DNA of 64,000 nucleotides from Streptosporangium amethystogenes. Its GTDB lineage: Bacteria > Actinomycetota > Actinomycetes > Streptosporangiales > Streptosporangiaceae. Numbering within the stretch: the first letter of the stretch is position 1; each line of letters begins with the position of its first letter. Below, piece by piece: positions 1 through 64,000 of this stretch. The stretch spans positions 27,166-91,165 of the forward strand of contig NZ_JOEQ01000045.1 in the NCBI RefSeq assembly GCF_000721075.1, read 5' to 3'. Under the pieces are notes generated by a model that did not search any database, was not told the origin of the DNA, and saw only the letters and a program-made list of their open reading frames with translations. Both the position numbers and the translations under genes were made by a program.

Positions 1-473
1 GGGAGCTGGTCAACGACCCCGAGACCGTCCGGCTGACCGGCTCGCACGGCAAGCCGGAGTTCCAGTCGCTCAAGAGCTGGTACGGCTCGCGGGGTAACCA
101 CGACGACCGGCTGGATCTGGCGATCTGCACCGCCACCGACGACGCCTACGTGGGCGAGATCGTGCTCAACCAGCTCGACGCCGACAACCTCTCCTGCAAC
201 CTGCGCATCGCGCTGATCGGCCCGCACGCCTACGGCAGGGGGTACGGCACCGAGGCGATCCGGCTGACCCTCGACCACGCCTTCGCCTCCACGCCGCTGC
301 ACCGGGTGAGCCTGGAGGTGTACGCGTTCAACGAGCGGGCCGCTCACGTCTACCGCAAGATCGGCTTCACCCAGGAGGGGGTATGCCGTGACGCACTGCG
401 CATGAACGGTGAATGGTACGACTCCGTAATCATGGCGATACTTGCCTCTGACTGGGCTGTCAGGGAAATTTGA
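1..473 (+). CDS. GNAT-family N-acetyltransferase (RimJ/RimL type), 5'-truncated by the window edge
   Basis: An open frame enters from the left edge (first whole codon at base 3) and ends at TGA 471-473. The visible 156 residues carry the acetyl-CoA pyrophosphate loop in the segment GPHAYGRGYGTEAI and the typical later strand with N-E-R-A and Y-R-K-I-G-F, where the substrate side closes over the cofactor. This fits the Acetyltransf_3/RimJ-RimL branch, which acetylates protein N-termini or small amines; the substrate cannot be read from sequence. The start codon is outside the window. It stops 62 bases before the CebR operator and is probably a separate transcription unit. Confidence 0.8.
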   Translation, partial: ELVNDPETVRLTGSHGKPEFQSLKSWYGSRGNHDDRLDLAICTATDDAYVGEIVLNQLDADNLSCNLRIALIGPHAYGRGYGTEAIRLTLDHAFASTPLHRVSLEVYAFNERAAHVYRKIGFTQEGVCRDALRMNGEWYDSVIMAILASDWAVREI

Positions 474-489
474 CATACACATGGTGATT

Positions 490-531
490 TTTCGGAAACA
501 TCTTTTGACACTTCCGAAACAATGCTAGGTT
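490..531 (+). promoter_or_regulatory. Promoter of the LacI-family gene with a flanking inverted repeat
   Basis: TTGACA at 505-510 is a consensus -35 box. TAGGTT at 526-531 is a plausible -10 after a short 15-bp spacer. An inverted repeat, TTTCGGAA (490-497) and TTCCGAAA (512-519), brackets the -35 box with a 14-bp gap, so a second regulator could act here. The CebR operator starts four bases after the -10. Confidence 0.5.
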
Positions 532-534
532 CAC

Positions 535-548
535 TGGGAGCGCTCCCA
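535..548. promoter_or_regulatory. CebR/CelR operator, perfect TGGGAGCGCTCCCA
   Basis: The 14-base palindrome TGGGAGCGCTCCCA is the known binding site of CelR in Thermobifida and CebR in Streptomyces, LacI-family repressors released by cellobiose or cello-oligosaccharides. It lies at the expected transcription start, 30 bases before the ATG of the LacI-family gene, so it implies autoregulation. Confidence 0.9.
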
Positions 549-578
549 CCTGTGCGGAATCTTGGTGTGGAGGAAGTT

Positions 579-1583
579 ATGACGGATCTACCCACACTTG
601 CCCAGGTCGCCGCAGAGGCAGGGGTCTCCCCCGCCACAGCGTCCCGGGTACTCACCGGTTCAGTCAGAGTCAGCACATCGACTCGTAGGCAGGTGCATGA
701 CGCAATCTCGCGTCTCGGTTACGTCAGGCATCGCGCTCCCCGTGGCGGCTCCGGCCGCCGATCCGACCAGGTCGTGGCCATAGTGGTCTGCGAACCCGCG
801 CACCGACTGTTCACCGAGCCGTTCTACGCGAGAATGATCACCGCTGCCGAGGAGGTCCTCACCGGGCACGGCGTTCCCCTGGCCGTGATGACCGCCACCG
901 CGGCCACCTCCACCATCGCCACGCCCCCGCTCGTCGCCGGAGGCATCGACGGCGTGCTGCTGATCGGCGCGCGCGACAGGCACCCGCTCGTGGTGACCCT
1001 GGCCGCCTCGGGCATCCCGGTACGCAGCGCGGGCCGTCCCCCGGACGGCATCGACCTCCCCCATGTCGACATGGACAACCGCGACGGCGGCAGGCAGGCG
1101 GCGGAGCACCTGCTGCTCGCCGGCCGGCGGTCCATCGGCGTCATCGCGGGGCCGCCCGCCCTGCCGGCCGCCCGCGACCGGCTCGACGGATTCCTGCAGA
1201 CTCTCGCCCTGGCCGGGATGACCGGCGTGCCGGTCGCGTACGGCGACTTCAGCCACGCGTCGGGGGTGCACGGCATGCAGTGGTTGTTACGCCGGATGCC
1301 GCACGTCGACGCGGTCTTCGCGGCCTCCGACGTGATGGCCGCGGCCGCGTTGCAGACCCTGCGCCGGGCCGGCCGCCGGGTGCCTGAGGACGTGGCGGTC
1401 ATCGGCTTCGACGACGCCCCCGCCGCCCGGCGGACCTCCCCCACGCTCACCACGGTCCGTCAGCCGGTGGAGGAGTTCGCCGCGCTGGCCATCAGGCTGC
1501 TGCTGCTCTCGATGGGCTCGGCGGGCGCATCCCGTGACAACCCCGTACTCCCCACTGAGCTGGTGGTCCGTGAGTCCGCCTGA
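579..1583 (+). CDS. LacI-family transcriptional repressor, CebR/CelR-like
   Basis: 334 residues. The N-terminal helix-turn-helix reads TLAQVAAEAGVSPATASRVL (about residues 5-24), with the LacI hinge region after it and a periplasmic-binding-protein-like effector domain from about residue 60. A TGGGAGCGCTCCCA operator lies just upstream and another lies before the GH48 gene, so the protein very likely represses itself and cellulase genes and is released by cellobiose or related sugars. ATG 579 is preceded by GGAGGAAG at good spacing; an in-frame TTG or ATG further upstream would lie in the operator region. No sugar ABC transporter is next to it, unlike the Streptomyces cebEFG arrangement, so calling it the exact CebR orthologue is an inference. 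Confidence 0.85.
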   Translation: MTDLPTLAQVAAEAGVSPATASRVLTGSVRVSTSTRRQVHDAISRLGYVRHRAPRGGSGRRSDQVVAIVVCEPAHRLFTEPFYARMITAAEEVLTGHGVPLAVMTATAATSTIATPPLVAGGIDGVLLIGARDRHPLVVTLAASGIPVRSAGRPPDGIDLPHVDMDNRDGGRQAAEHLLLAGRRSIGVIAGPPALPAARDRLDGFLQTLALAGMTGVPVAYGDFSHASGVHGMQWLLRRMPHVDAVFAASDVMAAAALQTLRRAGRRVPEDVAVIGFDDAPAARRTSPTLTTVRQPVEEFAALAIRLLLLSMGSAGASRDNPVLPTELVVRESA

Positions 1584-2955
1584 CCCCGTCGGACTCCGTG
1601 CGGGAGACGTGCTCACCCGCAGGTACCTGCTGCTGGAACGGATCGCCTGGGGCGGCATGAGCGTCATCTGGCGCGCCTTCGACCAGTCGCTGCAGCGGAT
1701 GGTCGCGGTCAAGCTGCTGGACGGCGAGCTCGGCGTCGACCACGGGGAACGCGAGCTCATCCGCAGGGAGGCGCGCGCCACCGCGCGCCTCATCCACCCC
1801 GACGCGATCGAGGTCTACGACTACGGGGAGACCGTGACCTCGCACGGCCGGCTGGCCGCCTACGTGGTGATGCGTCTGCTGGAGGGGCAACCGCTCTCCG
1901 ACCGGATCATCGAGGGCCCACTGCCGTGGGCGGAGGCGGCACTGATCGCCGCCAGGCTGGCCACCGTGCTGGCCGCCGCCCACGAGCGGGGCATCGTCCA
2001 CCGGGACGTCACCGCCGACAACGTGCTGCTGACCTCCACCGGCGCCAAGTTGCTCGACTTCGGCATCGCGGCGTTCATCGGAGAGGACGGCGACGACCGG
2101 GCCTCCGACTACGGCACGCCTCCCTACGTGGCGCCCGAGCGGCTGACCGGCACCGTCGCGGACCCGGCGAGCGACGTCTACGCGCTGGGCGTGCTGCTGT
2201 TCGAGATGCTCACCGGCAACCCCCCGTATCCGGAACGCACCTGGGAGGAGATCGAGAACGTCCGGCGGGAGGGACCCCCGCCGACGGCGGACGTGCCGGG
2301 GATGCCCGTACAGATCAGCGCGCTCTGTCAGGTCTGCCTGTCACATCGGCCCGAGGTCCGGCCGAAGGCCCAGGAGGTGGCCGACGGCCTGGCAGAAGCC
2401 CTGGTTCCGCCTCGTTCGACCGGAAGGGGCACCCTGACGCGCTGGAGCATGGCCGCCGCGACGGCGACGACACTGCTGGTGGGAGGTCTGGTGTGGAGCC
2501 AGCTCACCGGCTACCCCGACGGCCAGGTGGCCGACCCTCAGGGGCGCGGAACGCTCCCGGCCGCCGCCCTCGACCCCGCCACCGCGTTCCCCGAACCGGG
2601 CACGACTCCGAGCCCCAGCTCCTCCCCCTCCACTCCCGCCATCAGCAAGGGGGGCGGGCGGGAGGCGGAGCAGACGCCCTGGACGGAGGCTGTCCGCTCC
2701 TCCGTCCCGAACCTCAACCAGAGCCTGCGGAGCTTCAACGCCCTGCTGGCGAAGGGGGAGGACGAGGGCAGGATCCGCCCGGACGTGGCCCTGGACCTGC
2801 GGCAGGTGCTGGCCAACAGTGTCCGGGACTCCGGCGACCTCACCTCGATCTGGGGAAAGATCGCCGACCGGAACCGGGAGGGCTCCCTGCCCGACGATTT
2901 CCGCCGCGCGCTGGAGGCCCAGCTGCAGCTGGTGTCGGTCGCCCTGACCGGTTGA
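1570..2955 (+). CDS. Membrane-anchored serine/threonine protein kinase (PknB-like, no PASTA domains)
   Basis: A eukaryotic-type kinase domain fills about residues 15-265. It has a glycine loop (WGGMSVIWRA), the ATP lysine in MVAVKLL, the catalytic loop HRDVTADN, DFG and an APE motif in VAPERL. A single membrane helix (about 295-315) follows, then a Pro/Ser-rich linker and an extracellular helical tail of about 110 residues with no PASTA repeat. The usual catalytic-loop lysine (HRDxKPxN) is Thr here, so activity may be altered. GTG 1570 overlaps the repressor gene by 14 bases and starts just before the kinase fold; GTG 1534 is the alternative. Its overlap with the cebR-like gene suggests co-transcription under the same operator, linking a phosphorylation input to cellulose sensing. 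Confidence 0.85.
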   Translation: MSPPDPVGLRAGDVLTRRYLLLERIAWGGMSVIWRAFDQSLQRMVAVKLLDGELGVDHGERELIRREARATARLIHPDAIEVYDYGETVTSHGRLAAYVVMRLLEGQPLSDRIIEGPLPWAEAALIAARLATVLAAAHERGIVHRDVTADNVLLTSTGAKLLDFGIAAFIGEDGDDRASDYGTPPYVAPERLTGTVADPASDVYALGVLLFEMLTGNPPYPERTWEEIENVRREGPPPTADVPGMPVQISALCQVCLSHRPEVRPKAQEVADGLAEALVPPRSTGRGTLTRWSMAAATATTLLVGGLVWSQLTGYPDGQVADPQGRGTLPAAALDPATAFPEPGTTPSPSSSPSTPAISKGGGREAEQTPWTEAVRSSVPNLNQSLRSFNALLAKGEDEGRIRPDVALDLRQVLANSVRDSGDLTSIWGKIADRNREGSLPDDFRRALEAQLQLVSVALTG

Positions 2956-3020
2956 GCCCGTCGCGCCGACCTGCCGCGGCGGTACCCCGCCACCGGTGGG
3001 CGGACCGGCGGGTGGCGCGA

Positions 3021-3039
3021 CAGGTGAAACTTTCACCTG
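3021..3039. promoter_or_regulatory. Palindrome CAGGTGAAACTTTCACCTG upstream of the GH5 cellulase
   Basis: This is a perfect 9+1+9 inverted repeat about 190 bases before the GH5 start. Its core TGAAACTTTCA is identical to the one at 4970-4980 before the GH48 gene. It belongs to the GAAA(C/G)TTTC class of palindromes known in actinomycete xylanase and cellulase promoters, so it is a likely operator. The rest of the 275-base gap shows no clear gene. Confidence 0.65.
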
Positions 3040-3155
3040 GTGATCGGCGGGACGGGAACCGTACAGAGCGAGCTGGGAGGGGTCGTGGGCACCCGTGAGA
3101 GGCGGGAACGGTCCCGCACACGGTTGACGGGAGCGGGGTGGGCGCCGAACCATGA

Positions 3156-4796
<1,641 letters not shown>

Positions 4797-4807
4797 TCGA
4801 CATCTCC

Positions 4808-4865
4808 CCGACGGGTGCCCGCCCGTCGGCACCGTCGAGGGCGTGCCGCCGAGCGGCACGCCCTC
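4808..4865 (+). terminator. Two consecutive hairpins after the GH5 gene
   Basis: CCGACGGG (4808-4815) pairs with CCCGTCGG (4822-4829). GAGGGCGTGCCG (4837-4848) then pairs perfectly with CGGCACGCCCTC (4854-4865) over a 5-base loop. There is no U-tract, as is usual in actinomycetes. The hairpins separate the GH5 gene from the GH48 promoter. Confidence 0.8.
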
Positions 4866-4969
4866 GCGTGCGTCTCCCCGGGCCCTGGGCACGAGCTCCG
4901 GTGTTCGGCGGCCCCCGGGGCCGGACCCGGCCTCGCAAGCAAGCGCTCGACCCTCAAGATCGGGAGGTC

Positions 4970-4980
4970 TGAAACTTTCA
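4970..4980. promoter_or_regulatory. Palindrome TGAAACTTTCA upstream of the GH48 gene
   Basis: An 11-base palindrome identical to the core of the one at 3025-3035. It lies about 85 bases before the TTGACA of the GH48 promoter and is a candidate second operator acting together with the CebR box. Confidence 0.55.
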
Positions 4981-5063
4981 CGATCTGCGAAAAAAGTGGC
5001 GCGGATCGTAGCAGCCAGGCGGCATGACCCGCGAAACATCGACGTAACCGAGAACACATGCCA

Positions 5064-5111
5064 TTGACATCCCCGGGACTGTCCCCAGAATCCCTTATGG
5101 GAGCGCTCCCA
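5064..5111 (+). promoter_or_regulatory. GH48 promoter with perfect CebR/CelR operator
   Basis: TTGACA at 5064-5069 and CAGAAT at 5086-5091 (16-base spacer) form a plausible sigma-70 promoter. The perfect operator TGGGAGCGCTCCCA at 5098-5111 covers the expected start site, the classic position for repression. It matches the operator before the LacI-family gene base for base. Confidence 0.85.
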
Positions 5112-5191
5112 CCCCCTCTCTCCCTTGCTTGATCCTGCGCGAGGCCACTACCAGCAAATTCGTGCTGATCTCACCCCCGGAGGCTCACTTC

Positions 5192-7826
5192 ATGCATCGA
5201 TATCCCATCAAAGCGGGAGCGCTCCCACGCTTCCGGAGACGAGTCGCCGCGCTGGCGCTGCTCAGCCTGGCGGCCGGGACGACCACCGCGCTGGCAGCCT
5301 CGCCCGCGCTCGCCGCAGTCGCCTGCGACGTGACCTACACGACCAACGACTGGCAGGGCGGCTTCACCGCGAACGTGACCGTCAAGAACCTCGGTGACCC
5401 GCTGACCGGTTGGACCCTCGGGTTCAGCTTCCCGACGACCACCCAGAAGGTCACCCAGGGCTGGAGCGCCACCTGGGCGCAGAGCGGCCAGGCCGTCACC
5501 GCCAAGAACCAACTGGACGAACGTCGCCGCCGGAAGCTACTCGCTCACCGCGAGGGCGACCGACAACGCGGGGGCGGTCACCACCTCCACCCCCGTGGGG
5601 ATCACCGTCACCGCCGACTCCGCCGCCGCGGTGCTCGCCACCCCGTCCACGATCGCCGTCCCCGAGGGCGGCACCGCCGACTTCTCGGTCAAGCTCTCCA
5701 AGGCCCCGACCTCGAACGTCACCGTGACGACCGCCAGGACGAGCGGTGACACCGACCTGACCGTCTCCTTGGGCGCGTCGCTGACCTTCACCACCGCCAA
5801 CTGGAACACGGCCCAGACGGTGCGGATCGCCGCCGCCGAGGACACCGACCAGACCTCCGGCAGCGCGGAGTTCACCTCGACCGCCTCCGGCCACACCTCG
5901 GCCAAGGTGACCGCCACCGAGGTGGACAACGACGTCACCGGCGGCGACAACGAGTACATCAAGCGCTTCACCGCGATGTACAACAAGCTCAAGGACCCGG
6001 CGAACGGCTACTTCTCGCCGGAGGGGGTGCCCTACCACTCCGTCGAGACCTTCATGGTCGAGGCGCCGGACCACGGGCACGAGACCACCTCCGAGGCCTA
6101 CAGCTACTACCTGTGGCTGGAGGCGGCCTACGGCAAGGTGACCGGCGACTGGACCAGGTTCAACGCCGCCTGGGCCTCGATGGAGAAGTACATCATCCCG
6201 GCCACCGCCGACCAGCCGACCAACTCCTTCTACAACCCGTCCAAGCCCGCCACGTACGCCGGCGAGTGGGACGACATCAAGCAGTACCCGTCCAAGCTGG
6301 ACAACGGCGTGAGCGTCGGCGTCGACCCGATCGCGAACGAACTGAAGACCGCCTACGGCACCAGCGACGTCTACGGCATGCACTGGCTGCTGGACGTGGA
6401 CAACACCTACGGCTTCGGCCGCTGCGGGGACGGCACCACCAGGCCCGCCTACATCAACACCTACCAGCGCGGTCCCGAGGAGTCGGTCTTCGAGACGATT
6501 CCGCAGCCGTCCTGCGACACCTTCAAGCACGGCGGCCCGAACGGCTTCCTGGACCTGTTCACCGGGGACAGCAGCTACGCCAAGCAGTGGAAGTACACCA
6601 ACGCCCCCGACGCGGACGCCCGCGCCGTCCAGGTGGCCTACTGGGCGCACACCTGGGCCACCGAGCAGAACAAGGCGTCGCAGGTCTCGGCCACCGTCGC
6701 CAAGGCCGCGAAGATGGGTGACTACCTGCGCTACGCGATGTACGACAAGTACTTCAAGAAGCAGGGCTGCACCAGCACCGGGTGTGCGGCGGGCACCGGC
6801 AAGGACAGTGCCTCCTACCTGCTGAGCTGGTACTACGCCTGGGGCGGCGCCAACGACAGCTCCGCCGGCTGGGCCTGGCGGATCGGCTCCAGCCACAACC
6901 ACTCCGGCTACCAGAACCCGATGGCCGCCTGGGCGCTGTCCAGCGTGGACGTGCTCAAGCCCAAGGGCACGACCGCCGTCGCGGACTGGACCACCAGCGC
7001 CAAGCGGCAGCTTGAGTTCTACCGCTGGCTCCAGTCGAGCGAGGGCGCGATCGCCGGTGGCGCCACCAACAGCTGGCAGGGTCACTACGCGGCTCCGCCG
7101 TCGACACTGCCCACCTTCTACGGCATGGCCTACGACTGGCAGCCGGTCTACCACGACCCGCCGTCCAACCAGTGGTTCGGCTTCCAGGCGTGGACGATGG
7201 AGCGGGTCGCGGAGCTCTACTACGCGACCGGCAACGCCGACGCCAAGCTGATCCTCGACAAGTGGGTCAAGTGGGCCACCGACAACACCACCGTCAACAC
7301 CGACGGGACCTACCAGATCCCCTCGACGTTGGTGTGGACCGGCCAGCCCGACACCTGGAACGCGAACAACCCCGGCGGCAACAGCGAGTTGCACGTGAGC
7401 ATCAGGGACTACACGACGGACGTGGGCGTGGCGGGTTCCTACGCCAAGGTGCTGATGTACTACGCGGCCAAGTCCGGCAACGCCACCGCCAAGAACGTCG
7501 CCAAGGGCCTGCTCGACGGCATGTGGAAGAACAACCAGGACGCCAAGGGTGTCTCGGTCCCCGAGACCAAGGCCGACTACCGGCGCCTCAACGACCCGGT
7601 CTACGTCCCCGCGGGCTGGAGCGGCAAGATGCCCAACGGCGACGTGATCAACTCCAGCTCGACCTTCCTGTCCATCCGGTCCTTCTACAAGAACGACCCG
7701 GACTGGCCGAAGGTGGACGCCTTCCTGAAGGGCACCGGGCCCGCCCCGTCCTTCAACTACCACCGGTTCTGGGCACAGGTGGACGTCGCCGTCGCCCTGG
7801 CCGAGTACGGCCGGCTTTTCCCCTGA
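5192..7826 (+). pseudogene. GH48 exo-cellulase (cellobiohydrolase) gene, internally deleted and frameshifted
   Basis: ATG 5192 follows GGAGG at 8 bases and begins a signal peptide and a CBM2 ([14 protein letters not shown]...) that stops being CBM2-like after VTAKN near 5508. The same frame continues as nonsense to 5749. The frame two bases over (from about 5509 to 7826) resumes in the second half of an Ig-like module ([22 protein letters not shown]), then a beta-sandwich module, then a full GH48 domain from about 5950. GH48 family members release cellobiose from cellulose chain ends; the catalytic-acid Glu region HGHETTSEA is intact. The catalytic frame has a stop at 5403 and no start before GTG 5595, so it cannot be secreted as read. 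The missing part is the CBM2 C-terminal half, the linker and the first half of the Ig module. An assembly error would explain it equally well. Confidence 0.85.
5214..5227. promoter_or_regulatory. Intragenic CebR-like operator CGGGAGCGCTCCCA
   Basis: A 13 of 14 match to the CebR box, with C for the first T, inside codons 8-12 of the GH48 signal peptide and 116 bases after the upstream box. Two boxes at this spacing could allow looping or a transcription roadblock. It is read as coding sequence at the same time. Confidence 0.6.
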
Positions 7827-7848
7827 TCCGGCACCTTCCCCGATCCTC

Positions 7849-10479
<2,631 letters not shown>

Positions 10480-10516
10480 CTCCTCTCGTCCCTCCATGTC
10501 CAGGCGCCCCGGTCCA

Positions 10517-10546
10517 CCCGGCCGGCGCCCCCCTGCCCCGGCCGGG
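10517..10546 (+). terminator. Terminator hairpin after GH9
   Basis: CCCGGCCGG (10517-10525) and CCGGCCGGG (10538-10546) form a 9-bp stem with a 12-base loop between the GH9 and mannanase genes. Confidence 0.7.
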
Positions 10547-10594
10547 CGCGACGACCCCTCCGCCCGGCCGGGCACTCCCCAACCGAGGTAGGTC

Positions 10595-12112
10595 ATGCGT
10601 TTCAGAAGCCTGGCGCTGCTCGCGGCGCTCCTTCTCTCGTTCTTCGTCTCGATCCCACCCGCCCACGCCGCCGTCGGTCTCCGGGTGAGCGGCACGAAGA
10701 TCGTTGAGTCGAACGGCAACACGTTCGTCATGCGGGGCACCAGCCACGCGCACACCTGGTACCCGTCCCAGACCGCCTCGTTCGCGGGTATCAAGTCACT
10801 CGGCGCGAACACGGTCCGGGTGGTGCTCAGCGGCGGCCGGTGGACCGCCAACGGCGTCTCCGACGTGACGAACGTGGTCTCGCTCTGCAAGCAGAACAAG
10901 CTCATCTGCGTGCTGGAGAACCACGACACCACCGGGTACGGCGAGCAGAGCGGCGCCTACACCCTCGACCAGGCCGTGGACTACTGGATCAGCGTCAAGA
11001 GCGCGATCGTCGGCCAGGAGGACTACGTGGTCCTCAACATCGGCAACGAGCCCTTCGGCAACAACGCGACCACCCCCGGCTGGACCCAGGCCACCTCGTC
11101 CGCGATCTCCCGGCTGCGGAGCAACGGCTTCCAGCACCTGATCATGGTCGACGCGCCCAACTGGGGCCAGGACTGGGGCTTCACCATGCGCGACAACGCG
11201 GCCACCGTCTTCGCCGCCGACTCGCAGCGCAACACCGTGTTCTCCATCCACATGTACGGCGTGTTCGACACGGCCGCCGAGGTCACCGGCTACATGCAGA
11301 GCTTCCAGACCGCCGGACTGCCCCTGGTCGTCGGCGAGTTCGGCTTCGACCACTCGGACGGCAACCCCGACGAGGACACGATCATGGCCCAGGCCCAGGC
11401 CAGGGGCATCGGCTATCTCGGCTGGTCGTGGAGCGGCAACGGCGGCGGCGTCGAGTACCTCGACCAGGTGACCAACTTCAACGCCGCCAGCCTCACCAGC
11501 TGGGGCCAGCGGCTCTTCAACGGCGCGAACGGCATCGCGCAGACCTCCGTCGAGGCCAAGATCTACGGCGGGAGCACCACCCCCGACACCGAGGCGCCGA
11601 CCAAGCCCGGCACGCCCGCCGCCTCCGCGATCACCGGGAGTGGCGCCACGCTGACCTGGACCGCCTCGACGGACAACCGCGCCGTCACCGGCTACGACGT
11701 CTACCAGGGCACCACCAGGCTCGGCTCCGCGGCGACGAACTCGATCACCCTGACCGGGCTCAGCGCGCAGACCTCCTACACCGTCCACGTGGTGGCCAGG
11801 GACGCGGCCGGCAACACCTCCCCCGCTTCCAGCACCGCCACCTTCACCACCACCTCGGCCCCGCCGAGCGGCTGCACCTCCACCTACAAGACGGTCAACT
11901 CCTGGCAGGGCGGCTTCCAGGGCGAGGTCACCGTGAGCTGCCCCGCCGCCGTCACCGGCTGGAAGACCGTTCTCACCCGGAGTTCTCCCGCGCGAGCGCC
12001 CCTCCCGCACGAGGACCCGGTGCGGCCGGGCAAGGGGGCACGGCTCACCCGCCGCGCCCCCTCCCCCCGGCCGGTTTCCGAAAGTTTCGGTAGTTTATCG
12101 CAAATTTTCTAA
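10595..12112 (+). CDS. Secreted GH5 beta-mannanase (subfamily 8-like) with FN3 and a truncated CBM2
   Basis: 505 residues in the present frame. The signal peptide ends near PAHAA (residue 26). The GH5 barrel (about 27-330) has the acid/base in NIGNEPFGN, the nucleophile in VVGEFGFDH and the GWSWSGNG region, a pattern close to actinomycete endo-beta-1,4-mannanases. FN3 occupies about 335-425. The CBM2 starts correctly (CTSTYKTVNSWQGGFQGEV) but is lost after GWKTVLT near 11976. From there the frame reads through the intergenic region and across the xylanase operator at 12078-12090, stopping at 12112. The catalytic part should still be active; the cellulose-binding module should not fold. Confidence 0.85.
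   Translation: MRFRSLALLAALLLSFFVSIPPAHAAVGLRVSGTKIVESNGNTFVMRGTSHAHTWYPSQTASFAGIKSLGANTVRVVLSGGRWTANGVSDVTNVVSLCKQNKLICVLENHDTTGYGEQSGAYTLDQAVDYWISVKSAIVGQEDYVVLNIGNEPFGNNATTPGWTQATSSAISRLRSNGFQHLIMVDAPNWGQDWGFTMRDNAATVFAADSQRNTVFSIHMYGVFDTAAEVTGYMQSFQTAGLPLVVGEFGFDHSDGNPDEDTIMAQAQARGIGYLGWSWSGNGGGVEYLDQVTNFNAASLTSWGQRLFNGANGIAQTSVEAKIYGGSTTPDTEAPTKPGTPAASAITGSGATLTWTASTDNRAVTGYDVYQGTTRLGSAATNSITLTGLSAQTSYTVHVVARDAAGNTSPASSTATFTTTSAPPSGCTSTYKTVNSWQGGFQGEVTVSCPAAVTGWKTVLTRSSPARAPLPHEDPVRPGKGARLTRRAPSPRPVSESFGSLSQIF
11877..11976 (+). repeat. 100-bp direct repeat, copy 1 (CBM2 of the mannanase)
   Basis: This is base-for-base identical to 13515-13614 in the xylanase gene, at an offset of 1638. 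It encodes the first half of a CBM2. Identity stops exactly where both CBM2 modules break. Confidence 0.9.
12078..12090. promoter_or_regulatory. Xylanase-type operator CCGAAAGTTTCGG
   Basis: A 13-base palindrome centred on G12084, 65 bases before the xylanase ATG. It matches the CGAAA(C/G)TTTCG element known in actinomycete xylanase promoters. It lies inside the run-on frame of the mannanase gene, which argues that the mannanase 3' end is not original. Confidence 0.75.
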
Positions 12113-12154
12113 CCATTAGGCCGGATCTTCCATCACCCTCAGAGAGGACCCCCC

Positions 12155-13738
12155 ATGTCCAGCCTCCGCAAAGCGATCTCGGCAGGGGCGATCGCCCTGC
12201 TCCCGCTCGTCACGGCAGCCGTCGCCATCCTGCCCGCCACCCCGGCCCATGCCTCCGCCTCCCTGCGCGAACACGCCGCCGCGCGCGGCAAGTTCATCGG
12301 CGCCGCGGTCGCCACCTCCCCGCTGGCGAACGAGACCTCCTACCGCAACATCGCGGCGACCGAGTTCAACCAGATCACCGCCGAGAACGTCATGAAGTGG
12401 GACACCACCGAACCCAGCCAGAACCAGTTCAACTGGACCGGGGCGGACGCCGTCGTCAGTTTCGCCACCCAGAACAACCAGCAGGTGCACGGGCACACGC
12501 TGGTCTGGCACAGCCAGACGCCGAACTGGGTGCAGAACCTCAACGCCACCGACATGCGCTCCGCGATGCAGAACCACATCGCCAAGGTCGTCGGCCGCTA
12601 CGCCGCCAACCCCACGGTCGTCTCCTGGGACGTCGTGAACGAGGTCTTCGACGACAACGGCAACCTGCGCAACTCGTTCTGGTACCAGAAGCTCGGCGAC
12701 ACCTACATCGCCGATGCCTTCCGGGCCGCCCGAGCCGCCGACCCCGACGCCAGGCTCTGCATCAACGACTACAACGTCGAGGGCGTCAACGCCAAGAGCA
12801 CCGCGATGTACAACCTGGTGCGGACACTGCGGGCGCAGAACGTGCCGGTCGACTGCGTCGGGTTCCAGGGGCACCTGGCCACCCAGTACGGCTTCCCCGG
12901 CCAGGTCCAGCAGAACCTCCAGCGCTTCGCCGACCTCGGCGTCCAGGTCAGGTTCACCGAGATCGACATCCGGATCCAGATGCCCCGCGACGCGGCCAAG
13001 GACGCCCAACAGGCCACCTACTACCGTGACGTCATCAACGCCTGCCTGGCGGTGACCCAGTGCGCGGGCATCACGCTCTGGGGCTTCACCGACAAGTACT
13101 CCTGGGTCCCTGACACCTTCCCCAGCGAAGGCGCAGCCCTGATCTACGACGCGAACTACGCCAAGAAGCCCGCCTACACGGCGGTGCACGACGCGCTGGC
13201 CGGTGGCACCACCACCCCGGACACCGAGGCCCCGACCAGGCCGGGAACCCCGACCGCCTCGGCCGTCACCTCCTCGGGAGCGACCCTCAACTGGACCGCC
13301 TCCACCGACAACCGCGCGGTGACCGGCTACGACGTCTACCAGGGAAGCACCAGGCTCGGCTCGTCGACCACCAACTCCGTCACGCTGACCGGCCTCAGCC
13401 CGCAGACCGCCTACAGCGTCACCGTCGTCGCCCGTGACGCGGCGGGGAACACCTCGGCCGCCTCCGCGGCGGTGACCTTCACCACCCTCGCCGGGCAGCC
13501 CGGCGGCCCCTGCGCCTCCACCTACAAGACGGTCAACTCCTGGCAGGGCGGCTTCCAGGGCGAGGTCACCGTGAGCTGCCCCGCCGCCGTCACCGGCTGG
13601 AAGACCGTTCTCACTTCACCTTCACCAACGCCGCCTGGAACGGCTCCATCCCCGCCGGCGGATCCACCACCTTCGGCTTCATCGGCAGCTGGAACGGAAG
13701 CGGCACCCCACCCACCCCCACCATCTCCTAGCCGGTGA
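12155..13738 (+). CDS. Secreted GH10 endo-beta-1,4-xylanase with FN3 and a frameshifted CBM2
   Basis: Signal peptide (cleavage near AHA, residue 33), then a full GH10 barrel (about 35-350). The acid/base Glu is in WDVVNEVFDD and the nucleophile in VRFTEIDIRI; HGHTLVWHSQ is the substrate-site His region. FN3 spans about 352-445. The CBM2 begins normally but after GWKTVLT (13614) the frame turns into a Pro/Ser-rich tail. In another frame the next bases encode FTNAAWNGSIPAGGSTTFGF, clearly the second half of CBM2, ending at the TAG near 13732. So about 20-25 CBM2 residues and the frame were lost at that point. RBS GAGAGGA precedes ATG 12155. Xylan backbone cleavage should survive. Confidence 0.88.
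   Translation: MSSLRKAISAGAIALLPLVTAAVAILPATPAHASASLREHAAARGKFIGAAVATSPLANETSYRNIAATEFNQITAENVMKWDTTEPSQNQFNWTGADAVVSFATQNNQQVHGHTLVWHSQTPNWVQNLNATDMRSAMQNHIAKVVGRYAANPTVVSWDVVNEVFDDNGNLRNSFWYQKLGDTYIADAFRAARAADPDARLCINDYNVEGVNAKSTAMYNLVRTLRAQNVPVDCVGFQGHLATQYGFPGQVQQNLQRFADLGVQVRFTEIDIRIQMPRDAAKDAQQATYYRDVINACLAVTQCAGITLWGFTDKYSWVPDTFPSEGAALIYDANYAKKPAYTAVHDALAGGTTTPDTEAPTRPGTPTASAVTSSGATLNWTASTDNRAVTGYDVYQGSTRLGSSTTNSVTLTGLSPQTAYSVTVVARDAAGNTSAASAAVTFTTLAGQPGGPCASTYKTVNSWQGGFQGEVTVSCPAAVTGWKTVLTSPSPTPPGTAPSPPADPPPSASSAAGTEAAPHPPPPSPSR
13515..13614 (+). repeat. 100-bp direct repeat, copy 2 (CBM2 of the xylanase)
   Basis: Identical to 11877-11976. The flanks on both sides differ between the two copies. 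It could mediate recombination that deletes 1638 bp, or mislead a short-read assembly. Confidence 0.9.
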
Positions 13739-13762
13739 CGCGACGGAAGCCGGACAGCGCGA

Positions 13763-13799
13763 GGCGGCGACACCGCGGTTCGAAAACCACGGTGCCGCC
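13763..13799 (+). terminator. Imperfect hairpin after the xylanase gene
   Basis: GGCGG and CACCG (13763-13775) pair with CGGTG and CCGCC (13790-13799) around a TTCGAAAA loop, with small bulges. It probably ends the hydrolase region. The remaining bases to 14088 show no gene. Confidence 0.5.
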
Positions 13800-14088
13800 G
13801 CCGGTAATCCTGTGAGAAACAACAACTCGCACTGTATTGAGAGTCAGGACCCCGAAGAGATCTCTCCCGGATTTCCGTGCCCTCAGTTCGGGGCGGCGTT
13901 TCTCTGTGGAAAAACACGGTCCCGGTGAATACGGGATCCCCATCTCCTGGCAACGCTTCCGGAGCCGTACGAAATCGCGGATCCGGCCGCGAGTGACCTC
14001 ACATCCCGGATGTCTTCGACATCCCGGATACCTCGGCCCCGCATCGCGCCCCGATCAGAGCGCGACCACGGCTGGACGACCGGAAGGC

Positions 14089-14415
14089 CTAGTCCTCGTC
14101 GTCGAAGCCGCGGAAGCCGGAACCACCGCTCCTGTTGTTCAGCCGGTTGACGTTGTTGTTGTGGTTGTTGATGATCACCCTGACGCGGCTGTGGTTGCGG
14201 TGGCCGCGTCCCCAGCCGCCCCAGCCGCCACAGCCGCCGCCGCAGCCGCAGCCGCGCCCGCAGCCACCGCCCCAGGTCGGGAAGGCCGCGGCGGTGACCG
14301 TGGTGGTGGTCGCGCCGGCGCTCGTGGCGGTGGTCGCCGCCCCCATACCGACAGCCCCACCGGTCAGTGCCGCACTGATCGCGAGCCCTGCGATAACACT
14401 CTTGGACTTGGGCAT
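14089..14415 (-). CDS. Small secreted Gly/Cys/Trp- and Asn-rich protein
   Basis: 108 residues. A signal peptide (about 1-35, AGLAISAALTGGAVGMG) is followed by a Thr/Ala stretch, a Gly-Cys-Trp block (CGRGCGCGGGCGGWGGWG, four to five Cys), an Asn-rich basic region (NNHNNNVNRLNNRSGG) and an acidic end (DDED). ATG 14415 follows GAGGGG at good spacing. No known domain is recognised; a cell-wall or spore-surface structural peptide is possible but not shown. It is transcribed alone, towards the xylanase. Confidence 0.65.
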   Translation of the reverse strand: MPKSKSVIAGLAISAALTGGAVGMGAATTATSAGATTTTVTAAAFPTWGGGCGRGCGCGGGCGGWGGWGRGHRNHSRVRVIINNHNNNVNRLNNRSGGSGFRGFDDED

Positions 14416-14756
14416 TGTGTTTCCCCTCGAAAGGTTCAGTTACCCCAATTTCCGGCATTTCGTAGATCGGCCGAAAATCGCCTGAGATGGCCAGATGTGA
14501 GCCATCACTGATTGTCATAGTTTCCTGCCATGTCTGCCCACAAACAATGATTCAAGGCTTTTACGCTATTCTTGTCTACTTATGGCGGACATTAAACTAT
14601 TATGAGTCGCTTTGGGATGAAATATCCTTTATGCACCCTGAGGGGCCGCAATCCACCAGGACCAGGTGAGCCGCCGAACCCGTGACTCCCGGTCCCACGG
14701 CCGTGAACGAACGGACCGCTTTTCGTACCGCCGGTCAGGACAGAGGGCGGTGCGGG
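14416..14756. other. AT-richer intergenic region
   Basis: About 340 bases, markedly AT-richer than its surroundings around 14500-14630. It should hold the promoter of the small secreted protein. The short open frame at 14487-14669 has no ribosome site or actinobacterial codon bias and is not called. Confidence 0.6.
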
Positions 14757-15503
14757 TCAGAGGGGACGGGCCTCGATGCCGTACTCGTGCAGCCTGGTGA
14801 CCATCCAGCGGGAGAGGCGCAGATGGCCCACGAGGGTGGGATGGACCCCGTCGGGCAGCACCGCCCCCCTGCCCCAGCCCCGGCCGTACGGGCCGAGCGG
14901 TTCGAACGGGTCGAGGAAGGGCACTTCCAGCCGGTCGGCCGCGGTCGAGACGGCCTCCCTCACCCGGTAGGCCCATCGGGGAGCCCTCGTCATCCAGATC
15001 GGGCCGACCAGCACGATCCTGGTGTGCGGCCACCACCGCCTGACCAGCTCCAGCAGGCGGACCGCCGCTCCCTCGATCCTGGCGGCCCCGATCCGGCGGT
15101 CGTTACGCCCGCCGGAGATGATCAGCAGGTCGGGCTCCGGACGCCAGGAAAGCTCCTTGACGAAGGACTGCTGGAAGGTCCGGTCCACCCTGCCCGGATT
15201 GACGAAGCCCGTTCCCGCGGCGCCCGCGGTGATCAGCTGCCAGCCCAGCTGCCGAGCGACCTGTGCCGCGTAGCCGTCCCAGCCCTGTACCGGCCCCGAC
15301 CCGACCGTGAAACTGTCACCGATGATCATGACGAGCGGTGCCCGGCTCGGGGGTGACGGGGTGGCCGAGGCGGGGAGTTCGGCACCCAGTGTCACCGGTA
15401 CGGCCGTGCCGCTCTCAGGGACACATCCCGAAATAAGACAGGAAATCGCTATGACAAACGCGACCGCGAACGCCCACGGTCGTCTACGTGCGGGCGTGCG
15501 CAT
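14757..15503 (-). CDS. SGNH/GDSL-type esterase lipoprotein
   Basis: 248 residues. A lipoprotein signal with lipobox LISGC (Cys about residue 27) would anchor it outside the membrane. All SGNH blocks are visible: GDSFT (block I Ser), the oxyanion Gly in TAGAAGTG, GGRND (block III Asn) and DGVHP (block V Asp and His). The family hydrolyses esters of lipids or acylated sugars; the substrate is unknown. A hairpin separates it from the metallopeptidase gene upstream. Confidence 0.85.
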   Translation of the reverse strand: MRTPARRRPWAFAVAFVIAISCLISGCVPESGTAVPVTLGAELPASATPSPPSRAPLVMIIGDSFTVGSGPVQGWDGYAAQVARQLGWQLITAGAAGTGFVNPGRVDRTFQQSFVKELSWRPEPDLLIISGGRNDRRIGAARIEGAAVRLLELVRRWWPHTRIVLVGPIWMTRAPRWAYRVREAVSTAADRLEVPFLDPFEPLGPYGRGWGRGAVLPDGVHPTLVGHLRLSRWMVTRLHEYGIEARPL

Positions 15504-15580
15504 GCCACCTCGGGGGACGTCGGACTGCCGACATGATTGTAGATGTCCGCCGGTAGCCGGACTCGGAAAGCGGAAAAGCC

Positions 15581-15604
15581 GGACCCTGCGGCATCACAGG
15601 GTCC
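15581..15604 (-). terminator. Hairpin after the metallopeptidase gene
   Basis: GGACCCTG (15581-15588) pairs with CAGGGTCC (15597-15604) over an 8-base loop, 42 bases beyond the metallopeptidase stop. Confidence 0.6.
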
Positions 15605-15645
15605 GCAGGCCTCTCCGAGCGGCCTGCCCGTTCGGCGGGAGCGGG

Positions 15646-16674
15646 TCAGCCGACCTGGGAGGGAGGGACGACCCAGGTGTTGCAGTAGCCGGTCCGGGCG
15701 TACTTCCAGCCCTGGTGGAGCCAGGCGGCGTAGTGTTCGCCGGTGCCGTGGTCGCGCCGGGGGGCGCCGTTCTGGTCGTCGCCGCGCCCGTACTCCGTCC
15801 GCAGCACCTGCTGCCAGCGGGCGCCGGTGACACCCAGCGGGACCCGCACGGTCCGGACGAAGGCCCCGGCGAGACACTGCGCCTGGAGCTCGTGGCGCCG
15901 GGAGTGCGCGTCCTGCGCCTCACGGGACCTGGTGGAGACCTCCCACCACCAGGCCCCGCCGATGCCCGCCATGGACTGTACGTGGTGGGCGTACTCGTGG
16001 GCGAGCACGGTCAGGTAGGGCACGTGGTTCCGGGCGGGGTCGACCTGACCGCTCTGCTGGATCACATGGCTCAGGCCGATGTACATGCCCCGGTTGGCCG
16101 GGCAGTAGTAGGCGGAGGCGTCGGGGTTGGGATAGACCCCGCAGGGCCCGCGTCCCGCACGGGACCAGTAGACCTTGCTCGGCTCCAGGAAGACCGCTCC
16201 GGCCTGGGAGAACTTCGCGCTCCACGCCCGGTCCAGGCAACCGGTGACGGCATTGAGATAGGCGAGCATGTCACCGGGGTGGGTCGAGGGCCGAGGAGCA
16301 CGGCAGGAGGTGGGGCGCATCAGGCCGGTGCCGTACAGCGGGTTGCGCTTGAGCCGGGCCGCGGTGTCGGAACGGCGCATGTGGCGGAGGTCGACGGCCA
16401 TGCTCCGCTCCGCGGCGGCCGGCACGATCCCGGTGTCACCCAGCGAGCCGAGGTTCAGCTTCCGCGGCGGGGTGAAGGCCGGCGGGGTGATCTCGACCTC
16501 GCCGGTCTGGGTGGGGACGGCCTTCCCGGTCGCCACCGGGCCGGTCCCGGGACCGGCCGGACTCTCGGCCTCCTCGCCACCGGCCAGGCCGGCGATCACC
16601 ACGACCCCGGCGAACGCCAGGGCGAGAATGCCCAGGACGCCAAAGGCCAGTGGGTTCGACCTCCGTGGGCGCAT
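15646..16674 (-). CDS. Neutral zinc metallopeptidase (YpfJ-type), membrane-anchored
   Basis: 342 residues. An N-terminal membrane helix (about 10-32) and a Pro/Thr linker precede a domain with the zinc motif HEYAHHVQSM (HExxH) and a downstream ELQAQCLAG segment whose Glu is the likely third ligand. The Cys-bearing segment GPCGVYPNPDASAYYCPANRGMYIG and the C-terminal YCNTW are typical of the family. It probably cleaves proteins on the outer face of the membrane; no substrate is known. It is divergent from the DUF2207 gene with a 134-base gap. Confidence 0.85.
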   Translation of the reverse strand: MRPRRSNPLAFGVLGILALAFAGVVVIAGLAGGEEAESPAGPGTGPVATGKAVPTQTGEVEITPPAFTPPRKLNLGSLGDTGIVPAAAERSMAVDLRHMRRSDTAARLKRNPLYGTGLMRPTSCRAPRPSTHPGDMLAYLNAVTGCLDRAWSAKFSQAGAVFLEPSKVYWSRAGRGPCGVYPNPDASAYYCPANRGMYIGLSHVIQQSGQVDPARNHVPYLTVLAHEYAHHVQSMAGIGGAWWWEVSTRSREAQDAHSRRHELQAQCLAGAFVRTVRVPLGVTGARWQQVLRTEYGRGDDQNGAPRRDHGTGEHYAAWLHQGWKYARTGYCNTWVVPPSQVG

Positions 16675-16808
16675 GCGACCGCCTCTCCCAAGAGTGGATC
16701 TCCGGGCGGCAATCTAGCGGATACATACACATATGGGTTTACGGGTGCGAAGAAATGGAGACGGGGCCGATCATCACGGCTCGGTGCTTCTCGATAGGCT
16801 CCCCACCC

Positions 16809-18476
16809 ATGGCGGCATCTTTCTTGCACCGAGCAGCCGGAAGCCTGGCCGCGACGGCCATCCTCGCGCTGCTGGTCGGCGTCTCCCCTGCCCTCGCGGC
16901 TGTTTCCGCGTCCCCCCAGGCCGCGCAGGACGGCAAGGTGACGAGCACGACGGTGCGGATGGAGCTCCGGCAGGACGGGGTGCTCCATGTCAAGGAAGAG
17001 GTCACCTTCGAAGGCGACGCGCCGTCGCGCGACCTCGTCGACCGGACCCGCTACGACAGTCGCAGCGACCGGCTCTACCAGGTCACCGACCTGAAGGGCG
17101 ACGCCACCCTGACCGACGGCACCATCACCCTGAAGGGCACCGGCAGCGCCGTCCTGGAGTACGACGTCAGGGGCACCATCACTCCGCTCACCGACGCCCA
17201 GGAACTGCGCTGGTACGCCGTGGGCGGCTGGTCCGTCCCGGTCGAGCAGGCCAGGGTCACCGTGAGCGGCCCGGCCGCGCTGCAGCACCTGTCGTGCTTC
17301 GCCGGCCCCCTGACCTCGGCGATCGCCTGCACCGAGGCATCCATGGACCACACGGGCATCGCCGCCGAGTTCGGGCAGCAGGGCCTGGACGCCGGCGAGG
17401 TGCTCACCGTGGTCATCGGCTACCCCGCCGCCGCCACCAAGGGCGCGCCGATCCTGGCGCGCCGCTTCGAGCTGTCCAATGCCTTCACCCTCAACACCGT
17501 GACCGGCGGCGCGCTGGCCGTCCTGCTCCTCCTGATGCTCGGCGGCCTCGCCCTCCTCTACTGGACGCGAGGCCGGGACGCCCGCGTGGTCGGCCATGAG
17601 TCGGGTTCGCTCAGCGGTGTCGAGAACGGTCACTTCGCCCCGCCGGACGGCGTCCGCCCCGGTCAGATCGGCACCCTCATGGACGAGCAGGCCGACGTGA
17701 TCGACGTGACCGCCACGATCGTCGACCTGGCCGTCCGGGGCTACCTCAGGATCGACGAGCAGCCCCGGCAGACGTACGAGACACCCGACTGGAGGCTCGT
17801 AAGGCTGCCCACCGCCCAGCTCTCCGCGCTGATGGCCTACGAACTGGAGCTCTACGACGCCATCTTCGACGGTCGCGACACGGTGCTGCTCTCCGAACTC
17901 CAGGGGTCGTTCGGCGCCAAGCTCGGCAAGGTCCGCGAGGCGCTCTACCGCGACGTGGTCAAGCAGGGCTGGTTCGCCCGCCGCCCCGACACCGTCCGCA
18001 CCCGCTGGACGACCCTCGGCGTGCTTCTCACCGTGCTCGGCGTCCTCACCACCTTCGCGCTGGCCTGGCTGACCACGTACGGACTGCTCGGCCTGGCCCT
18101 GATCATCGCCGGTGCCGCCCTGGCGGTGGGCGGCCAGTACATGCCGGCCAAGACCGCCAAGGGTGCGGGAGCCCTCGCCCACACCCTGGGGTTCAAGGAG
18201 TACCTGTCCGGCGGTGACATCGCCGACGACGTGCCGACGGCCCAGCGGGTGGAGCTGTTCTCCCGCTACCTGCCCTACGCCGTGATCTTCGACAGCGTCG
18301 ACCGCTGGGCCCGCGTGGTCTCCTCGATCACCGGCGACGGCCGGCAGGCCGACAACCTGTACTGGTACCACGGCCCGGCCGAGTGGGACCTGTCCAGGTT
18401 CGCCGACTCGATGCGGACCTTCACCATGACCACCTCCGGCGCGATCTCCACCACCCGCCAGTTCCGCTCCCTGTGA
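16809..18476 (+). CDS. DUF2207 predicted membrane protein
   Basis: 555 residues from ATG 16809, which gives a clean signal peptide (LAATAILALLVGVSPALA); earlier in-frame starts only add a non-hydrophobic tail. The extracellular beta-rich region (about 30-225), a first membrane helix (about 235-255), a cytosolic domain and two further helices near 400-440 fit the DUF2207 family. The function is unknown; related proteins are found near envelope genes. It converges with the asparaginase-like gene, with 36 bases between the stops. Confidence 0.8.
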   Translation: MAASFLHRAAGSLAATAILALLVGVSPALAAVSASPQAAQDGKVTSTTVRMELRQDGVLHVKEEVTFEGDAPSRDLVDRTRYDSRSDRLYQVTDLKGDATLTDGTITLKGTGSAVLEYDVRGTITPLTDAQELRWYAVGGWSVPVEQARVTVSGPAALQHLSCFAGPLTSAIACTEASMDHTGIAAEFGQQGLDAGEVLTVVIGYPAAATKGAPILARRFELSNAFTLNTVTGGALAVLLLLMLGGLALLYWTRGRDARVVGHESGSLSGVENGHFAPPDGVRPGQIGTLMDEQADVIDVTATIVDLAVRGYLRIDEQPRQTYETPDWRLVRLPTAQLSALMAYELELYDAIFDGRDTVLLSELQGSFGAKLGKVREALYRDVVKQGWFARRPDTVRTRWTTLGVLLTVLGVLTTFALAWLTTYGLLGLALIIAGAALAVGGQYMPAKTAKGAGALAHTLGFKEYLSGGDIADDVPTAQRVELFSRYLPYAVIFDSVDRWARVVSSITGDGRQADNLYWYHGPAEWDLSRFADSMRTFTMTTSGAISTTRQFRSL

Positions 18477-18512
18477 GCTCGTCGGTGGGGTGCCGGGGAG
18501 ACCTGCGGATCA

Positions 18513-19454
18513 CTACCGCACGCGGATCTCCCCCACCGGACGCCCGCCACCGAGCAGCACCCCGGTGGCCAGCTCGTCGAGTTCGGGGCTCTCGAAGCCG
18601 AGCGCCCGCAGGGCCGCGACGGTGACCGGAACCCGGGCGCGCTGGCCACCATCCTCGATCTTGACGGTCCCGGAACGCCCGTCGCCGAAGGCAAAGGCGT
18701 CGAACGCCTCCGCACCGATCTTGACCATCAGCCCGGGAATCACCCGCATCAGCCGGGCCTCGGGGCGGGTGGTGCCCGACGTCCATTCGGGGTGGGCCCG
18801 GAAGTCATCCGCGATCCGGCGCTCCGGGGTGCCCGGCTCGGCCAGGACCAGTGCGCGGAACGCCCGGGTCACGCCCAGCATCGAGACGAAGAACAACGGG
18901 GCGCCGCAGCCGTCCACCCCGCCGGCCGCGACACGCTCGCCGGTCAGCTCCTCGACCGTGGCGCGGATCGCCCGCTGCAGCGGATGGGTCTGGTCGAGGT
19001 AGGTCTCCACCGGCCAGTCATTGACCACGCAGGTGGCGAGCATCGCCGCGTGCTTGCCCGAGCAGTTCATGTAGACCCTGGCCCGGTCCCCTCCGGAGCG
19101 CAGCACCTCCTCCCGGGAGGCGGTGTGCTCGGGCAGGTCCTCCGGGCAGCCCAGCGCGCTCTCGTCCAGCCCGGCCCCGGCCAGGATCTCGCGTACCCCG
19201 TCCACATGGAACGGTTCACCCGCGTGGCTCGCGCACGCCAGCGCGAGCAGCTCCCCCTCCAGGAGGAGCCCGGCGCGGACCATGGCGAGCGCCTGCAGGG
19301 GCTTCATCGACGAGCGCGGCGAGGCCGGCGCGTCCACCGCCCCGTGCACCCTCACCAGGGAGCCGTCGGCGGCGACGGCGAGCATCCGCGCCCGATGGGT
19401 GGACTCCACGAACCCCGAACGGACGACCTCGACGAACAATGACTCAGCAGACAC
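18513..19454 (-). CDS. Asparaginase family protein (L-asparaginase II / AnsA-like, PF06089 type)
   Basis: 313 residues. Family features are the early [10 protein letters not shown] block, [23 protein letters not shown], the nucleophile-region [12 protein letters not shown] and [10 protein letters not shown]. These enzymes belong to the Rhizobium-type thermolabile asparaginase group, proposed to release ammonia from asparagine. GTG 19454 follows AGGAG by about 8 bases; the much earlier in-frame start would overlap the divergent dtd gene. The two genes are 46 bases apart. Confidence 0.85.
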
Positions 19455-19500
19455 CTTTGTCTCCTTTCGCCCAGAGTCTAGGGAGGTCGGGAGGCACGAG

Positions 19501-19938
19501 ATGATGGGAGGCATGCGTGCGGTCGTGCAGCGGGTGAGTTCCGCGTCAGTGGTGGTGGACGGCGTGACGGTCGGGGCGATCGACGAGCCAGGACTGCTGG
19601 TCCTGGTCGGCGTGACCCATACCGACACCCCCGAACAGGCGGCCAGGCTCGCCGCCAAGCTCTGGGGCCTGCGGATCCTCTCCGGCGAGAAGTCCTGCTC
19701 CGACGTCGGAGCGCCCCTGCTGGTGGTCAGCCAGTTCACCCTGTACGGCGACACCCGCAAGGGTCGCCGCCCCACCTGGCAGGCCGCCGCGCCGGGCCCG
19801 GTCGCCGAGCCGCTGGTCGAGACGGTCTGCGCGGAGCTGCGCGGGCTGGGCGCTCATGTGGAGACGGGGGTCTTCGGCGCCGACATGAAGGTCGGGCTGA
19901 CCAACGACGGCCCGATCACCCTGATCCTGGACGTCTGA
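19501..19938 (+). CDS. dtd: D-aminoacyl-tRNA deacylase
   Basis: About 145 residues. The N-terminus [13 protein letters not shown], the [15 protein letters not shown] core and the NDGPITL end (the family's Gly-Pro chirality loop has Ile here) are diagnostic. It removes D-amino acids, and probably mischarged Gly from tRNA-Ala, in the cytoplasm. ATG 19501 has GGGAGG at 8 bases; ATG 19513 matches the usual family start but has GGAGG only one base away. Confidence 0.93.
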
Positions 19939-20077
19939 CCCCGGTCCCCGACGAAACCGGAACCCGGCGCCCGGGAAAACCGTCCGCCCCTTGGTCCTGG
20001 ACCGCTTGGCCGCCCGGGACCGGGGCCGCCCAGGACCGGGGCCGCCTGGGCCCCGGTGAGCCGATGACGTCGTGCCG

Positions 20078-21061
20078 TCAGCGGATGCGGCGGCGCAGGG
20101 AGGGGTCGATCTGGACGTTGCGTCCGGCGTCCGGCGGCACGATGACCTCCTGGGACGCGGCCACCCCGCCGGCCTCCAGCGTGGCGTCCACCGGCACCGT
20201 CCGCTTGACCACGGCCAGCGCGATCGGGCCCAGCTCGTGGTGGCGCGCGGCGCTGCCGACGGAGCCGATCTCCACGCCGTCGTACGTCACGGGGGCACCG
20301 TGCTTCGGCAGGGTGTCGACGCTGCCGTCCAGGTGCAGGAAGACCAGGCGGCGCGGAGGGTGGCCCAGGTTGTGGACGCGGGCCACGGTCTCCTGGCCCT
20401 TGTAGCAGCCCTTGCTGAGGTGCAGGGCCGTGCCGATCCAGCCCACCTCGTGCGGGATCGTCTTGTGGTCGGTCTCGAAACCCAGCCGGGGACGATGGTC
20501 CTCGATCCGCAGCGCCTCGTACGCCCAGAGCCCGGCGAGCCTCAGCCCGAGCCCCTTCGCCAGCTCCTCACGCGGGAGCAGGATGTCACGCCCCACCACG
20601 ACGGCCCCCTCGGGCAGATCGGGCGGCGTCTCCCCCAGCACGGAGACCACGGCGTAGTGGTCCGTCACGTCGGCGACCTCGACCCGGAGCATGAAGCGCA
20701 TCCTGTCGAGGAACGCCACCAGCTCCGCGCCGGTACCCGGCTCGACATGCGCCCAGACGGTTTCACCGTCGTCGACGAGGACGAGGTGGTGCTCCACCCT
20801 GCCCTGGGCGTCCAGCAGCAGCGTCTCGGTGGGCTGACCGGGTTTCAGGTCGTCGAGTTTCTGCGAGCTGAGGCTGTTGAGCCAGCTCAGACGGTCGGGT
20901 CCGGAGATCCGGACGACCTCGCGGTTGCTCCGGTCGACCATCGCCTCTCCGGCGAGCAGCGCGCGCTGCTCGGCGAACGGGTCGCCGTAGTGTCCGGCGA
21001 CATCGGCGTCGGGGGCCTCGGCCGCGACCGCGCCGGGAGTGTCCAGCAGAGGGCTTCGCAT
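20078..21061 (-). CDS. ygfZ: Folate-binding YgfZ/GcvT-like protein
   Basis: 327 residues. The signature KGCYKGQETVARVHNLGHPPR holds the conserved Cys (K-G-C-Y-x-G-Q-E). The fold is that of GcvT aminomethyltransferase. YgfZ uses tetrahydrofolate to support assembly or repair of some Fe-S enzymes. ATG 21061 is chosen; a GTG two codons earlier is possible. It converges with dtd across a 140-base GC-rich gap containing a 16-base tandem repeat (GGACCGGGGCCGCCCA). Confidence 0.9.
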   Translation of the reverse strand: MRSPLLDTPGAVAAEAPDADVAGHYGDPFAEQRALLAGEAMVDRSNREVVRISGPDRLSWLNSLSSQKLDDLKPGQPTETLLLDAQGRVEHHLVLVDDGETVWAHVEPGTGAELVAFLDRMRFMLRVEVADVTDHYAVVSVLGETPPDLPEGAVVVGRDILLPREELAKGLGLRLAGLWAYEALRIEDHRPRLGFETDHKTIPHEVGWIGTALHLSKGCYKGQETVARVHNLGHPPRRLVFLHLDGSVDTLPKHGAPVTYDGVEIGSVGSAARHHELGPIALAVVKRTVPVDATLEAGGVAASQEVIVPPDAGRNVQIDPSLRRRIR

Positions 21062-21335
21062 GTACACAGCCTACGAGGCCGCACCAAGCAGGGCGGCGGC
21101 GGCTCCGCCACGCTCCCGGGACGGAATTCCGGAGGCGTCCGCGGATCGCGGTGGCTCAGCGGCGGAGCGCCTCCAGAGGATCAACGGGCGCGTGTGTCCC
21201 GGCGGTGCGGCCGGCTCGCGCCGGTCGGCACGATCCTGGCGCGGACCAGGTCGGGCCGCGCGTTTATCCGGTGGATCCGCCTCTCCCCCTCCCCGTACAG
21301 TCGCCGGAACGCGACGTCGTCATGGGGAGCGGATC

Positions 21336-23117
21336 ATGCGAGTGCACTATCCCCGCACCCCTCACCTGCCCTGGTCTCCCGGGGCCACTTCGGACGACGT
21401 ACGCGCCGACGGCCTGTCGGGGCTGGCCGGCCGGGAGGTCGTCGTCACCGAGAAGCTCGACGGGGAGAACACCACCGTGTACCCCGACGGGGTGCACGCC
21501 CGTTCGCTGGATTCGGCACACCATCCGTCCCGCGCGTGGGTCAAGGCCCTGCAGGGCAGGATCGCCCAACTCCTCCCACCGGGCCGACGGATATGCGGTG
21601 AGAACCTCTACGCCCGGCACTCGATCGAGTACCGGGACCTGGAGAGCTGGTTCTACGCCTTCTCCGTCTGGGACGGTGACCACTGCCTCGACTGGGACAG
21701 GACGGTGCGCCTGACCCGGCGGCTGGGGATCCCGGTTCCGCCGGTGCTGTGGCGCGGCACCTTCGACGAGCGGGCGCTACGGGCCCTGCGCCTGGACACG
21801 GCGCGGCGGGAAGGGTACGTCGTGCGAACGACCGCCGGATTCCACCGGCAGGAGTTCGCCCACCGCATCGCCAAATGGGTGCGCCCACGGCATGTCCGGA
21901 CGACCGAGCACTGGATGCTCGCTCCTGTCGTCGAGAACGGCCTGGGACCGGCCGCCGCACTGTGGGGGGTGCGTTCAGGAGCCGATCCGGACGTGCCGAC
22001 GCTCATCGCGGCGACGGGCATGACGGGGATGACGGCCGGTGACCCGGCGGGGCAGGCGATCCCGGTAGCCGCCGCCGAGCGCGTCGAGGCAGCCGTGGCC
22101 GACGTCTCCGCCAGGCTCGATCTGCTCGGCCGGGCGGGGGACGCCCGGCTGGCGGGCGTCCTGGCCACCCTGTTCCACGGCACGCGCCGGACCTGGCTGG
22201 CGTCCGCCCTGGTGGCTCCCCTCGGCATGCCCCTGGCCCGACGGGTCGCCGACCTGGCCGAGCTGAGCACCCGCCTGCACCGCCCCTTTCCCGACGAGGA
22301 GCGCAGGACCGGTCTGGTACGGCTGACGGCCGCGGCCGACCTGGGGGTCCTGCACGCGGTCGCCGCCGCGGCCCTGACCGGGCGCGCCGGCGATGAGGCC
22401 GCCGACGCGCGCGAGCAGGTCGGCTGGTCCGAGCTCCACGCCGAGGAGGCCGGGCTGCTGGGCGAGGCGCCGCTGGAGCCGCTGCGCCTGGGCCTGCGTC
22501 AGGCGCTCGACGGGTGTGATCCCGACGTGGCGGACCGGTGCTGGGCCGAGACGCGGGAGTCCTACGCGCTGGGCCGGATCGCCACGGCCGAGGGGGGCCT
22601 GGCGCTGAGCGGGCGCTGGCGGTCCGGCCGGTTTCCCCGGCTCGTCGTGATGGTCGGCCCGTCGGGCAGCGGGAAGAGCACGTTCGCCGGCGGCCTGCCG
22701 GAGGCCGGGGCCGTCGTCGCGCTCGACGACCTGCGCCAGGCCCGGGGGGCCCGGTCCGACCAGCGGGCCAACCCGGCGATCCTCCGCGAGGGCCTGCACC
22801 GGCTCGACGCGCTCCTGGCCGACGGCGGAACCGTGGTGTGGGACGCCACGGCGCTGAACCGGCACCAGCGCTCCCTGGTGCACACCGTGGCCCGCGGGCG
22901 CGACGCGCTGACGACGCAGGCGGTCATGCTGGTCCCCGGCGACGTGCTGGCCCGGCGTAACGTGGGCCGTGCGCACCCGGTGCCGCCGGAGGTGCTCTCC
23001 GCCCAGCTTCGCCGCTTCTCCCCGCCCTATCCGGGAGAGGCGCACCGTACGTGGTACATCGGGCCGGAGGGGAACGTCCTCGACGTCGCCGGGGCCCTCG
23101 ACGGCGATGAGGAATGA
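21336..23117 (+). CDS. RNA ligase fused to a polynucleotide kinase-like P-loop domain
   Basis: 593 residues. The N-terminal ligase domain (about 1-215) has motif I EKLDGENTT with nucleotidylated Lys 40, a motif III-like GENLYARHS, motif IV EGYVVRTT and motif V AKWVRP. A helical middle (about 220-430) follows. The C-terminal kinase (about 435-590) has Walker A GPSGSGKST at about 441, a DD(L) acidic pair in VVALDDLRQARG and WDATALNRHQR, as in T4 Pnk-like 5'-kinases. It should phosphorylate 5'-OH RNA ends and seal them. ATG 21336 gives the natural ligase start. The next gene begins right at its stop codon, so the two are translationally coupled. Confidence 0.88.
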   Translation: MRVHYPRTPHLPWSPGATSDDVRADGLSGLAGREVVVTEKLDGENTTVYPDGVHARSLDSAHHPSRAWVKALQGRIAQLLPPGRRICGENLYARHSIEYRDLESWFYAFSVWDGDHCLDWDRTVRLTRRLGIPVPPVLWRGTFDERALRALRLDTARREGYVVRTTAGFHRQEFAHRIAKWVRPRHVRTTEHWMLAPVVENGLGPAAALWGVRSGADPDVPTLIAATGMTGMTAGDPAGQAIPVAAAERVEAAVADVSARLDLLGRAGDARLAGVLATLFHGTRRTWLASALVAPLGMPLARRVADLAELSTRLHRPFPDEERRTGLVRLTAAADLGVLHAVAAAALTGRAGDEAADAREQVGWSELHAEEAGLLGEAPLEPLRLGLRQALDGCDPDVADRCWAETRESYALGRIATAEGGLALSGRWRSGRFPRLVVMVGPSGSGKSTFAGGLPEAGAVVALDDLRQARGARSDQRANPAILREGLHRLDALLADGGTVVWDATALNRHQRSLVHTVARGRDALTTQAVMLVPGDVLARRNVGRAHPVPPEVLSAQLRRFSPPYPGEAHRTWYIGPEGNVLDVAGALDGDEE

Positions 23118-23119
23118 TC

Positions 23120-26056
23120 ATGCGGACGAGCGAGGAGATCTTCCACCGGATTTGCTGGGATCCGCGGTTCGACCCGGCGCGGTTCGTCCTGGGCATCAAC
23201 GTGCGCGGGGCCTCGCCCAAGCGCGTGCCACTGCCCGCGTTCGTACCGGGAGGCGATATCCCGTGGCACCGGATCCTGTTCGTCGAGGCCGACGGCGAGA
23301 CGGTCTGGGACCGGTCGGCGGGCCTGGACCGCATCGACTCCTCGCAGGCCGGCCGGGTACGGGATCCGCGCAGGCTCCGGGCGCCGTTCTTCGCGGCCAG
23401 GACACCGTTCGGGTGGGATCCGGTCGCGGGCTGGCGTCCCGTGCCCCCCGTGCCGGCCGGGGCCGCGCCCACGACGGCACACCTGCGCGTGCTGACCTGG
23501 AACACCCTGTGGGATCGCTACGACAGCGACCGGCTGGACACCGCGCGGCGCCGGCGGCTGCTGCTGGAGGAGCTGGAGCGGGCCGACGCGGACGTCATCG
23601 CGCTGCAGGAGGTGGAGGCCGAGCTGCTCGGCATGCTGCTGCGGACCCCGTGGATCCGCTCCGGTTACACGCTGAGCACCGACCCGGCCGGCCAGAGCGT
23701 CGACGACGCCGGGCTCCTCCTGCTGAGCCGCCTGCCCGTTCGAGAGGCGGGCCTGCACGTTCTCGGCCCGCACAAGGCCGTCGCGGCCGTCACGGTGGAG
23801 TCCGCCGCCGGGCCGGTCGTGGTGGCCGCCACGCATCTGACCAGCGACCACACCGACGACGGCCCCGCCCGGCGCGAGGCCGAGCTCGCCCGGCTCGCCG
23901 AGGTGCTGCTCGGCGTGGACGGGGATGTGATCCTTCTGGGCGATCTCAACGACGGCGGGGGCCGGCCCGCCGAGGTGCTGGGCCTGCGAGACGCCTGGAT
24001 CGAGGCCCACGGCCCCGATGATGCGACCGCCACCTTCGATCCGCGGGTCAATCCGCTGGCGGCCCTCTCCTCGCTCTCCGGCCGCGCCTCCCGGCTCGAC
24101 CGCGTCCTGCTGCGCGGCCACGACCTGCGCGTCACGACCGCGGCCGTACGGGGTGACGTTCCGACGCCGGACGGCCTGTTCGTGTCGGACCACTACGCCG
24201 TCGCCGCCGACGTCACCATCGGCGGAAGCGTCTCCGGCGTCTCCGGCGTCCTCGACGCGCGCCCGACGGCACGGACCGCGCTGGCCTGGATCCCGCCACG
24301 GGAACTCTGGCCGGCGATCCAGGAGATCCGCCGGGAGCACGATCCTCAGATCCACAGGTGGCCACCGCACGTCACGGTGATGTTCGGTTTCGTACCGGAG
24401 GCCGACTTCGAGGAGGCGGCCCCTCTCCTGTCCGCCGCCGCGGCCGCGATCCCCCCGTTCACCGCCCGGTTGGAGGGCGTGCACGTCTTCTCCCATCGTG
24501 ACGGCTCCACGGTCTGGCTCGACCCGGCCGCGGACGGAGCCGAACCGTGGGCCGCGCTGCGCGGCGTGCTGGAGCGCGGGTTCCCGCGTTGCCGGGGCCG
24601 CTCCGAGGGCTACACCCCGCACCTGACCCTGGGAAGGGTCCGGGATCCCGAACGGCTGGTCGCCAACTGCGCGGCACGGCTGGGCGGCGGGTCGGTGCGG
24701 GTCGGCGAACTGGTCCTGCTGTCACGCCGGGGTGCGGAGCCCATGCGGCCCCGGGCGACCGTCGCCCTCGGAACGGGCGAGGTGCGCTGGCTCGACCACG
24801 GGACACCCGCGCCAGACGCCCAGCCGGACCCGGCGCGCACCCCCCGGGACGCCCCGGGATCGGGAAAGGACGGCGCCCGCGCGGAGGACGGCTCCGAGGC
24901 GCGGGAGCGTCACGGCGACGCCGTGGCACGGGAGGTCGTGGCGCGGCTGCGGGTCTCGCTGGCCGAGGGGGTCGTGCACGTCGCCGGGTCGCGACGCCTG
25001 GGCTGCGCCCTGGCCGACGCGGACCTGGACCTGGTGGTGGCGCTGCCCACGGCGGTCGCCCTCGCGGACGTCGAGGCGCGGGTGCGGGCGGCACTGCCGG
25101 AGGCGACCGGGCTGCGGAGTGTGATCGGCGCCAGGGTGCCCGGCCTCCGGTGGCGGATCGACGGCCTGAACGTCGATCTGGCCGTCGTGGCGGTCACCGG
25201 CGTCACCCCCGCCGAGGCGGTGTCGCGCCGTACGGAGCTGGACGAGGCCTCAGCGATCGCATTGAGCTCGGTCAGCGACGCCGACGCCGTGCTCGCCGCG
25301 GTCGGTGCGAACCACGCCGCCTTCGCCGGGCTGGCCCGGGAGGTGAAGGCATGGGCGAGGGCGCACGGGCTGGACTCGGCCCCGTTCGGCGGGTTGCCGG
25401 GCCTGGCCTGGACCATCCTCGCGGCGCTGACGGTGTGCGAATCCGGGGATCTCCCTCCCGGCGACCTGCTCCGGCGCTTCTTCGCCACCTGGGCCGCGTG
25501 GGACTGGCGCCGGCCGGTCGGCCTGTGGCCGGGGGCACCGGACGGGCCGCCGGGCGGAGAGTCCGGTGCGGCCGTGTCGGTCATGACCCCCACGGCCCCC
25601 GTCCGCCTGTGCAGCGAACAGGTCGGCGCCGGCGGGCGGGATCTGCTGGCACAGGAGCTCTACACCGCCTGGGAGATCGTGGAGGAGGCGGCGCGGACCG
25701 GCCGGAGTCCCCGGGAGGAGTTGCTGTCGGCACCGTCGTCGCACCGGCGGCACGCCGCGTGGGCGGTGGTGACCGTACGGGACGAGCGGGCCGAGAGATT
25801 CGCCGTGACGCTGGGCCGCGTCCGGGGCCGGGTGCGTGCGCTGCTCACCTCCCTGGAACGCGCGGGAGTACGGGACGCGCACGCCTGGCCCAGGCCGTTC
25901 GAGGCCGGGCCGGGAATGGCCCGGTTCGCGATAGGGCTCGGCCGCACACCGCCGGACGCGGCCGCGCTGGCCGAGGCAGCCGGCCCGTGGGCGGCGGGCC
26001 TGCGCGGAGTCGACGTCGAGTGGGCGGAGGGCGGCGAGGTACCGACGCTTTGCTGA
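23120..26056 (+). CDS. Four-domain RNA end-processing protein: MJ1316 - EEP - 2H - PAP-like nucleotidyltransferase
   Basis: 978 residues. (1) About 1-75: MJ1316/DUF504-type domain (EEIFHRICW...IPWHRI), proposed to recognise cyclic RNA ends. (2) About 115-370: endonuclease/exonuclease/phosphatase fold with LTWNTLW, ALQEVE, THLTSDH, LGDLND and VSDHYAV. (3) About 385-555: 2H phosphoesterase with both HxT motifs, HVTVMF (about 415) and HLTLGR (about 500). (4) About 590-975: poly(A)-polymerase/tRNA-nucleotidyltransferase-like, with GSRRLGCALADADLDL (about 622) and a third acid in NVDLAVV, then a PAP-type helical end. It could open 2',3'-cyclic phosphates, trim and rebuild 3' ends before ligation by its neighbour. 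ATG 23120 has GAGGA six bases upstream; ATG 23114 overlaps the ligase stop (ATGA). Confidence 0.88.
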   Translation: MRTSEEIFHRICWDPRFDPARFVLGINVRGASPKRVPLPAFVPGGDIPWHRILFVEADGETVWDRSAGLDRIDSSQAGRVRDPRRLRAPFFAARTPFGWDPVAGWRPVPPVPAGAAPTTAHLRVLTWNTLWDRYDSDRLDTARRRRLLLEELERADADVIALQEVEAELLGMLLRTPWIRSGYTLSTDPAGQSVDDAGLLLLSRLPVREAGLHVLGPHKAVAAVTVESAAGPVVVAATHLTSDHTDDGPARREAELARLAEVLLGVDGDVILLGDLNDGGGRPAEVLGLRDAWIEAHGPDDATATFDPRVNPLAALSSLSGRASRLDRVLLRGHDLRVTTAAVRGDVPTPDGLFVSDHYAVAADVTIGGSVSGVSGVLDARPTARTALAWIPPRELWPAIQEIRREHDPQIHRWPPHVTVMFGFVPEADFEEAAPLLSAAAAAIPPFTARLEGVHVFSHRDGSTVWLDPAADGAEPWAALRGVLERGFPRCRGRSEGYTPHLTLGRVRDPERLVANCAARLGGGSVRVGELVLLSRRGAEPMRPRATVALGTGEVRWLDHGTPAPDAQPDPARTPRDAPGSGKDGARAEDGSEARERHGDAVAREVVARLRVSLAEGVVHVAGSRRLGCALADADLDLVVALPTAVALADVEARVRAALPEATGLRSVIGARVPGLRWRIDGLNVDLAVVAVTGVTPAEAVSRRTELDEASAIALSSVSDADAVLAAVGANHAAFAGLAREVKAWARAHGLDSAPFGGLPGLAWTILAALTVCESGDLPPGDLLRRFFATWAAWDWRRPVGLWPGAPDGPPGGESGAAVSVMTPTAPVRLCSEQVGAGGRDLLAQELYTAWEIVEEAARTGRSPREELLSAPSSHRRHAAWAVVTVRDERAERFAVTLGRVRGRVRALLTSLERAGVRDAHAWPRPFEAGPGMARFAIGLGRTPPDAAALAEAAGPWAAGLRGVDVEWAEGGEVPTLC

Positions 26057-26096
26057 TCACACCTCGATCCGGGTTCCCGGCGGCCGGACTCCGCCG

Positions 26097-26510
26097 CTAG
26101 CGGCAGTTCCGGCAGCGGCCGAAGACCGTCAGGTGGTGCACGTCGGTGACGAACCCGAGCTTCTGGTCGAGGTTGTCGACGAAGCTCTCCACCAGATCCG
26201 GACTGACCTCGCTGATCTCCCCGCAGCCGCGACAGACCAGGTGCACGTGATCGGCCTCGGAGGTCAGGTGGTAGGTGGGGGCACCGTGCCCGAGATGGGA
26301 GTGGGTGACCATGCCGAGCTCCTCAAGGAGCTCAAGGGTCCGGTAGACGGTCGAGATGTTCACCCCGCGAGCGGTCTCCCGCACCCGGTTGCAGATCTCC
26401 TCCGGGGTGGCGTGCTCGCAGGCCTTGACCGCCTCAAGCACCAGCTGGCGTTGCGGAGTGACCCGGTAACCACGGGCCCGCAGTTCCTCATGCCACGACG
26501 TCTCGGTCAT
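26097..26510 (-). CDS. Fur-family metal- or redox-sensing repressor
   Basis: 137 residues. Winged helix about 10-85 (RVTPQRQLVLEAV, VNISTVYRTLELLEELGMV) and a dimerisation domain with HVHLVCRGCG (first CxxC) and FGRCRNCR (second CxxC), the structural zinc site. The His-rich DHVHLV and DVHHL segments supply sensor ligands. Whether it senses iron, zinc or peroxide is not decidable here because no target gene lies beside it. It converges with the RNA-repair operon. Confidence 0.88.
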   Translation of the reverse strand: MTETSWHEELRARGYRVTPQRQLVLEAVKACEHATPEEICNRVRETARGVNISTVYRTLELLEELGMVTHSHLGHGAPTYHLTSEADHVHLVCRGCGEISEVSPDLVESFVDNLDQKLGFVTDVHHLTVFGRCRNCR

Positions 26511-26609
26511 GTCCAGAGTCTAGGAGCAGTCGTCATGTCGGTGAACGCCCTCCGCCACGGAACACGTACGCCGGACAGCCCCGAAGGCCGGCGTTTCGAC
26601 TCCGAGGAG

Positions 26610-26996
26610 CTAGTCCAGGTCCTGGAGCCGTCGCGCGACCTTCTCCACCCGCTCCGTCATCGACTGGTCGAGGGATTCCCGCAGCCCCCGCAGCTCGTCC
26701 CAGAACTGCGCGCGATCGGTCAGGTTTCCCGGTGCCGGCGAGCCGAGCGCTTCACCGACCAGTTCTCGCGTCCTGCGCTCCCCGTCCAGCTGTGCCCGCT
26801 GTACGGCCAGGCAGAGCTCCTCCGCCAGCTTCTGGCTGTCCATCCGCATGACGCGCGGGTTCAGGGTGAGCTTCAGGAGCCGGCCCGCCGAGTCGGTGAC
26901 GGCTTGGATCATCGCGTCCGCCGCCTCACCCTTGCCGGTGAGATCACTCAGGCCGTCCTCCATCACGCGCAGTGTCGCGTCGTTCGGGCGATCCAC
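26610..26996 (-). CDS. YbaB/EbfC-like small protein of an ESX-type cluster
   Basis: 128 residues, starting at GTG 26996 behind AAGGAG (7 bases). The predicted helical, charged sequence with KLTLNPRVMRMDSQKLAEELCLAV and a long C-terminal coiled-coil-like stretch resembles the YbaB/EbfC DNA-binding family members that accompany WXG100-type genes in actinobacteria. It is the last of three tightly spaced genes (14-base gap, ATGA overlap), probably one operon. Assignment rests on pattern and context. Confidence 0.6.
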   Translation of the reverse strand: MDRPNDATLRVMEDGLSDLTGKGEAADAMIQAVTDSAGRLLKLTLNPRVMRMDSQKLAEELCLAVQRAQLDGERRTRELVGEALGSPAPGNLTDRAQFWDELRGLRESLDQSMTERVEKVARRLQDLD

Positions 26997-27010
26997 GGTG
27001 TGCTCCTTCG

Positions 27011-27967
27011 CTATTTGAATTTCCACCCGGGCGGGAAGATGACCGAGCGCAGGCCGTGCCCGGTGATTTTGGTCATCCACTCCTCGTCCGTGGGCATAAC
27101 CTTGCCGTTGTCGTCCAACAGGTTGTAGGTGGGGGTGAAGCCGGCGCCCGAGCCGAACAGGCGTGCGCCCAGCTCGATGCCGCGAGTGGTCGGCGCACTG
27201 CCAAGGGGTACCTTGGCCAGGTCGTAGGCGAGGACGTACGCGCCGTTCGCTCCAACGATCTTGCCGAACTCGGCGGCGTTCTCCTTCCCCGACCCCGTCG
27301 GCTGGTCGTTGCCGAGCTGGACGAGCTTGGTCAGTCCCATCGGCCCGGCCGCGTAGGCCGCGCCGTCCACCGCCATGTAGAGAAGCGTGGTCATGGCGTA
27401 CTTCGGCACGGCCATCGCCATGATTCTCGCCGCGTTCATGGCGAAGGCGGTCTGCAGGCCTCTCGCCGCCGCGGCCAGTGCGGCGATCCGCGCGGCGGCG
27501 AACCCGTAGAGGGCGGTCGTCATCGGCTGGAACGCCACGAGCCACACGATCTGCAAGATCAGATCTTCGTAAACGGCGAAGCCCTTTTTGACCTCCTCGA
27601 TCTGTTCCGCGTACGCCTCGCAGCCGATGGCCACGATGCGGCAGTCCTTGGCGAGCTGTGGCACGTAGACGGACACGGCGTCCTGATAGACGCGGCGGAA
27701 CGCCTCGATACTCCGACCCTCGCTGCCCTGGTCTTCGCTCCCCGAGTTCTTCCACACCGAGACGGCCAGCGCGTCGGCCTGATCCGCGATGCCGTCCTTC
27801 CCGCTTCCGCCGTCGATCTCGTCGGCCAGCCGGAAGAAGACCTTCGCGATCTCCCGCAGCTTGTCGGGGGGGATCTCGGGAGCCGTGACGCCGGCGTAGA
27901 TCTTCAGCGCGGCCATGGAGCCCAACCCGGTGAGACCGACCATGGCAAGAGCCTTCGTCGGGATCAT
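27011..27967 (-). CDS. ESX/WXG100-associated membrane protein of unknown function (CpnT N-terminal-domain-like)
   Basis: 318 residues with an N-terminal hydrophobic segment (about 6-25), a helical WXG-like part (PDKLREIAKVFFRLADEIDG) and hydrophobic helices around 140-235 (IVWLVAFQPMTTALYGFAAARIAALAAAARG). The C-terminus is polar. The layout recalls N-terminal domains of type VII-secreted polymorphic toxins and channel proteins, but no toxin domain follows. ATG 27967 overlaps the upstream gene by ATGA. Confidence 0.55.
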   Translation of the reverse strand: MIPTKALAMVGLTGLGSMAALKIYAGVTAPEIPPDKLREIAKVFFRLADEIDGGSGKDGIADQADALAVSVWKNSGSEDQGSEGRSIEAFRRVYQDAVSVYVPQLAKDCRIVAIGCEAYAEQIEEVKKGFAVYEDLILQIVWLVAFQPMTTALYGFAAARIAALAAAARGLQTAFAMNAARIMAMAVPKYAMTTLLYMAVDGAAYAAGPMGLTKLVQLGNDQPTGSGKENAAEFGKIVGANGAYVLAYDLAKVPLGSAPTTRGIELGARLFGSGAGFTPTYNLLDDNGKVMPTDEEWMTKITGHGLRSVIFPPGWKFK

Positions 27968-28308
27968 GGTTCGGCCCGCTTCACCGGGCCGTCGTCGGTG
28001 TAGTCCGGCACCGCGTCCAGGCTCTTCGCCAAGCCCCAGTCGATGTCCAACATATTGCGGCTCATCGCGATCAGCCCTTTTCCGATGTCGCCGTAAGCGC
28101 CGGCGAGGTCGGCCGTCAGTGTCAGCATCTGTTCGTATTTGGGGGTGAACCATTCGAGAAACCGCTGATCCACCTCCTCCCCACTCGGCAGGGGACCGAT
28201 GGCCTGTAAGTCCTCAAGGGCACGTTTGACCACGGCGCCAAGATCACTGCTGACATCGGCAAAGCCGAGCCCCGCCTGATTCTGCAGTTGGTCGTGGTCG
28301 TAAGCCAT
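27964..28308 (-). CDS. Small WXG100-like ESX protein
   Basis: 114 residues, acidic and helical, no signal peptide. It carries a WF motif (QRFLEWFTPKYEQM) between two helices, as in WXG100-like ESX partners. ATG 28308 is preferred over an upstream in-frame start that adds a Cys-containing non-helical tail. It is the first gene of the trio ending at 26610. Confidence 0.55.
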   Translation of the reverse strand: MAYDHDQLQNQAGLGFADVSSDLGAVVKRALEDLQAIGPLPSGEEVDQRFLEWFTPKYEQMLTLTADLAGAYGDIGKGLIAMSRNMLDIDWGLAKSLDAVPDYTDDGPVKRAEP

Positions 28309-28721
28309 GGTTGACGAATTGCCTGCGGACTCGGGATCGGCCAACTGCCGGACTCCTAACCGTGAACAGATCACAAGACACTACGAGCGAGAGTGTCTTG
28401 GCCGCATGTTCCAAATGGGGTAATTTATAATTAAAATGGCATTAATCTTGATCATCTCATCTGGCCGGCCGGACGAACCTCGCACCGACGCGACTCGGCG
28501 ATCCCTGCTCTGAACTCCGGCCCGAAGCCCCTCGGGAAGACCGGGGGCTCGCCACGGCGCATGGCGGCATGTACCGCAGCCCTGTCCAGAGTCGGCAACG
28601 GCGGATCAAGTATGATCGTTTGCCCGCTCCCATCAGGCCGTATCGGGCCTGGTCAGGGGATCGACTTTGGGGCCGGACCCTCGGCTCGGCGGGATGGCGA
28701 ATATTCATTTGCCTCGACGGC

Positions 28722-28811
28722 ATGAGATTTCATAACGTACAGGCACGCCGAAAGGAGGTGGTCCGAACAATGGTTGATCATAGTTGGGCTAGCGAGGTGG
28801 CTGTCCGCTAG
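28722..28811 (+). CDS. Possible 13- to 29-residue peptide with a near-perfect Shine-Dalgarno
   Basis: AAAGGAGGTGGTCC (28751-28764) is complementary, with one G-U, to the whole 16S anti-Shine-Dalgarno. Nine bases after the GGAGG region ATG 28770 opens MVDHSWASEVAVR, stopping at TAG 28809. An in-frame ATG 28722 would extend it to 29 residues (MRFHNVQARRKEVVRT...). A hairpin follows at once. No gene on the same strand follows for 2.7 kb, so this is not an obvious leader. It could be a stand-alone small protein or a structured RNA. Confidence 0.4.
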   Translation: MRFHNVQARRKEVVRTMVDHSWASEVAVR

Positions 28812-28841
28812 GACGCCGCGACCGGACTCTGTCCGGGCGTC
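28812..28841 (+). terminator. Hairpin directly after the minigene
   Basis: CCGGAC (28822-28827), loop TCT and GTCCGG (28831-28836) form the tip. GACGC (28812-28816) and GCGTC (28837-28841) extend it across a five-base bulge. It would end a short transcript of the minigene. Confidence 0.5.
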
Positions 28842-29056
28842 TGGCGACGTTCGGCGAATCCACGACAATCACCGGAACCCCGGGCCGCCGGGGGCGGGAA
28901 ATCCCGCCTTTGGTCCACCGGCCCTCCTGCTCGGCCAGGAGGAAATGGCCCGGGGTTCTTCCCTTTCCGGCACTCTTCTCTCCAGGCCCTCCCCTCCCGG
29001 GCCGAGACGCGCCTTTTCTCGTACGCCTCCCGCCAGGCCCCCCGAGGGGCCTGAGG

Positions 29057-29992
29057 TCACCGCTGAAAATCAGGGTTGGCGCAGTGCAGCGGGCTTTCCC
29101 CGCCGAGGATCCTGACGATGTCCTCGCAGATCATCCGGGTGTGGTTGATCTCGGTGTCGTAGGTCCCCGACCCCAGGTGCGGGGTGAGCACCACATTGTC
29201 CATGTCGACGAGCGGATGGGACGGATCGAGCCAGTCCCCGGCGAACCTGTCGAGGGCCGCGCCGCCCAGATGGCCCGCCTTCAACGCCCCGACGAGGGCG
29301 TCCATGTCGTGCAGGGCCGCGTCGGAGGTGTTGACGAAGATCGCCCCGGTTCTCATCGCGGCGAACTCCACAGCGCCGATCAGCGGCCTCGCGGACGCGG
29401 GGGCATGTACGGAGACGACGTCGGCCTGGGCCAGCAGGACGTCGAGACCGTACCGGTTCTCCGCCGCCTCGGGGTCGTAGACCATGACGCGCATGCCCAG
29501 CCCCCTCATCCGCCAGGCCAGCGCGTGACCGACCGCCCCGTAACCGATCAGGCCGACGGTCCGGCCCGCGAGCTCCCACGCGCGGTGCCGCCGGTAGGAG
29601 ACCATGCCATGGCGGATCTCCCGGTCGCCGACCGCCACCCGGCGGGTCACCGCGAGGATCAGGGCGAGGGTGAGCTCGGCCACCGCGTCGGCGTCGCGCC
29701 CCGGGGCGCAGACGACGGGAATGCCCCGGTCGGTGGCCGTGCCGAGGTCCACGTTCCCCGCGTCGCCACGGGCACAGCCCACCACCAGCAGGGGAAGATC
29801 CAGCACCGGGCCCGCGACCTCGTCGGACTCGGTGATGAGAATGCGCGCCCCGGTGTCCACGAGCTGCCGGGCGAGATCGGCAGCCTGGTGCGGACTGTGC
29901 TCAGCCGGGTCGTAGTGGACGTCGATCAGCTTTCTCAGACGGTCCCACTCCGGACCTCGCATTGGCGCCAGCACAAGGGCTCGCGGTTTCAC
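29057..29992 (-). CDS. D-2-hydroxyacid dehydrogenase family protein with altered catalytic residues
   Basis: 311 residues; GTG 29992 has AGGAGG close upstream. The NAD Rossmann motif GLIGYGAVGHALA is near 147 and an acidic D (VYDPEA) follows at the second strand. The family's catalytic Arg (normally NTARG or NTSRG) is Asp here (NTSDAA), and the Glu of DVFxxEP is also missing (DRFAGDWLDP); the His in TPHLGSG remains. It looks like phosphoglycerate dehydrogenase, but normal hydride chemistry is doubtful. It may be a sensor or have other chemistry. Confidence 0.75.
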   Translation of the reverse strand: MKPRALVLAPMRGPEWDRLRKLIDVHYDPAEHSPHQAADLARQLVDTGARILITESDEVAGPVLDLPLLVVGCARGDAGNVDLGTATDRGIPVVCAPGRDADAVAELTLALILAVTRRVAVGDREIRHGMVSYRRHRAWELAGRTVGLIGYGAVGHALAWRMRGLGMRVMVYDPEAAENRYGLDVLLAQADVVSVHAPASARPLIGAVEFAAMRTGAIFVNTSDAALHDMDALVGALKAGHLGGAALDRFAGDWLDPSHPLVDMDNVVLTPHLGSGTYDTEINHTRMICEDIVRILGGESPLHCANPDFQR

Positions 29993-30419
29993 CGCGCCTC
30001 CTTATTTCAGGAAATTTCAGCATCTGGGAGCTTTCCACGGATGCCACGATCAGTCCTGACATTGACCCGAATGTCACCAACGCCCCCATCGGCCTCTCCT
30101 GTTTTCGGACTTGTCCCTCGCAGTCTCCTCCAGCGGGAAGTTCCTAGTGAAAATACATTCAAAGTATGAAAGACCAGGAAAATCCCGCAAATAAGGTCAT
30201 CCGAATAAAACCCCGGCCGGCGCCGTAATCACCGGCCCCGGCTCCCGGCCGGCGCCGCCCGGGCGGTGCCCCGGGGCCGGCCCTGGGCAGTGCCTCTGGG
30301 CAGTGCCCCGGACAGTGGAAAGCGAAGGTCCGCGACCGGGATCGGCTCCGGTGACCGGTCCGTCGCCGATCCTTGCGACCGCCGCGCCCGGCGGGGTCCC
30401 AGACCGAGGAGACTCCCGG
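29993..30419. other. Intergenic region, no gene recognised
   Basis: The part next to 30000 is AT-richer and should hold the promoter of the dehydrogenase gene. 30225-30320 is GC-rich with short repeats (TGGGCAGTGCC twice) beyond the DUF2470 stop. No ribosome site plus frame is convincing. Confidence 0.5.
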
Positions 30420-30725
30420 TCAGTGCTCGCCGCGGGCGGGGACGCCAAGGGCCGCGCAGGCGTCCCGATAGAGACGGACGACCTCCGTACGGACCTGTGC
30501 GCGTTCGGTCAGCGCGGTGCTCCACGGGACCCGGACCGGAATCTCAAGCCCGCCGACCACGGCGGCGAACTCGATCGCCTCGGCGTCGACACCGGTCGTC
30601 GTCGCGCCGGTGGCCTCGGGCTGTCCGCCGAGGCCCCTGCAGATCAGTAGCGCGTCGTCAGCGTGATCGTCGTTCATGTGGCGCTTGATGGCCTCGACCG
30701 CTTCGGGGGTAAAGGGAGTGCTCAT
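30420..30725 (-). CDS. DUF2470 protein (HugZ/PPOX-associated C-terminal domain as a single protein)
   Basis: 101 residues. The segment AIKRHMNDDHADDALLICRGL is the signature of the DUF2470 fold, usually found at the C-terminus of heme-utilisation HugZ-like or pyridoxamine-phosphate-oxidase-like proteins. Here it stands alone with no oxidase domain. The gene ends with FTPEAVEAI at the start and RDACAALGVPARG at the close, all in family style. A role with heme or flavin is only inferred. It is separate from the nitrobindin gene by 92 bases. Confidence 0.8.
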   Translation of the reverse strand: MSTPFTPEAVEAIKRHMNDDHADDALLICRGLGGQPEATGATTTGVDAEAIEFAAVVGGLEIPVRVPWSTALTERAQVRTEVVRLYRDACAALGVPARGEH

Positions 30726-30817
30726 TCCACAGAGCGTAGTCAGCGCCCTGCCTCTGTCACCCCCGGGTACGAGCGGGAGCGCTCAGCCGGTGCCCGGCTC
30801 GCGCCCCCTTCGGGAAT

Positions 30818-31327
30818 TCACCCGGCGTCGGGAACGAAGTCACCGACCCGCTTGAGCTCGGCCGAGATGTGGGACTGGATCGGCTGGTCCATGGCCGCCA
30901 TGTCGTACGCCCACATCAGGTTGCCGTTGACCAGGCCGTAGAGGCGATGGCCTCCGGCGTACTCCTTGGCGGTGGCGGTGCGGGCCACCACGTCGGTGTG
31001 CAGCTCGATCTTGTGAAAGACCACCTCGCCGACGTAGATCTCCACGATGCCCGTGGGATGTGACAGGCACACCTCCAGCTGGCGCCCGGGGAGCTGGCGC
31101 CAGAAACCGGTCTCGACGCCCAGCGGGCGGACCTTGTTGCCCGCCTCGTCGAGCAGCCAGGTGCGGCTGCTGTAGGTCAGGAACGGCTTGCCGTTGTGGC
31201 CGAAGACGATTTCCTGGCCGAAGTTGAAACTCTCGATCGTCGGATATCCCCCGACGCCGGCGCCTTCCCACACGCCCACGAGGAAGGCGATCGGCTCAAG
31301 ATCGGGATGCAGTTCGGGAACGTCCAT
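30818..31327 (-). CDS. Nitrobindin-family heme-binding beta-barrel protein (DUF1794/THAP4-like)
   Basis: 169 residues from ATG 31327. The entry motif LVGVWEGAGVGGYPTI (GxWxGxGxGxYPxI) and RVGDFVPDAG at the C-terminus frame a 10-stranded barrel. Bacterial nitrobindins bind ferric heme through a C-terminal His and isomerise peroxynitrite to nitrate; the likely proximal His is in SHISAEL. The neighbouring DUF2470 protein is also from a heme-linked family, a suggestive pairing. Confidence 0.87.
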   Translation of the reverse strand: MDVPELHPDLEPIAFLVGVWEGAGVGGYPTIESFNFGQEIVFGHNGKPFLTYSSRTWLLDEAGNKVRPLGVETGFWRQLPGRQLEVCLSHPTGIVEIYVGEVVFHKIELHTDVVARTATAKEYAGGHRLYGLVNGNLMWAYDMAAMDQPIQSHISAELKRVGDFVPDAG

Positions 31328-31529
31328 GGATCCGAGCCTAGGCCCTGCCGTGCGACGCTCGCCGTGGTGAGGGCCGGTCAGACGGTGCCTCTCGGGGCGG
31401 GCGATGGGAACGGCAACGCGGTGCGGCGCCACCTGGCCGGCCGCGGTGGGCAAAAGATCCAGGAGATAGGACCTGGAGCCGCCCTGATATGGTTCGCGCC
31501 CGCGAGGCGGACCCGCATAGGCTTCGGGC

Positions 31530-31892
31530 ATGGCACGATCACTGGTGATCAAGGTTACCGCCGGCGAAGACTCACCCGAGCGCTGCAACCAGGCGTTCAC
31601 GGTGGCCGCGGCGGCGTTGGCGAGCGGAGTTCCCGTCTCGCTCTGGCTGACCGGCGAGTCCGCGTGGTTCGCCCTCCCCGGACGGGCGAAGGAGTTCACT
31701 CTCCCGCACGCCGCCCAGCTCGGCGACCTGCTCGACGCGGTGCTCACCGGCGGCAGGGTGACGCTGTGCACCCAGTGCGCGGCCCGGCGCGACATAACGG
31801 TCGACGACGTGATCGAGGGCATTCGCATCGCGGGCGCCCCCACGTTCGTCGAGGAGGTCCTGGGCGAAGGCGTCCAGGCTCTCGTCTACTGA
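31530..31892 (+). CDS. DsrE-family protein
   Basis: 120 residues. SLVIKVTAGEDSPERCNQAF and the VSLWLTGES strand give the DsrE/F fold. VTLCTQCAARRDI holds two Cys (C-T-Q-C) near the family's active Cys position, so sulfur transfer is possible. It is a monocistronic gene divergent from nitrobindin, with 202 bases between them and no clear motif. Confidence 0.8.
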   Translation: MARSLVIKVTAGEDSPERCNQAFTVAAAALASGVPVSLWLTGESAWFALPGRAKEFTLPHAAQLGDLLDAVLTGGRVTLCTQCAARRDITVDDVIEGIRIAGAPTFVEEVLGEGVQALVY

Positions 31893-31954
31893 ACGCCGCC
31901 CGGTAAGGCGCGCCCTTCGGCCGCCCGGCAACGCCGGACGGCCGGTTTCCGACG

Positions 31955-32671
31955 TCAGCCGGGCAGCACCGCGGCCAGGCGCTCCTCGCGGAGGCGCTCG
32001 AACCAGGAGTCGTCGATCGGCGGCAACTGGGCACCCACCGCCCAGGTGAGCAGCAGGTCGGCGAGGCCGGGGTTACGGGCGAGCGCCGGACCGTGCAGGT
32101 AGGTGCCGACGATCTTGCCGGTGTAGCAGCCCTCGGTGCCGTCGCCGTTACCCGTGCCGACCGCCGTATGCGCCAGTGGCCGGACGTCGGGCCCGAGCCG
32201 GGTGACGCCCATGTGGTTCTCGAAACCGGTCAGCGTCGGGATGCCGAGCGCCGGATCCGCCTCCCCGGCCAGCTCGCCGACGGCCCGGCCCTCACCACGG
32301 CCGCTGGAGATGTCGATCAGGCCGATGCCGTCGACCGGCTGTCCCTCCTCGCCGCCGAAGGTGGTGCCCATGATCTGGTAGCCCGCGCACACGGCCAGCA
32401 GGGCCGCGCCCCGCTGGATGGCCCGGTGCAGGCCGCCGTCACGCCGGAGCCGCTCGGAAGCCAGGATCTGCGGCCGGTCCTCGCCGCCGCCGATCAGGTA
32501 GATGTCACCGCTCTCCGGGACCGGGTCGGCCGAGCGCACGTGCACGGTCTCGACCGGGATGCCGCGGCGCCGGGCGCGCTGCTCCAGGACCAGGACGTTG
32601 CCCTGGTCGCCATACGTGCTCAACAGGTCCGGATAAATCCAGACAAGGCGAAGAGCGCTGTCAGACTGCAC
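31955..32671 (-). CDS. gatD: Lipid II isoglutaminyl synthase, glutaminase subunit
   Basis: 238 residues. It is a class I glutamine amidotransferase of the CobB/CobQ type: nucleophile Cys in LLAVCAGYQIMG and His in GTYLHGP. The FENHMG and GYP-equivalent segments are those of GatD. With MurT it amidates the D-Glu of the peptidoglycan stem peptide on lipid II. GTG 32671 overlaps the murT stop by 11 bases, so the two subunits are translated together. Confidence 0.92.
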   Translation of the reverse strand: MQSDSALRLVWIYPDLLSTYGDQGNVLVLEQRARRRGIPVETVHVRSADPVPESGDIYLIGGGEDRPQILASERLRRDGGLHRAIQRGAALLAVCAGYQIMGTTFGGEEGQPVDGIGLIDISSGRGEGRAVGELAGEADPALGIPTLTGFENHMGVTRLGPDVRPLAHTAVGTGNGDGTEGCYTGKIVGTYLHGPALARNPGLADLLLTWAVGAQLPPIDDSWFERLREERLAAVLPG

Positions 32672-33947
32672 GACCGAACTCCGATCGAATCTGCTGGAAG
32701 GCGGTGTAGTTGGCGATCACGTCGACCTTGCCCGGCGGTTGCGCGCCGAGCGCCTGCTCGAACGATCCGGCCAGCTGGAACGGCACATCCGCCACATCCA
32801 GCCGGAGCGCGAGGTCGAGCCGTCGCTCACCGGTCACGAAGACCGGCCTGCCGCGCAGCACGCGGTAGTCGACGTCCCACAACCATGAGGTGTCGCGGCC
32901 ATCGGGGCCCTGGGCGTTGACCGAGAGAATCACCGGCAGCGAGGAGTCGAGCACATCGAAGGCCTCCAGCCAGCCGGCCGGGTTCTTGGCCAGCAGCAGC
33001 CGGGCGTGCCGTCCGCCGCGCTCCACGGTGGTGTAACGGCCGGCGACCGACCTGACCTCGCGCAACCGGGGCAGCGCCCGTTCGACGGGCAGCCCGAACG
33101 CCTCGGCGGTGGCCAGTGCTATCGCCGCATTGGCCCGGTTGGCTCGCCCGGGGAGCTGGATGTCCAGCAGCCAGCGCCGCCCGCGCGGGTCGATCACCGC
33201 GTCGTCGTCGAGCACCCAGGACGGCTCAGGCCGCCGGAAGGTGCACTCGCGGCAGGCCCAGTCGTTCTCCCCGGCCTGCGAGGAGGCACCGGAGCCGAGG
33301 CTGCCCGGCGGAACGTACTCCATGCCCTTGCGGTCGAGGGGGCCGCCGCATTCGGGGCAGCACCAGGAGTCCTCCTTCCAAGGCTGCCCGGCCGACACCC
33401 AGGTCACCGAGGCCGCGGTGGAGGCGCCCCAGGTCACCAGCGGGTCGTCGGCATTGGCGATCACATGGGTGTTCTTGCCGGCCAGCGCCCGCCGCCACTT
33501 CTGGGCGAGCAGCCAGATCTCGCCCGCCCGGTCCATCTGGTCCCGGCTGAGGTTCATCAGGCAGATGACCCCGGCGCCGGTGGTGTCGATCACCTCGGGC
33601 AGGTACTTCTCGTCGACCTCAAGCACCCCGTACGGGGCGTGCTTGGCCGACGACAGCGCCGAGACGTGCCCGGCGGGCATGTTGGCGCCGAAGGCGTTGG
33701 TGGCGACGTCGCCGAGATCCGACAGTGCGGAGGTGATCAGTCGGGTCGTCGTGGTCTTGCCGTTGGTCGCGCTCACCAGCGCGAGCTTGCGGTCGCGGGC
33801 CAGCTTGCGCAGCAGGTCGGGCTCCAGGAGCATGCTGACCCGGCCTCCGATCACTGACCCGTCTCCACGTCCGGTGACCCGGGACAGGGTCGCGGCCGTC
33901 CGGCCGAGAGCGGTGGCGAGCTGCGCCCGCAGCGGAAGCTGAGTCAT
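32661..33947 (-). CDS. murT: Lipid II isoglutaminyl synthase, Mur ligase-like subunit
   Basis: 428 residues. Mur ligase central domain with ATP site VSATNGKTTTTRL, metal and lysine region EVDEKYLPEV, and MNLSRDQMDRAGE. A zinc ribbon is inserted (CCPECGG ... CRECTF, four Cys), typical of MurT. The C-terminal DUF1727 domain holds VDYRVL and DVIANYTAF. MurT activates the D-glutamate carboxylate with ATP and GatD supplies ammonia. Confidence 0.93.
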   Translation of the reverse strand: MTQLPLRAQLATALGRTAATLSRVTGRGDGSVIGGRVSMLLEPDLLRKLARDRKLALVSATNGKTTTTRLITSALSDLGDVATNAFGANMPAGHVSALSSAKHAPYGVLEVDEKYLPEVIDTTGAGVICLMNLSRDQMDRAGEIWLLAQKWRRALAGKNTHVIANADDPLVTWGASTAASVTWVSAGQPWKEDSWCCPECGGPLDRKGMEYVPPGSLGSGASSQAGENDWACRECTFRRPEPSWVLDDDAVIDPRGRRWLLDIQLPGRANRANAAIALATAEAFGLPVERALPRLREVRSVAGRYTTVERGGRHARLLLAKNPAGWLEAFDVLDSSLPVILSVNAQGPDGRDTSWLWDVDYRVLRGRPVFVTGERRLDLALRLDVADVPFQLAGSFEQALGAQPPGKVDVIANYTAFQQIRSEFGRAV

Positions 33948-34197
33948 GCCGTCTCCTCGCGTGGCGACCGTTCGCGGGACGACCCGGCGGCCGGCCGGCC
34001 CGGCCGCGGAGCCGGAATCGCCGAATCGTTCATGCCGCAGATCTTAGCCGGGCTTCGGCCCCCCGACCCCCGAGCGGCATGTCACACGCCCCGGCCGGTG
34101 ACGGTGAGAGGTGAACCTCACGCATCACCATACGACGGGCACGCCCCCCACAGGCTCCACAGTAGGAAATATGACCGGATGTCCCCCGGGCCACACC

Positions 34198-37170
34198 TCA
34201 CTGCTCGGCGAAGACGAGTTCGACGGGTTCCTGCGAATCGGCGTCGAACGGCAGCACGAACCGGTGCGGCCACGACAGCACGTTCTCCAGCCAGCCCGCC
34301 CCCATCGTCTGGGCCACGTGCCGAAGCCGCTCGGCCGGGTCGATGCCGATGGTGACCGTGAGGATGTCGCGCTCCACACTCTCGCGCTCGTCGTCACCGA
34401 GGATCACCCGCCAGGCCAGTTCCCGGTTGCGGTCCACCTCCATGGAGAGCGGGTGGTGGCGAAGCGCCTTGGCCCGGTGGCCGAGCAGCTCCGAGCCGCC
34501 CGCGGGACGGTTGAACAGGGCGTACTCCATGACCGGCGCGGAGCCGCGCGGGTTGGGCGCGGGCTGGCCGTACGGGAAGAGCCGATCCACCTCATGCAAC
34601 CACCGCACCTGCGGAATGACCCAAGCGGGTCCGGGCCGCTCGCCGGGGTCGCGGTCGGGGCCGAGCAGCCTGGTCGCGATCGCGGCGACCTGCTCGGTCA
34701 GCTTGGCCGGGTCGTGGACGGTCCGCAGCGACCACGCGCGGCGGCCCACGCACCGTTCGGCGGTCGTGGCCAGCAGGCATTCGCGCCGCCGTGCCGGAAG
34801 CTCCGCCCAGAGGTCGGCCAGTGCCCGGGGCACCCCAGGCGCCGGCCTGTTGGTACAGAACGCCAGCACCAGCGTGTCCGTCCAGATCCGCAGCCAGGCC
34901 CACTCGGGCGCCTCGGCGAGCAGGTCCGCCTCGCGCAGCTCGACCAGCGTGCACGCCCGGCCGCCCTGGCACTCCTGCCCGCACGCCGCCGAGCGGCGGC
35001 CACAGATGGGCGGCGTGTGACCGGGGACCGGGCGCTCGCGGTCCTCGCCCAGCGGCACCTGGATGCGGAGCGGCCGGTCCATGCCGTCGGCGAAGACCGC
35101 GGCGACGCCGGGCGGGAGCGAGACGACCTGTCGGGACTGCTCCTCGCTCAGGTTCGTCGCCGCCCCGACCAACCGGCGGTCGTCCTCGGCGGGGAGCCTG
35201 TGGATGACCTTCAGCGCGGTGTTCTTCACGACGTCGGAGACCAGTTTCGTGGGGATCTGCTCGGCGACCACGATGCCCTCGCCGTACGCGCGGATCTCGG
35301 CGAGCATGCCCGCCAGGAGTTCGACGGCGTGCGTGCTGGCCCGCCCCGCGCCCCGGTCGCGGAGCAGCCGGTGCGCCTCCTCGATCACGATGACGTGCTT
35401 CAGCCCGCTGCTCCGCTCCTTCCTGGCCCGCATTCGCAGGTGCTCCACGATCCGGATGATCAGCGTGCCCATCAGGAACGCCTTGTCCTCGTCGTTGGCG
35501 ACGTCCTCGATCGCGAGCACCACGTTGCGCTGGAGCAGGTCGCCGATGTCGGCGGGGTGTCCCCCCTCGAAGAACCGACCGGCGGAGCCGACCCGGAGCG
35601 ACCGCAGCCGCAGCGAGATGAAGCCCTCCACATCGGCCTGAACCTCCCGCCCGTAGCCGATCTCCTTGATCACCTCCATCGCGTGCCGCTGCAGCTGTTC
35701 GAGGGTCGGCACGGCGGGCCGTACGGCGGCGCCGGGAGCGGCCCAGCCGGTGACCACGTCCCACCCGTTGGCCTCGTACACCCGCTGCAGGGCGAGCGAC
35801 ATGATCTGCGGGAACGGCTCCTCGGCGTCGAAGGCCGCCATGAACAGCGCCCGGACCATGTCGATGTGGGCCTGGACCGGATAGCCGGGTTCGGGAGCGA
35901 GTGGGTTCACGCTGAACGGCACGCTCTCCGGGGCGGACGGGTTGATCACGGTCACCGGGGCGAGGTGCTCGATCCGGCCGCCCATCGAGGCGTACTCGGA
36001 CTTCGCCGGCTCGATGGCCAGCCACGGGACGCCCGCGCCGGTGAGCTGTTCCAGCAGGTGCCTGACGGTCTGGGACTTGCCGGAGCCGGTGGCGCCGGTG
36101 ACGAACGCGTGCCGGTTGAGAGTGGCCAGCGGGATCCTGAACGAGCCGACCGGCCTGTCCTGGCCGTCGAGGATGGCCCCGAGCTCGACAGCCGGCGCGC
36201 CGGGCGCGGTGTCGGCCTCGCTGGTCACGTCGAAGAAGCCCGCGTCGAGCACCCGTACCCCCGGCACCTCCCGGTGCGGCAGCCCGGCCAGAGCGGCGAG
36301 TGCCCCGGCGGTGGCCGCGAACGGGGCGGCGGCACCGTCCGCCGGATCCTGCAGGGTCACCGCCAGCGCCTCGGCGAAACCGTGTACGGGGCCGGACAGC
36401 GCGCTGCGCAGGCGGTAGGGGTGGTGGCTCATCTCGGCGGAGCCGACGAGCACCGGGGCGATCTGGCGCAGTTCCTCGGGACCGGCGGCCCCGGCCAGCA
36501 ACCGGACGTTCCACAGCCCCGCCTCGCGGAAGGCGTCCAGCTCCTGCATGCGCCGCTCGGCCCGCTCCGCGTCGTAGCGGGAGCGTTCGGAGGCGTCGCC
36601 GTACTGCCGCAACACGTTGAGCTGGGTGCGCAGGTGCGCGACCTCGGCGTCCAGCAGGTCGGTCTGCTCGGCCACCACCAGCCAGGCGAACGGCCGGGAC
36701 ATGAGCGTGACCAGCGTCGACTCGAAAAGCGTGGGCCGCCTGATCTCGTCGGCGTCCGGCTCGCGACGGCCGCCGAGCGGCGGGGCCTGCCGGCCGGGGC
36801 AGACGGTCCACACCAGGTCGGACAGGTCGCGGAGCCACTCGTCACCGATCCGGACGCCGCGGGCGCCGCTGGGAAAGAGCAGCGGCTCGGGGCCGCCGGG
36901 GGCGTGCTCGACCTCGGTGGCGGCTCTGCGAGGCGGGCGCGGTGGAGTCAGCGGCCCCGCGTTGGTGATCAGCTCCAGCGGGGCGCCGGACCCCCGGGAG
37001 AGCCAGCCGACCACGAAGGGCCGGTTGCGCTGGGCCGTGGAGAGCACGGCGGGCAGGACCGTGACGAAGTCCCACTCGGCGGAGGAACTGCGCGAGGGTG
37101 CTGTGATCGCCTGGATTCTGTACCAGGGACCGGTCAGGGCGTTGGGCGGACGGGACACACTTGGCTGCAT
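34198..37170 (-). CDS. HerA/FtsK-like P-loop ATPase (DUF87 type), about 990 residues
   Basis: ATG 37170 follows GGAG. An N-terminal half without recognised motif (about 1-345) includes a possible regulatory domain (FAWLVVAEQTDLLDAEVAHL). The ATPase core begins near 350: Walker A in FVTGATGSGKSQTV and LAIEPAKSEYASMG, Walker B in HVIVIEEAHRLL, and arginine-rich LPAEDDRRLVGAATN further on. This is the HerA/VirB4 class of hexameric DNA or protein translocases. A four-Cys patch (CGRRSAACGQECQGGRAC) follows near 770. No NurA nuclease is adjacent; the neighbouring upstream gene encodes a membrane protein with a TraG-like region. Confidence 0.78.
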   Translation of the reverse strand: MQPSVSRPPNALTGPWYRIQAITAPSRSSSAEWDFVTVLPAVLSTAQRNRPFVVGWLSRGSGAPLELITNAGPLTPPRPPRRAATEVEHAPGGPEPLLFPSGARGVRIGDEWLRDLSDLVWTVCPGRQAPPLGGRREPDADEIRRPTLFESTLVTLMSRPFAWLVVAEQTDLLDAEVAHLRTQLNVLRQYGDASERSRYDAERAERRMQELDAFREAGLWNVRLLAGAAGPEELRQIAPVLVGSAEMSHHPYRLRSALSGPVHGFAEALAVTLQDPADGAAAPFAATAGALAALAGLPHREVPGVRVLDAGFFDVTSEADTAPGAPAVELGAILDGQDRPVGSFRIPLATLNRHAFVTGATGSGKSQTVRHLLEQLTGAGVPWLAIEPAKSEYASMGGRIEHLAPVTVINPSAPESVPFSVNPLAPEPGYPVQAHIDMVRALFMAAFDAEEPFPQIMSLALQRVYEANGWDVVTGWAAPGAAVRPAVPTLEQLQRHAMEVIKEIGYGREVQADVEGFISLRLRSLRVGSAGRFFEGGHPADIGDLLQRNVVLAIEDVANDEDKAFLMGTLIIRIVEHLRMRARKERSSGLKHVIVIEEAHRLLRDRGAGRASTHAVELLAGMLAEIRAYGEGIVVAEQIPTKLVSDVVKNTALKVIHRLPAEDDRRLVGAATNLSEEQSRQVVSLPPGVAAVFADGMDRPLRIQVPLGEDRERPVPGHTPPICGRRSAACGQECQGGRACTLVELREADLLAEAPEWAWLRIWTDTLVLAFCTNRPAPGVPRALADLWAELPARRRECLLATTAERCVGRRAWSLRTVHDPAKLTEQVAAIATRLLGPDRDPGERPGPAWVIPQVRWLHEVDRLFPYGQPAPNPRGSAPVMEYALFNRPAGGSELLGHRAKALRHHPLSMEVDRNRELAWRVILGDDERESVERDILTVTIGIDPAERLRHVAQTMGAGWLENVLSWPHRFVLPFDADSQEPVELVFAEQ

Positions 37171-37447
37171 TTGGTCTCCACCCGGGGGACCCGGCTCCAG
37201 GCCGGAGGGTTGACGCTTCACGGATCACTCCGCCATACCGGCCGACGCGTAATCGGGGGTAGGCCACCCCCGTAACCACGGTCGAACCTGACTCGGGGCT
37301 CGCACCTCCACATTGACCATCCCATTACGACATACGGACGCCCCATTGGCATGCCCGGCGATACCGTCCCCGACGGGATCATCGCTACCCGGATCACCAC
37401 CGGCCGAATCCCCGCCCGCCGACGCGTCGGCGGCGCGAGCCCGGATC

Positions 37448-39397
37448 TCATTGGCGGCGGCGCCAGTCGAGCCTGGCCGGGGGCGGGCCGAGGTTGGGCG
37501 GCGCGTCCTCGAACGGGCTCGGCTCGCGTGACTCCGCCTTGCTCTCCTGTACGCGCTCCAGCACGGCTTCCTTGATCTCGTCGAACTCGCCCAGCGTCGT
37601 CTTGGGGAAGGTCAGTATGGCCGGGTTGGCATCGGCGAGACGGACCCTGCGCCCCTGGGCGGTGGCGTCGGTGACGATCACCGAGGTGGTGGGAAGCTGC
37701 TGGAGCTGGTGAGGCTCGACGAGGAACTCCCGGGAGCGGTGCAACACCCGCTCCGTCTCCCCCATCGCCTTGGTCGCGCGACGGCCCCACTCGGTGGAGA
37801 AGGTGATGTCCTCCTTGAGGTCCGCGCGGCTCACGTCGCGCTCGTCGTCGCCCTCCTCCGCCTGGCCGACCGTGGAGATGTAGCCGCCGTCCATGCCGAC
37901 CCCGGCTGCACTGATCGTCTCGGTGAGCTGGGCGAGCTCCAGGCGGTGCTCGGTGCCGACGTGCTCGCTGGCGATCCGGGCGTCCTCGGCGTTGCCGAGC
38001 CGCATGAACGTGACCGCCGCGTGCCCGCGCCCGAGCCGTTCCCGTACGGTCGGGGTCAGCGAGCGATAGGTGAGCACCAGCCCGGTCCTGGAGGTCTCGC
38101 AGGCGTCCATGAGCCGGTCCAGCACGTCACCGCGGAGCTTGTCCGCGCCCGCGACGATGATCGTGTGATACCAGGGCCGCTCGGAGGCGGGCGACTGGCG
38201 CAGGATGTGGGTCAGCGCGGTGGCCACGTACGTGCCGAGGACGCGGTTGCCGAACACGCCCGCCTGGCGGTCCATCGACACGACCCGCAGGCGGGCGGGC
38301 GGCAGGCGTACCGCCTCCGAGCCGAGGGTCTCCAGCTTGCGCAGCTGCGACTCCAGCGCCCAGGCCCGCTCGATCACCACCCGGTCGCTGACGCCACGGC
38401 CGAAAAGCGTGCCGATCCGGTCCAGCTGGGTGGCGGTGATCAGACCGCACCGCAGGTCCTCCCGGGGGTCGCCGACCTGGGCCAGGGCGCGGAGCGCGGC
38501 GGTGACCTGGTTGATCGTGGCACTCTCGCCGAGGACCTCCAGGACCCGCTCCAGGATCGCGTTGTCGAACGACAGGTCCCTGGTCGTGTGGTGCTCCTCG
38601 CTGACGCTCACCACGTGGGCGAGGACATCGGCGAACGCCTCGGGAGCCAACGTGGCTCCCAGGTCGAGCCGGGGCAGATCGGTCGGCAGCACCCAGACCA
38701 GCGGATCGTCGCCACCCCTGCGTGCCAGCTCGATGAGGTCCTTGGCGATCGCGCCCTCGGACAGGTCGAGCACGGTCAGGTGGCCACCGCTGTAGAGGCG
38801 GGTCGCGCCGAGCAGGGTGATCAGCGCCGACCAGCCGGGCAGCGTGCCGCCGGCCACGTCGATCCGGTCGATCTCGTCGGGCACGGCCACCGCGTACCAG
38901 GTCAGCTGGCGGTCGTGACGCTCCTTCTTCTCGGCCCACTCCCGGTAGCGTGCGGCGTGCTCCTCCTGGGCGGCGAAGAGCTCCCGATCCCGCTCCTCCC
39001 GTAGCCGATCGCCGGCCACCTCCCGCTCCCTGATGCGGTGACGGACCGCCCGGTCGCCCTGGTGGACGGCGTAGCTGCAGAACACCGCGATGCCACCGGC
39101 GGCGATCACCCCGACGGCGGCGAACGACCAGCTCAGCATCTCGGTGAGGCCGAGGACGAGGATCAGCGTGGCGAGTGCGGCCATGAACGCACGGACGATC
39201 TTGACCGGCCGGTTCAGGAGGTCCTCGTTGAGGCGCTCCCTGCGCACCCACTCGGGATCGACGGGCTCCGTGGGACTCTCCACCGGCGAGGGTCGCTTGG
39301 GAGCCGGACCTGGATCCGGGTGCAACAGCGCATACTGCCAGCCCAGGTAGATCCGGTCCGCCTGGAGTTGCGCATGCTCGGGATGCACGTCCGCCAC
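37448..39397 (-). CDS. Membrane protein with a degenerate TraG/TraD-like C-terminal region
   Basis: 649 residues; GTG 39397 follows GGAGGGG. Two membrane helices lie at about 70-110 (FMAALATLILVLGLTEML, FAAVGVIAAGGIAVFC), then a long charged coiled coil (REREVAGDRLREERDRE...). The later part (about 360-520) has the order of a conjugative coupling ATPase tail: YHTIIVAGADKLRG, a Met-Asp-Ala-Cys-Glu helix, TGLVLTYRSL and TFMRLGNAEDARIASEHVG. No Walker A was seen. It may be an inactive coupling-protein relative that partners the HerA-like ATPase 278 bases downstream. Confidence 0.6.
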   Translation of the reverse strand: MADVHPEHAQLQADRIYLGWQYALLHPDPGPAPKRPSPVESPTEPVDPEWVRRERLNEDLLNRPVKIVRAFMAALATLILVLGLTEMLSWSFAAVGVIAAGGIAVFCSYAVHQGDRAVRHRIREREVAGDRLREERDRELFAAQEEHAARYREWAEKKERHDRQLTWYAVAVPDEIDRIDVAGGTLPGWSALITLLGATRLYSGGHLTVLDLSEGAIAKDLIELARRGGDDPLVWVLPTDLPRLDLGATLAPEAFADVLAHVVSVSEEHHTTRDLSFDNAILERVLEVLGESATINQVTAALRALAQVGDPREDLRCGLITATQLDRIGTLFGRGVSDRVVIERAWALESQLRKLETLGSEAVRLPPARLRVVSMDRQAGVFGNRVLGTYVATALTHILRQSPASERPWYHTIIVAGADKLRGDVLDRLMDACETSRTGLVLTYRSLTPTVRERLGRGHAAVTFMRLGNAEDARIASEHVGTEHRLELAQLTETISAAGVGMDGGYISTVGQAEEGDDERDVSRADLKEDITFSTEWGRRATKAMGETERVLHRSREFLVEPHQLQQLPTTSVIVTDATAQGRRVRLADANPAILTFPKTTLGEFDEIKEAVLERVQESKAESREPSPFEDAPPNLGPPPARLDWRRRQ

Positions 39398-39636
39398 GGA
39401 ACCCCTCCGCCATCGGGCTCATCGGAAGCCTCTGAGACAGCGTAAGAGTTCGACATCATATTCGGGCAGCGTTCCCGTCAATCCGCTGTATTTTCCCCAG
39501 CTTTACCACCACTTAAGGGATCGATGAGCCGGGTGGGATGGACATCACCGATCACCGTCGTCGCGCATGCTCCCTCCCCGAGGGGCCCCGAAGGCGGCGG
39601 CCTTCCTGACGACGCCGAGGATCGCCGGGGTCCGAA

Positions 39637-40188
39637 TCAGCGGATCAGGTTCCACGCCATCGCCGCGATCTCCTCGGCCGGACGGGGCGGACGCTCGCCC
39701 AGCCAGTACATGAAGAGCCCGATCAGCGCGCCCGCCACATGATGGGCGTGGATCTCCGGTGGCACCTCGTCGTGTCCGGGGGGCCGGGAGCCCGCCGCGA
39801 AGGGGCCGCGCAACTCCGCGGCCAACGCCTCGCGCAGCCGCGCGCAGAAGCGGGCGCTGCCGGAGGGCCCGAGCATCCGCCGGTAGAGCGGGGCCCGCTC
39901 ACCGACGTGCTCGAACAGCGCGACCAGCGACGCCGGCACCGGCCCCGGCTCCCGGTAGGGACACCGCGCGGCCTCGGCGGCCAGTTCCTTGACCGCGGCC
40001 TCCATGGCGTCGAGCACGAGGTCGTCGCGGTCACGGTAGTGAACGTAGACCGTGGCCCGGTTCACCCCGGCCAGCTGGGCGATCTCGGCGACGGTGACCG
40101 AGTCGGGATCGCGCGCGGCGGTCAGCTCCAGGGCGGCGGAGCGCAGCCGGGCGCGGGTTCTGCGAATTCTGGGATCGTCTCCGGGCAT
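39637..40188 (-). CDS. TetR-family repressor
   Basis: 183 residues. N-terminal HTH (RLRSAALELTA, VTVAEIAQLAGVNRATVYVHYRDRDDLVLDAM) is canonical. The C-terminal ligand domain has no recognised specificity. ATG 40188 faces the divergent FrnE-like gene across 60 bases that hold two tandem operators, so it likely controls both. Confidence 0.88.
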   Translation of the reverse strand: MPGDDPRIRRTRARLRSAALELTAARDPDSVTVAEIAQLAGVNRATVYVHYRDRDDLVLDAMEAAVKELAAEAARCPYREPGPVPASLVALFEHVGERAPLYRRMLGPSGSARFCARLREALAAELRGPFAAGSRPPGHDEVPPEIHAHHVAGALIGLFMYWLGERPPRPAEEIAAMAWNLIR

Positions 40189-40200
40189 GCCGCCAACTTT

Positions 40201-40236
40201 AAACGACACTTGTCGAATAAACGACGCCTGTCGTTT
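40201..40236. promoter_or_regulatory. Tandem TetR operators
   Basis: AAACGAC (40219-40225) and GTCGTTT (40230-40236) are perfect 7-base arms around GCCT. A second site has AAACGAC (40201-40207) and GTCG (40212-40215) around ACTT, 18 bases away. Both have the same AAACGAC-N4-GTCG design and lie between the divergent genes. Confidence 0.75.
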
Positions 40237-40248
40237 GTTGTGGCGGAC

Positions 40249-41277
40249 ATGAAGCGCATCGAAGTCTGGGCCGACATGGTCTGCGCGTGGGCCTACATCG
40301 GCAAGCGACGCCTGGAGCAGGCCGACCTCGGCGAGGACGTGGAGATCGTCTGGCGTCCCTACCTCATCGATCCGATGGCTCCGGCCCGGTCCGAGCCGCT
40401 GCGGGACGCCCTTCGCGACCCGGTCGCCGAGGGTGCCCTGCGGGCCTGCCACCCCGCCCTGACCCCGGCCGAGAACCGGGCCCGGGTCTCACGCGTCGCC
40501 GCCGCGGAGCGGATCGGCGAGCGCGCCGGCGACGGCGGGCAGCGCTGGGGAGCGGTGTGGCGGGCGAACACGTTCGACGCCCACCGGGTCATCGCCCTCG
40601 CCTACGGCCGCGGCGGCGCGGCGCTCCAGGACGCGGTCGTGGAGCGGATCCTGCGTGCCCACTTCATCGAGGGCTCCGACATCGGGGACCGCGGCACGCT
40701 GGCGGCACTCGCCGCCGAGGCCGGACTCGGGGGCATGACCGAGGCACTGGAGCGCGGCGAGGGGGCGGCGGAGGTCCGCTCCGAACTGCTGCGCGGCAAG
40801 GCCGTCGGCATCGCCACCTCACCGACCTTCGTGGTGGGTGAGGTGGCGGTCGCGGGCGCGCAGCCGCCCGAGGTCCTCGCCGACCTGGTACGGCACGCCG
40901 CTCCCCGGCGGGAACTCCCCGACGAGGTCAGGTGGCTGCGCCAGGCCGAGGCCCTGCTGGAGGTCAGGGATCCCCTCGGTGCCCTGCGGACTCTGGAGCC
41001 GCTGATGGCCGAGCACGGCGAAGACCCCGCCGTCCGCCTGCTGGCGGCCCGCGCCTACTTCGGTTCGGCCCAACTCGGCCGGGCGAGCAAGACGCTGGAG
41101 TCGCTGCTGGGGCGCACCCCCGGTGACCACTACGCCCGGTTCCTGCTGGGCAGGACCCTCGAACGCGCCAACCGCCACCCCGAGGCCCTGCCACACCTGC
41201 GTCTGGCCGCGGCCATGTCCCCGGAGCCCGACTACCTCGACGCCCTCCGGCGCGTCGAGAACCGGCTGGCCGGCTGA
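40249..41277 (+). CDS. FrnE/DsbA-family protein with C-terminal tetratricopeptide region, lacking the second active-site Cys
   Basis: 342 residues. The N-terminal thioredoxin-like DsbA fold starts VWADMVCAWAYIGKRRLE. FrnE proteins normally have CPWC here; only the first Cys remains (C-A-W-A), so disulfide exchange must be monothiol or absent. The cis-Pro loop TSPTFVV is present. A helical TPR-type region follows (about 225-340; LLAARAYFGSAQLGRASKTLESLLG). ATG 40249 is the natural start; GTG 40240 is possible. The perfect terminator palindrome begins four bases after its stop. Confidence 0.82.
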   Translation: MKRIEVWADMVCAWAYIGKRRLEQADLGEDVEIVWRPYLIDPMAPARSEPLRDALRDPVAEGALRACHPALTPAENRARVSRVAAAERIGERAGDGGQRWGAVWRANTFDAHRVIALAYGRGGAALQDAVVERILRAHFIEGSDIGDRGTLAALAAEAGLGGMTEALERGEGAAEVRSELLRGKAVGIATSPTFVVGEVAVAGAQPPEVLADLVRHAAPRRELPDEVRWLRQAEALLEVRDPLGALRTLEPLMAEHGEDPAVRLLAARAYFGSAQLGRASKTLESLLGRTPGDHYARFLLGRTLERANRHPEALPHLRLAAAMSPEPDYLDALRRVENRLAG

Positions 41278-41280
41278 CCT

Positions 41281-41340
41281 GGCACAAGCGAAAAGGACCG
41301 GCACTCCCCCGGGGGAGTGCCGGTCCTTTTCGCTTGTGCC
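41281..41340. terminator. Perfect 60-base palindrome, bidirectional terminator
   Basis: The 30 bases at 41281-41310 are the exact reverse complement of 41311-41340, with no spacer. It begins GGCACAAGCGAAAAGGACC and contains AAAA/TTTT near the stem base, giving a U-run in both directions. It lies between convergent genes (FrnE-like and DUF1416). Confidence 0.92.
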
Positions 41341-41366
41341 GGCTCGGCGCGCGTCGGACCGGAGGG

Positions 41367-41663
41367 TCAGACGGACACGGCGAGCTGGGTGACCTCACCC
41401 AGGCGGGCCTGGGCCGGGATGTCCTTGGTGACGCCGCCGCCCGCGATGATGCGGACGGTCCAGTCACCGGGGGCGGCGAAGAAGCGGAAGATTCCCTCCT
41501 CGGACACCACGACCTCACCGGTGAACTCACCGGAGTGGTCGAGCAGACGAGCGTAGGCCGTGCCCGCGCCCGTGACCACGCCCTGGATGACGGCCTGGTT
41601 CGCAAGATCGATCCCGGCCGGAAGGGCAACCGTCTGTTCCGGAGCAGCGCATCCCTGAGTCAT
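41367..41663 (-). CDS. DUF1416 protein of the thiosulfate sulfurtransferase cluster
   Basis: 98 residues. The beta-rich sequence (AVIQGVVTGAGTAYARLLD, GEFTGEVVVSEEGIFRFFAAPGDWTVRI) and the early Cys (MTQGCAAP) are typical of DUF1416, which regularly follows the actinobacterial rhodanese gene. Its start ATG overlaps the stop of the rhodanese gene, showing coupling. A role in sulfur transfer or trafficking is likely but not shown. Confidence 0.88.
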   Translation of the reverse strand: MTQGCAAPEQTVALPAGIDLANQAVIQGVVTGAGTAYARLLDHSGEFTGEVVVSEEGIFRFFAAPGDWTVRIIAGGGVTKDIPAQARLGEVTQLAVSV

Positions 41664-42502
41664 TATCGAGCCTCTCCCAGTTCGATCGGCACGCCGACCA
41701 GCGAGCCGTACTCAACCCATGAACCGTCGTAGTTCTTGACACCTGCCTGGTCGAGGAGCTCGTGCAGCACGAACCACGTGTGAGCCGAGCGCTCCCCGAT
41801 GCGGCAGTAGGCGATGATGTCCTTGCTGAAGTCGACGCCCGCGCCCTCGTAGAGGGCCTTGAGCTCCTCGTCGGACTTGAAGGTGCCGTCGTCGTTGGCA
41901 GCCTTGGACCACGGGATGTTGCGGGCGGTGGGCACGTGGCCGACCCGCTGCGCCTGCTCCTGCGGAAGGTGCGCGGGGGCGAGCAGCTTGCCGGTGAACT
42001 CGTCGGGCGAGCGCACGTCGACCAGGCTGAGCTTGCCGATCGCGGCGACGACCTCGTCGCGGGAGGCGCGCAGGGACCGGTCCTGCTCCTTGGCCTTGTA
42101 GTCCGTGGCGGGGCGGCCGGGAACGTCCTTGACCAGCTCGCGGGACTCAAGCTCCCACTTCTTGCGGCCACCGTCGAGAAGCCTGATGTTCTCGTGGCCG
42201 TACAGCTTGAAGTACCAGTACGCGTAGGCGGCGAACCAGTTGTTGTTGCCGCCGTAGAGCACCACGGTGTCGTCGTTCGCGATGCCCCGGGCGGACAACA
42301 GCGCCTCGAAGCCCTCGCGGTCGACGAAGTCGCGGCGGACCGGGTCCTGCAGGTCCTGCTTCCAGTCGACCTTCACGGCGCCACGGATGTGGCCCTTGTC
42401 ATATGCGCTGGCATCCTCGTCCACTTCAACGAGAACGACACCGGGAGTGTCGAGATTGGCCTCGACCCAGTCAGCGTCGACCAGGACGGCGGAGCGGCTC
42501 AT
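41663..42502 (-). CDS. Thiosulfate sulfurtransferase (two-domain rhodanese, CysA/SseA type)
   Basis: 279 residues with two rhodanese domains. The N-terminal one (about 5-125) lacks the active Cys (VLYGGNNNWFA). The C-terminal one has the active loop YCRIGERSAHTW with Cys about 230. It moves sulfane sulfur from thiosulfate to cyanide or another acceptor in the cytoplasm. It is the second gene of a sulfur operon behind the Cys leader peptide. Confidence 0.92.
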   Translation of the reverse strand: MSRSAVLVDADWVEANLDTPGVVLVEVDEDASAYDKGHIRGAVKVDWKQDLQDPVRRDFVDREGFEALLSARGIANDDTVVLYGGNNNWFAAYAYWYFKLYGHENIRLLDGGRKKWELESRELVKDVPGRPATDYKAKEQDRSLRASRDEVVAAIGKLSLVDVRSPDEFTGKLLAPAHLPQEQAQRVGHVPTARNIPWSKAANDDGTFKSDEELKALYEGAGVDFSKDIIAYCRIGERSAHTWFVLHELLDQAGVKNYDGSWVEYGSLVGVPIELGEAR

Positions 42503-42517
42503 TTTGATCCTCCAGGA

Positions 42518-42916
42518 TCATCGTGCGGCGGGTAGTAGGCGGCGAATGATCAAAAACATCTCGCAGCCGAGACAGAAGCCGAAGGCGGCGTTGAGAAATC
42601 CGGCGAAAAGTGCCGCCGCGGTGGCCCCGAGGGCCAGCGGCGTGATCTGTGCGACGTATCCGACCAAGCCCACCAGGGCGAAGGCGAGTCCGACTCCCTG
42701 CGCGAAGCGCGGCGGGGCGGCGTCCTCCAGCTCCTTCGGAGGGCTTTTCACTATCCCTTTGAAAACCATCCCGTACGGCGAGAGGCCGAGAACGCCCAGT
42801 GCGAACACCACGGCCTGTGCGGCCAGCAGCCACGCACTGCCTGTCACCAGGACGAGCGCGAGCACGACTGTTGTGACGGCCGCGGTGAAGCGGAGAGCTC
42901 GGGGATCAGCTTGCAT
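42518..42916 (-). CDS. DUF4395 membrane protein
   Basis: 132 residues with four membrane helices (about 12-40, 70-90 and two near 85-125). A C-L-G-C motif in FGFCLGCEMFLIIRR lies in the last helix region, and a conserved cytosolic loop has KGIVKSPPKELEDAAPPRFAQGVG. DUF4395 proteins are found beside rhodanese and thioredoxin-like genes, and the two Cys may carry sulfur or redox equivalents across the membrane. It is the first structural gene after the leader peptide. Confidence 0.85.
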   Translation of the reverse strand: MQADPRALRFTAAVTTVVLALVLVTGSAWLLAAQAVVFALGVLGLSPYGMVFKGIVKSPPKELEDAAPPRFAQGVGLAFALVGLVGYVAQITPLALGATAAALFAGFLNAAFGFCLGCEMFLIIRRLLPAAR

Positions 42917-42979
42917 CGCTTGATGCTCCTGAAGGGTCGTGCAGATCGGTGCGGCTCGACGGCCGCTTGAGATCGCCCT

Positions 42980-43063
42980 TTAGGAAATACGACAGAGCGC
43001 GGTGGTCACGCGGCAGAAATCAACCGCGCGCCGCTTTGTGAGCAGCTCCGTCGTGGGGTTCAT
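42980..43063 (-). CDS. Cysteine-type leader peptide (27 residues) of the sulfur operon
   Basis: The frame runs ATG 43063 to TAA 42980 and encodes MNPTTELLTKRRAVDFCRVT, then TALCRIS. The pattern RR-x-V-D-(L/F)-C-R-V-x-x-x-L-C is the hallmark of short leader peptides before sulfur-metabolism operons in actinobacteria, where Cys codons (here UGC and UGU) act in attenuation. No strong ribosome site precedes it, so a leaderless mRNA is possible. It lies 63 bases before the DUF4395 start and too short for automatic calling. Confidence 0.78.
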   Translation of the reverse strand: MNPTTELLTKRRAVDFCRVTTALCRIS

Positions 43064-43154
43064 GTCCACGACAGTACCCCGGTGTCCCGCCATCTGTCAC
43101 ATCCCTGTCCAATTTCTGAGACGTGATCATTCGAGGAACGATAGGGTGCCCCGT

Positions 43155-43604
43155 TCATCCCTCGATCACCAGACCGAGAGCACCGATGACGTCCGCCTTC
43201 CTGGGCTGGCCGGAGGCTCGCCGCACCACCCGTCCTGACGGGTCGAGGACGAGGACGGTGGGGGTGCGCAGAATGTTCAGCGAACGGACCAGATCCAGGT
43301 GGGACTCCGCGTCGATCTCCACATGCGCGACGCCGGGCACCATCCCCGCCACCTCGTCGAGGATCCGCCGGGTCGCCCGGCACGGCTGGCAGAAGGAACT
43401 GGAGAACTGCACCAGCGTGGCCCGCTCCCCCAGCTCCGCGTGGATCTCACCGGACGTCAGCCGCTCCACCTCGCCCCTCACCTCTCGCGCCACGCCGTTC
43501 CGCCGCCGAACCACCACGCCCACGAGGGTGGCGAGGGCGAGGGTGACGACCACCACCGTCAATCCGGTCACGGAACACGACAACAGGCGAGCGCTCCGCG
43601 CCAT
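43155..43604 (-). CDS. Membrane-anchored thioredoxin-like protein
   Basis: About 149 residues from ATG 43604. One N-terminal membrane helix (VTGLTVVVVTLALATLVGVVV) is followed by a thioredoxin fold with active site SSFCQPCRATRRIL (CxxC) and cis-Pro loop LRTPTVLVLD. An upstream start at 43745 would add a low-complexity AVRAGA-type repeat encoded by a 30-base near-tandem repeat at about 43672-43731; it has no membrane signal, so the shorter form is preferred. It reduces or forms disulfides near the membrane and may serve the adjacent sulfur operon. Confidence 0.82.
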   Translation of the reverse strand: MARSARLLSCSVTGLTVVVVTLALATLVGVVVRRRNGVAREVRGEVERLTSGEIHAELGERATLVQFSSSFCQPCRATRRILDEVAGMVPGVAHVEIDAESHLDLVRSLNILRTPTVLVLDPSGRVVRRASGQPRKADVIGALGLVIEG

Positions 43605-43754
43605 TCCCGCGCCGCTCACATATCCGGCACCGTTTCCACGCCCCGCCGGAACGCTCCTTGCCCGGACCGCCCCCGCACGGACCGCTCCCGTACGGGCCGC
43701 CCCCGCACGGACCGCTCCCGCCTGCGGCGCGGCCCCCGGCGGCACCGGACAGGT

Positions 43755-44567
43755 TCAGCGGGCGTCGACCGTGAGCAGCACCCGTCCTCCGGCGGTGGAG
43801 ATCTCGAACGACGTGATGCGCTCCGGCGGGATCGTCGTGGTGCCCGTGAAGGCGCCCGACTCGTCATAGGCGGCCCGGTTGACGGTCCAGTTGCCCGCCG
43901 TCTCCCTGACGCCACCGTCCCCGATCACGTCCAGCCGGCAGCGCGTGCCCTTGGCCACACCGGTGAGCACGACCTTGACCGTGGTCGCCCCCTGCCCGGC
44001 GGACGCGGTCACCACCGCGCGGACCGTACCGTCACCGTCCCTCCCCGTGACCCGCAGGTCGCTCGGGGCGAGCAGGAGCTGCGAATCGACGCTGGGCGCG
44101 GCCTTGTTGGCCCTGGCGTCGGGCGCGGATGAGGCCGAGAAGGACCCGGCATGTTCCTGAACGCTCTGGTCCTGAGTGCTCGGGTCCGCGGCCGACTCGG
44201 GTGCGGCGGACCCGGCTACCGTCATGACATCCCCCGGGGACTGGATGACGGCCCAGACGGTCCCGCCGCCGAGCCCGACCACCAGGACCGAGGCCGCCAG
44301 GCCGAGCACCAGCCGGGTGGTGCGACGCCGCTTGACCTTGGCGCTGAGCAGCCGCTCCAGCACCGCCGTGGGCGGGCTCGCCACCTGCGCCACATCGTCC
44401 TCGGACACCCTGCCGAGGAACGTCGCCACCCCGCTCAGCTCGGCGAGCTCAGCCGCGCACTCCGCGCACTCGGCGAGATGGGCCTCGACGAGCACGCGCT
44501 CGTCCGGCTCCAGGGCTCCGAGCAGGTGGACCCCGAGCGACATCCGTACTTCATCACAGGTCATCAT
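43755..44567 (-). CDS. Anti-sigma factor with zinc-finger N-terminus
   Basis: 270 residues. The zf-HC2 motif lies in VEAHLAECAECAAEL (His-x3-Cys-x2-Cys), as in RsrA/RskA-like anti-sigma proteins. A membrane helix follows near 88-110 (LVLGLAASVLVVGLGGGTVWAV), then an extracytoplasmic Ser/Ala linker and a beta-rich domain. ATG 44567 overlaps the sigma gene by ATGA. It holds its partner sigma factor inactive until an envelope or redox signal arrives. Confidence 0.88.
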   Translation of the reverse strand: MMTCDEVRMSLGVHLLGALEPDERVLVEAHLAECAECAAELAELSGVATFLGRVSEDDVAQVASPPTAVLERLLSAKVKRRRTTRLVLGLAASVLVVGLGGGTVWAVIQSPGDVMTVAGSAAPESAADPSTQDQSVQEHAGSFSASSAPDARANKAAPSVDSQLLLAPSDLRVTGRDGDGTVRAVVTASAGQGATTVKVVLTGVAKGTRCRLDVIGDGGVRETAGNWTVNRAAYDESGAFTGTTTIPPERITSFEISTAGGRVLLTVDAR

Positions 44568-45115
44568 GGCGCGAGCCCCCGCTCCTCCAGCGCCAGCTTG
44601 AGCGCCCGAAGCGCGTAATACGTGCGCGACTTAACCGTTCCGGCGGGGATGCCGAGCGACGCGGCCGCCTCCGCGACGGATTTCCCCTGGTAGTAGACCT
44701 CGGCCAGCACCTCGCGGTGCTCGGGCCGCAGCGCGGCCAGCGCCTCGGCGACCGCCCACGACTCCACCGCCCGCTCCAGTTCGTCATCGGCGGGCACCAC
44801 GGCGAGCGCCTCGTCGCCCGTCTCCGGCGGGCGTGCCTTCCGGGCCCGGTGCTGGTCGACGACGAGATTGCGGGCCACCGTGAACAGCCACGCGCGGATG
44901 GAGCGGCCGGCGAACGCGTTCGGATGGCGCCAGGCCCGCAACAGCGTCTCCTGCACGACATCCTCCGCTCTCCCCGAATCGCCCGTCAGCCGCAGCGCGT
45001 AACCGTAGAGTGGCCCGCCGTGCTCGTCGAAGAGCGCTCTGACAAGCTGCTCGTCGGCGGTTCCGGCTTGACTCACATCCCCACGACGTACGGCGGGACG
45101 ATCCGGTTCAGACAC
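44564..45115 (-). CDS. ECF RNA polymerase sigma factor
   Basis: 183 residues. Region 2 reads VRALFDEHGGPLYGYALRL, AEDVVQETLLRAWRHP and FTVARNLVVDQHR; region 4 has LRPEHREVLAEVYYQGKSVAEAAASLGIPAGTVKSRTYYALRAL. The sequence resembles the SigL/SigK branch paired with zf-HC2 anti-sigma proteins. GTG 45115 is used here; a GTG near 45076 is an alternative. It is coupled to its anti-sigma gene by overlapping stop and start. Confidence 0.92.
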   Translation of the reverse strand: MSEPDRPAVRRGDVSQAGTADEQLVRALFDEHGGPLYGYALRLTGDSGRAEDVVQETLLRAWRHPNAFAGRSIRAWLFTVARNLVVDQHRARKARPPETGDEALAVVPADDELERAVESWAVAEALAALRPEHREVLAEVYYQGKSVAEAAASLGIPAGTVKSRTYYALRALKLALEERGLAP

Positions 45116-45124
45116 GGGACACGT

Positions 45125-45805
45125 TCAGCCCCGCAGAGGCACGTCGGAGGCCTCACCCGAGATGCGCAGGCCCTCGGGCGTGACCTTGATGTCGGTCAGC
45201 TTGACGTCGTACGGCAGCTTTCCGATCGGGATCCGGAAGTTGATGAACCGCTCGGGATCGGGCACGGGGATGCCGCCGCCCAGGGTCACCTTCTCGGGAA
45301 CGAGTTTCAGGCCGCCCTCGACGATCTCGACCTTCAGTGCCGCCTTCACCGGCACCTTCTGCCCCAGCACGGTGATCTCTCCGCTGACGTTGAGCGCGTC
45401 GCCCGCGACATCGACCTTGATCCCGCGGGGCGCCCGCTGGCTGAGCGTCTCCAGCGGCACGACCACCGAACCCACCACGCGCTCGGCGCGCATGTCGACC
45501 TGCTGGGGGCGGAGCACCAGGTCCGCAAGCGGCGCGGTGACCCCGTAGAGGGTGAAGTCGACGCTCGACAGCGCGACACCCGAGACGGTCATCGCGCCCG
45601 CGGCGACCTTGACCTCCTCGTAGCGCCCGGCGACCGCCTGGGTCAGGAAGGGGATGCCCTCGATGGTGACCTCGGGCGGGGACTCCAGGTCGTACTTGGC
45701 CGTCGCCTGCGTGGCGATCTCACGCTCGACTCCGGCGACGGCGACCCTGTCCAGGATCGCGACGAGAACGAGCAGCAGAACCAGAAAAGCGATCAGCTTA
45801 CGCAT
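45125..45805 (-). CDS. DUF2993 protein (LmeA-like), exported and membrane-anchored
   Basis: 226 residues. A single N-terminal hydrophobic helix (LIAFLVLLLVLVAILDRVAVAG) acts as signal or anchor. The rest is beta-rich, with GIPFLTQAVAGRYEEVKV and the C-terminal LPYDVKLTDIKVTPEGLRISG typical of DUF2993. In mycobacteria a member of this family (LmeA) takes part in lipomannan elongation. It is adjacent to the sigma gene (9 bases), same strand, so it may be in the same operon. Confidence 0.85.
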   Translation of the reverse strand: MRKLIAFLVLLLVLVAILDRVAVAGVEREIATQATAKYDLESPPEVTIEGIPFLTQAVAGRYEEVKVAAGAMTVSGVALSSVDFTLYGVTAPLADLVLRPQQVDMRAERVVGSVVVPLETLSQRAPRGIKVDVAGDALNVSGEITVLGQKVPVKAALKVEIVEGGLKLVPEKVTLGGGIPVPDPERFINFRIPIGKLPYDVKLTDIKVTPEGLRISGEASDVPLRG

Positions 45806-45901
45806 CCGACTCCCTGTTCATTCTCCGGCCCGAGGGGTGCCCATTGGCGTGCTCTCCCCCTGCAATCCTGTACGAAACCCCGTGTCGGCGATAGCACCCG
45901 A

Positions 45902-46153
45902 TCAACCTCCGGCGAAGGGCGGGAGCACCTCCACCGTCGCCCCCTCGGCCAGGACGATCGTCTGGTGCGCCCGTCTGCCCACCGGATCCCCGTTGACCAG
46001 GAACGACGACCGCTTCAGCACGCGAGCCAGCTCTTCACGGCCCGGTGTGATTTTCGTCATCAGCTCGGCAAGGGTCTCGGCCTCGAAAGGCTCCTCCGCG
46101 ATGCCCGCCGCGTCCTTGGCCGCGGCCCAATATCTGACAGTGCCCGTCGCCAC
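45902..46153 (-). CDS. MoaD/ThiS-family sulfur carrier
   Basis: 83 residues. It has the ubiquitin-like fold ([30 protein letters not shown]) and the required C-terminal Gly-Gly that is thiocarboxylated. This is MoaD-like, delivering sulfur to molybdopterin. GTG 46153 has AGGAG about 10 bases upstream; GTG 46180 would add nine residues. No other molybdopterin gene is in the window. It is divergent from glnR. Confidence 0.87.
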
Positions 46154-46359
46154 CTGTGAACCAACTCCTCGAACATACACAGAGTTACCATGCCATTACG
46201 GCGAATCCACTCGGAGAACCGGTGTTCACCAGGTGGACCTTCGCTGGACGCTTACTCCTCGTGGGTTATCCTCACGTACTACGGGACCTGGGCAACGTAG
46301 CCCCCGGGTCCTTACGTGTTTGTACGGCTATCGCCGACATGACGCGGGAAGGAGACATT

Positions 46360-47073
46360 GTGAGCAATCTCCTACTGCTCACCAACGCCCTTGAGCCCTC
46401 GACTGAGGTGCTCCCGGCGCTGGGGCTGCTGTTGCACTCGGTACGCGTCGTGCCCGCGGAGGCGTCCGCCCTGCTCGACGCCCCGCCCGCCGACGCGATC
46501 CTGGTGGACGCGCGCCGCGAGCTCGTCCAGGCCAAGAGCCTGTGCAGGCTGCTCCGCACCACGGGCGTTTCCTGCCCTCTGATGGTAATCGTCACCGAGG
46601 GCGGTCTCGCCGGACTGACCGCGGAGTGGGGTGCCGACGACGTCATCCTCGACAGCGCCGGCCCCGCCGAGGTCGAGGCGCGCCTGCGGATGGCCGTGGG
46701 CAGGCTCAATCTGGCCGCCGCGGAGGAGGTGCCGGACGAGATCCGCAACGGTGACCTGTCGATCGACGAGGCCACCTACACCGCCCGGCTCCGCGGCCGC
46801 GCGCTGGATCTGACCTTCAAGGAGTTCGAGCTCCTGAAATACCTGGCGCAGCACCCGGGCCGGGTCTTCACCCGCGCCCAGCTCCTCCAGGAGGTCTGGG
46901 GATACGACTACTTCGGCGGCACCCGTACCGTGGACGTCCATGTCCGGCGGCTCCGTGCCAAGCTCGGCGCCGAGTACGAGGCACTGATCGGAACGGTCCG
47001 CAACGTCGGCTACCGGTTCGTCCCCGAGCGCGGCAACGAGGCCGCCGAGGAGCGCGAGCCCGCCCGCCAGTAG
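46360..47073 (+). CDS. glnR: GlnR-type orphan response regulator, nitrogen metabolism
   Basis: 237 residues. A receiver-like domain (about 1-115: [49 protein letters not shown]) and an OmpR winged helix (about 140-230: [50 protein letters not shown]) match Streptomyces and Amycolatopsis GlnR strongly. GlnR has no cognate kinase and controls nitrogen assimilation (glnA, amtB, nir). GTG 46360 follows GGAAGGAG at 6 bases. No sensor kinase gene is adjacent, as expected. Confidence 0.85.
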
Positions 47074-47269
47074 GGCAGGCGGTTCCCACCCCCGCCGCGA
47101 TCGGCACCGATCTCTCGCTGAGCTGTCAGGTCGGCCGCCGACCGGTGAGTTCGCGCGTCCCCGGCCTACAGGCGCCTCCGCGCCCCGTGGGCACGGGTTC
47201 CCGACATCACGCCAGACCCACCGGAGTCGTCCGGCAGGTCTGACGCGTGCGTCGCGCCTTTCGCCCCTG

Positions 47270-49066
47270 TTACGGAGCGACCGTGATGTGGTTGGGAACC
47301 GGAGGCGTGATCAACGGATTCGCCGCGAAGTGGGCGGCGAAGGCGTCGATGTCGAGCGGGCCACTCCACAGGTCGGTGCCCCCGGTGAAGGCGAGGAACG
47401 CGTCACCGCCGCCGACGAGGAAGTTGTTGGCCGCGACCCTGATCGTCTGGGTGTCCGTCACGTCGACACCGTCGATCTTCATTGCGGAGATCTTCGAACC
47501 CCACGCCGCGCTCGTGCTGTAGGTGTAGGTGAAGTTCGACGAGGGCTGCAGGATCTTGGTGAACGCCTGGGCGTTGGGGCCGCCGGTGAACTGCTGCTCC
47601 AGAACGGTCTTGAGCTGCGCACCGGTGAGCGTGACCACCTGCATGAGGTTGTTGAACGGCTGGACCGTGAACGCCTCGCCATACGTCACCACCCCGTCGC
47701 CCTCACCGGCGGGTGAGCCCGCATAGCTGAGGCTGGCCCGCACGCCGCCCGGGTTCATCAGGGCGATCTGGGCGTTGCCGCCGGTCCTGGTCGCGGCGAG
47801 CTGGCCGTCGGCGATCAGGTTGCCCAGGGAGGACTCGCCGGACGCGGACGCGGCGTTGGTGATGTCCGCGGTGATCTTGCCGATCGGCCGGTTGGCCACC
47901 GGCGCGACACGGTCCTTCCAGGTCTGGACCAACGCGCTGATCTCCGGGTCGGGGGTGACGGTCCTGGTCACGACCTGGTTGTCCGCCACCACCGAGGAGC
48001 GCACGACGTCGCGGGTCTTGACGTCCACCTGGAAGTCGACCTTGGTGATGACCCGGCCGAAGGAACCGCCCTGGCTGTAGAGGCGGCCGGCACCCCTGGG
48101 GTCGGTCACCGTGCACAGGTAGGCCTGGTGGGAGTGGCCGCTGAGGATCATGTCGACCTCGGCGTCGACCTGCGTGGCGATCCGGTTGCCCGCGCCCGGC
48201 CGGGCACTGCAGCTGTCGGGCGACTGGCCCGCGGTCACCTGGTCACCCTCGTGGACGAGCACGACCTGGGCCTTGACGCCAACGATCTTGAGAAGCCTGG
48301 AGGCGACGTTCGCGGCCTTCACCTCGTCGATGAAGTCGAGGTCCTTGATGCCCTCCGAGGTGACGATGCTCGGGGTACTACCGGTGACCAGGCCGATGAA
48401 GCCGATCGGCACACCGTTCATCCAGCGGATCGCGACCGGGGGCAGGGCCGGGATGCCGTAGTCCTTGAGCAGGGCACGCAGCGAGGCGGTGTTCGTCCCG
48501 CCCAGGGCGTCCAGCGCCTGCTTCTCCGCGCCCTGCGCCGGCCGCTTGAAGACGACGTTGGCGCCGAGGTAGCTGTAGCCCGCGCCCTTCCACCTGCCCG
48601 CGGGCGAGCAGCCGTCCACCGGGTGGCAGCCACCGTTCATGATCCGCTTGAGCTCGGCGTACCCCTCGTCGAACTCGTGGTTGCCCACGGCGGAGGCGGT
48701 GACGCCGACCTTGCCGAGGAACTCCACCGACGGCTCGTCGTGGTAGGCCGCGGAGATCAGGGGGGTCGCGCCGATCAGGTCGCCCTGGGCGACCTTCAGC
48801 GTGTTCTTGTCGGACAGCTGCTTGAGGTGGGTGGCGACGTAGGCGGCACCACCCGCTTCGACCGTGGCGCCGGTCTCGTCGACCATGCGGCCGGAGGAAC
48901 CGGTCGGCGGTTCGAGGTTGCCGTGGAAATCGTTGAGGGAGAGCAGGCGGACCGGCACCGTCTTGGCGGGGTTGTTGCCCGCCTCGGCCGGCCCCATCGC
49001 AAGCGTGACACCGGCCCCGGCGAGCACGCACGCCATGGCCAGCCGCAGGAAGGAACGAGACATCAT
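47270..49066 (-). CDS. Secreted bifunctional metallophosphoesterase / 5'-nucleotidase
   Basis: About 598 residues from ATG 49066 (or 49063), which gives a clean signal peptide (ACVLAGAGVTLAMGPAEAG). The calcineurin-like N-domain has SLNDFHGNLEP, VAQGDLIGATP, GNHEFDEG and GHSHQAYLC, the two-metal ligands. The C-terminal 5'-nucleotidase domain has NPGGVRASL and VTYGEAFTVQPFNNL for substrate. It salvages phosphate and nucleosides from extracellular nucleotides and is close to other phosphate genes (pit, DUF47). Confidence 0.92.
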   Translation of the reverse strand: MMSRSFLRLAMACVLAGAGVTLAMGPAEAGNNPAKTVPVRLLSLNDFHGNLEPPTGSSGRMVDETGATVEAGGAAYVATHLKQLSDKNTLKVAQGDLIGATPLISAAYHDEPSVEFLGKVGVTASAVGNHEFDEGYAELKRIMNGGCHPVDGCSPAGRWKGAGYSYLGANVVFKRPAQGAEKQALDALGGTNTASLRALLKDYGIPALPPVAIRWMNGVPIGFIGLVTGSTPSIVTSEGIKDLDFIDEVKAANVASRLLKIVGVKAQVVLVHEGDQVTAGQSPDSCSARPGAGNRIATQVDAEVDMILSGHSHQAYLCTVTDPRGAGRLYSQGGSFGRVITKVDFQVDVKTRDVVRSSVVADNQVVTRTVTPDPEISALVQTWKDRVAPVANRPIGKITADITNAASASGESSLGNLIADGQLAATRTGGNAQIALMNPGGVRASLSYAGSPAGEGDGVVTYGEAFTVQPFNNLMQVVTLTGAQLKTVLEQQFTGGPNAQAFTKILQPSSNFTYTYSTSAAWGSKISAMKIDGVDVTDTQTIRVAANNFLVGGGDAFLAFTGGTDLWSGPLDIDAFAAHFAANPLITPPVPNHITVAP

Positions 49067-49197
49067 GGTCCACGACACTAAGGGGACTATCTGTGCAAGG
49101 AATGTCCGAGAGATAACGATTAACCCGACCAGTAGCTGGCGGCTTTTGCCAGTCCCCCCTGCTCCCACAGGACGTGTACCCGCCTAGAGTCCAGAGC

Positions 49198-50130
49198 ATG
49201 AACGCGCGTGTTGAACACCGGGGATCACTCGGCGAACAAGAGGTGTCCGAGGTCCTCACGGTGGTGGATGCGGCCACGAAGGCCGACGGGGTCCGGCCAC
49301 TCAACGAACATGTCATGCTGCACCTGCGCTACGGCGGTGACGAGCGGGCCGGAGCCGTGCTCCTGTACGCCGGGGACGAGCTCGCGGGCTACGCCCACCT
49401 GGACCCGACAGACCCCGTCGAGGGACCCAGCGGGGAGCTGGTCGTCCACCCGGCGTTCCGCGGACAGGGACACGGACGGCGGCTGCTGCGGGCCGTGCTC
49501 GACCGCGCCGGCGGGCACCTGCGGCTGTGGGCGCACGGCGGACACCCGGCGGCCGATGCCCTCGCCCTGTCGGAGGGGTTCGAAAGGGCGAGGTCGCTGT
49601 GGCAGATGCGCCGCCCCCTCGCCACCGACATCGGTGGCTTCGACCTCCCCGAGGGCGTACGACTCCGCACCTTCGAACCCGGCACCTCGGACCAGGAGGC
49701 CTGGCTCGCCCTCAACGCCAAGGCCTTCGCCGACCACCCGGAGCAGGGCGCGTGGACGCTTGACGACCTCAAGCTGCGCGAGCGGGAACCCTGGTTCGAC
49801 CCGGCCGGGTTCTTCCTCGCCGTACGGCCCGGCGGCCCCGAGGGCCGCGACCGGCTGGTGGGTTTCCACTGGACCAAGGTGCACGGCGACGGCGACCACG
49901 CGCACGAGCCGATCGGCGAGGTCTACGTCGTCGGCGTCGACCCCGCCGAGCAGGGCGGCGGCCTGGGCAGGTCGCTGACCCTGGCGGGCCTGGCCCACCT
50001 GCGCTCGCGAGGCCTGACCCACGTGATGCTGTACGTCGACGAGAGCAACTCCGCGGCGATCCGCCTGTACCAGGGGCTGGGCTTCACCCGGTGGGACGTC
50101 GACGTGATGTATCGGAAGGACACTACCTGA
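49198..50130 (+). CDS. mshD: Mycothiol synthase (MshD), tandem GNAT
   Basis: 310 residues with two GNAT domains. The first (about 10-140) has VVHPAFRGQGHGRRLL; the second (about 155-308) has VVGVDPAEQGGGLGRSLTLAGL and GLTHVMLYVDESNSAAIRLYQGLGF. MshD transfers acetyl from acetyl-CoA to Cys-GlcN-Ins, the last step of mycothiol, the actinobacterial thiol buffer. ATG 49198 is the first codon matching family starts. It is divergent from the nucleotidase and converges with pit over a terminator. Confidence 0.95.
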   Translation: MNARVEHRGSLGEQEVSEVLTVVDAATKADGVRPLNEHVMLHLRYGGDERAGAVLLYAGDELAGYAHLDPTDPVEGPSGELVVHPAFRGQGHGRRLLRAVLDRAGGHLRLWAHGGHPAADALALSEGFERARSLWQMRRPLATDIGGFDLPEGVRLRTFEPGTSDQEAWLALNAKAFADHPEQGAWTLDDLKLREREPWFDPAGFFLAVRPGGPEGRDRLVGFHWTKVHGDGDHAHEPIGEVYVVGVDPAEQGGGLGRSLTLAGLAHLRSRGLTHVMLYVDESNSAAIRLYQGLGFTRWDVDVMYRKDTT

Positions 50131-50140
50131 CGGCCCTGAA

Positions 50141-50173
50141 GTGGACCAGGTCCCTCCGAGGGATCTGGTCCAC
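50141..50173. terminator. Bidirectional terminator between mshD and pit
   Basis: GTGGACCAG (50141-50149) pairs with CTGGTCCAC (50165-50173), and TCCCT (50151-50155) with AGGGA (50159-50163), one G-U between them, loop CCG. A 15-bp stem serves both convergent genes. Confidence 0.88.
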
Positions 50174-50181
50174 CTGGAGTA

Positions 50182-51186
50182 CTACTCGATCATCCAGTGG
50201 AGCGCGAAGTAGGACAGCGCGGCGACGAGCGCGGCGGCCGGGATGGTGAGAACCCAGGCGGTCACGATGTTGCCCGCGACGCCCCAGCGCACGGCGGAAA
50301 GGCGCTTGGTGGCGCCGACGCCCATGATCGCGCTGGTGATCGTGTGGGTGGTCGAGATGGGGGCGCCGAAGCCGATGGCCGCGGTGTAGAGCACCGTCGC
50401 GGCGGCCGCCTCCGCGGCGAATCCCTGTGGGGGGTCGAGCGCGATGATCCGGCGGCCGAGCGTCCGCATGATCCGCCAGCCTCCCGCGTACGTGCCGAGC
50501 GAGATGGCCGTGGCGGCGGCGAGGATGACCCACTGCGGGATCGGGTCCCCGTCATGCTGGTAGCCGCCGACCACGAGGGCCAGGAAGATGACGCCCATGG
50601 TCTTCTGCGCGTCCTGGAGACCGTGACCCAGCGCCATCGCCGCCGCGGAGATGGTCTGCGCGTGCCGGAAGCCCCGGTTGGTCTTCGACGGCTGGGAGCG
50701 CCGGAACCCCCACAGAATTCCGATCATGATGAGCCCGGCGAGGGTGAAGCCGATCACCGGAGACAGGATCATCGGGATGACGACCTTCTCCACCACCCCG
50801 TCCCAGTGGACGTTGCTCGCCGAGGCGAGCGCGGCGCCGACCAGGCCGCCGATCAGCGCGTGACTGCTTGAGGAGGGAAGGCCGAAGTACCAGGTGATGA
50901 GGTTCCAGGTGATCGCGCCGATCAGACTGGAGCCGACGATGACCAGGCCGTGGTTTCCCTGTGGAGCGTCGATGATGCCTTTGCCGACGGTCGCGGCCAC
51001 CTGCGTACCAAGGTGCGCACCCAGGAAGTTCATGGCCGCGGCCATGAAGAGCGCGGCCCTCGGCGTCAGCGCGCGCGTTGAGACGGAGGTCGCGATCGCG
51101 TTCGCGGCGTCGTGGAAGCCGTTGGTGTAGTCGAACACCAGCGCTACGACCACCACGCCGATAACGAGTGCGAGCGTGAGATCCAC
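50182..51186 (-). CDS. pit: Low-affinity inorganic phosphate transporter (PiT family)
   Basis: 334 residues, about ten membrane helices. Signature motifs FDYTNGFHDAANAIATSVSTRALTP near the start and GFGAPISTTHTITSAIMGVGA near the end are the two PD001131-like repeats of PiT proteins. It imports metal-phosphate with protons. GTG 51186 directly follows the DUF47 stop (TAA at 51187-51189), so the two are coupled, and DUF47 proteins regulate Pit activity. Confidence 0.93.
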   Translation of the reverse strand: MDLTLALVIGVVVVALVFDYTNGFHDAANAIATSVSTRALTPRAALFMAAAMNFLGAHLGTQVAATVGKGIIDAPQGNHGLVIVGSSLIGAITWNLITWYFGLPSSSSHALIGGLVGAALASASNVHWDGVVEKVVIPMILSPVIGFTLAGLIMIGILWGFRRSQPSKTNRGFRHAQTISAAAMALGHGLQDAQKTMGVIFLALVVGGYQHDGDPIPQWVILAAATAISLGTYAGGWRIMRTLGRRIIALDPPQGFAAEAAAATVLYTAAIGFGAPISTTHTITSAIMGVGATKRLSAVRWGVAGNIVTAWVLTIPAAALVAALSYFALHWMIE

Positions 51187-51804
51187 TTAACTTTCCTTGA
51201 CCGCGATCGACTCGATCGTGTTGGCCACGTGCTCGAAGGCGTCGGCGGCCATCTCGAGCTGATCGATGACCTCCTTCATCTTGAGGACGGTCAACGCGTC
51301 GTACTCCCCGCCGAAAAGCTTGGCGAGAAGGCGGCGGTAGACCTGGTCGGCCTGGTTCTCAAGCCGATTGATCTCGATCCAGTACTCGTTGAGGTTCTTC
51401 ATCGAGCGCAGCCGCGGCATGGCCTCGGCGGTGAGCTCGGCGGCACGTTCCAGAACCTCGACCTGCCGGACCACCTCTTTGGGAAGGTGATCGATCTGGT
51501 AGAGGACGATGAGGTCGGCGGCCGCCTCCATGTAGTCCATCACGTCGTCGAGGTTCGAGGCGAGACGGTAGATGTCCTCGCGGTCGAAGGGGGTGATGAA
51601 GCTCTCGTTGAGCCGGTTCATGATCGCGTGAGTACGCTCGTCACCGGCGTGCTCACATGCGCGCATCTTCTCGGCCAGAGCTTCCCTGTCCGATCCGTCA
51701 CTGATGATCTCTACCAGTAGACGGGACGCTGTGACGAGGTTGTTCGCCGAGTCTGCGAACAAGTCGTAGTAGCTGTCCTCACTCGGTGTGAGACGGAGGC
51801 GCAC
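51187..51804 (-). CDS. DUF47/PhoU-like accessory protein of the Pit transporter
   Basis: 205 residues, all helical. Metal-binding clusters like those of PhoU occur in ACEHAGDERTHAIMNRL (E-x3-D-E-x2-H) and NRLENQADQVYRRLL, plus ASNLDDVMDYMEAAADLI. GTG 51804 follows GGAGA. It probably adjusts the phosphate transporter downstream. About 490 bases of leader separate it from the PHO box. Confidence 0.9.
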   Translation of the reverse strand: MRLRLTPSEDSYYDLFADSANNLVTASRLLVEIISDGSDREALAEKMRACEHAGDERTHAIMNRLNESFITPFDREDIYRLASNLDDVMDYMEAAADLIVLYQIDHLPKEVVRQVEVLERAAELTAEAMPRLRSMKNLNEYWIEINRLENQADQVYRRLLAKLFGGEYDALTVLKMKEVIDQLEMAADAFEHVANTIESIAVKES

Positions 51805-52292
51805 GTCGTTCTCCAGATGTGCGGGGATGGTCCGCAGAGAAGGGTACGGGTTACCAGCGGAAATACGAACTTCACCCGCTAGACATGCACTCTTCCCGAT
51901 GTCGCTACCCGGCGACACACAGCTTGAGGCAGCCTTGAGGGCATCTTTCCGATGACCGTTTTGCTGGTTTTCGGCCACAGTATGACGAAGACAGGCCAAG
52001 TATGGGACTTCTCCACCCCTGAACGCCATCCGGCACCTTCCCCGTACTCCCCTCGGAAACCCCCGCTTCCAGTGCGCTTCCCGCACGGTTCACCAAGGTC
52101 GACAGGGCCCGTGGGCCCCCCGCGAAAAGTCAGGGTGATTTCTATCACGGTCGCCCACTAAGCCGTATTTTGGCTGCTCACAGCAGCCCCATCCGCAGCC
52201 CCGTTCCTGCGGCCTCTCATCCCTCGAAGTCCTCGGGTGCCCCCCTTCCGCGGCGGGTTCACCCCGTCACGACAGCCCACCCCGGCATGAAA
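51805..52292. other. Long leader or intergenic region before the Pit operon
   Basis: No convincing gene is seen in these 488 bases. A single GTTCACC near 52090 resembles half a PHO unit. A region near 52125-52155 is AT-rich and could hold the actual promoter. Confidence 0.5.
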
Positions 52293-52325
52293 GTTCACTT
52301 TTAATTCACCGTTAGTTCACCTTGG
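52293..52325. promoter_or_regulatory. PHO box: three 11-base direct repeats for PhoP
   Basis: GTTCACTTTTA (52293-52303), ATTCACCGTTA (52304-52314) and GTTCACCTTGG (52315-52325) follow exactly head to tail, and GTTGAGAATCC may be a fourth weaker unit. This matches the Streptomyces PHO box (GTTCACC with 11-base periodicity). The nearest plausible target is the DUF47-pit operon about 490 bases away on the minus strand. Confidence 0.8.
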
Positions 52326-52346
52326 GTTGAGAATCCGCCCCGGGCC

Positions 52347-52922
52347 TCAGATCGGCGTCCGGTGGAAGTTGAGGTACGAGCGGCTCGGCGTCGGCCCCCG
52401 TTGCCCCTGATAGCGGGATCCGTACTTCTCCGAACCGTAGGGATACTCGGCCGGCGAGCTGAGCCTGAACATGCAGAGCTGGCCGATCTTCATCCCGGGC
52501 CAGAGCTTGATCGGCAACGTGGCGACGTTGGAGAGTTCAAGCGTGACGTGCCCGCTGAAGCCCGGGTCGATGAACCCGGCCGTGGAGTGGGTCAGCAGGC
52601 CGAGCCTGCCCAGCGAACTCTTTCCCTCCAGCCGCGAGGCGATGTCGTCCGGCAGCGTGACGACCTCGTACGTGCTCGCCAGCACGAACTCCCCCGGATG
52701 CAGGATGAACGGCTCGTCCTTCTCCGGCTCCACCATCCGCGTCAGATCAGGCTGCTCGACCGCCGGATCGATGTGCGGGTATCGATGGTTCTCAAAGACC
52801 CTGAAGTAGCGGTCCAGGCGTACGTCGACACTGGACGGCTGGATCATCTCCGGCTGGAAGGGATCGATCCTCACCCTCCCCGTCTCGATCTCGGCAACGA
52901 TGTCACGATCGGAAAGCAGCAC
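52347..52922 (-). CDS. dcd: dCTP deaminase
   Basis: 191 residues, the usual actinobacterial length. The catalytic Glu region is [21 protein letters not shown], with [14 protein letters not shown] before it and PSSVDVRLD near the start. It deaminates dCTP to dUTP; mycobacterial relatives also hydrolyse dUTP to dUMP. GTG 52922 encodes the family start (VLLSDRDI). It is separated from the tRNA-Gly gene by 108 bases on the opposite strand. Confidence 0.95.
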
Positions 52923-53030
52923 GTGAGGCAACCTACCAACGCCGTCCCCTCCCGGGAGCCTCCGATCCCGCTTCCCACAGTGGACGAGAGCCACCCAACT
53001 TCCGCTACAGTGGTGGGGCGGCACACCGCT

Positions 53031-53104
53031 GCGGGTGTAGTTCAATGGCAGAACATCAGCTTCCCAAGCTGACAGCGCGGGTTCGATTCCCGTCACCCGC
53101 TCCA
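53031..53104 (+). tRNA. tRNA-Gly(CCC)
   Basis: Acceptor GCGGGTG (53031-53037) pairs with CACCCGC (53094-53100). The D-loop is GTTCAATGGCAGAAC, the anticodon stem is TCAGC/GCTGA with loop TTCCCAA (anticodon CCC), and the T-arm is CGGGTTCGATTCCCG. Discriminator T and encoded CCA (53102-53104) complete it. It is the insertion site of the downstream integrative element. Confidence 0.96.
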
Positions 53105-53109
53105 CGCTT

Positions 53110-53149
53110 CAAGGCCCAGGTCAGGGATGGATTCCCGACCAGGGCCTTG
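53110..53149 (+). terminator. Rho-independent terminator after tRNA-Gly
   Basis: CAAGGCCC (53110-53117) pairs with GGGCCTTG (53142-53149), with GGTC/GACC and further pairs inside. TTTGTTTCTG follows as a U-rich tail. Confidence 0.82.
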
Positions 53150-53175
53150 TTTGTTTCTGAAGCTATTTGATCTTC

Positions 53176-53197
53176 GCGTGCCATTAGCGTGCCATTA
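53176..53197. repeat. Two tandem 11-base repeats next to the integrase stop
   Basis: GCGTGCCATTA occurs at 53176-53186 and 53187-53197 with no gap, between the tRNA end and the integrase stop. The position fits arm-type integrase binding sites in attL. Confidence 0.6.
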
Positions 53198-53205
53198 GCT
53201 CTCGA

Positions 53206-54534
53206 TCAGCGCATTGGGATCAACTTCCCCGACGAGCCGTCCTCCTCGTCGTCGCGCCCACTGATCTGCCGGTCGATCGCGTCCGTGATCGTTCTGTCGG
53301 CACCCCGCACGGCGTGCTGATAGATCATCGCGGCGCGCACGTTGTCGTGCCCCATCCGGGCCATCAGATCCTTGAGCCCCGCGCCGGACTCTGCGGCGAG
53401 CATGTTGCCCGTGTGACGGAGATCATGGAGGTGGAGACCGGGAAGACCCATCTCCCTGACCACATCCACCCAACGCGTGCGGGTGTTGAACCCACTGCGC
53501 CGGAGCGGGCCGCCCTTGGCACCGGGGAAGACGAGCGCGCCGGGATCCTCCTGGACATAGGTGGCCAGGTGCTCCCGCAGCACCGAAATGACGCCCTGGG
53601 GGATACCGACCACGCGACGCCCGGCCTTGGATTTGGGCTGGCCAAGGACCAGCTCACCTGTGGAGCGCTCGACGAAGGCCGCCCGGATGCGCACCGTCCC
53701 CGCATCGAGATCGATGTCACTGCGGCGGAGCGCACTCACCTCGCCCCATCGCAGACTGGCGAAAGTAGTCAGGAGCACCAGGGCGCGGAAACGCCGGTCA
53801 TGGGTGCAGTCGGCCCGACCGTCCGCGCCCATCTTCCACAGCGCCCGTTCGGCGTCCGCCCGTGTTGTGAAGACCTCCGGATGGGTGCGCATCTCGCCGT
53901 GCCGCTGGAAGCGCAGCCGATAGGCGTTGTCTTTGAGCTTGCGGACGTTGCCGACCGGACGACGGCCCACGAGGTCGGCCAGCTCGAAGACTTGAGCCAC
54001 GGTGAGCACCGGGCGCTCCTGGGCGTGCTCGTCGCCGGCCCCACGGATCCGGCACGGGTTACGCGAGATGATGTGATCCTCTTCGGCCGCCGTCATCAGC
54101 ACGGCCCGCAACAGGCGATACGCCTTGGCTGCCATGCTGACCGAGACCCCGTTGCCGAGCAGGTCGGCCCGCCACTGCCGAATCATCGCGGTGGAGAGCT
54201 TGCCGAGCTGGACCCCGCCCAGGTGCGAGGCGATGTGTTTCTTGAGCAGCCAGCGATAGAGGTCGACGGTGCGGGGGCGGAGGCCCGCGCGCTGGGAGAT
54301 CCACGTCTCCGCGTAGTCCTGAAGCTTGATCTTCCCGCGATCCGGATCCGTCCACTCCCCCTTGATGATCTGAGCCTCGACGAGGGACAGTGCCCGTTCC
54401 GCGTCCCCCTTACGGTCGTAGGTGTCCGAGCCGGTCCGCATACGCCCGTCCGGGCCGGGATAGCGGATCTGGAAACGTCCGGACGGGAGCTTGCGGACGT
54501 TGCCGAAACGTCGGTGACCGTCCTTGTTTGCCAT
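53206..54534 (-). CDS. int: Site-specific tyrosine integrase with a duplicated arm-binding domain
   Basis: 442 residues. An N-terminal AP2-like domain (FGNVRKLPSGRFQIRYPGPDG, about 11-30) binds arm sites; the core-binding SAM-like domain follows (about 70-165). A second copy of the AP2-like domain (VGNVRKLKDNAYRLRFQRHG, about 195-215) is inserted before the catalytic domain. Catalytic residues: Arg in FASLRWGEVSAL, His-x-x-Arg in HLHDLRHTGN, His in MGHDN and Tyr in AMIYQHAV. It inserts the element into the tRNA-Gly gene. It overlaps the excisionase gene by ATGA. Confidence 0.93.
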   Translation of the reverse strand: MANKDGHRRFGNVRKLPSGRFQIRYPGPDGRMRTGSDTYDRKGDAERALSLVEAQIIKGEWTDPDRGKIKLQDYAETWISQRAGLRPRTVDLYRWLLKKHIASHLGGVQLGKLSTAMIRQWRADLLGNGVSVSMAAKAYRLLRAVLMTAAEEDHIISRNPCRIRGAGDEHAQERPVLTVAQVFELADLVGRRPVGNVRKLKDNAYRLRFQRHGEMRTHPEVFTTRADAERALWKMGADGRADCTHDRRFRALVLLTTFASLRWGEVSALRRSDIDLDAGTVRIRAAFVERSTGELVLGQPKSKAGRRVVGIPQGVISVLREHLATYVQEDPGALVFPGAKGGPLRRSGFNTRTRWVDVVREMGLPGLHLHDLRHTGNMLAAESGAGLKDLMARMGHDNVRAAMIYQHAVRGADRTITDAIDRQISGRDDEEDGSSGKLIPMR

Positions 54535-54740
54535 CAGGCCGCCTTTCCGGTGACGTCGTGAGTCATCAGGGGCTCAACCGTCCCCGCGACGACGAAAGCG
54601 AGCAGTGCGGACTCTCGGATGCGGACGTGACGGCCGATCTTCACGAACTCGATCCGGCGTTCCGCGATCAGCCGGCGGATGAAGCGCTCCGAGGTGTGAA
54701 GCAGTGCGGCGGCCTCGTGTGCCTTGAGTAGTTCGTCCAA
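54534..54740 (-). CDS. xis: Excisionase, small MerR-like HTH protein
   Basis: 68 residues. The DNA-binding domain EAAALLHTSERFIRRLIAERRIEFVKIGRHVRIRESAL is the excisionase/HTH_17 fold. TTG 54740 sits behind GGAGAA. Together with integrase it directs excision of the element. Its start lies 19 bases after the replication initiator. Confidence 0.88.
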   Translation of the reverse strand: MDELLKAHEAAALLHTSERFIRRLIAERRIEFVKIGRHVRIRESALLAFVVAGTVEPLMTHDVTGKAA

Positions 54741-54759
54741 CGGATTCTCCTGTCAGGTG

Positions 54760-56475
54760 TCAGGCGGCCAGTGAAGTCACCGAAAGATCTGGAACGGGTT
54801 GTCCGTCTGCTCTGGCCTGAAGTTCGATCAGGCGTGCGCGGGTGCGTTGGCGGTTGGCGACCTCGCGGAGCAGTCGTTTGGCCAGTGGGGTGCGGTTGGG
54901 GTCTTTGGAGGAGACCGGTCGCCAGACATAGCGGTGCGGGTCGGTGGTGGTGTCGTCGGGCAGGCCGAGCATGTCGAGGACCCAGGCCCGCCGGTCCTGC
55001 TTGTGCTCGCGCAGGGTCTTGTTGGACCACTTGCGCGAGACCAGGACGCGACGGCCCGCGTAGCCGAGGTGTTCGGCCTTGTGCGCCTTGCCCTTGCACC
55101 GGCCCGGCAGCATGCCCGCCTTGGCGCCCTTGGGCTGGATGCCGTAGCGCAGCCAGTTCGGGCACGTCGGTGAGCAGGGTTCGTAGCGCAGTGCCTCGAC
55201 CATCCGCACGGCGTGGTCACGACGGGCCTGGTTGTCTTGGTCATCGGGGTCGAGGGGGTCGCCGAGGTTCTTGGTCAGGTATTTGGTGAGGTAGCCGATG
55301 CGCTTGTGAGCGTCCGGCGATCCGGCGACGATGCCCTGAACATCAACCTGAGGACCGAAGCGGACCACGTGCAGCGGTTCGGCCTCGTCGTCCTGGCCGA
55401 GCTGGTCGAGTGCCTCGTCCCAGGTGGGCAGCAGTTCGCCCGTGGCGGGGTCGAGGTAGTCGCCGCTCTGTCCGTCCGGGTAGGTGGCGCCGTCGTCCAG
55501 GTCGGCCCGCTGCGCCCAGATGGGCAGGTGGTCGCCGTCGAAGCGGACTTCATCGACCGAGGGCCACCACACCTGGTGGTACGTCGCGGCGGCAATCGCC
55601 TTGATCTCCGCGCGGGGCATGGTCCCGCGGATTGCCATGTGCAGGTGCGGCGCGAATCGTTTCTGTGGTTCGACGGTGGCGAAGTACTGCACGTCGTAGC
55701 CGGCCACCCGCCGCAGGTTCTGCACGAACCGATCGACGAGCTTGGAGAAGTGCAGCGCATCACGGGCCGCCGCCGCGTAGTCGTAGGTGCTCGGATCGAC
55801 CGGCACGCCCAGACCGGAACGGATCTTGCCATACGAGGGCAGGGTGAGCGTGACGAACAGCGACGGCCGGTAGACCCTGCCATCGGGGGCGATGAAGGTC
55901 CGGCCAAGAGTCGTGTCCTGCTTGGCCCGCTTGGGCAGGTCCGGCGCATCCTGGCGACGCCTCGTCGAACGGGAACGCTTGGGAGCTGTCCGCCCGCCCA
56001 GGACGTTGCCGCGCATTCCAGCGGCGTTGATCTCCGCATCGATGCCCGCGATGGCCTCGTCCCAGTCGAGGGTGTCTTCCCCGTCCCGCTCGGCCTCGTC
56101 GCGCTTGGCCTGCACGTCGGCCCGGAACTCGATCAGCCACCGCTGCTCTTCGGTGGAGGGATGGGGTTCGGCGATCGGTTCGTGATCCAGGTGCCAGCCT
56201 TCCCGGCACTGAGCCTTACGCAGCTGCTTGTTGCGCTGAGCACACGGCGGGCATTTGGCTTCCTGGGTGGTGCCGCAGGGGATGTTGAACGACTCGGTCA
56301 TGCCGGTGTGAGTGTCCAGGCGCCGCAGTTCGAGGGGGCGGATGCAGATCCCATTGAGCTTGGCGACCTCGATTGCCACATCCAGAGCGAGGGGCAGGGT
56401 GTCACGGACGAGGCGGGGCAAGGTGCGGTCGGAGCCATCCGGCGAGGAGATAGGGGAAGCAGGGGTGTCGGTCAC
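54760..56475 (-). CDS. repSA: RepSA-like rolling-circle replication initiator
   Basis: 571 residues. An early Cys-rich part (CPPCAQRNKQLRKAQC) resembles a zinc finger. The initiator core has LFVTLTLPSYGKI, the metal-binding HLHMAIRG (H-x-H) and KRIGYLTKYLTKNLGDP with the likely nicking Tyr. pSAM2 uses such a protein for double-strand origin nicking. GTG start overlaps the previous stop (GTGA), so it is coupled to the small gene upstream. Confidence 0.88.
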   Translation of the reverse strand: MTDTPASPISSPDGSDRTLPRLVRDTLPLALDVAIEVAKLNGICIRPLELRRLDTHTGMTESFNIPCGTTQEAKCPPCAQRNKQLRKAQCREGWHLDHEPIAEPHPSTEEQRWLIEFRADVQAKRDEAERDGEDTLDWDEAIAGIDAEINAAGMRGNVLGGRTAPKRSRSTRRRQDAPDLPKRAKQDTTLGRTFIAPDGRVYRPSLFVTLTLPSYGKIRSGLGVPVDPSTYDYAAAARDALHFSKLVDRFVQNLRRVAGYDVQYFATVEPQKRFAPHLHMAIRGTMPRAEIKAIAAATYHQVWWPSVDEVRFDGDHLPIWAQRADLDDGATYPDGQSGDYLDPATGELLPTWDEALDQLGQDDEAEPLHVVRFGPQVDVQGIVAGSPDAHKRIGYLTKYLTKNLGDPLDPDDQDNQARRDHAVRMVEALRYEPCSPTCPNWLRYGIQPKGAKAGMLPGRCKGKAHKAEHLGYAGRRVLVSRKWSNKTLREHKQDRRAWVLDMLGLPDDTTTDPHRYVWRPVSSKDPNRTPLAKRLLREVANRQRTRARLIELQARADGQPVPDLSVTSLAA

Positions 56476-56666
56476 CTGTCCTCCTCTGGGGAGAGCACAT
56501 CGGCGGTGAACCGGTAGGAGGCGCTGTAGGGGTCGCGACGCAGCCGGACGTTGACCAGGTCGGAGAGCACCAGCTCAAACCGCGCCGGAGAGTCGGACAG
56601 AGTGCCCAGGAGGCGGAAGGGGATCGCGTCGATCTCGGCGAGGGTGCCCTGAATGATGATCTTCAC
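56472..56666 (-). CDS. Small conserved AICE protein of unknown function
   Basis: 64 residues, beta-strand-rich (MKIIIQGTLAEIDAIPFRLL), no recognised domain. It is joined by ATGA-type overlaps to the FtsK-like gene upstream and the rep gene downstream. Its place between the transfer ATPase and Rep is typical of small plasmid genes with copy-number or transfer roles, but the role here is open. Confidence 0.7.
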   Translation of the reverse strand: MKIIIQGTLAEIDAIPFRLLGTLSDSPARFELVLSDLVNVRLRRDPYSASYRFTADVLSPEEDR

Positions 56667-58087
56667 TGGTGTGCCTCCCCGGCGAAGTCGGCGACCATGG
56701 CGCGGATATCGGAGTCGGAGACATAGCCGGCACGGGCACGGATCGGATCGGGCGAGGTCTCCAAGCGGACGTAGCCGATGCCCGCGCCCTGCTCGGGAAC
56801 CGGGGAGATGTGATCGGCCAGCGCGCCCCGATCACGGGCGCCGTCGCCGAGCACCATGTCCACCTGTTCGGACTCGTCCAGGCGAAGCGCGATCTTGTCG
56901 GGGAACAGGTTGCGGACGTTCATGACCTCCTTGCGCGGGTCTTGGAGTGCCGCCATGACGCCGAACCCGACCGCGCGGCCCTGTGTGGTGAGCGTGGCCA
57001 GCGCGGCCGAGATGCGCAGTTTCAGGCCCTTGTCGGATTGGTAGGCGGTCAGGAACGCCACCTCGTCGACCACCACCAGGACGAACGGGTCATCGAGGGT
57101 GGGGGTGTGGTTGCGCTGGAGTCCGGCGAACCGGTCGGCCCGCTCCTGCATGATCTGCACAGCCGCTTCCAGGAGATCAGCGCAGGCCGCCGGACTCGCG
57201 GCGTACCGGGTGCCGAACAGGCCACGGCCGAAGGGCAGTTCCATCCGCTTGGGATCCAGCGCCCAGACCTGGACCAGGCCCGCCCGCACCGCAGGCAGCA
57301 ACCCCCGGATGACAGACCAGATGATCGAGCCCTTCCCTGCTCCGGTGGCACCGGCCACCAGGACATGAGTGCCGTGAACCTTGAGCCGCCACGGGGTACC
57401 GTCCTCACACCGGCCGATCTCGACCGGCCCGACCGAGGGCATCTCAGGGATGGGTAGCGCGGGTAAGGGGGTGGCCAGCGGGTCACGCCGGGGGAAGGTC
57501 AGCAGCAGTCGCCCCGACCGGGCGATGGTCACCCGGCAGGAGGTGGCGCCGAACCCGTGGGCCAGGTGCTCGATACGGTCGGACCAGTCCTTGACCGCTT
57601 GGCCGGTGAGCATCTTCACCGTGACCAGGTCCGCCCACGAGGTACAGGTGACCTTGACCAGGCGGGGCAGGTAGTCCCGACCGCGCAGGTTCCGGCCGAG
57701 CCCGGAGACGATCATCACTGGTTGCCAGTGCCGCCGGTAGACCCACACCAGCCGCCACCAGGCCAGCAGCCGCCAGCCCATCCATCGGTTGAACGAGGCC
57801 CGATCGAAGAACGGCCACGGAGCCAGCAGCGAGACGGGAACGGCGACGACGACCAGGGCGAGCCGCCAGCCGTACAGGACACCGAGCAGGCAGGGAACGG
57901 TGAGTACGGCCAGGGCGACCGGGTGACGCCAGATCAGCCGGACGATTCCGGCCAGCAGCCGCCAGGCGAAGATCAGAATCGTGATGATCGCCGGGGTCCG
58001 CAGGACGGCCGGGCGGAAGACGACGGCGGTATCGGGGGTCGTGGAGACGAGGTTCTGTGCCTCGTCGCCGGGCAGTTTTTTGAACAT
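56663..58087 (-). CDS. FtsK/SpoIIIE-like DNA translocase for conjugal transfer (TraSA-type)
   Basis: 474 residues. Two to three membrane helices at about 33-105, then the motor domain with Walker A VAGATGAGKGSIIW (about 232) and Walker B FVLVVVDEVAFLT (about 325), and a VGFGVMAALQDPRKEVM segment. Such proteins pump double-stranded DNA into recipient hyphae in AICEs. A hydrophobic stretch before Walker A suits a hexameric membrane pore. No gamma domain is obvious. Confidence 0.9.
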   Translation of the reverse strand: MFKKLPGDEAQNLVSTTPDTAVVFRPAVLRTPAIITILIFAWRLLAGIVRLIWRHPVALAVLTVPCLLGVLYGWRLALVVVAVPVSLLAPWPFFDRASFNRWMGWRLLAWWRLVWVYRRHWQPVMIVSGLGRNLRGRDYLPRLVKVTCTSWADLVTVKMLTGQAVKDWSDRIEHLAHGFGATSCRVTIARSGRLLLTFPRRDPLATPLPALPIPEMPSVGPVEIGRCEDGTPWRLKVHGTHVLVAGATGAGKGSIIWSVIRGLLPAVRAGLVQVWALDPKRMELPFGRGLFGTRYAASPAACADLLEAAVQIMQERADRFAGLQRNHTPTLDDPFVLVVVDEVAFLTAYQSDKGLKLRISAALATLTTQGRAVGFGVMAALQDPRKEVMNVRNLFPDKIALRLDESEQVDMVLGDGARDRGALADHISPVPEQGAGIGYVRLETSPDPIRARAGYVSDSDIRAMVADFAGEAHQ

Positions 58088-58169
58088 TAGGCTTGAGACC
58101 TCTCTTGATTCGCGTCTGGGGAGAACCGAGGGGCCGCCGGAATGCCAGTTCCAGCGGCCCCGCTTCGTG

Positions 58170-58496
58170 TCAGGCCGCCTTGCCCTGCTCGGACTCGTCG
58201 ACCTGGTGGAGGCCGGTGCACTGTTCGGCGTGCAGGCGCTCGCAGTCGGCCAGGTAGCGCGCGGCTGCTTCGGCGATCTGCCGGGCGAGGGTCACGTCCC
58301 GTTCGGTGACCGGTCCGCCGCCGGTGGTGGAGATGACCACCTGTGCCTCACGGGAGGACAGGGTCAGGAACGGCCGCCCGCCCTCGGCGCCCAGCACCGT
58401 GACCGACAGGTACGGAGTGCGAAACGAGGTGTCGAGCCGGGTGCCGTCCTCGTCGAGCGTCACCACGGCGCGGGTGTAGGGAAGGTGCTCTCTCAC
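58170..58496 (-). CDS. Hypothetical AICE protein, 108 residues
   Basis: Acidic, mixed alpha/beta protein (YLSVTVLGAEGGRPFLTLSSREAQVVI, then a helix with RQIAEAAARYLADCERLHAEQC). It overlaps the upstream gene's stop by ATGA-type coupling and lies 82 bases before the ATPase gene. No domain recognised. Confidence 0.65.
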   Translation of the reverse strand: MREHLPYTRAVVTLDEDGTRLDTSFRTPYLSVTVLGAEGGRPFLTLSSREAQVVISTTGGGPVTERDVTLARQIAEAAARYLADCERLHAEQCTGLHQVDESEQGKAA

Positions 58497-58918
58497 GCCG
58501 CCACGTCCTTACCGGCCGCAGCCTTGACCGGAGCCGCCGCGGAACGGGGAGCCCGCATCGTCGTGGCCCGGATGGACCAAGCCAGACGGCCGGTGTTCTG
58601 GCCGACGTAGGCGGTGGCGGTCATGCCGTCGAACTCCACCGGCACGAACGGCAGACCCGGCAGCGCAGTCGGAACGATCGGCTGAACCGGGGACAGGATC
58701 TTGACCGAGACCGTCTTCTGTCCGGCCTTGACGGTCGGATCGGCGTCCATGACCGCGACCTGCCACACCAGCTCTCCGGTGTTCTTGTCCTTGGCGTAGA
58801 CCGTGCGGCCCTTGGACGAGGCGTCGAAGTCCTTGACCTGCTCGACCTCGCCGACGATGAAGCAGCCGTGCGGGAAGACCTGCTCGAAACGGACGGGGAT
58901 GGGGCCTTGGATGGCCAT
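58493..58918 (-). CDS. Conserved hypothetical AICE/plasmid protein under GntR control
   Basis: 141 residues from ATG 58918; a longer frame upstream would run into the operators. Beta-rich sequence with VYAKDKNTGELVWQVAVMDAD and FVPVEFDGMTATAYVGQNTGRLAWSIRA is found in many Streptomyces plasmids. Function unknown. It is the first gene of the rightmost transfer operon, and two CTTG-N6-CAAG operators lie upstream. Confidence 0.7.
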   Translation of the reverse strand: MAIQGPIPVRFEQVFPHGCFIVGEVEQVKDFDASSKGRTVYAKDKNTGELVWQVAVMDADPTVKAGQKTVSVKILSPVQPIVPTALPGLPFVPVEFDGMTATAYVGQNTGRLAWSIRATTMRAPRSAAAPVKAAAGKDVAA

Positions 58919-58953
58919 AAGGCAACAACTCCTCTTCTTGGTTGGCCAGTCTG

Positions 58954-58967
58954 CTTGACTGACCAAG
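58954..58967. promoter_or_regulatory. GntR operator 1, CTTGACTGACCAAG
   Basis: CTTG-N6-CAAG matching the two other sites (58995-59008, 59794-59807). It lies 36 bases upstream of the ATG at 58918 and overlaps a longer dyad (CTTGGT ... ACCAAG, 58937-58967). Confidence 0.75.
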
Positions 58968-58983
58968 TTGCTTCTACATTAAG

Positions 58984-59028
58984 CACGAAGCCCGCTTGGT
59001 TAGTCAAGTGCACCAAGCGGGCTTCGTG
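58984..59028. terminator. Hairpin downstream of the GntR gene
   Basis: CACGAAGCCCGCTTGGT (58984-59000) and ACCAAGCGGGCTTCGTG (59012-59028) form a perfect 17-bp stem with an 11-base loop. It is 12 bases past the GntR stop and also carries operator 2 across its arm and loop. Confidence 0.85.
58995..59008. promoter_or_regulatory. GntR operator 2, CTTGGTTAGTCAAG
   Basis: Second copy of CTTGNYTRRYCAAG, 41 bases from operator 1, centre to centre. It shares bases with the hairpin loop, so protein binding and termination could interact. Confidence 0.7.
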
Positions 59029-59040
59029 GGGAAAGTTGGA

Positions 59041-59772
59041 TTACCGGATCGGGTAGGCGTCTTCCAGTTCGTGAAGATCACCGGGGAGTACGGTCTCCAC
59101 CACCACCCACGGCTTACCCGTCGCATCACAGGCGACGGCGTACACAGCCAACAGCGCGGCCGAGGTCTTCACGCCCAGTAGCTTGCGTTCCTCGGCCGTG
59201 GGGTTGCGCGCGGTGATGTGCTCGATGATGTGATCCAGGGAGACGCCGGCCGCACTCTCCACGTAGCGCCGGATGCCCTGTCGCAGATCGGCCGACTCCG
59301 CCAGAGCCGTACCTTCGGCGACAGTGGCCGGAACCCAGGTGGCGGAGATCTCGGTAGGTTCGCCGTCGCGCTCCACCAGAATCTTGCGCAGCACGACCGC
59401 GGATTTCTGCTCCAGGCCGAGATAGGCGGCGATGCGGTTGGGAGCCTCGACCGGTCCGGCCGCCAGCAGCTTGCTCGCGGCCTGAGTCTCTGTCCGGTCG
59501 AGGAGCTCGCGGCCCGTGCGCGCCTTCTGGTCTTTGGGAATCGCCGGGCGACCGCGCACGAAACGGCCCTTGCCCTGCTGGGTGACGATCCACCCCTGGT
59601 CGCGAAGTACGCCGAGAGCCTTGACCACCGTGGGACGCGCCATGCCGAACTCCGCCATGAGCGTGTGTTCGCTGGGTAGCAGCGAGCCCGCCGGATACTC
59701 GCCGGAGTCGATGCGCCGCTCAAGCTCGGTGATCAGTTGCGCGTACTTGGGAGGCGTGTACTCAAACGACAT
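59041..59772 (-). CDS. GntR-family (HutC/KorSA-like) regulator of the element
   Basis: 243 residues. Winged HTH about 8-75 (KYAQLITELERRIDSGEYPAGSLLPSEHTLMAEFGMARPTVVKALGVL) with the UTRA effector domain (about 95-235). In pSAM2 the homologous KorSA represses its own gene and the activator pra to keep the element integrated. Operators lie before this gene (59794-59807) and before the 58918 operon, supporting autoregulation and transfer control. Confidence 0.88.
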   Translation of the reverse strand: MSFEYTPPKYAQLITELERRIDSGEYPAGSLLPSEHTLMAEFGMARPTVVKALGVLRDQGWIVTQQGKGRFVRGRPAIPKDQKARTGRELLDRTETQAASKLLAAGPVEAPNRIAAYLGLEQKSAVVLRKILVERDGEPTEISATWVPATVAEGTALAESADLRQGIRRYVESAAGVSLDHIIEHITARNPTAEERKLLGVKTSAALLAVYAVACDATGKPWVVVETVLPGDLHELEDAYPIR

Positions 59773-59793
59773 TGAAGCCTCACATTCAACATG

Positions 59794-59807
59794 CTTGCCT
59801 AGCCAAG
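59794..59807. promoter_or_regulatory. GntR operator 3, CTTGCCTAGCCAAG
   Basis: Third copy of CTTGNYTRRYCAAG, 22 bases before the GntR start, within its promoter region. Confidence 0.75.
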
Positions 59808-59916
59808 CAGGCTATCAGCGCATGTCGGGGATGCGAAGCCCTTCGACCGACAGGAAGCCCTCACCCCAAGACGCGGCGACACCGAAGACCGAGGTCAACC
59901 ATGCCGCCGCGCCCGC

Positions 59917-60204
59917 CTATCGGGCCTCACCGGAGAGCAACGCCCTCCATACATCGCTGGCCTGCCGGATCGGCCATCGATAGGTCTCGTGAACCTCCGG
60001 ACTGCCGTCCAGTTGGAGCGTGCGGCGGATGAACCCCTGTCCTCCGGCCTGGCACAGCTCATACAACGTGGCCCGGCACCGGCAGGTCCAGGTGATCACC
60101 CGCAGGCGCGTTGTCCACTCGTCAGGGGTCAGCCAGACGAGCCGCGTGTGATCACGCTGCGGTGTGGACACGTGCGGGCTCAAACAGCCTGTCAGCTCGA
60201 TCAC
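59917..60204 (-). CDS. Small hypothetical AICE protein
   Basis: 95 residues starting at GTG 60204, which overlaps the stop of the preceding gene (GTGA), a sign of coupling. It has RLVWLTPDEW, a CRC motif (ITWTCRCRATLYELC) and HETYRWPIRQASDVWRALLSG at the end. No known domain. It is the third gene of a short operon starting at 60724. Confidence 0.65.
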   Translation of the reverse strand: MIELTGCLSPHVSTPQRDHTRLVWLTPDEWTTRLRVITWTCRCRATLYELCQAGGQGFIRRTLQLDGSPEVHETYRWPIRQASDVWRALLSGEAR

Positions 60205-60551
60205 TGCGGAGCACAACCAGTCGGACCAGGAACCGGGGCAGGCCCCCGTTCACGAAGCTCGACGCAACGATCGGCCACCCGGTGCGCGGCCGTCACCGGA
60301 TCATTCGCGGGGCAGAAGGCGTAGCGCCGAAGACGAGAGCGCCCGACCTCCTGTCCGGCCCACCAGCGAAACACCCGCCCATCGGTCCACACGACCAGCC
60401 CGAACCAGACCGACACCAGCGCCAGCCCGTACCCGTCATGAACATCCGAGGCGATGTTCAACGCGGCCAACTCAGCCCGCAGACACCGCGCCGCCCGCAC
60501 CGGCGTGATCGCTTTCTGTCGGCTGATGGCCGGAATCTCATTCCCGCTCAT
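60201..60551 (-). CDS. Hypothetical AICE protein
   Basis: 116 residues. Aromatic-rich centre (LVSVWFGLVVWTDGRVFRWWAGQ) and a C-terminal helix with VTAAHRVADRCVEL. ATG 60551 overlaps the stop of the 57-residue gene upstream (TGATG). Such proteins are frequent next to XRE-TPR regulators in actinomycete elements; role unknown. Confidence 0.7.
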   Translation of the reverse strand: MSGNEIPAISRQKAITPVRAARCLRAELAALNIASDVHDGYGLALVSVWFGLVVWTDGRVFRWWAGQEVGRSRLRRYAFCPANDPVTAAHRVADRCVELRERGPAPVPGPTGCAPQ

Positions 60552-60724
60552 CAGGCCGCCATCTCGCCAGAGCCCAGGCAGTCGAAGCACTCGATGCGGA
60601 CCGGCTTTACCACCTGGCCGTCAATGCGGCACTCGACATCGGCGCGACTCCTACGGATCCACCGCCAGCCACGGCCGCAGCAGGTCCCGCACCCCTGATC
60701 CGTCGACTCATCCTCGGCAACCAT
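60551..60724 (-). CDS. 57-residue zinc-finger-like protein
   Basis: The frame ATG 60724 to TGA 60551 encodes a short protein with CGTCCGRGW and, later, CFDCLGSG (CxxCxGxG as in DnaJ-type fingers), six Cys in all besides a VEC. It overlaps the next gene by TGATG, so translation is coupled. It is short and easily missed. Probably a small metal-binding partner of the following protein. Confidence 0.7.
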   Translation of the reverse strand: MVAEDESTDQGCGTCCGRGWRWIRRSRADVECRIDGQVVKPVRIECFDCLGSGEMAA

Positions 60725-60792
60725 GGATCAAGGTTCGTCATCAGGGGCCGGCCAACCCATCCCAGGCCGGAATCCTTGCCCCGAATAGTCGA

Positions 60793-60809
60793 TATCCCTT
60801 GACGGGATA
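60793..60809. promoter_or_regulatory. Inverted repeat between divergent AICE operons
   Basis: TATCCC (60793-60798) and GGGATA (60804-60809) flank TTGAC. A wider pair CCGAATA (60781-60787) and TATTCGG (60832-60838) encloses it. Likely operator for the XRE regulator in the 144-base divergent region. Confidence 0.45.
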
Positions 60810-60868
60810 ACTCGCAGCGGCAAGCGTTGGATATTCGGAAGCCGAGGCAACAAAGGGAGATACCACGT

Positions 60869-62200
60869 ATGCCAGCAGATGCGACTAAACCAGTCGTTAT
60901 CCTGCCGGAACTGTGGCAGCGCCCCGAAATGCTAACGGCCCTCCAAAAACGCAATATCGGCCAGGTATTTCAACTAATCCGCCAGTACGCAGGGGTCAGC
61001 CAAACCCGCATCGGCACCGCCGTGAATCTCAGCCAGGGCAAGATCAGCGAGATCATGAGGGGAACGGTCAAAGTCACCTCGTTCGAGGTGTTCGAGCGCG
61101 TCGCCGACGGCCTGGACATGCCTGATTCCGCCAGGCTGACTCTCGGACTGGCACCGCGACGGCTTCCCACAGCCAGCCCACAGCCGCAGCGCACACCACC
61201 CCCTGATGAAGCGGTGCCGCCATCAGATACGGACCTGTTGACGCCGTACCTGGCCAGTTTGACCGGAGCATCCAGCCGCCCCGTCATCTCCGGACTCCGG
61301 CACGTTCTCACCGGCCACATCCAGGCCGAGGCGATCATGGGGCCACTCCTACTGATCAACGCCGTTCAAGGTCAGGTGCCCGTAGTCGGCCAGGTCTGCC
61401 GGGTGACCCGAGGAGCCGACCGCACCGAGGCCCTGAACTTCGCCAGCGAACTTCTGGAGTTCTGCGGATGGCTCCATCAGGACCTGGGGGATTTCACCCG
61501 GGCCACGATGTGGACCAACAAGGCCCTGGACTACGCGATGGAACTGGGCGACCAACGCGTCATCTCCTACATCCTCATGCGCAAAAGCATCATCGCCACC
61601 GAAGCCGGCGACTACGGCCACGGCCTTGGAATGGCGAACGCGGCATTGGCCAACCCCGATGCCCTCACGCCCCGGCTCAGAGCGGTCATCTTGAGAACCC
61701 GCGCGACAGCCAACGCCTACCTCAGAGAGGCAGCGGACTCCGCTCGTGATTCAGAGACGGCCCTCGTCGAAGCCACCGCAGGGATGACCCAGAGCGAGAC
61801 CGACCGCGCCCCGTACTGCACTCCCGCCTACATCGCCATGGAGACCGGCGCAACCCGAGTACTGCTGGGCGAGGCCACCGCGGCCATCCCGATATTCGAA
61901 GCCAGCAGATCCCAATGGCCCGAATCCAGCCAGACGCGCGACCACGTCCTGTTCCTGACCCGCATGGCCACCGCCTACGCCATAGCGGGCGAGCGCGAAC
62001 AAGCCTGCACAGTGACCGAAGACGCTCTGTCTCGCATGCAGGCCCTTCGATCCAGCCGAGTCGCCGGCCAACTCACAGCGCTACGCGCTCACCTGGCCCG
62101 ATGGTCGGCAGATCCGTACATGGCAGACTTGCTCACCAGGGTCGACATCCTCTCGGAGTCCTTCTCCCTGCCAGCATCCCAGCCACAAGGAGACCGGTGA
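60869..62200 (+). CDS. XRE-family regulator with C-terminal tetratricopeptide region
   Basis: 443 residues; ATG 60869 follows AAGGGAGA. The HTH lies at about 30-85 (IGQVFQLIRQYAGVSQTRIGTAVNLSQGKISEIMRG). A Pro/Thr linker then leads to TPR-like helices (about 130-430; FTRATMWTNKALDYAMELGDQRVISYILMR, GERE...). Such proteins sense peptides or metabolites through the TPR region. It overlaps the creatininase-like gene by GTGA, so the two act as a unit. It could control that gene and the divergent operon. Confidence 0.85.
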   Translation: MPADATKPVVILPELWQRPEMLTALQKRNIGQVFQLIRQYAGVSQTRIGTAVNLSQGKISEIMRGTVKVTSFEVFERVADGLDMPDSARLTLGLAPRRLPTASPQPQRTPPPDEAVPPSDTDLLTPYLASLTGASSRPVISGLRHVLTGHIQAEAIMGPLLLINAVQGQVPVVGQVCRVTRGADRTEALNFASELLEFCGWLHQDLGDFTRATMWTNKALDYAMELGDQRVISYILMRKSIIATEAGDYGHGLGMANAALANPDALTPRLRAVILRTRATANAYLREAADSARDSETALVEATAGMTQSETDRAPYCTPAYIAMETGATRVLLGEATAAIPIFEASRSQWPESSQTRDHVLFLTRMATAYAIAGEREQACTVTEDALSRMQALRSSRVAGQLTALRAHLARWSADPYMADLLTRVDILSESFSLPASQPQGDR

Positions 62201-62910
62201 CCCCCTTGCTGCCCACCGCGACCACCACCGAGGAACGACAGCGCAACGCCCAGGTAGCGATCCTGCCCGTCGGCAGCTTCGAACAGCATGGTGACTACCT
62301 GCCTCTCAGCACAGACACCATCGTCGCGACCCTGATAGCCCGCCAGATCGCCGACGCCTACCCCGTCCTGCTGCTTCCTCCGGTGACGATCTCCTGCTCC
62401 CATGAGCACAGCGCCTGGCCGGGAACCGTCAGCATCTCCGCGCGGACCCTGCACGCGATCATCACCGACGTCTACGATTCCGTCACCCGCTCCGGCCCCA
62501 CGGCCCTGGTCGTCATCAACGGCCACGGCGGCAACTACGTCCTGAGCAACGTCGTCCAGGAAGGCAACGCCGAAGGCCGCCACATGGCGCTGTTCCCCTC
62601 CCGCGAAGACTGGCACGAAGCCCGAACCGCCGCCCAGCTCACCAGCTCCATGCACGAGGACATGCACGCCGGAGAACTGGAGACCTCCCTCCTACTCCAC
62701 GCCTGCCCCGAGGTCATCCGCCCCGGCTACCACTCCGCCGATTGGATCGCAGACGACCGCCGCCACCTCCTGACCAAGGGCATGCAGGCTTACACCGACA
62801 GCGGAGTCATCGGCCGCCCCTCCCTGGCCACTGCCGAAAAAGGCAAAGCCCTACTCGACAACCTCACCAACGACTTCAGCGAAGTGCTCAACCTCTTCAC
62901 GAAGCCCTGA
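62197..62910 (+). CDS. Creatininase-family amidohydrolase
   Basis: 237 residues. Metal ligands of the family are all visible: ILPVGSFEQHGDYLPLSTDT (E and H, D), SCSHEHSAWPGTVS, NGHGGNY and HAGELETS (H, E). Relatives include creatininase, MftE (removes the core peptide in mycofactocin synthesis) and ArfB. GTG 62197 overlaps the regulator stop and follows AAGGAG. The substrate here is unknown; this regulator-hydrolase pair is cargo, not transfer machinery. Confidence 0.87.
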   Translation: MTPLLPTATTTEERQRNAQVAILPVGSFEQHGDYLPLSTDTIVATLIARQIADAYPVLLLPPVTISCSHEHSAWPGTVSISARTLHAIITDVYDSVTRSGPTALVVINGHGGNYVLSNVVQEGNAEGRHMALFPSREDWHEARTAAQLTSSMHEDMHAGELETSLLLHACPEVIRPGYHSADWIADDRRHLLTKGMQAYTDSGVIGRPSLATAEKGKALLDNLTNDFSEVLNLFTKP

Positions 62911-63307
62911 GCAACGGCACACCAGCCGATCACGACCCGAGTCACTGCCGAATTGTTCTCATGAGGTATCAAGGCGGCGGCGCGGCGCGCCGTCGCACGG
63001 CCCGCCGCCCGCCAGCCGTCCGGGCATGCGGCCTGGGGGCCGGTCCCAGCCGGCGCGGGGCTCTGGGCCGCGCACCGCACCCACACCCGCCGCACCCATC
63101 CAACCCGCCACACGGGGGGCCGCACCGCCACCGGCCAAGACCAGCTCAGCAACCAAGGAAACTACTTGTGCCTCAGCGAGCAAGAGCACAGACGATGGCC
63201 GGGATGTCCTCCTGCCGAGCCCGCAGCTGACTGGCAAACTCATTGATCATCAGCGAGTAGGCGAAAGTCAGTAGAGTGCGTTTGAAAACATCCGGAATGA
63301 GGTGCTG
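62911..63307. other. Intergenic region with C-rich low complexity
   Basis: About 395 bases. 62975-63150 is C-rich with CGCACC and CCGCC runs and shows open frames in several directions but no ribosome site. 63245-63300 is AT-richer and should hold the exonuclease promoter. Confidence 0.5.
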
Positions 63308-63853
63308 ATGTTACTGAATATCCTCGACGTCGAGGCGACCTGCTGGCCCGGTCGTGTCGCGCCACCCGGTCAGATCACAGAGATCATCGAAGTCGGCCTG
63401 TGCGTCGTGGACCTCACCACTCGGACTCGGGTGTCCCGGCACCGAATTCTCATCCGGCCGGAGCGTTCGACGGTCACCGACTTCTGCACTGAGTTGACTG
63501 GTCTTACCCAGCGCGAGGTCGACCGAGGCCTCTCCTTCTCCGAGGCATGCGCCCTGCTCGTCAGCGATCATGAGGCGAGAACACGGCACTGGGCGAGCTG
63601 GGGCGACTTCGATCGCAGGCAGTTCACCGAACAGTGCGCCGCCGCAGGCGTCTTTTACCCTCTCAGCCCTTTTCATACCAATGCCAAACAAAAGTTTGCC
63701 GCCGCCTACGGTCTCTCGCATGGGCCCGACCGCCCCGAGGCTTTCCGACTCGTCGGCCTTCCCTTGGAAGGCACAGAACACCGTGGAGTTGACGACGCCT
63801 GGAATGCCGGTGCCCTGGTGCTCAACTTGGTCGCACGCAATGCCTGGCTCTGA
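63308..63853 (+). CDS. 3'-5' exonuclease of the DEDDh (KapD/ERI-1-like) family
   Basis: 181 residues from ATG 63308, behind GAGG; GTG 63302 is also in frame. Motif I NILDVEATC (D-x-E), motif II region LVSDHEARTRHWASWGDFDRRQF (Asp) and motif III HRGVDDAWNAG (H-x4-D) are present. It is a single-domain nuclease for RNA or DNA 3' ends, with no partner domain. Its place at the edge of the element suggests cargo. Confidence 0.85.
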   Translation: MLLNILDVEATCWPGRVAPPGQITEIIEVGLCVVDLTTRTRVSRHRILIRPERSTVTDFCTELTGLTQREVDRGLSFSEACALLVSDHEARTRHWASWGDFDRRQFTEQCAAAGVFYPLSPFHTNAKQKFAAAYGLSHGPDRPEAFRLVGLPLEGTEHRGVDDAWNAGALVLNLVARNAWL

Positions 63854-63918
63854 CCACAGCAAGCCGCATATCGCCACGTTTCCCTTAGTGGTGCCACCCT
63901 GACTTCCCAATGAGGTTG

Positions 63919-64000
63919 TCAAGCGGCGACGGAGGCGTTTGCCGGCGGTTGGTAGCGCCGTCGATCACGTATAAGAGCCCACAGGACGTTGACGCGTCGG
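63919..64000 (-). CDS. IS110-family transposase, C-terminal end only
   Basis: The minus-strand frame (stop TGA at 63919-63921) encodes RRVNVLWALIRDRRRYQPPA then NASVAA, as at the end of IS110-family transposases. The bases after the stop, TTGACAACCTCATTGGGAAG, resemble the usual sequence beyond such genes. The rest lies beyond the window. It is too short to name the element. Confidence 0.55.
   Translation of the reverse strand, partial: RRVNVLWALIRDRRRYQPPANASVAA

Follow-up and report, generated by a model that had tools for sequence, protein, structure and literature searches.

Two adjoining genes lie on the forward strand of a stretch of 64,000 nucleotides from the actinomycete Streptosporangium amethystogenes, referred to here as the window, and their products together carry the predicted parts of an RNA repair system (Table 1). 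The genome, 9.44 Mb in size, holds a single MJ1316 match, that of gene 2. Relatives of both genes are numerous: 7995 scored candidates yielded 1354 homologues of gene 1 and 1222 of gene 2 at E ≤ 0.001, and the gene 2 of S. amethystogenes subsp. fukuiense is 93% identical to that of the window. Downstream of the pair, with a Fur-family gene in between, a WXG100-like protein is encoded at 27014-28153 (PF25547, E 2.5e-7), and positions 28745-28965 match the actinobacterial sRNA Ms_IGR-5 (67.5 bits against a gathering threshold of 45).

Table 1. Genes and domains of the pair; positions refer to the window and residues to the encoded protein.
Feature	Position	Strand	Description
Gene 1	21336..23117	+	RNA ligase, pseudo-HD, 5'-OH polynucleotide kinase; 593 aa, ATG at 21336
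DRB0100-type ATP-dependent ligase domain	21336..21947	+	residues 1-204; PF09414 RNA_ligase at 33-182, E 1.3e-35
Degenerate HD phosphohydrolase domain (putative)	21918..22619	+	residues 195-428; hhalign against the HD part of HD-Pnk; metal-binding residues mostly lost
5'-OH polynucleotide kinase domain	22632..23090	+	residues 433-585; AAA_33 at 436-564, E 6.6e-20
Gene 2	23114..26056	+	MJ1316, EEP, 2H, poly(A) polymerase; 980 aa; start probably 23120
MJ1316 domain	23120..23314	+	PF04457 at residues 3-67, E 1.7e-16, 61.1 bits against a cut-off of 26.3; predicted recognition of 2',3'-cyclic ends
EEP phosphoesterase, TDP2-like	23474..24226	+	residues 121-371; PF03372 at 127-360, E 4.9e-21
2H phosphoesterase, LigT type	24293..24733	+	residues 394-540; PF13563, E 7e-35
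Canonical eukaryotic-type poly(A) polymerase module	24890..26047	+	residues 593-978, through the C-terminal RNA-binding domain of the eukaryotic enzyme; PAP_central at 740-860, E 8.1e-8

A sequence-only reading of the same DNA had listed all of these domains in this order, and that part of it stands; two details change. The middle of protein 1, described there as helical, is better read as a degenerate HD domain, and gene 2 probably starts at 23120 and not at 23114, since all 16 orthologues in alignment A1 begin MRTS, which places the start 2 nt past the gene 1 stop. The profile searches proposed in that reading gave six matches across the pair (RNA_ligase, AAA_33, MJ1316, EEP, 2H and PAP_central), all above the curated Pfam cut-offs, but left the nucleotidyltransferase palm below them (best PF20750, E 0.14).

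The ligase domain of gene 1 shares 56% identity over 204 aa with Deinococcus radiodurans DR_RS15960, and its kinase domain 43.5% over 154 aa with the kinase of the same operon, DR_RS15950. The predicted active sites of both domains are preserved throughout the family. Ligase residues K40, D42, E159, G160 and K180 (motif I KxDG, motif IV EG, motif V K) and kinase residues G441, G446, K447, D464, W502, D503, A504, R541 and R545 (the P-loop and a WDAT-type motif) are invariant in 73 of 73 gene 1 rows, and the 15 ligase and kinase positions that were checked show no variation at all. The ligase is predicted to seal RNA with 3'-OH and 5'-phosphate ends. The structure predicted for protein 1 has a mean pLDDT of 84.7 and a pTM of 0.87; among the matches listed in a structure search with it, the rows cover the kinase and, in one case (1s68), the ligase.

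The region between ligase and kinase has no Pfam match. In profile comparisons, however, the part of gene 1 past the ligase aligned over 380 columns with HD-Pnk in full (Prob 100, E 2.7e-42), and hhalign matched the middle by itself over 219 columns to the isolated HD part (Prob 96.6, E 5.1e-10 for a single comparison). The controls were far weaker: E 0.029 was the best value from 60 column shuffles, nothing better than E 0.34 came from aligning five other pieces of the pair to HD, and the gene 1 middle reached E 0.081 at best against other gene 2 pieces. The 25 HD-Pnk rows all keep H51, H81, D82 and D173 (D. radiodurans numbering). At the equivalent positions of the 73 gene 1 rows, H51 is never histidine and D173 never aspartate, D82 is aspartate in 10 and the HD doublet is kept in 8, so that the metal ligands H..HD..D fall short of those that mark HD-Pnk. 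Survival is partial, the H81 equivalent being histidine in 59 of 73 rows and that of H139 in 62 of 73, while the H138 equivalent is leucine in 71 of 73. On these sequence profiles we read the middle as retaining the HD fold but no longer working as an enzyme, and gene 1 as a whole appears to be a DRB0100-type ligase fused to an HD-kinase that has lost its HD metal site.

Conservation in gene 2 was followed in 190 rows, of which 188 are distinct in their letters; because database entries and named loci overlap, these represent fewer independent proteins, all of them near relatives. In the MJ1316 domain, W15, D16, D20, W51, H52 and E58 are invariant, with R18 varying in one row and E62 in two; a role for this domain as a reader of cyclic ends in RNA repair fusions is described in the accessible part of PMC6514570. 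The EEP catalytic set N130, E166, D277, N279, D329, D359 and H360 is present in 190 of 190 rows, as are the 2H histidines H419 and H503. Members of the 2H family are marked by two H-x-T/S motifs; here the first reads HxN in 161 rows, HxT in 28 and HxS in one, and the second HxT in 126 and HxS in 64. Widespread loss of catalytic residues, which the sequence-only reading had named as counting against it, was thus not found: they are invariant in the 73 rows of gene 1 and nearly so in the 190 of gene 2.

The 2H domain itself is less constant. Of the 120 proteins listed, out of 121 matches, in a sequence search for standalone poly(A) polymerases, 10 carry MJ1316 and EEP with no 2H match; in three (P0308, P0329 and P0336) reading of the sequence found no 2H domain between EEP and polymerase, which suggests that the 2H step can at times be dispensed with or comes from another source. 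The genome of the window also encodes KptA. The EEP domain, the 2H domain and an outside enzyme such as KptA are all candidates for removal of the last phosphate, so the repair line that the sequence-only reading took to be complete may not be.

By both sequence and fold comparison, the best-ranked matches of the EEP domain are TDP2 enzymes, which are known from DNA-protein adducts. They favour a different reading of the pair, repair of DNA strand breaks or DNA-protein adducts, with the kinase, the TDP2-like phosphodiesterase and the ligase acting on DNA nicks. Such a role is argued against by a ligase that belongs to PF09414 RNA_ligase, and by the presence of MJ1316, 2H and poly(A) polymerase domains, which are RNA-directed families. 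The accessible text of PMC1997131 does place DRB0100 in an operon that gamma radiation induces and that is considered there in terms of DNA repair, and has the DRB0098 kinase act on a DNA oligonucleotide, and with all of this weighed we regard a DNA substrate as improbable and an RNA substrate as the better account.

The nucleotidyltransferase of gene 2 is, as judged from sequence and predicted fold, a whole canonical eukaryotic-type poly(A) polymerase, built like the human-cell enzyme: it has the PAP_central domain, the catalytic GS..DxD..D and a fold that continues through the C-terminal RNA-binding domain. The palm, missed by Pfam, is assigned securely because it matches solved poly(A) polymerases in both sequence and fold. 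The sequence-only reading had likened this domain to tRNA nucleotidyltransferases, a comparison that seems off the mark: the matches are canonical poly(A) polymerases, found at E 1e-36 to 1e-25, and the 18 PDB sequence matches at E ≤ 0.1 include no CCA enzyme. D637 is invariant in the 190 rows, D639 is aspartate in 184 and asparagine in 6, and D688 is aspartate in 188 and glycine in 2. The six D639N rows reduce by organism to four proteins: P0060/L042 (Streptomyces ISL-96), P0099/L055 (Streptomyces ISL-100), P0072 and P0120.

In the above-mentioned sequence search for standalone poly(A) polymerases, the 120 of 121 matches listed include no eukaryotic enzyme by name, and all those named are relatives or pieces of gene 2. 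One polymerase-only relative (P0277, 378 aa, 56% identity) is named from the myxobacterium Chondromyces apiculatus. A cyanobacterial relative of gene 2 with all four domains lies on the conjugative plasmid AP018209.1 of Calothrix brevissima (L124:8995-11970), and its PAP_central match (1.7e-29) is stronger than that of the window (8.1e-8).

Given a polymerase of the tailing type, and given that poly(A) tails promote RNA decay in bacteria, the pair might instead tag RNA for destruction: protein 2 would clean 3' ends and add A tails that mark the RNA for decay, leaving the ligase-kinase to rescue a minority. Tight coupling of gene 2 with the ligase-kinase argues against such a division. Among 200 genomes of the order, counted at E ≤ 1e-30 with that of the window included, 29 have both genes, 2 have gene 2 only, none has gene 1 only and 169 have neither, so that gene 2 is patchy, being present in 31 of 200. 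All 29 genomes with gene 1 also have gene 2, side by side by coordinates, although in G540 the pair is split over two contigs and G549 retains only the kinase end of gene 1. In a phylum-wide sample of 396 genomes, full-length gene 1 and gene 2 occur in the same 3 genomes, and one further genome (G205) has a relative of the gene 1 ligase alone (E 2.8e-38).

The same arrangement recurs at individual loci. Gene 1 sequence lies directly upstream of gene 2 in 78 of 80 named loci, which are the best 80 of 251 relatives and hence the closest ones; some of the 78 are cut by contig ends and one (L032) is kinase-only, and the two loci with none are L042 and L055. Where both frames were called (45 loci), the spacing to the MRTS-type start is -14 to +7 nt in 42 and 19 and 50 nt in two, and in one the frames are merged. 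For 42 full pairs, tree distances of the two genes correlate with r 0.87 (highest value in 999 permutations, 0.18), and 19 of 39 splits are common to both trees. These results support the conclusion that gene 1 and gene 2 travel as a unit. An absence of conserved pairing, which the sequence-only reading had held would tell against it, is contradicted by the 29, 2 and 0 genomes of the order sample and by 78 of 80 loci, and its central proposal of a coupled pair for RNA end healing and sealing is supported by the conserved pairing, the active sites and the domain content.

The neighbourhood of the pair was surveyed with genes from a home-made GC3 caller in flanks of at most 8 kb, often shorter. 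Ribosomal protein genes are the most frequent neighbours, L3 and L4 occurring in 17 of the 80 named loci each. These S10-operon genes sit on the opposite strand, upstream of the pair, with S10 called in 14 loci; EF-Tu was called in 8 and EF-G in 9, mostly downstream of the pair. The proximity to S10-operon genes in 17 of 80 loci lends something to the idea that the pair carries out programmed RNA processing, splicing or circularising a particular cellular RNA, to which the same chemistry would apply. We consider this very improbable, because a housekeeping step would hardly be so patchily distributed (31 of 200 genomes) or have a relative on a conjugative plasmid, and retain the reading of the pair as a repair system.

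A third conserved gene or a toxin beside the pair was looked for through the recurrence of neighbour families, and rejected: apart from ribosomal protein genes, no family among the top 40 occurs in more than 14 of the 80 loci. The link to ribotoxins drawn in the sequence-only reading accordingly finds no support in this count of neighbour families. A scan with a defence library gave weak matches only (best E 0.0033).

Phage records gave no match to gene 2, and in viral contigs 48 stretches fit the search pattern, none of them a gene 2 relative. A minimal DRB0100-type ligase, 33-52% identical to the gene 1 ligase, was found in 90 viral stretches, several on contigs of more than 300 kb. The 80 of these that were kept (L149-L228) have no gene 2 or pseudo-HD match in the flank; a kinase or HD-Pnk match is found there in 9 of 80, and the other 71 show none.

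Four copies of gene 2 occur in genomes that have no gene 1, two together with a separate ligase/HD-kinase cassette and two with a mutated polymerase site. The latter are those of Streptomyces ISL-96 (L042) and ISL-100 (L055), whose whole genomes gave neither a gene 1 nor an HD-Pnk match, and whose polymerases carry D639N in both and D688G in one. Both genomes do encode further kinase-domain proteins, in open frames of 873, 305 and 892 aa, that may be other repair enzymes. The former are the two orphans of the order sample, G508 and G539, which keep the polymerase site, with no change reported for their rows, and have an Rnl + HD-Pnk cassette elsewhere in each genome. Tailing independent of the ligase predicts the opposite of what the two Streptomyces genomes show, where gene 1 is absent and the polymerase site mutated, and the tag-and-destroy reading, already at odds with the coupling, is unlikely. 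The orphan pattern fits instead a polymerase that is useful only alongside a ligase-kinase, as the repair reading has it, in a comparison that covers very few lineages and is uncorrected for ancestry.

HD-Pnk in the order sample gave 49 matches, one of which is, by coordinates, the kinase of gene 1 itself (G458). It occurs in none of the 29 pair genomes, in both orphans and in 46 of the 169 genomes with neither gene. Pair genomes thus differ from those with neither (0/29 vs 46/169, Fisher p 0.0005) and orphans from pair genomes (2/2 vs 0/29, p 0.002), but the 48 HD-Pnk genomes, four of them represented only by short pieces, belong to three genera, so that the exclusion may reflect ancestry alone and the orphan comparison is equally weak. 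In 50 named genomes, covering 50 of the 80 loci (48 with the pair, 2 orphans), no HD-Pnk match was found at E ≤ 1e-15, the positive control for this count being only the same query in the order sample.

These observations suggest a model that we consider probable, in which the pair is a two-protein RNA repair system with labour divided by strand end. The MJ1316 domain of protein 2 would bind the 2',3'-cyclic phosphate end, its 2H domain would open the cyclic phosphate, the TDP2-like EEP domain would take off the phosphate left behind, and nucleotides would be added in place of lost ones by the poly(A) polymerase module. On the other side of the break, the kinase of protein 1 would phosphorylate the 5'-OH, and its DRB0100-type ligase would then join 3'-OH to 5'-phosphate. 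A dead HD domain in protein 1 would explain its need for protein 2. Seen directly are the domains with their folds and conserved active sites, the pairing, the lost HD site and the orphan patterns; it is from these that we infer what each enzyme does, which RNA it acts on (tRNA or another), in what order the steps run and what cuts the RNA.

In ligase/HD-kinase systems such as that of Runella HD-Pnk, the HD domain is reportedly taken to heal 3' ends. We raise, tentatively, the further possibility that 3' healing has passed from the now-dead HD domain to the partner protein, with a eukaryotic-type poly(A) polymerase serving as a gap-filling enzyme coupled to repair; by the same logic, DRB0100 might be inactive alone because it needs a 3'-end partner. 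The pair offers a compact and testable repair line that distributes its half-reactions over two proteins, together with natural experiments (the dead HD domain, the copies without gene 1) that hint at which half depends on which. It also presents a bacterial poly(A) polymerase, full and of canonical type, whose predicted role is repair, not tailing, and suggests a setting for the DRB0100 ligase family, for which ligation was not shown in the 2007 study (PMC1997131). By title or the start of the abstract, no biochemical study of the pair was found in the literature.

One of the closest known systems is the D. radiodurans operon DR_RS15960-DR_RS15955-DR_RS15950, which we equate, by operon and by K40, with DRB0100-DRB0099-DRB0098; DRB0100 is the closest ligase that has been assayed. 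Its ligase, HD and kinase content is that of gene 1, but there the genes are separate, with a macro/PARG gene between them, and the HD residues are intact, whereas gene 1 is fused and its HD site lost. Among the 17 annotated features listed for the locus, none is named MJ1316, EEP, 2H or polymerase, and the 8 plasmid records that match gene 2 include no Deinococcus record. In the accessible part of Blasius et al. 2007 (PMC1997131), DRB0100 is adenylated on K40 but shows no ligation of DNA or RNA, whether by itself or together with the other two proteins of the operon, and a missing extra protein is proposed. There DRB0098 is a 5' kinase whose 3'-phosphatase activity, possibly a contaminant, was kept in HD mutants, so that, as far as that text goes, the HD domain is not proven to be the 3' healer of that system (PMC1997131).

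The actinobacterial Rnl + HD-Pnk cassette (L117, L120) resembles gene 1 in setting a PF09414 ligase beside an HD-kinase. It differs in sequence (ligase 27-28%, kinase 29-32% identity), in its intact HD domain and in its distribution, being found in none of the 29 pair-bearing genomes of the order sample. Modular RNA repair systems that bring together a ligase, end-healing enzymes and a nucleotidyltransferase were reportedly described by Burroughs and Aravind in 2016. Systems of this modular kind had been predicted before, and that survey may already describe the pair; in the literature searched, nothing was found on the split of tasks between the two proteins, the decay of the HD domain, the identification of the poly(A) polymerase or the orphan patterns. 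The fungal tRNA ligase Trl1, like the pair, brings ligase, kinase and a 2H-type cyclic phosphodiesterase to one break, but does so as a single protein, with other ligase and kinase families and with neither EEP nor polymerase. Pnkp-Rnl-Hen1 systems have as hallmarks the Hen1 methyltransferase and a calcineurin-type phosphatase, neither of which Pfam finds in the pair at E ≤ 1. The Pnkp1-Rnl-Hen1 complex does share with the pair the combination of kinase and ligase, used there, according to the accessible part of PMC4411300, in the repair of ribotoxin-cut RNA. The repair systems of jumbo phages, as set out in the accessible text of PMC7824862, draw on ligases, kinases, phosphatases and 2H enzymes together with nucleotidyltransferases that put back lost nucleotides, the last of these being RlaP and not, as in the pair, a poly(A) polymerase.
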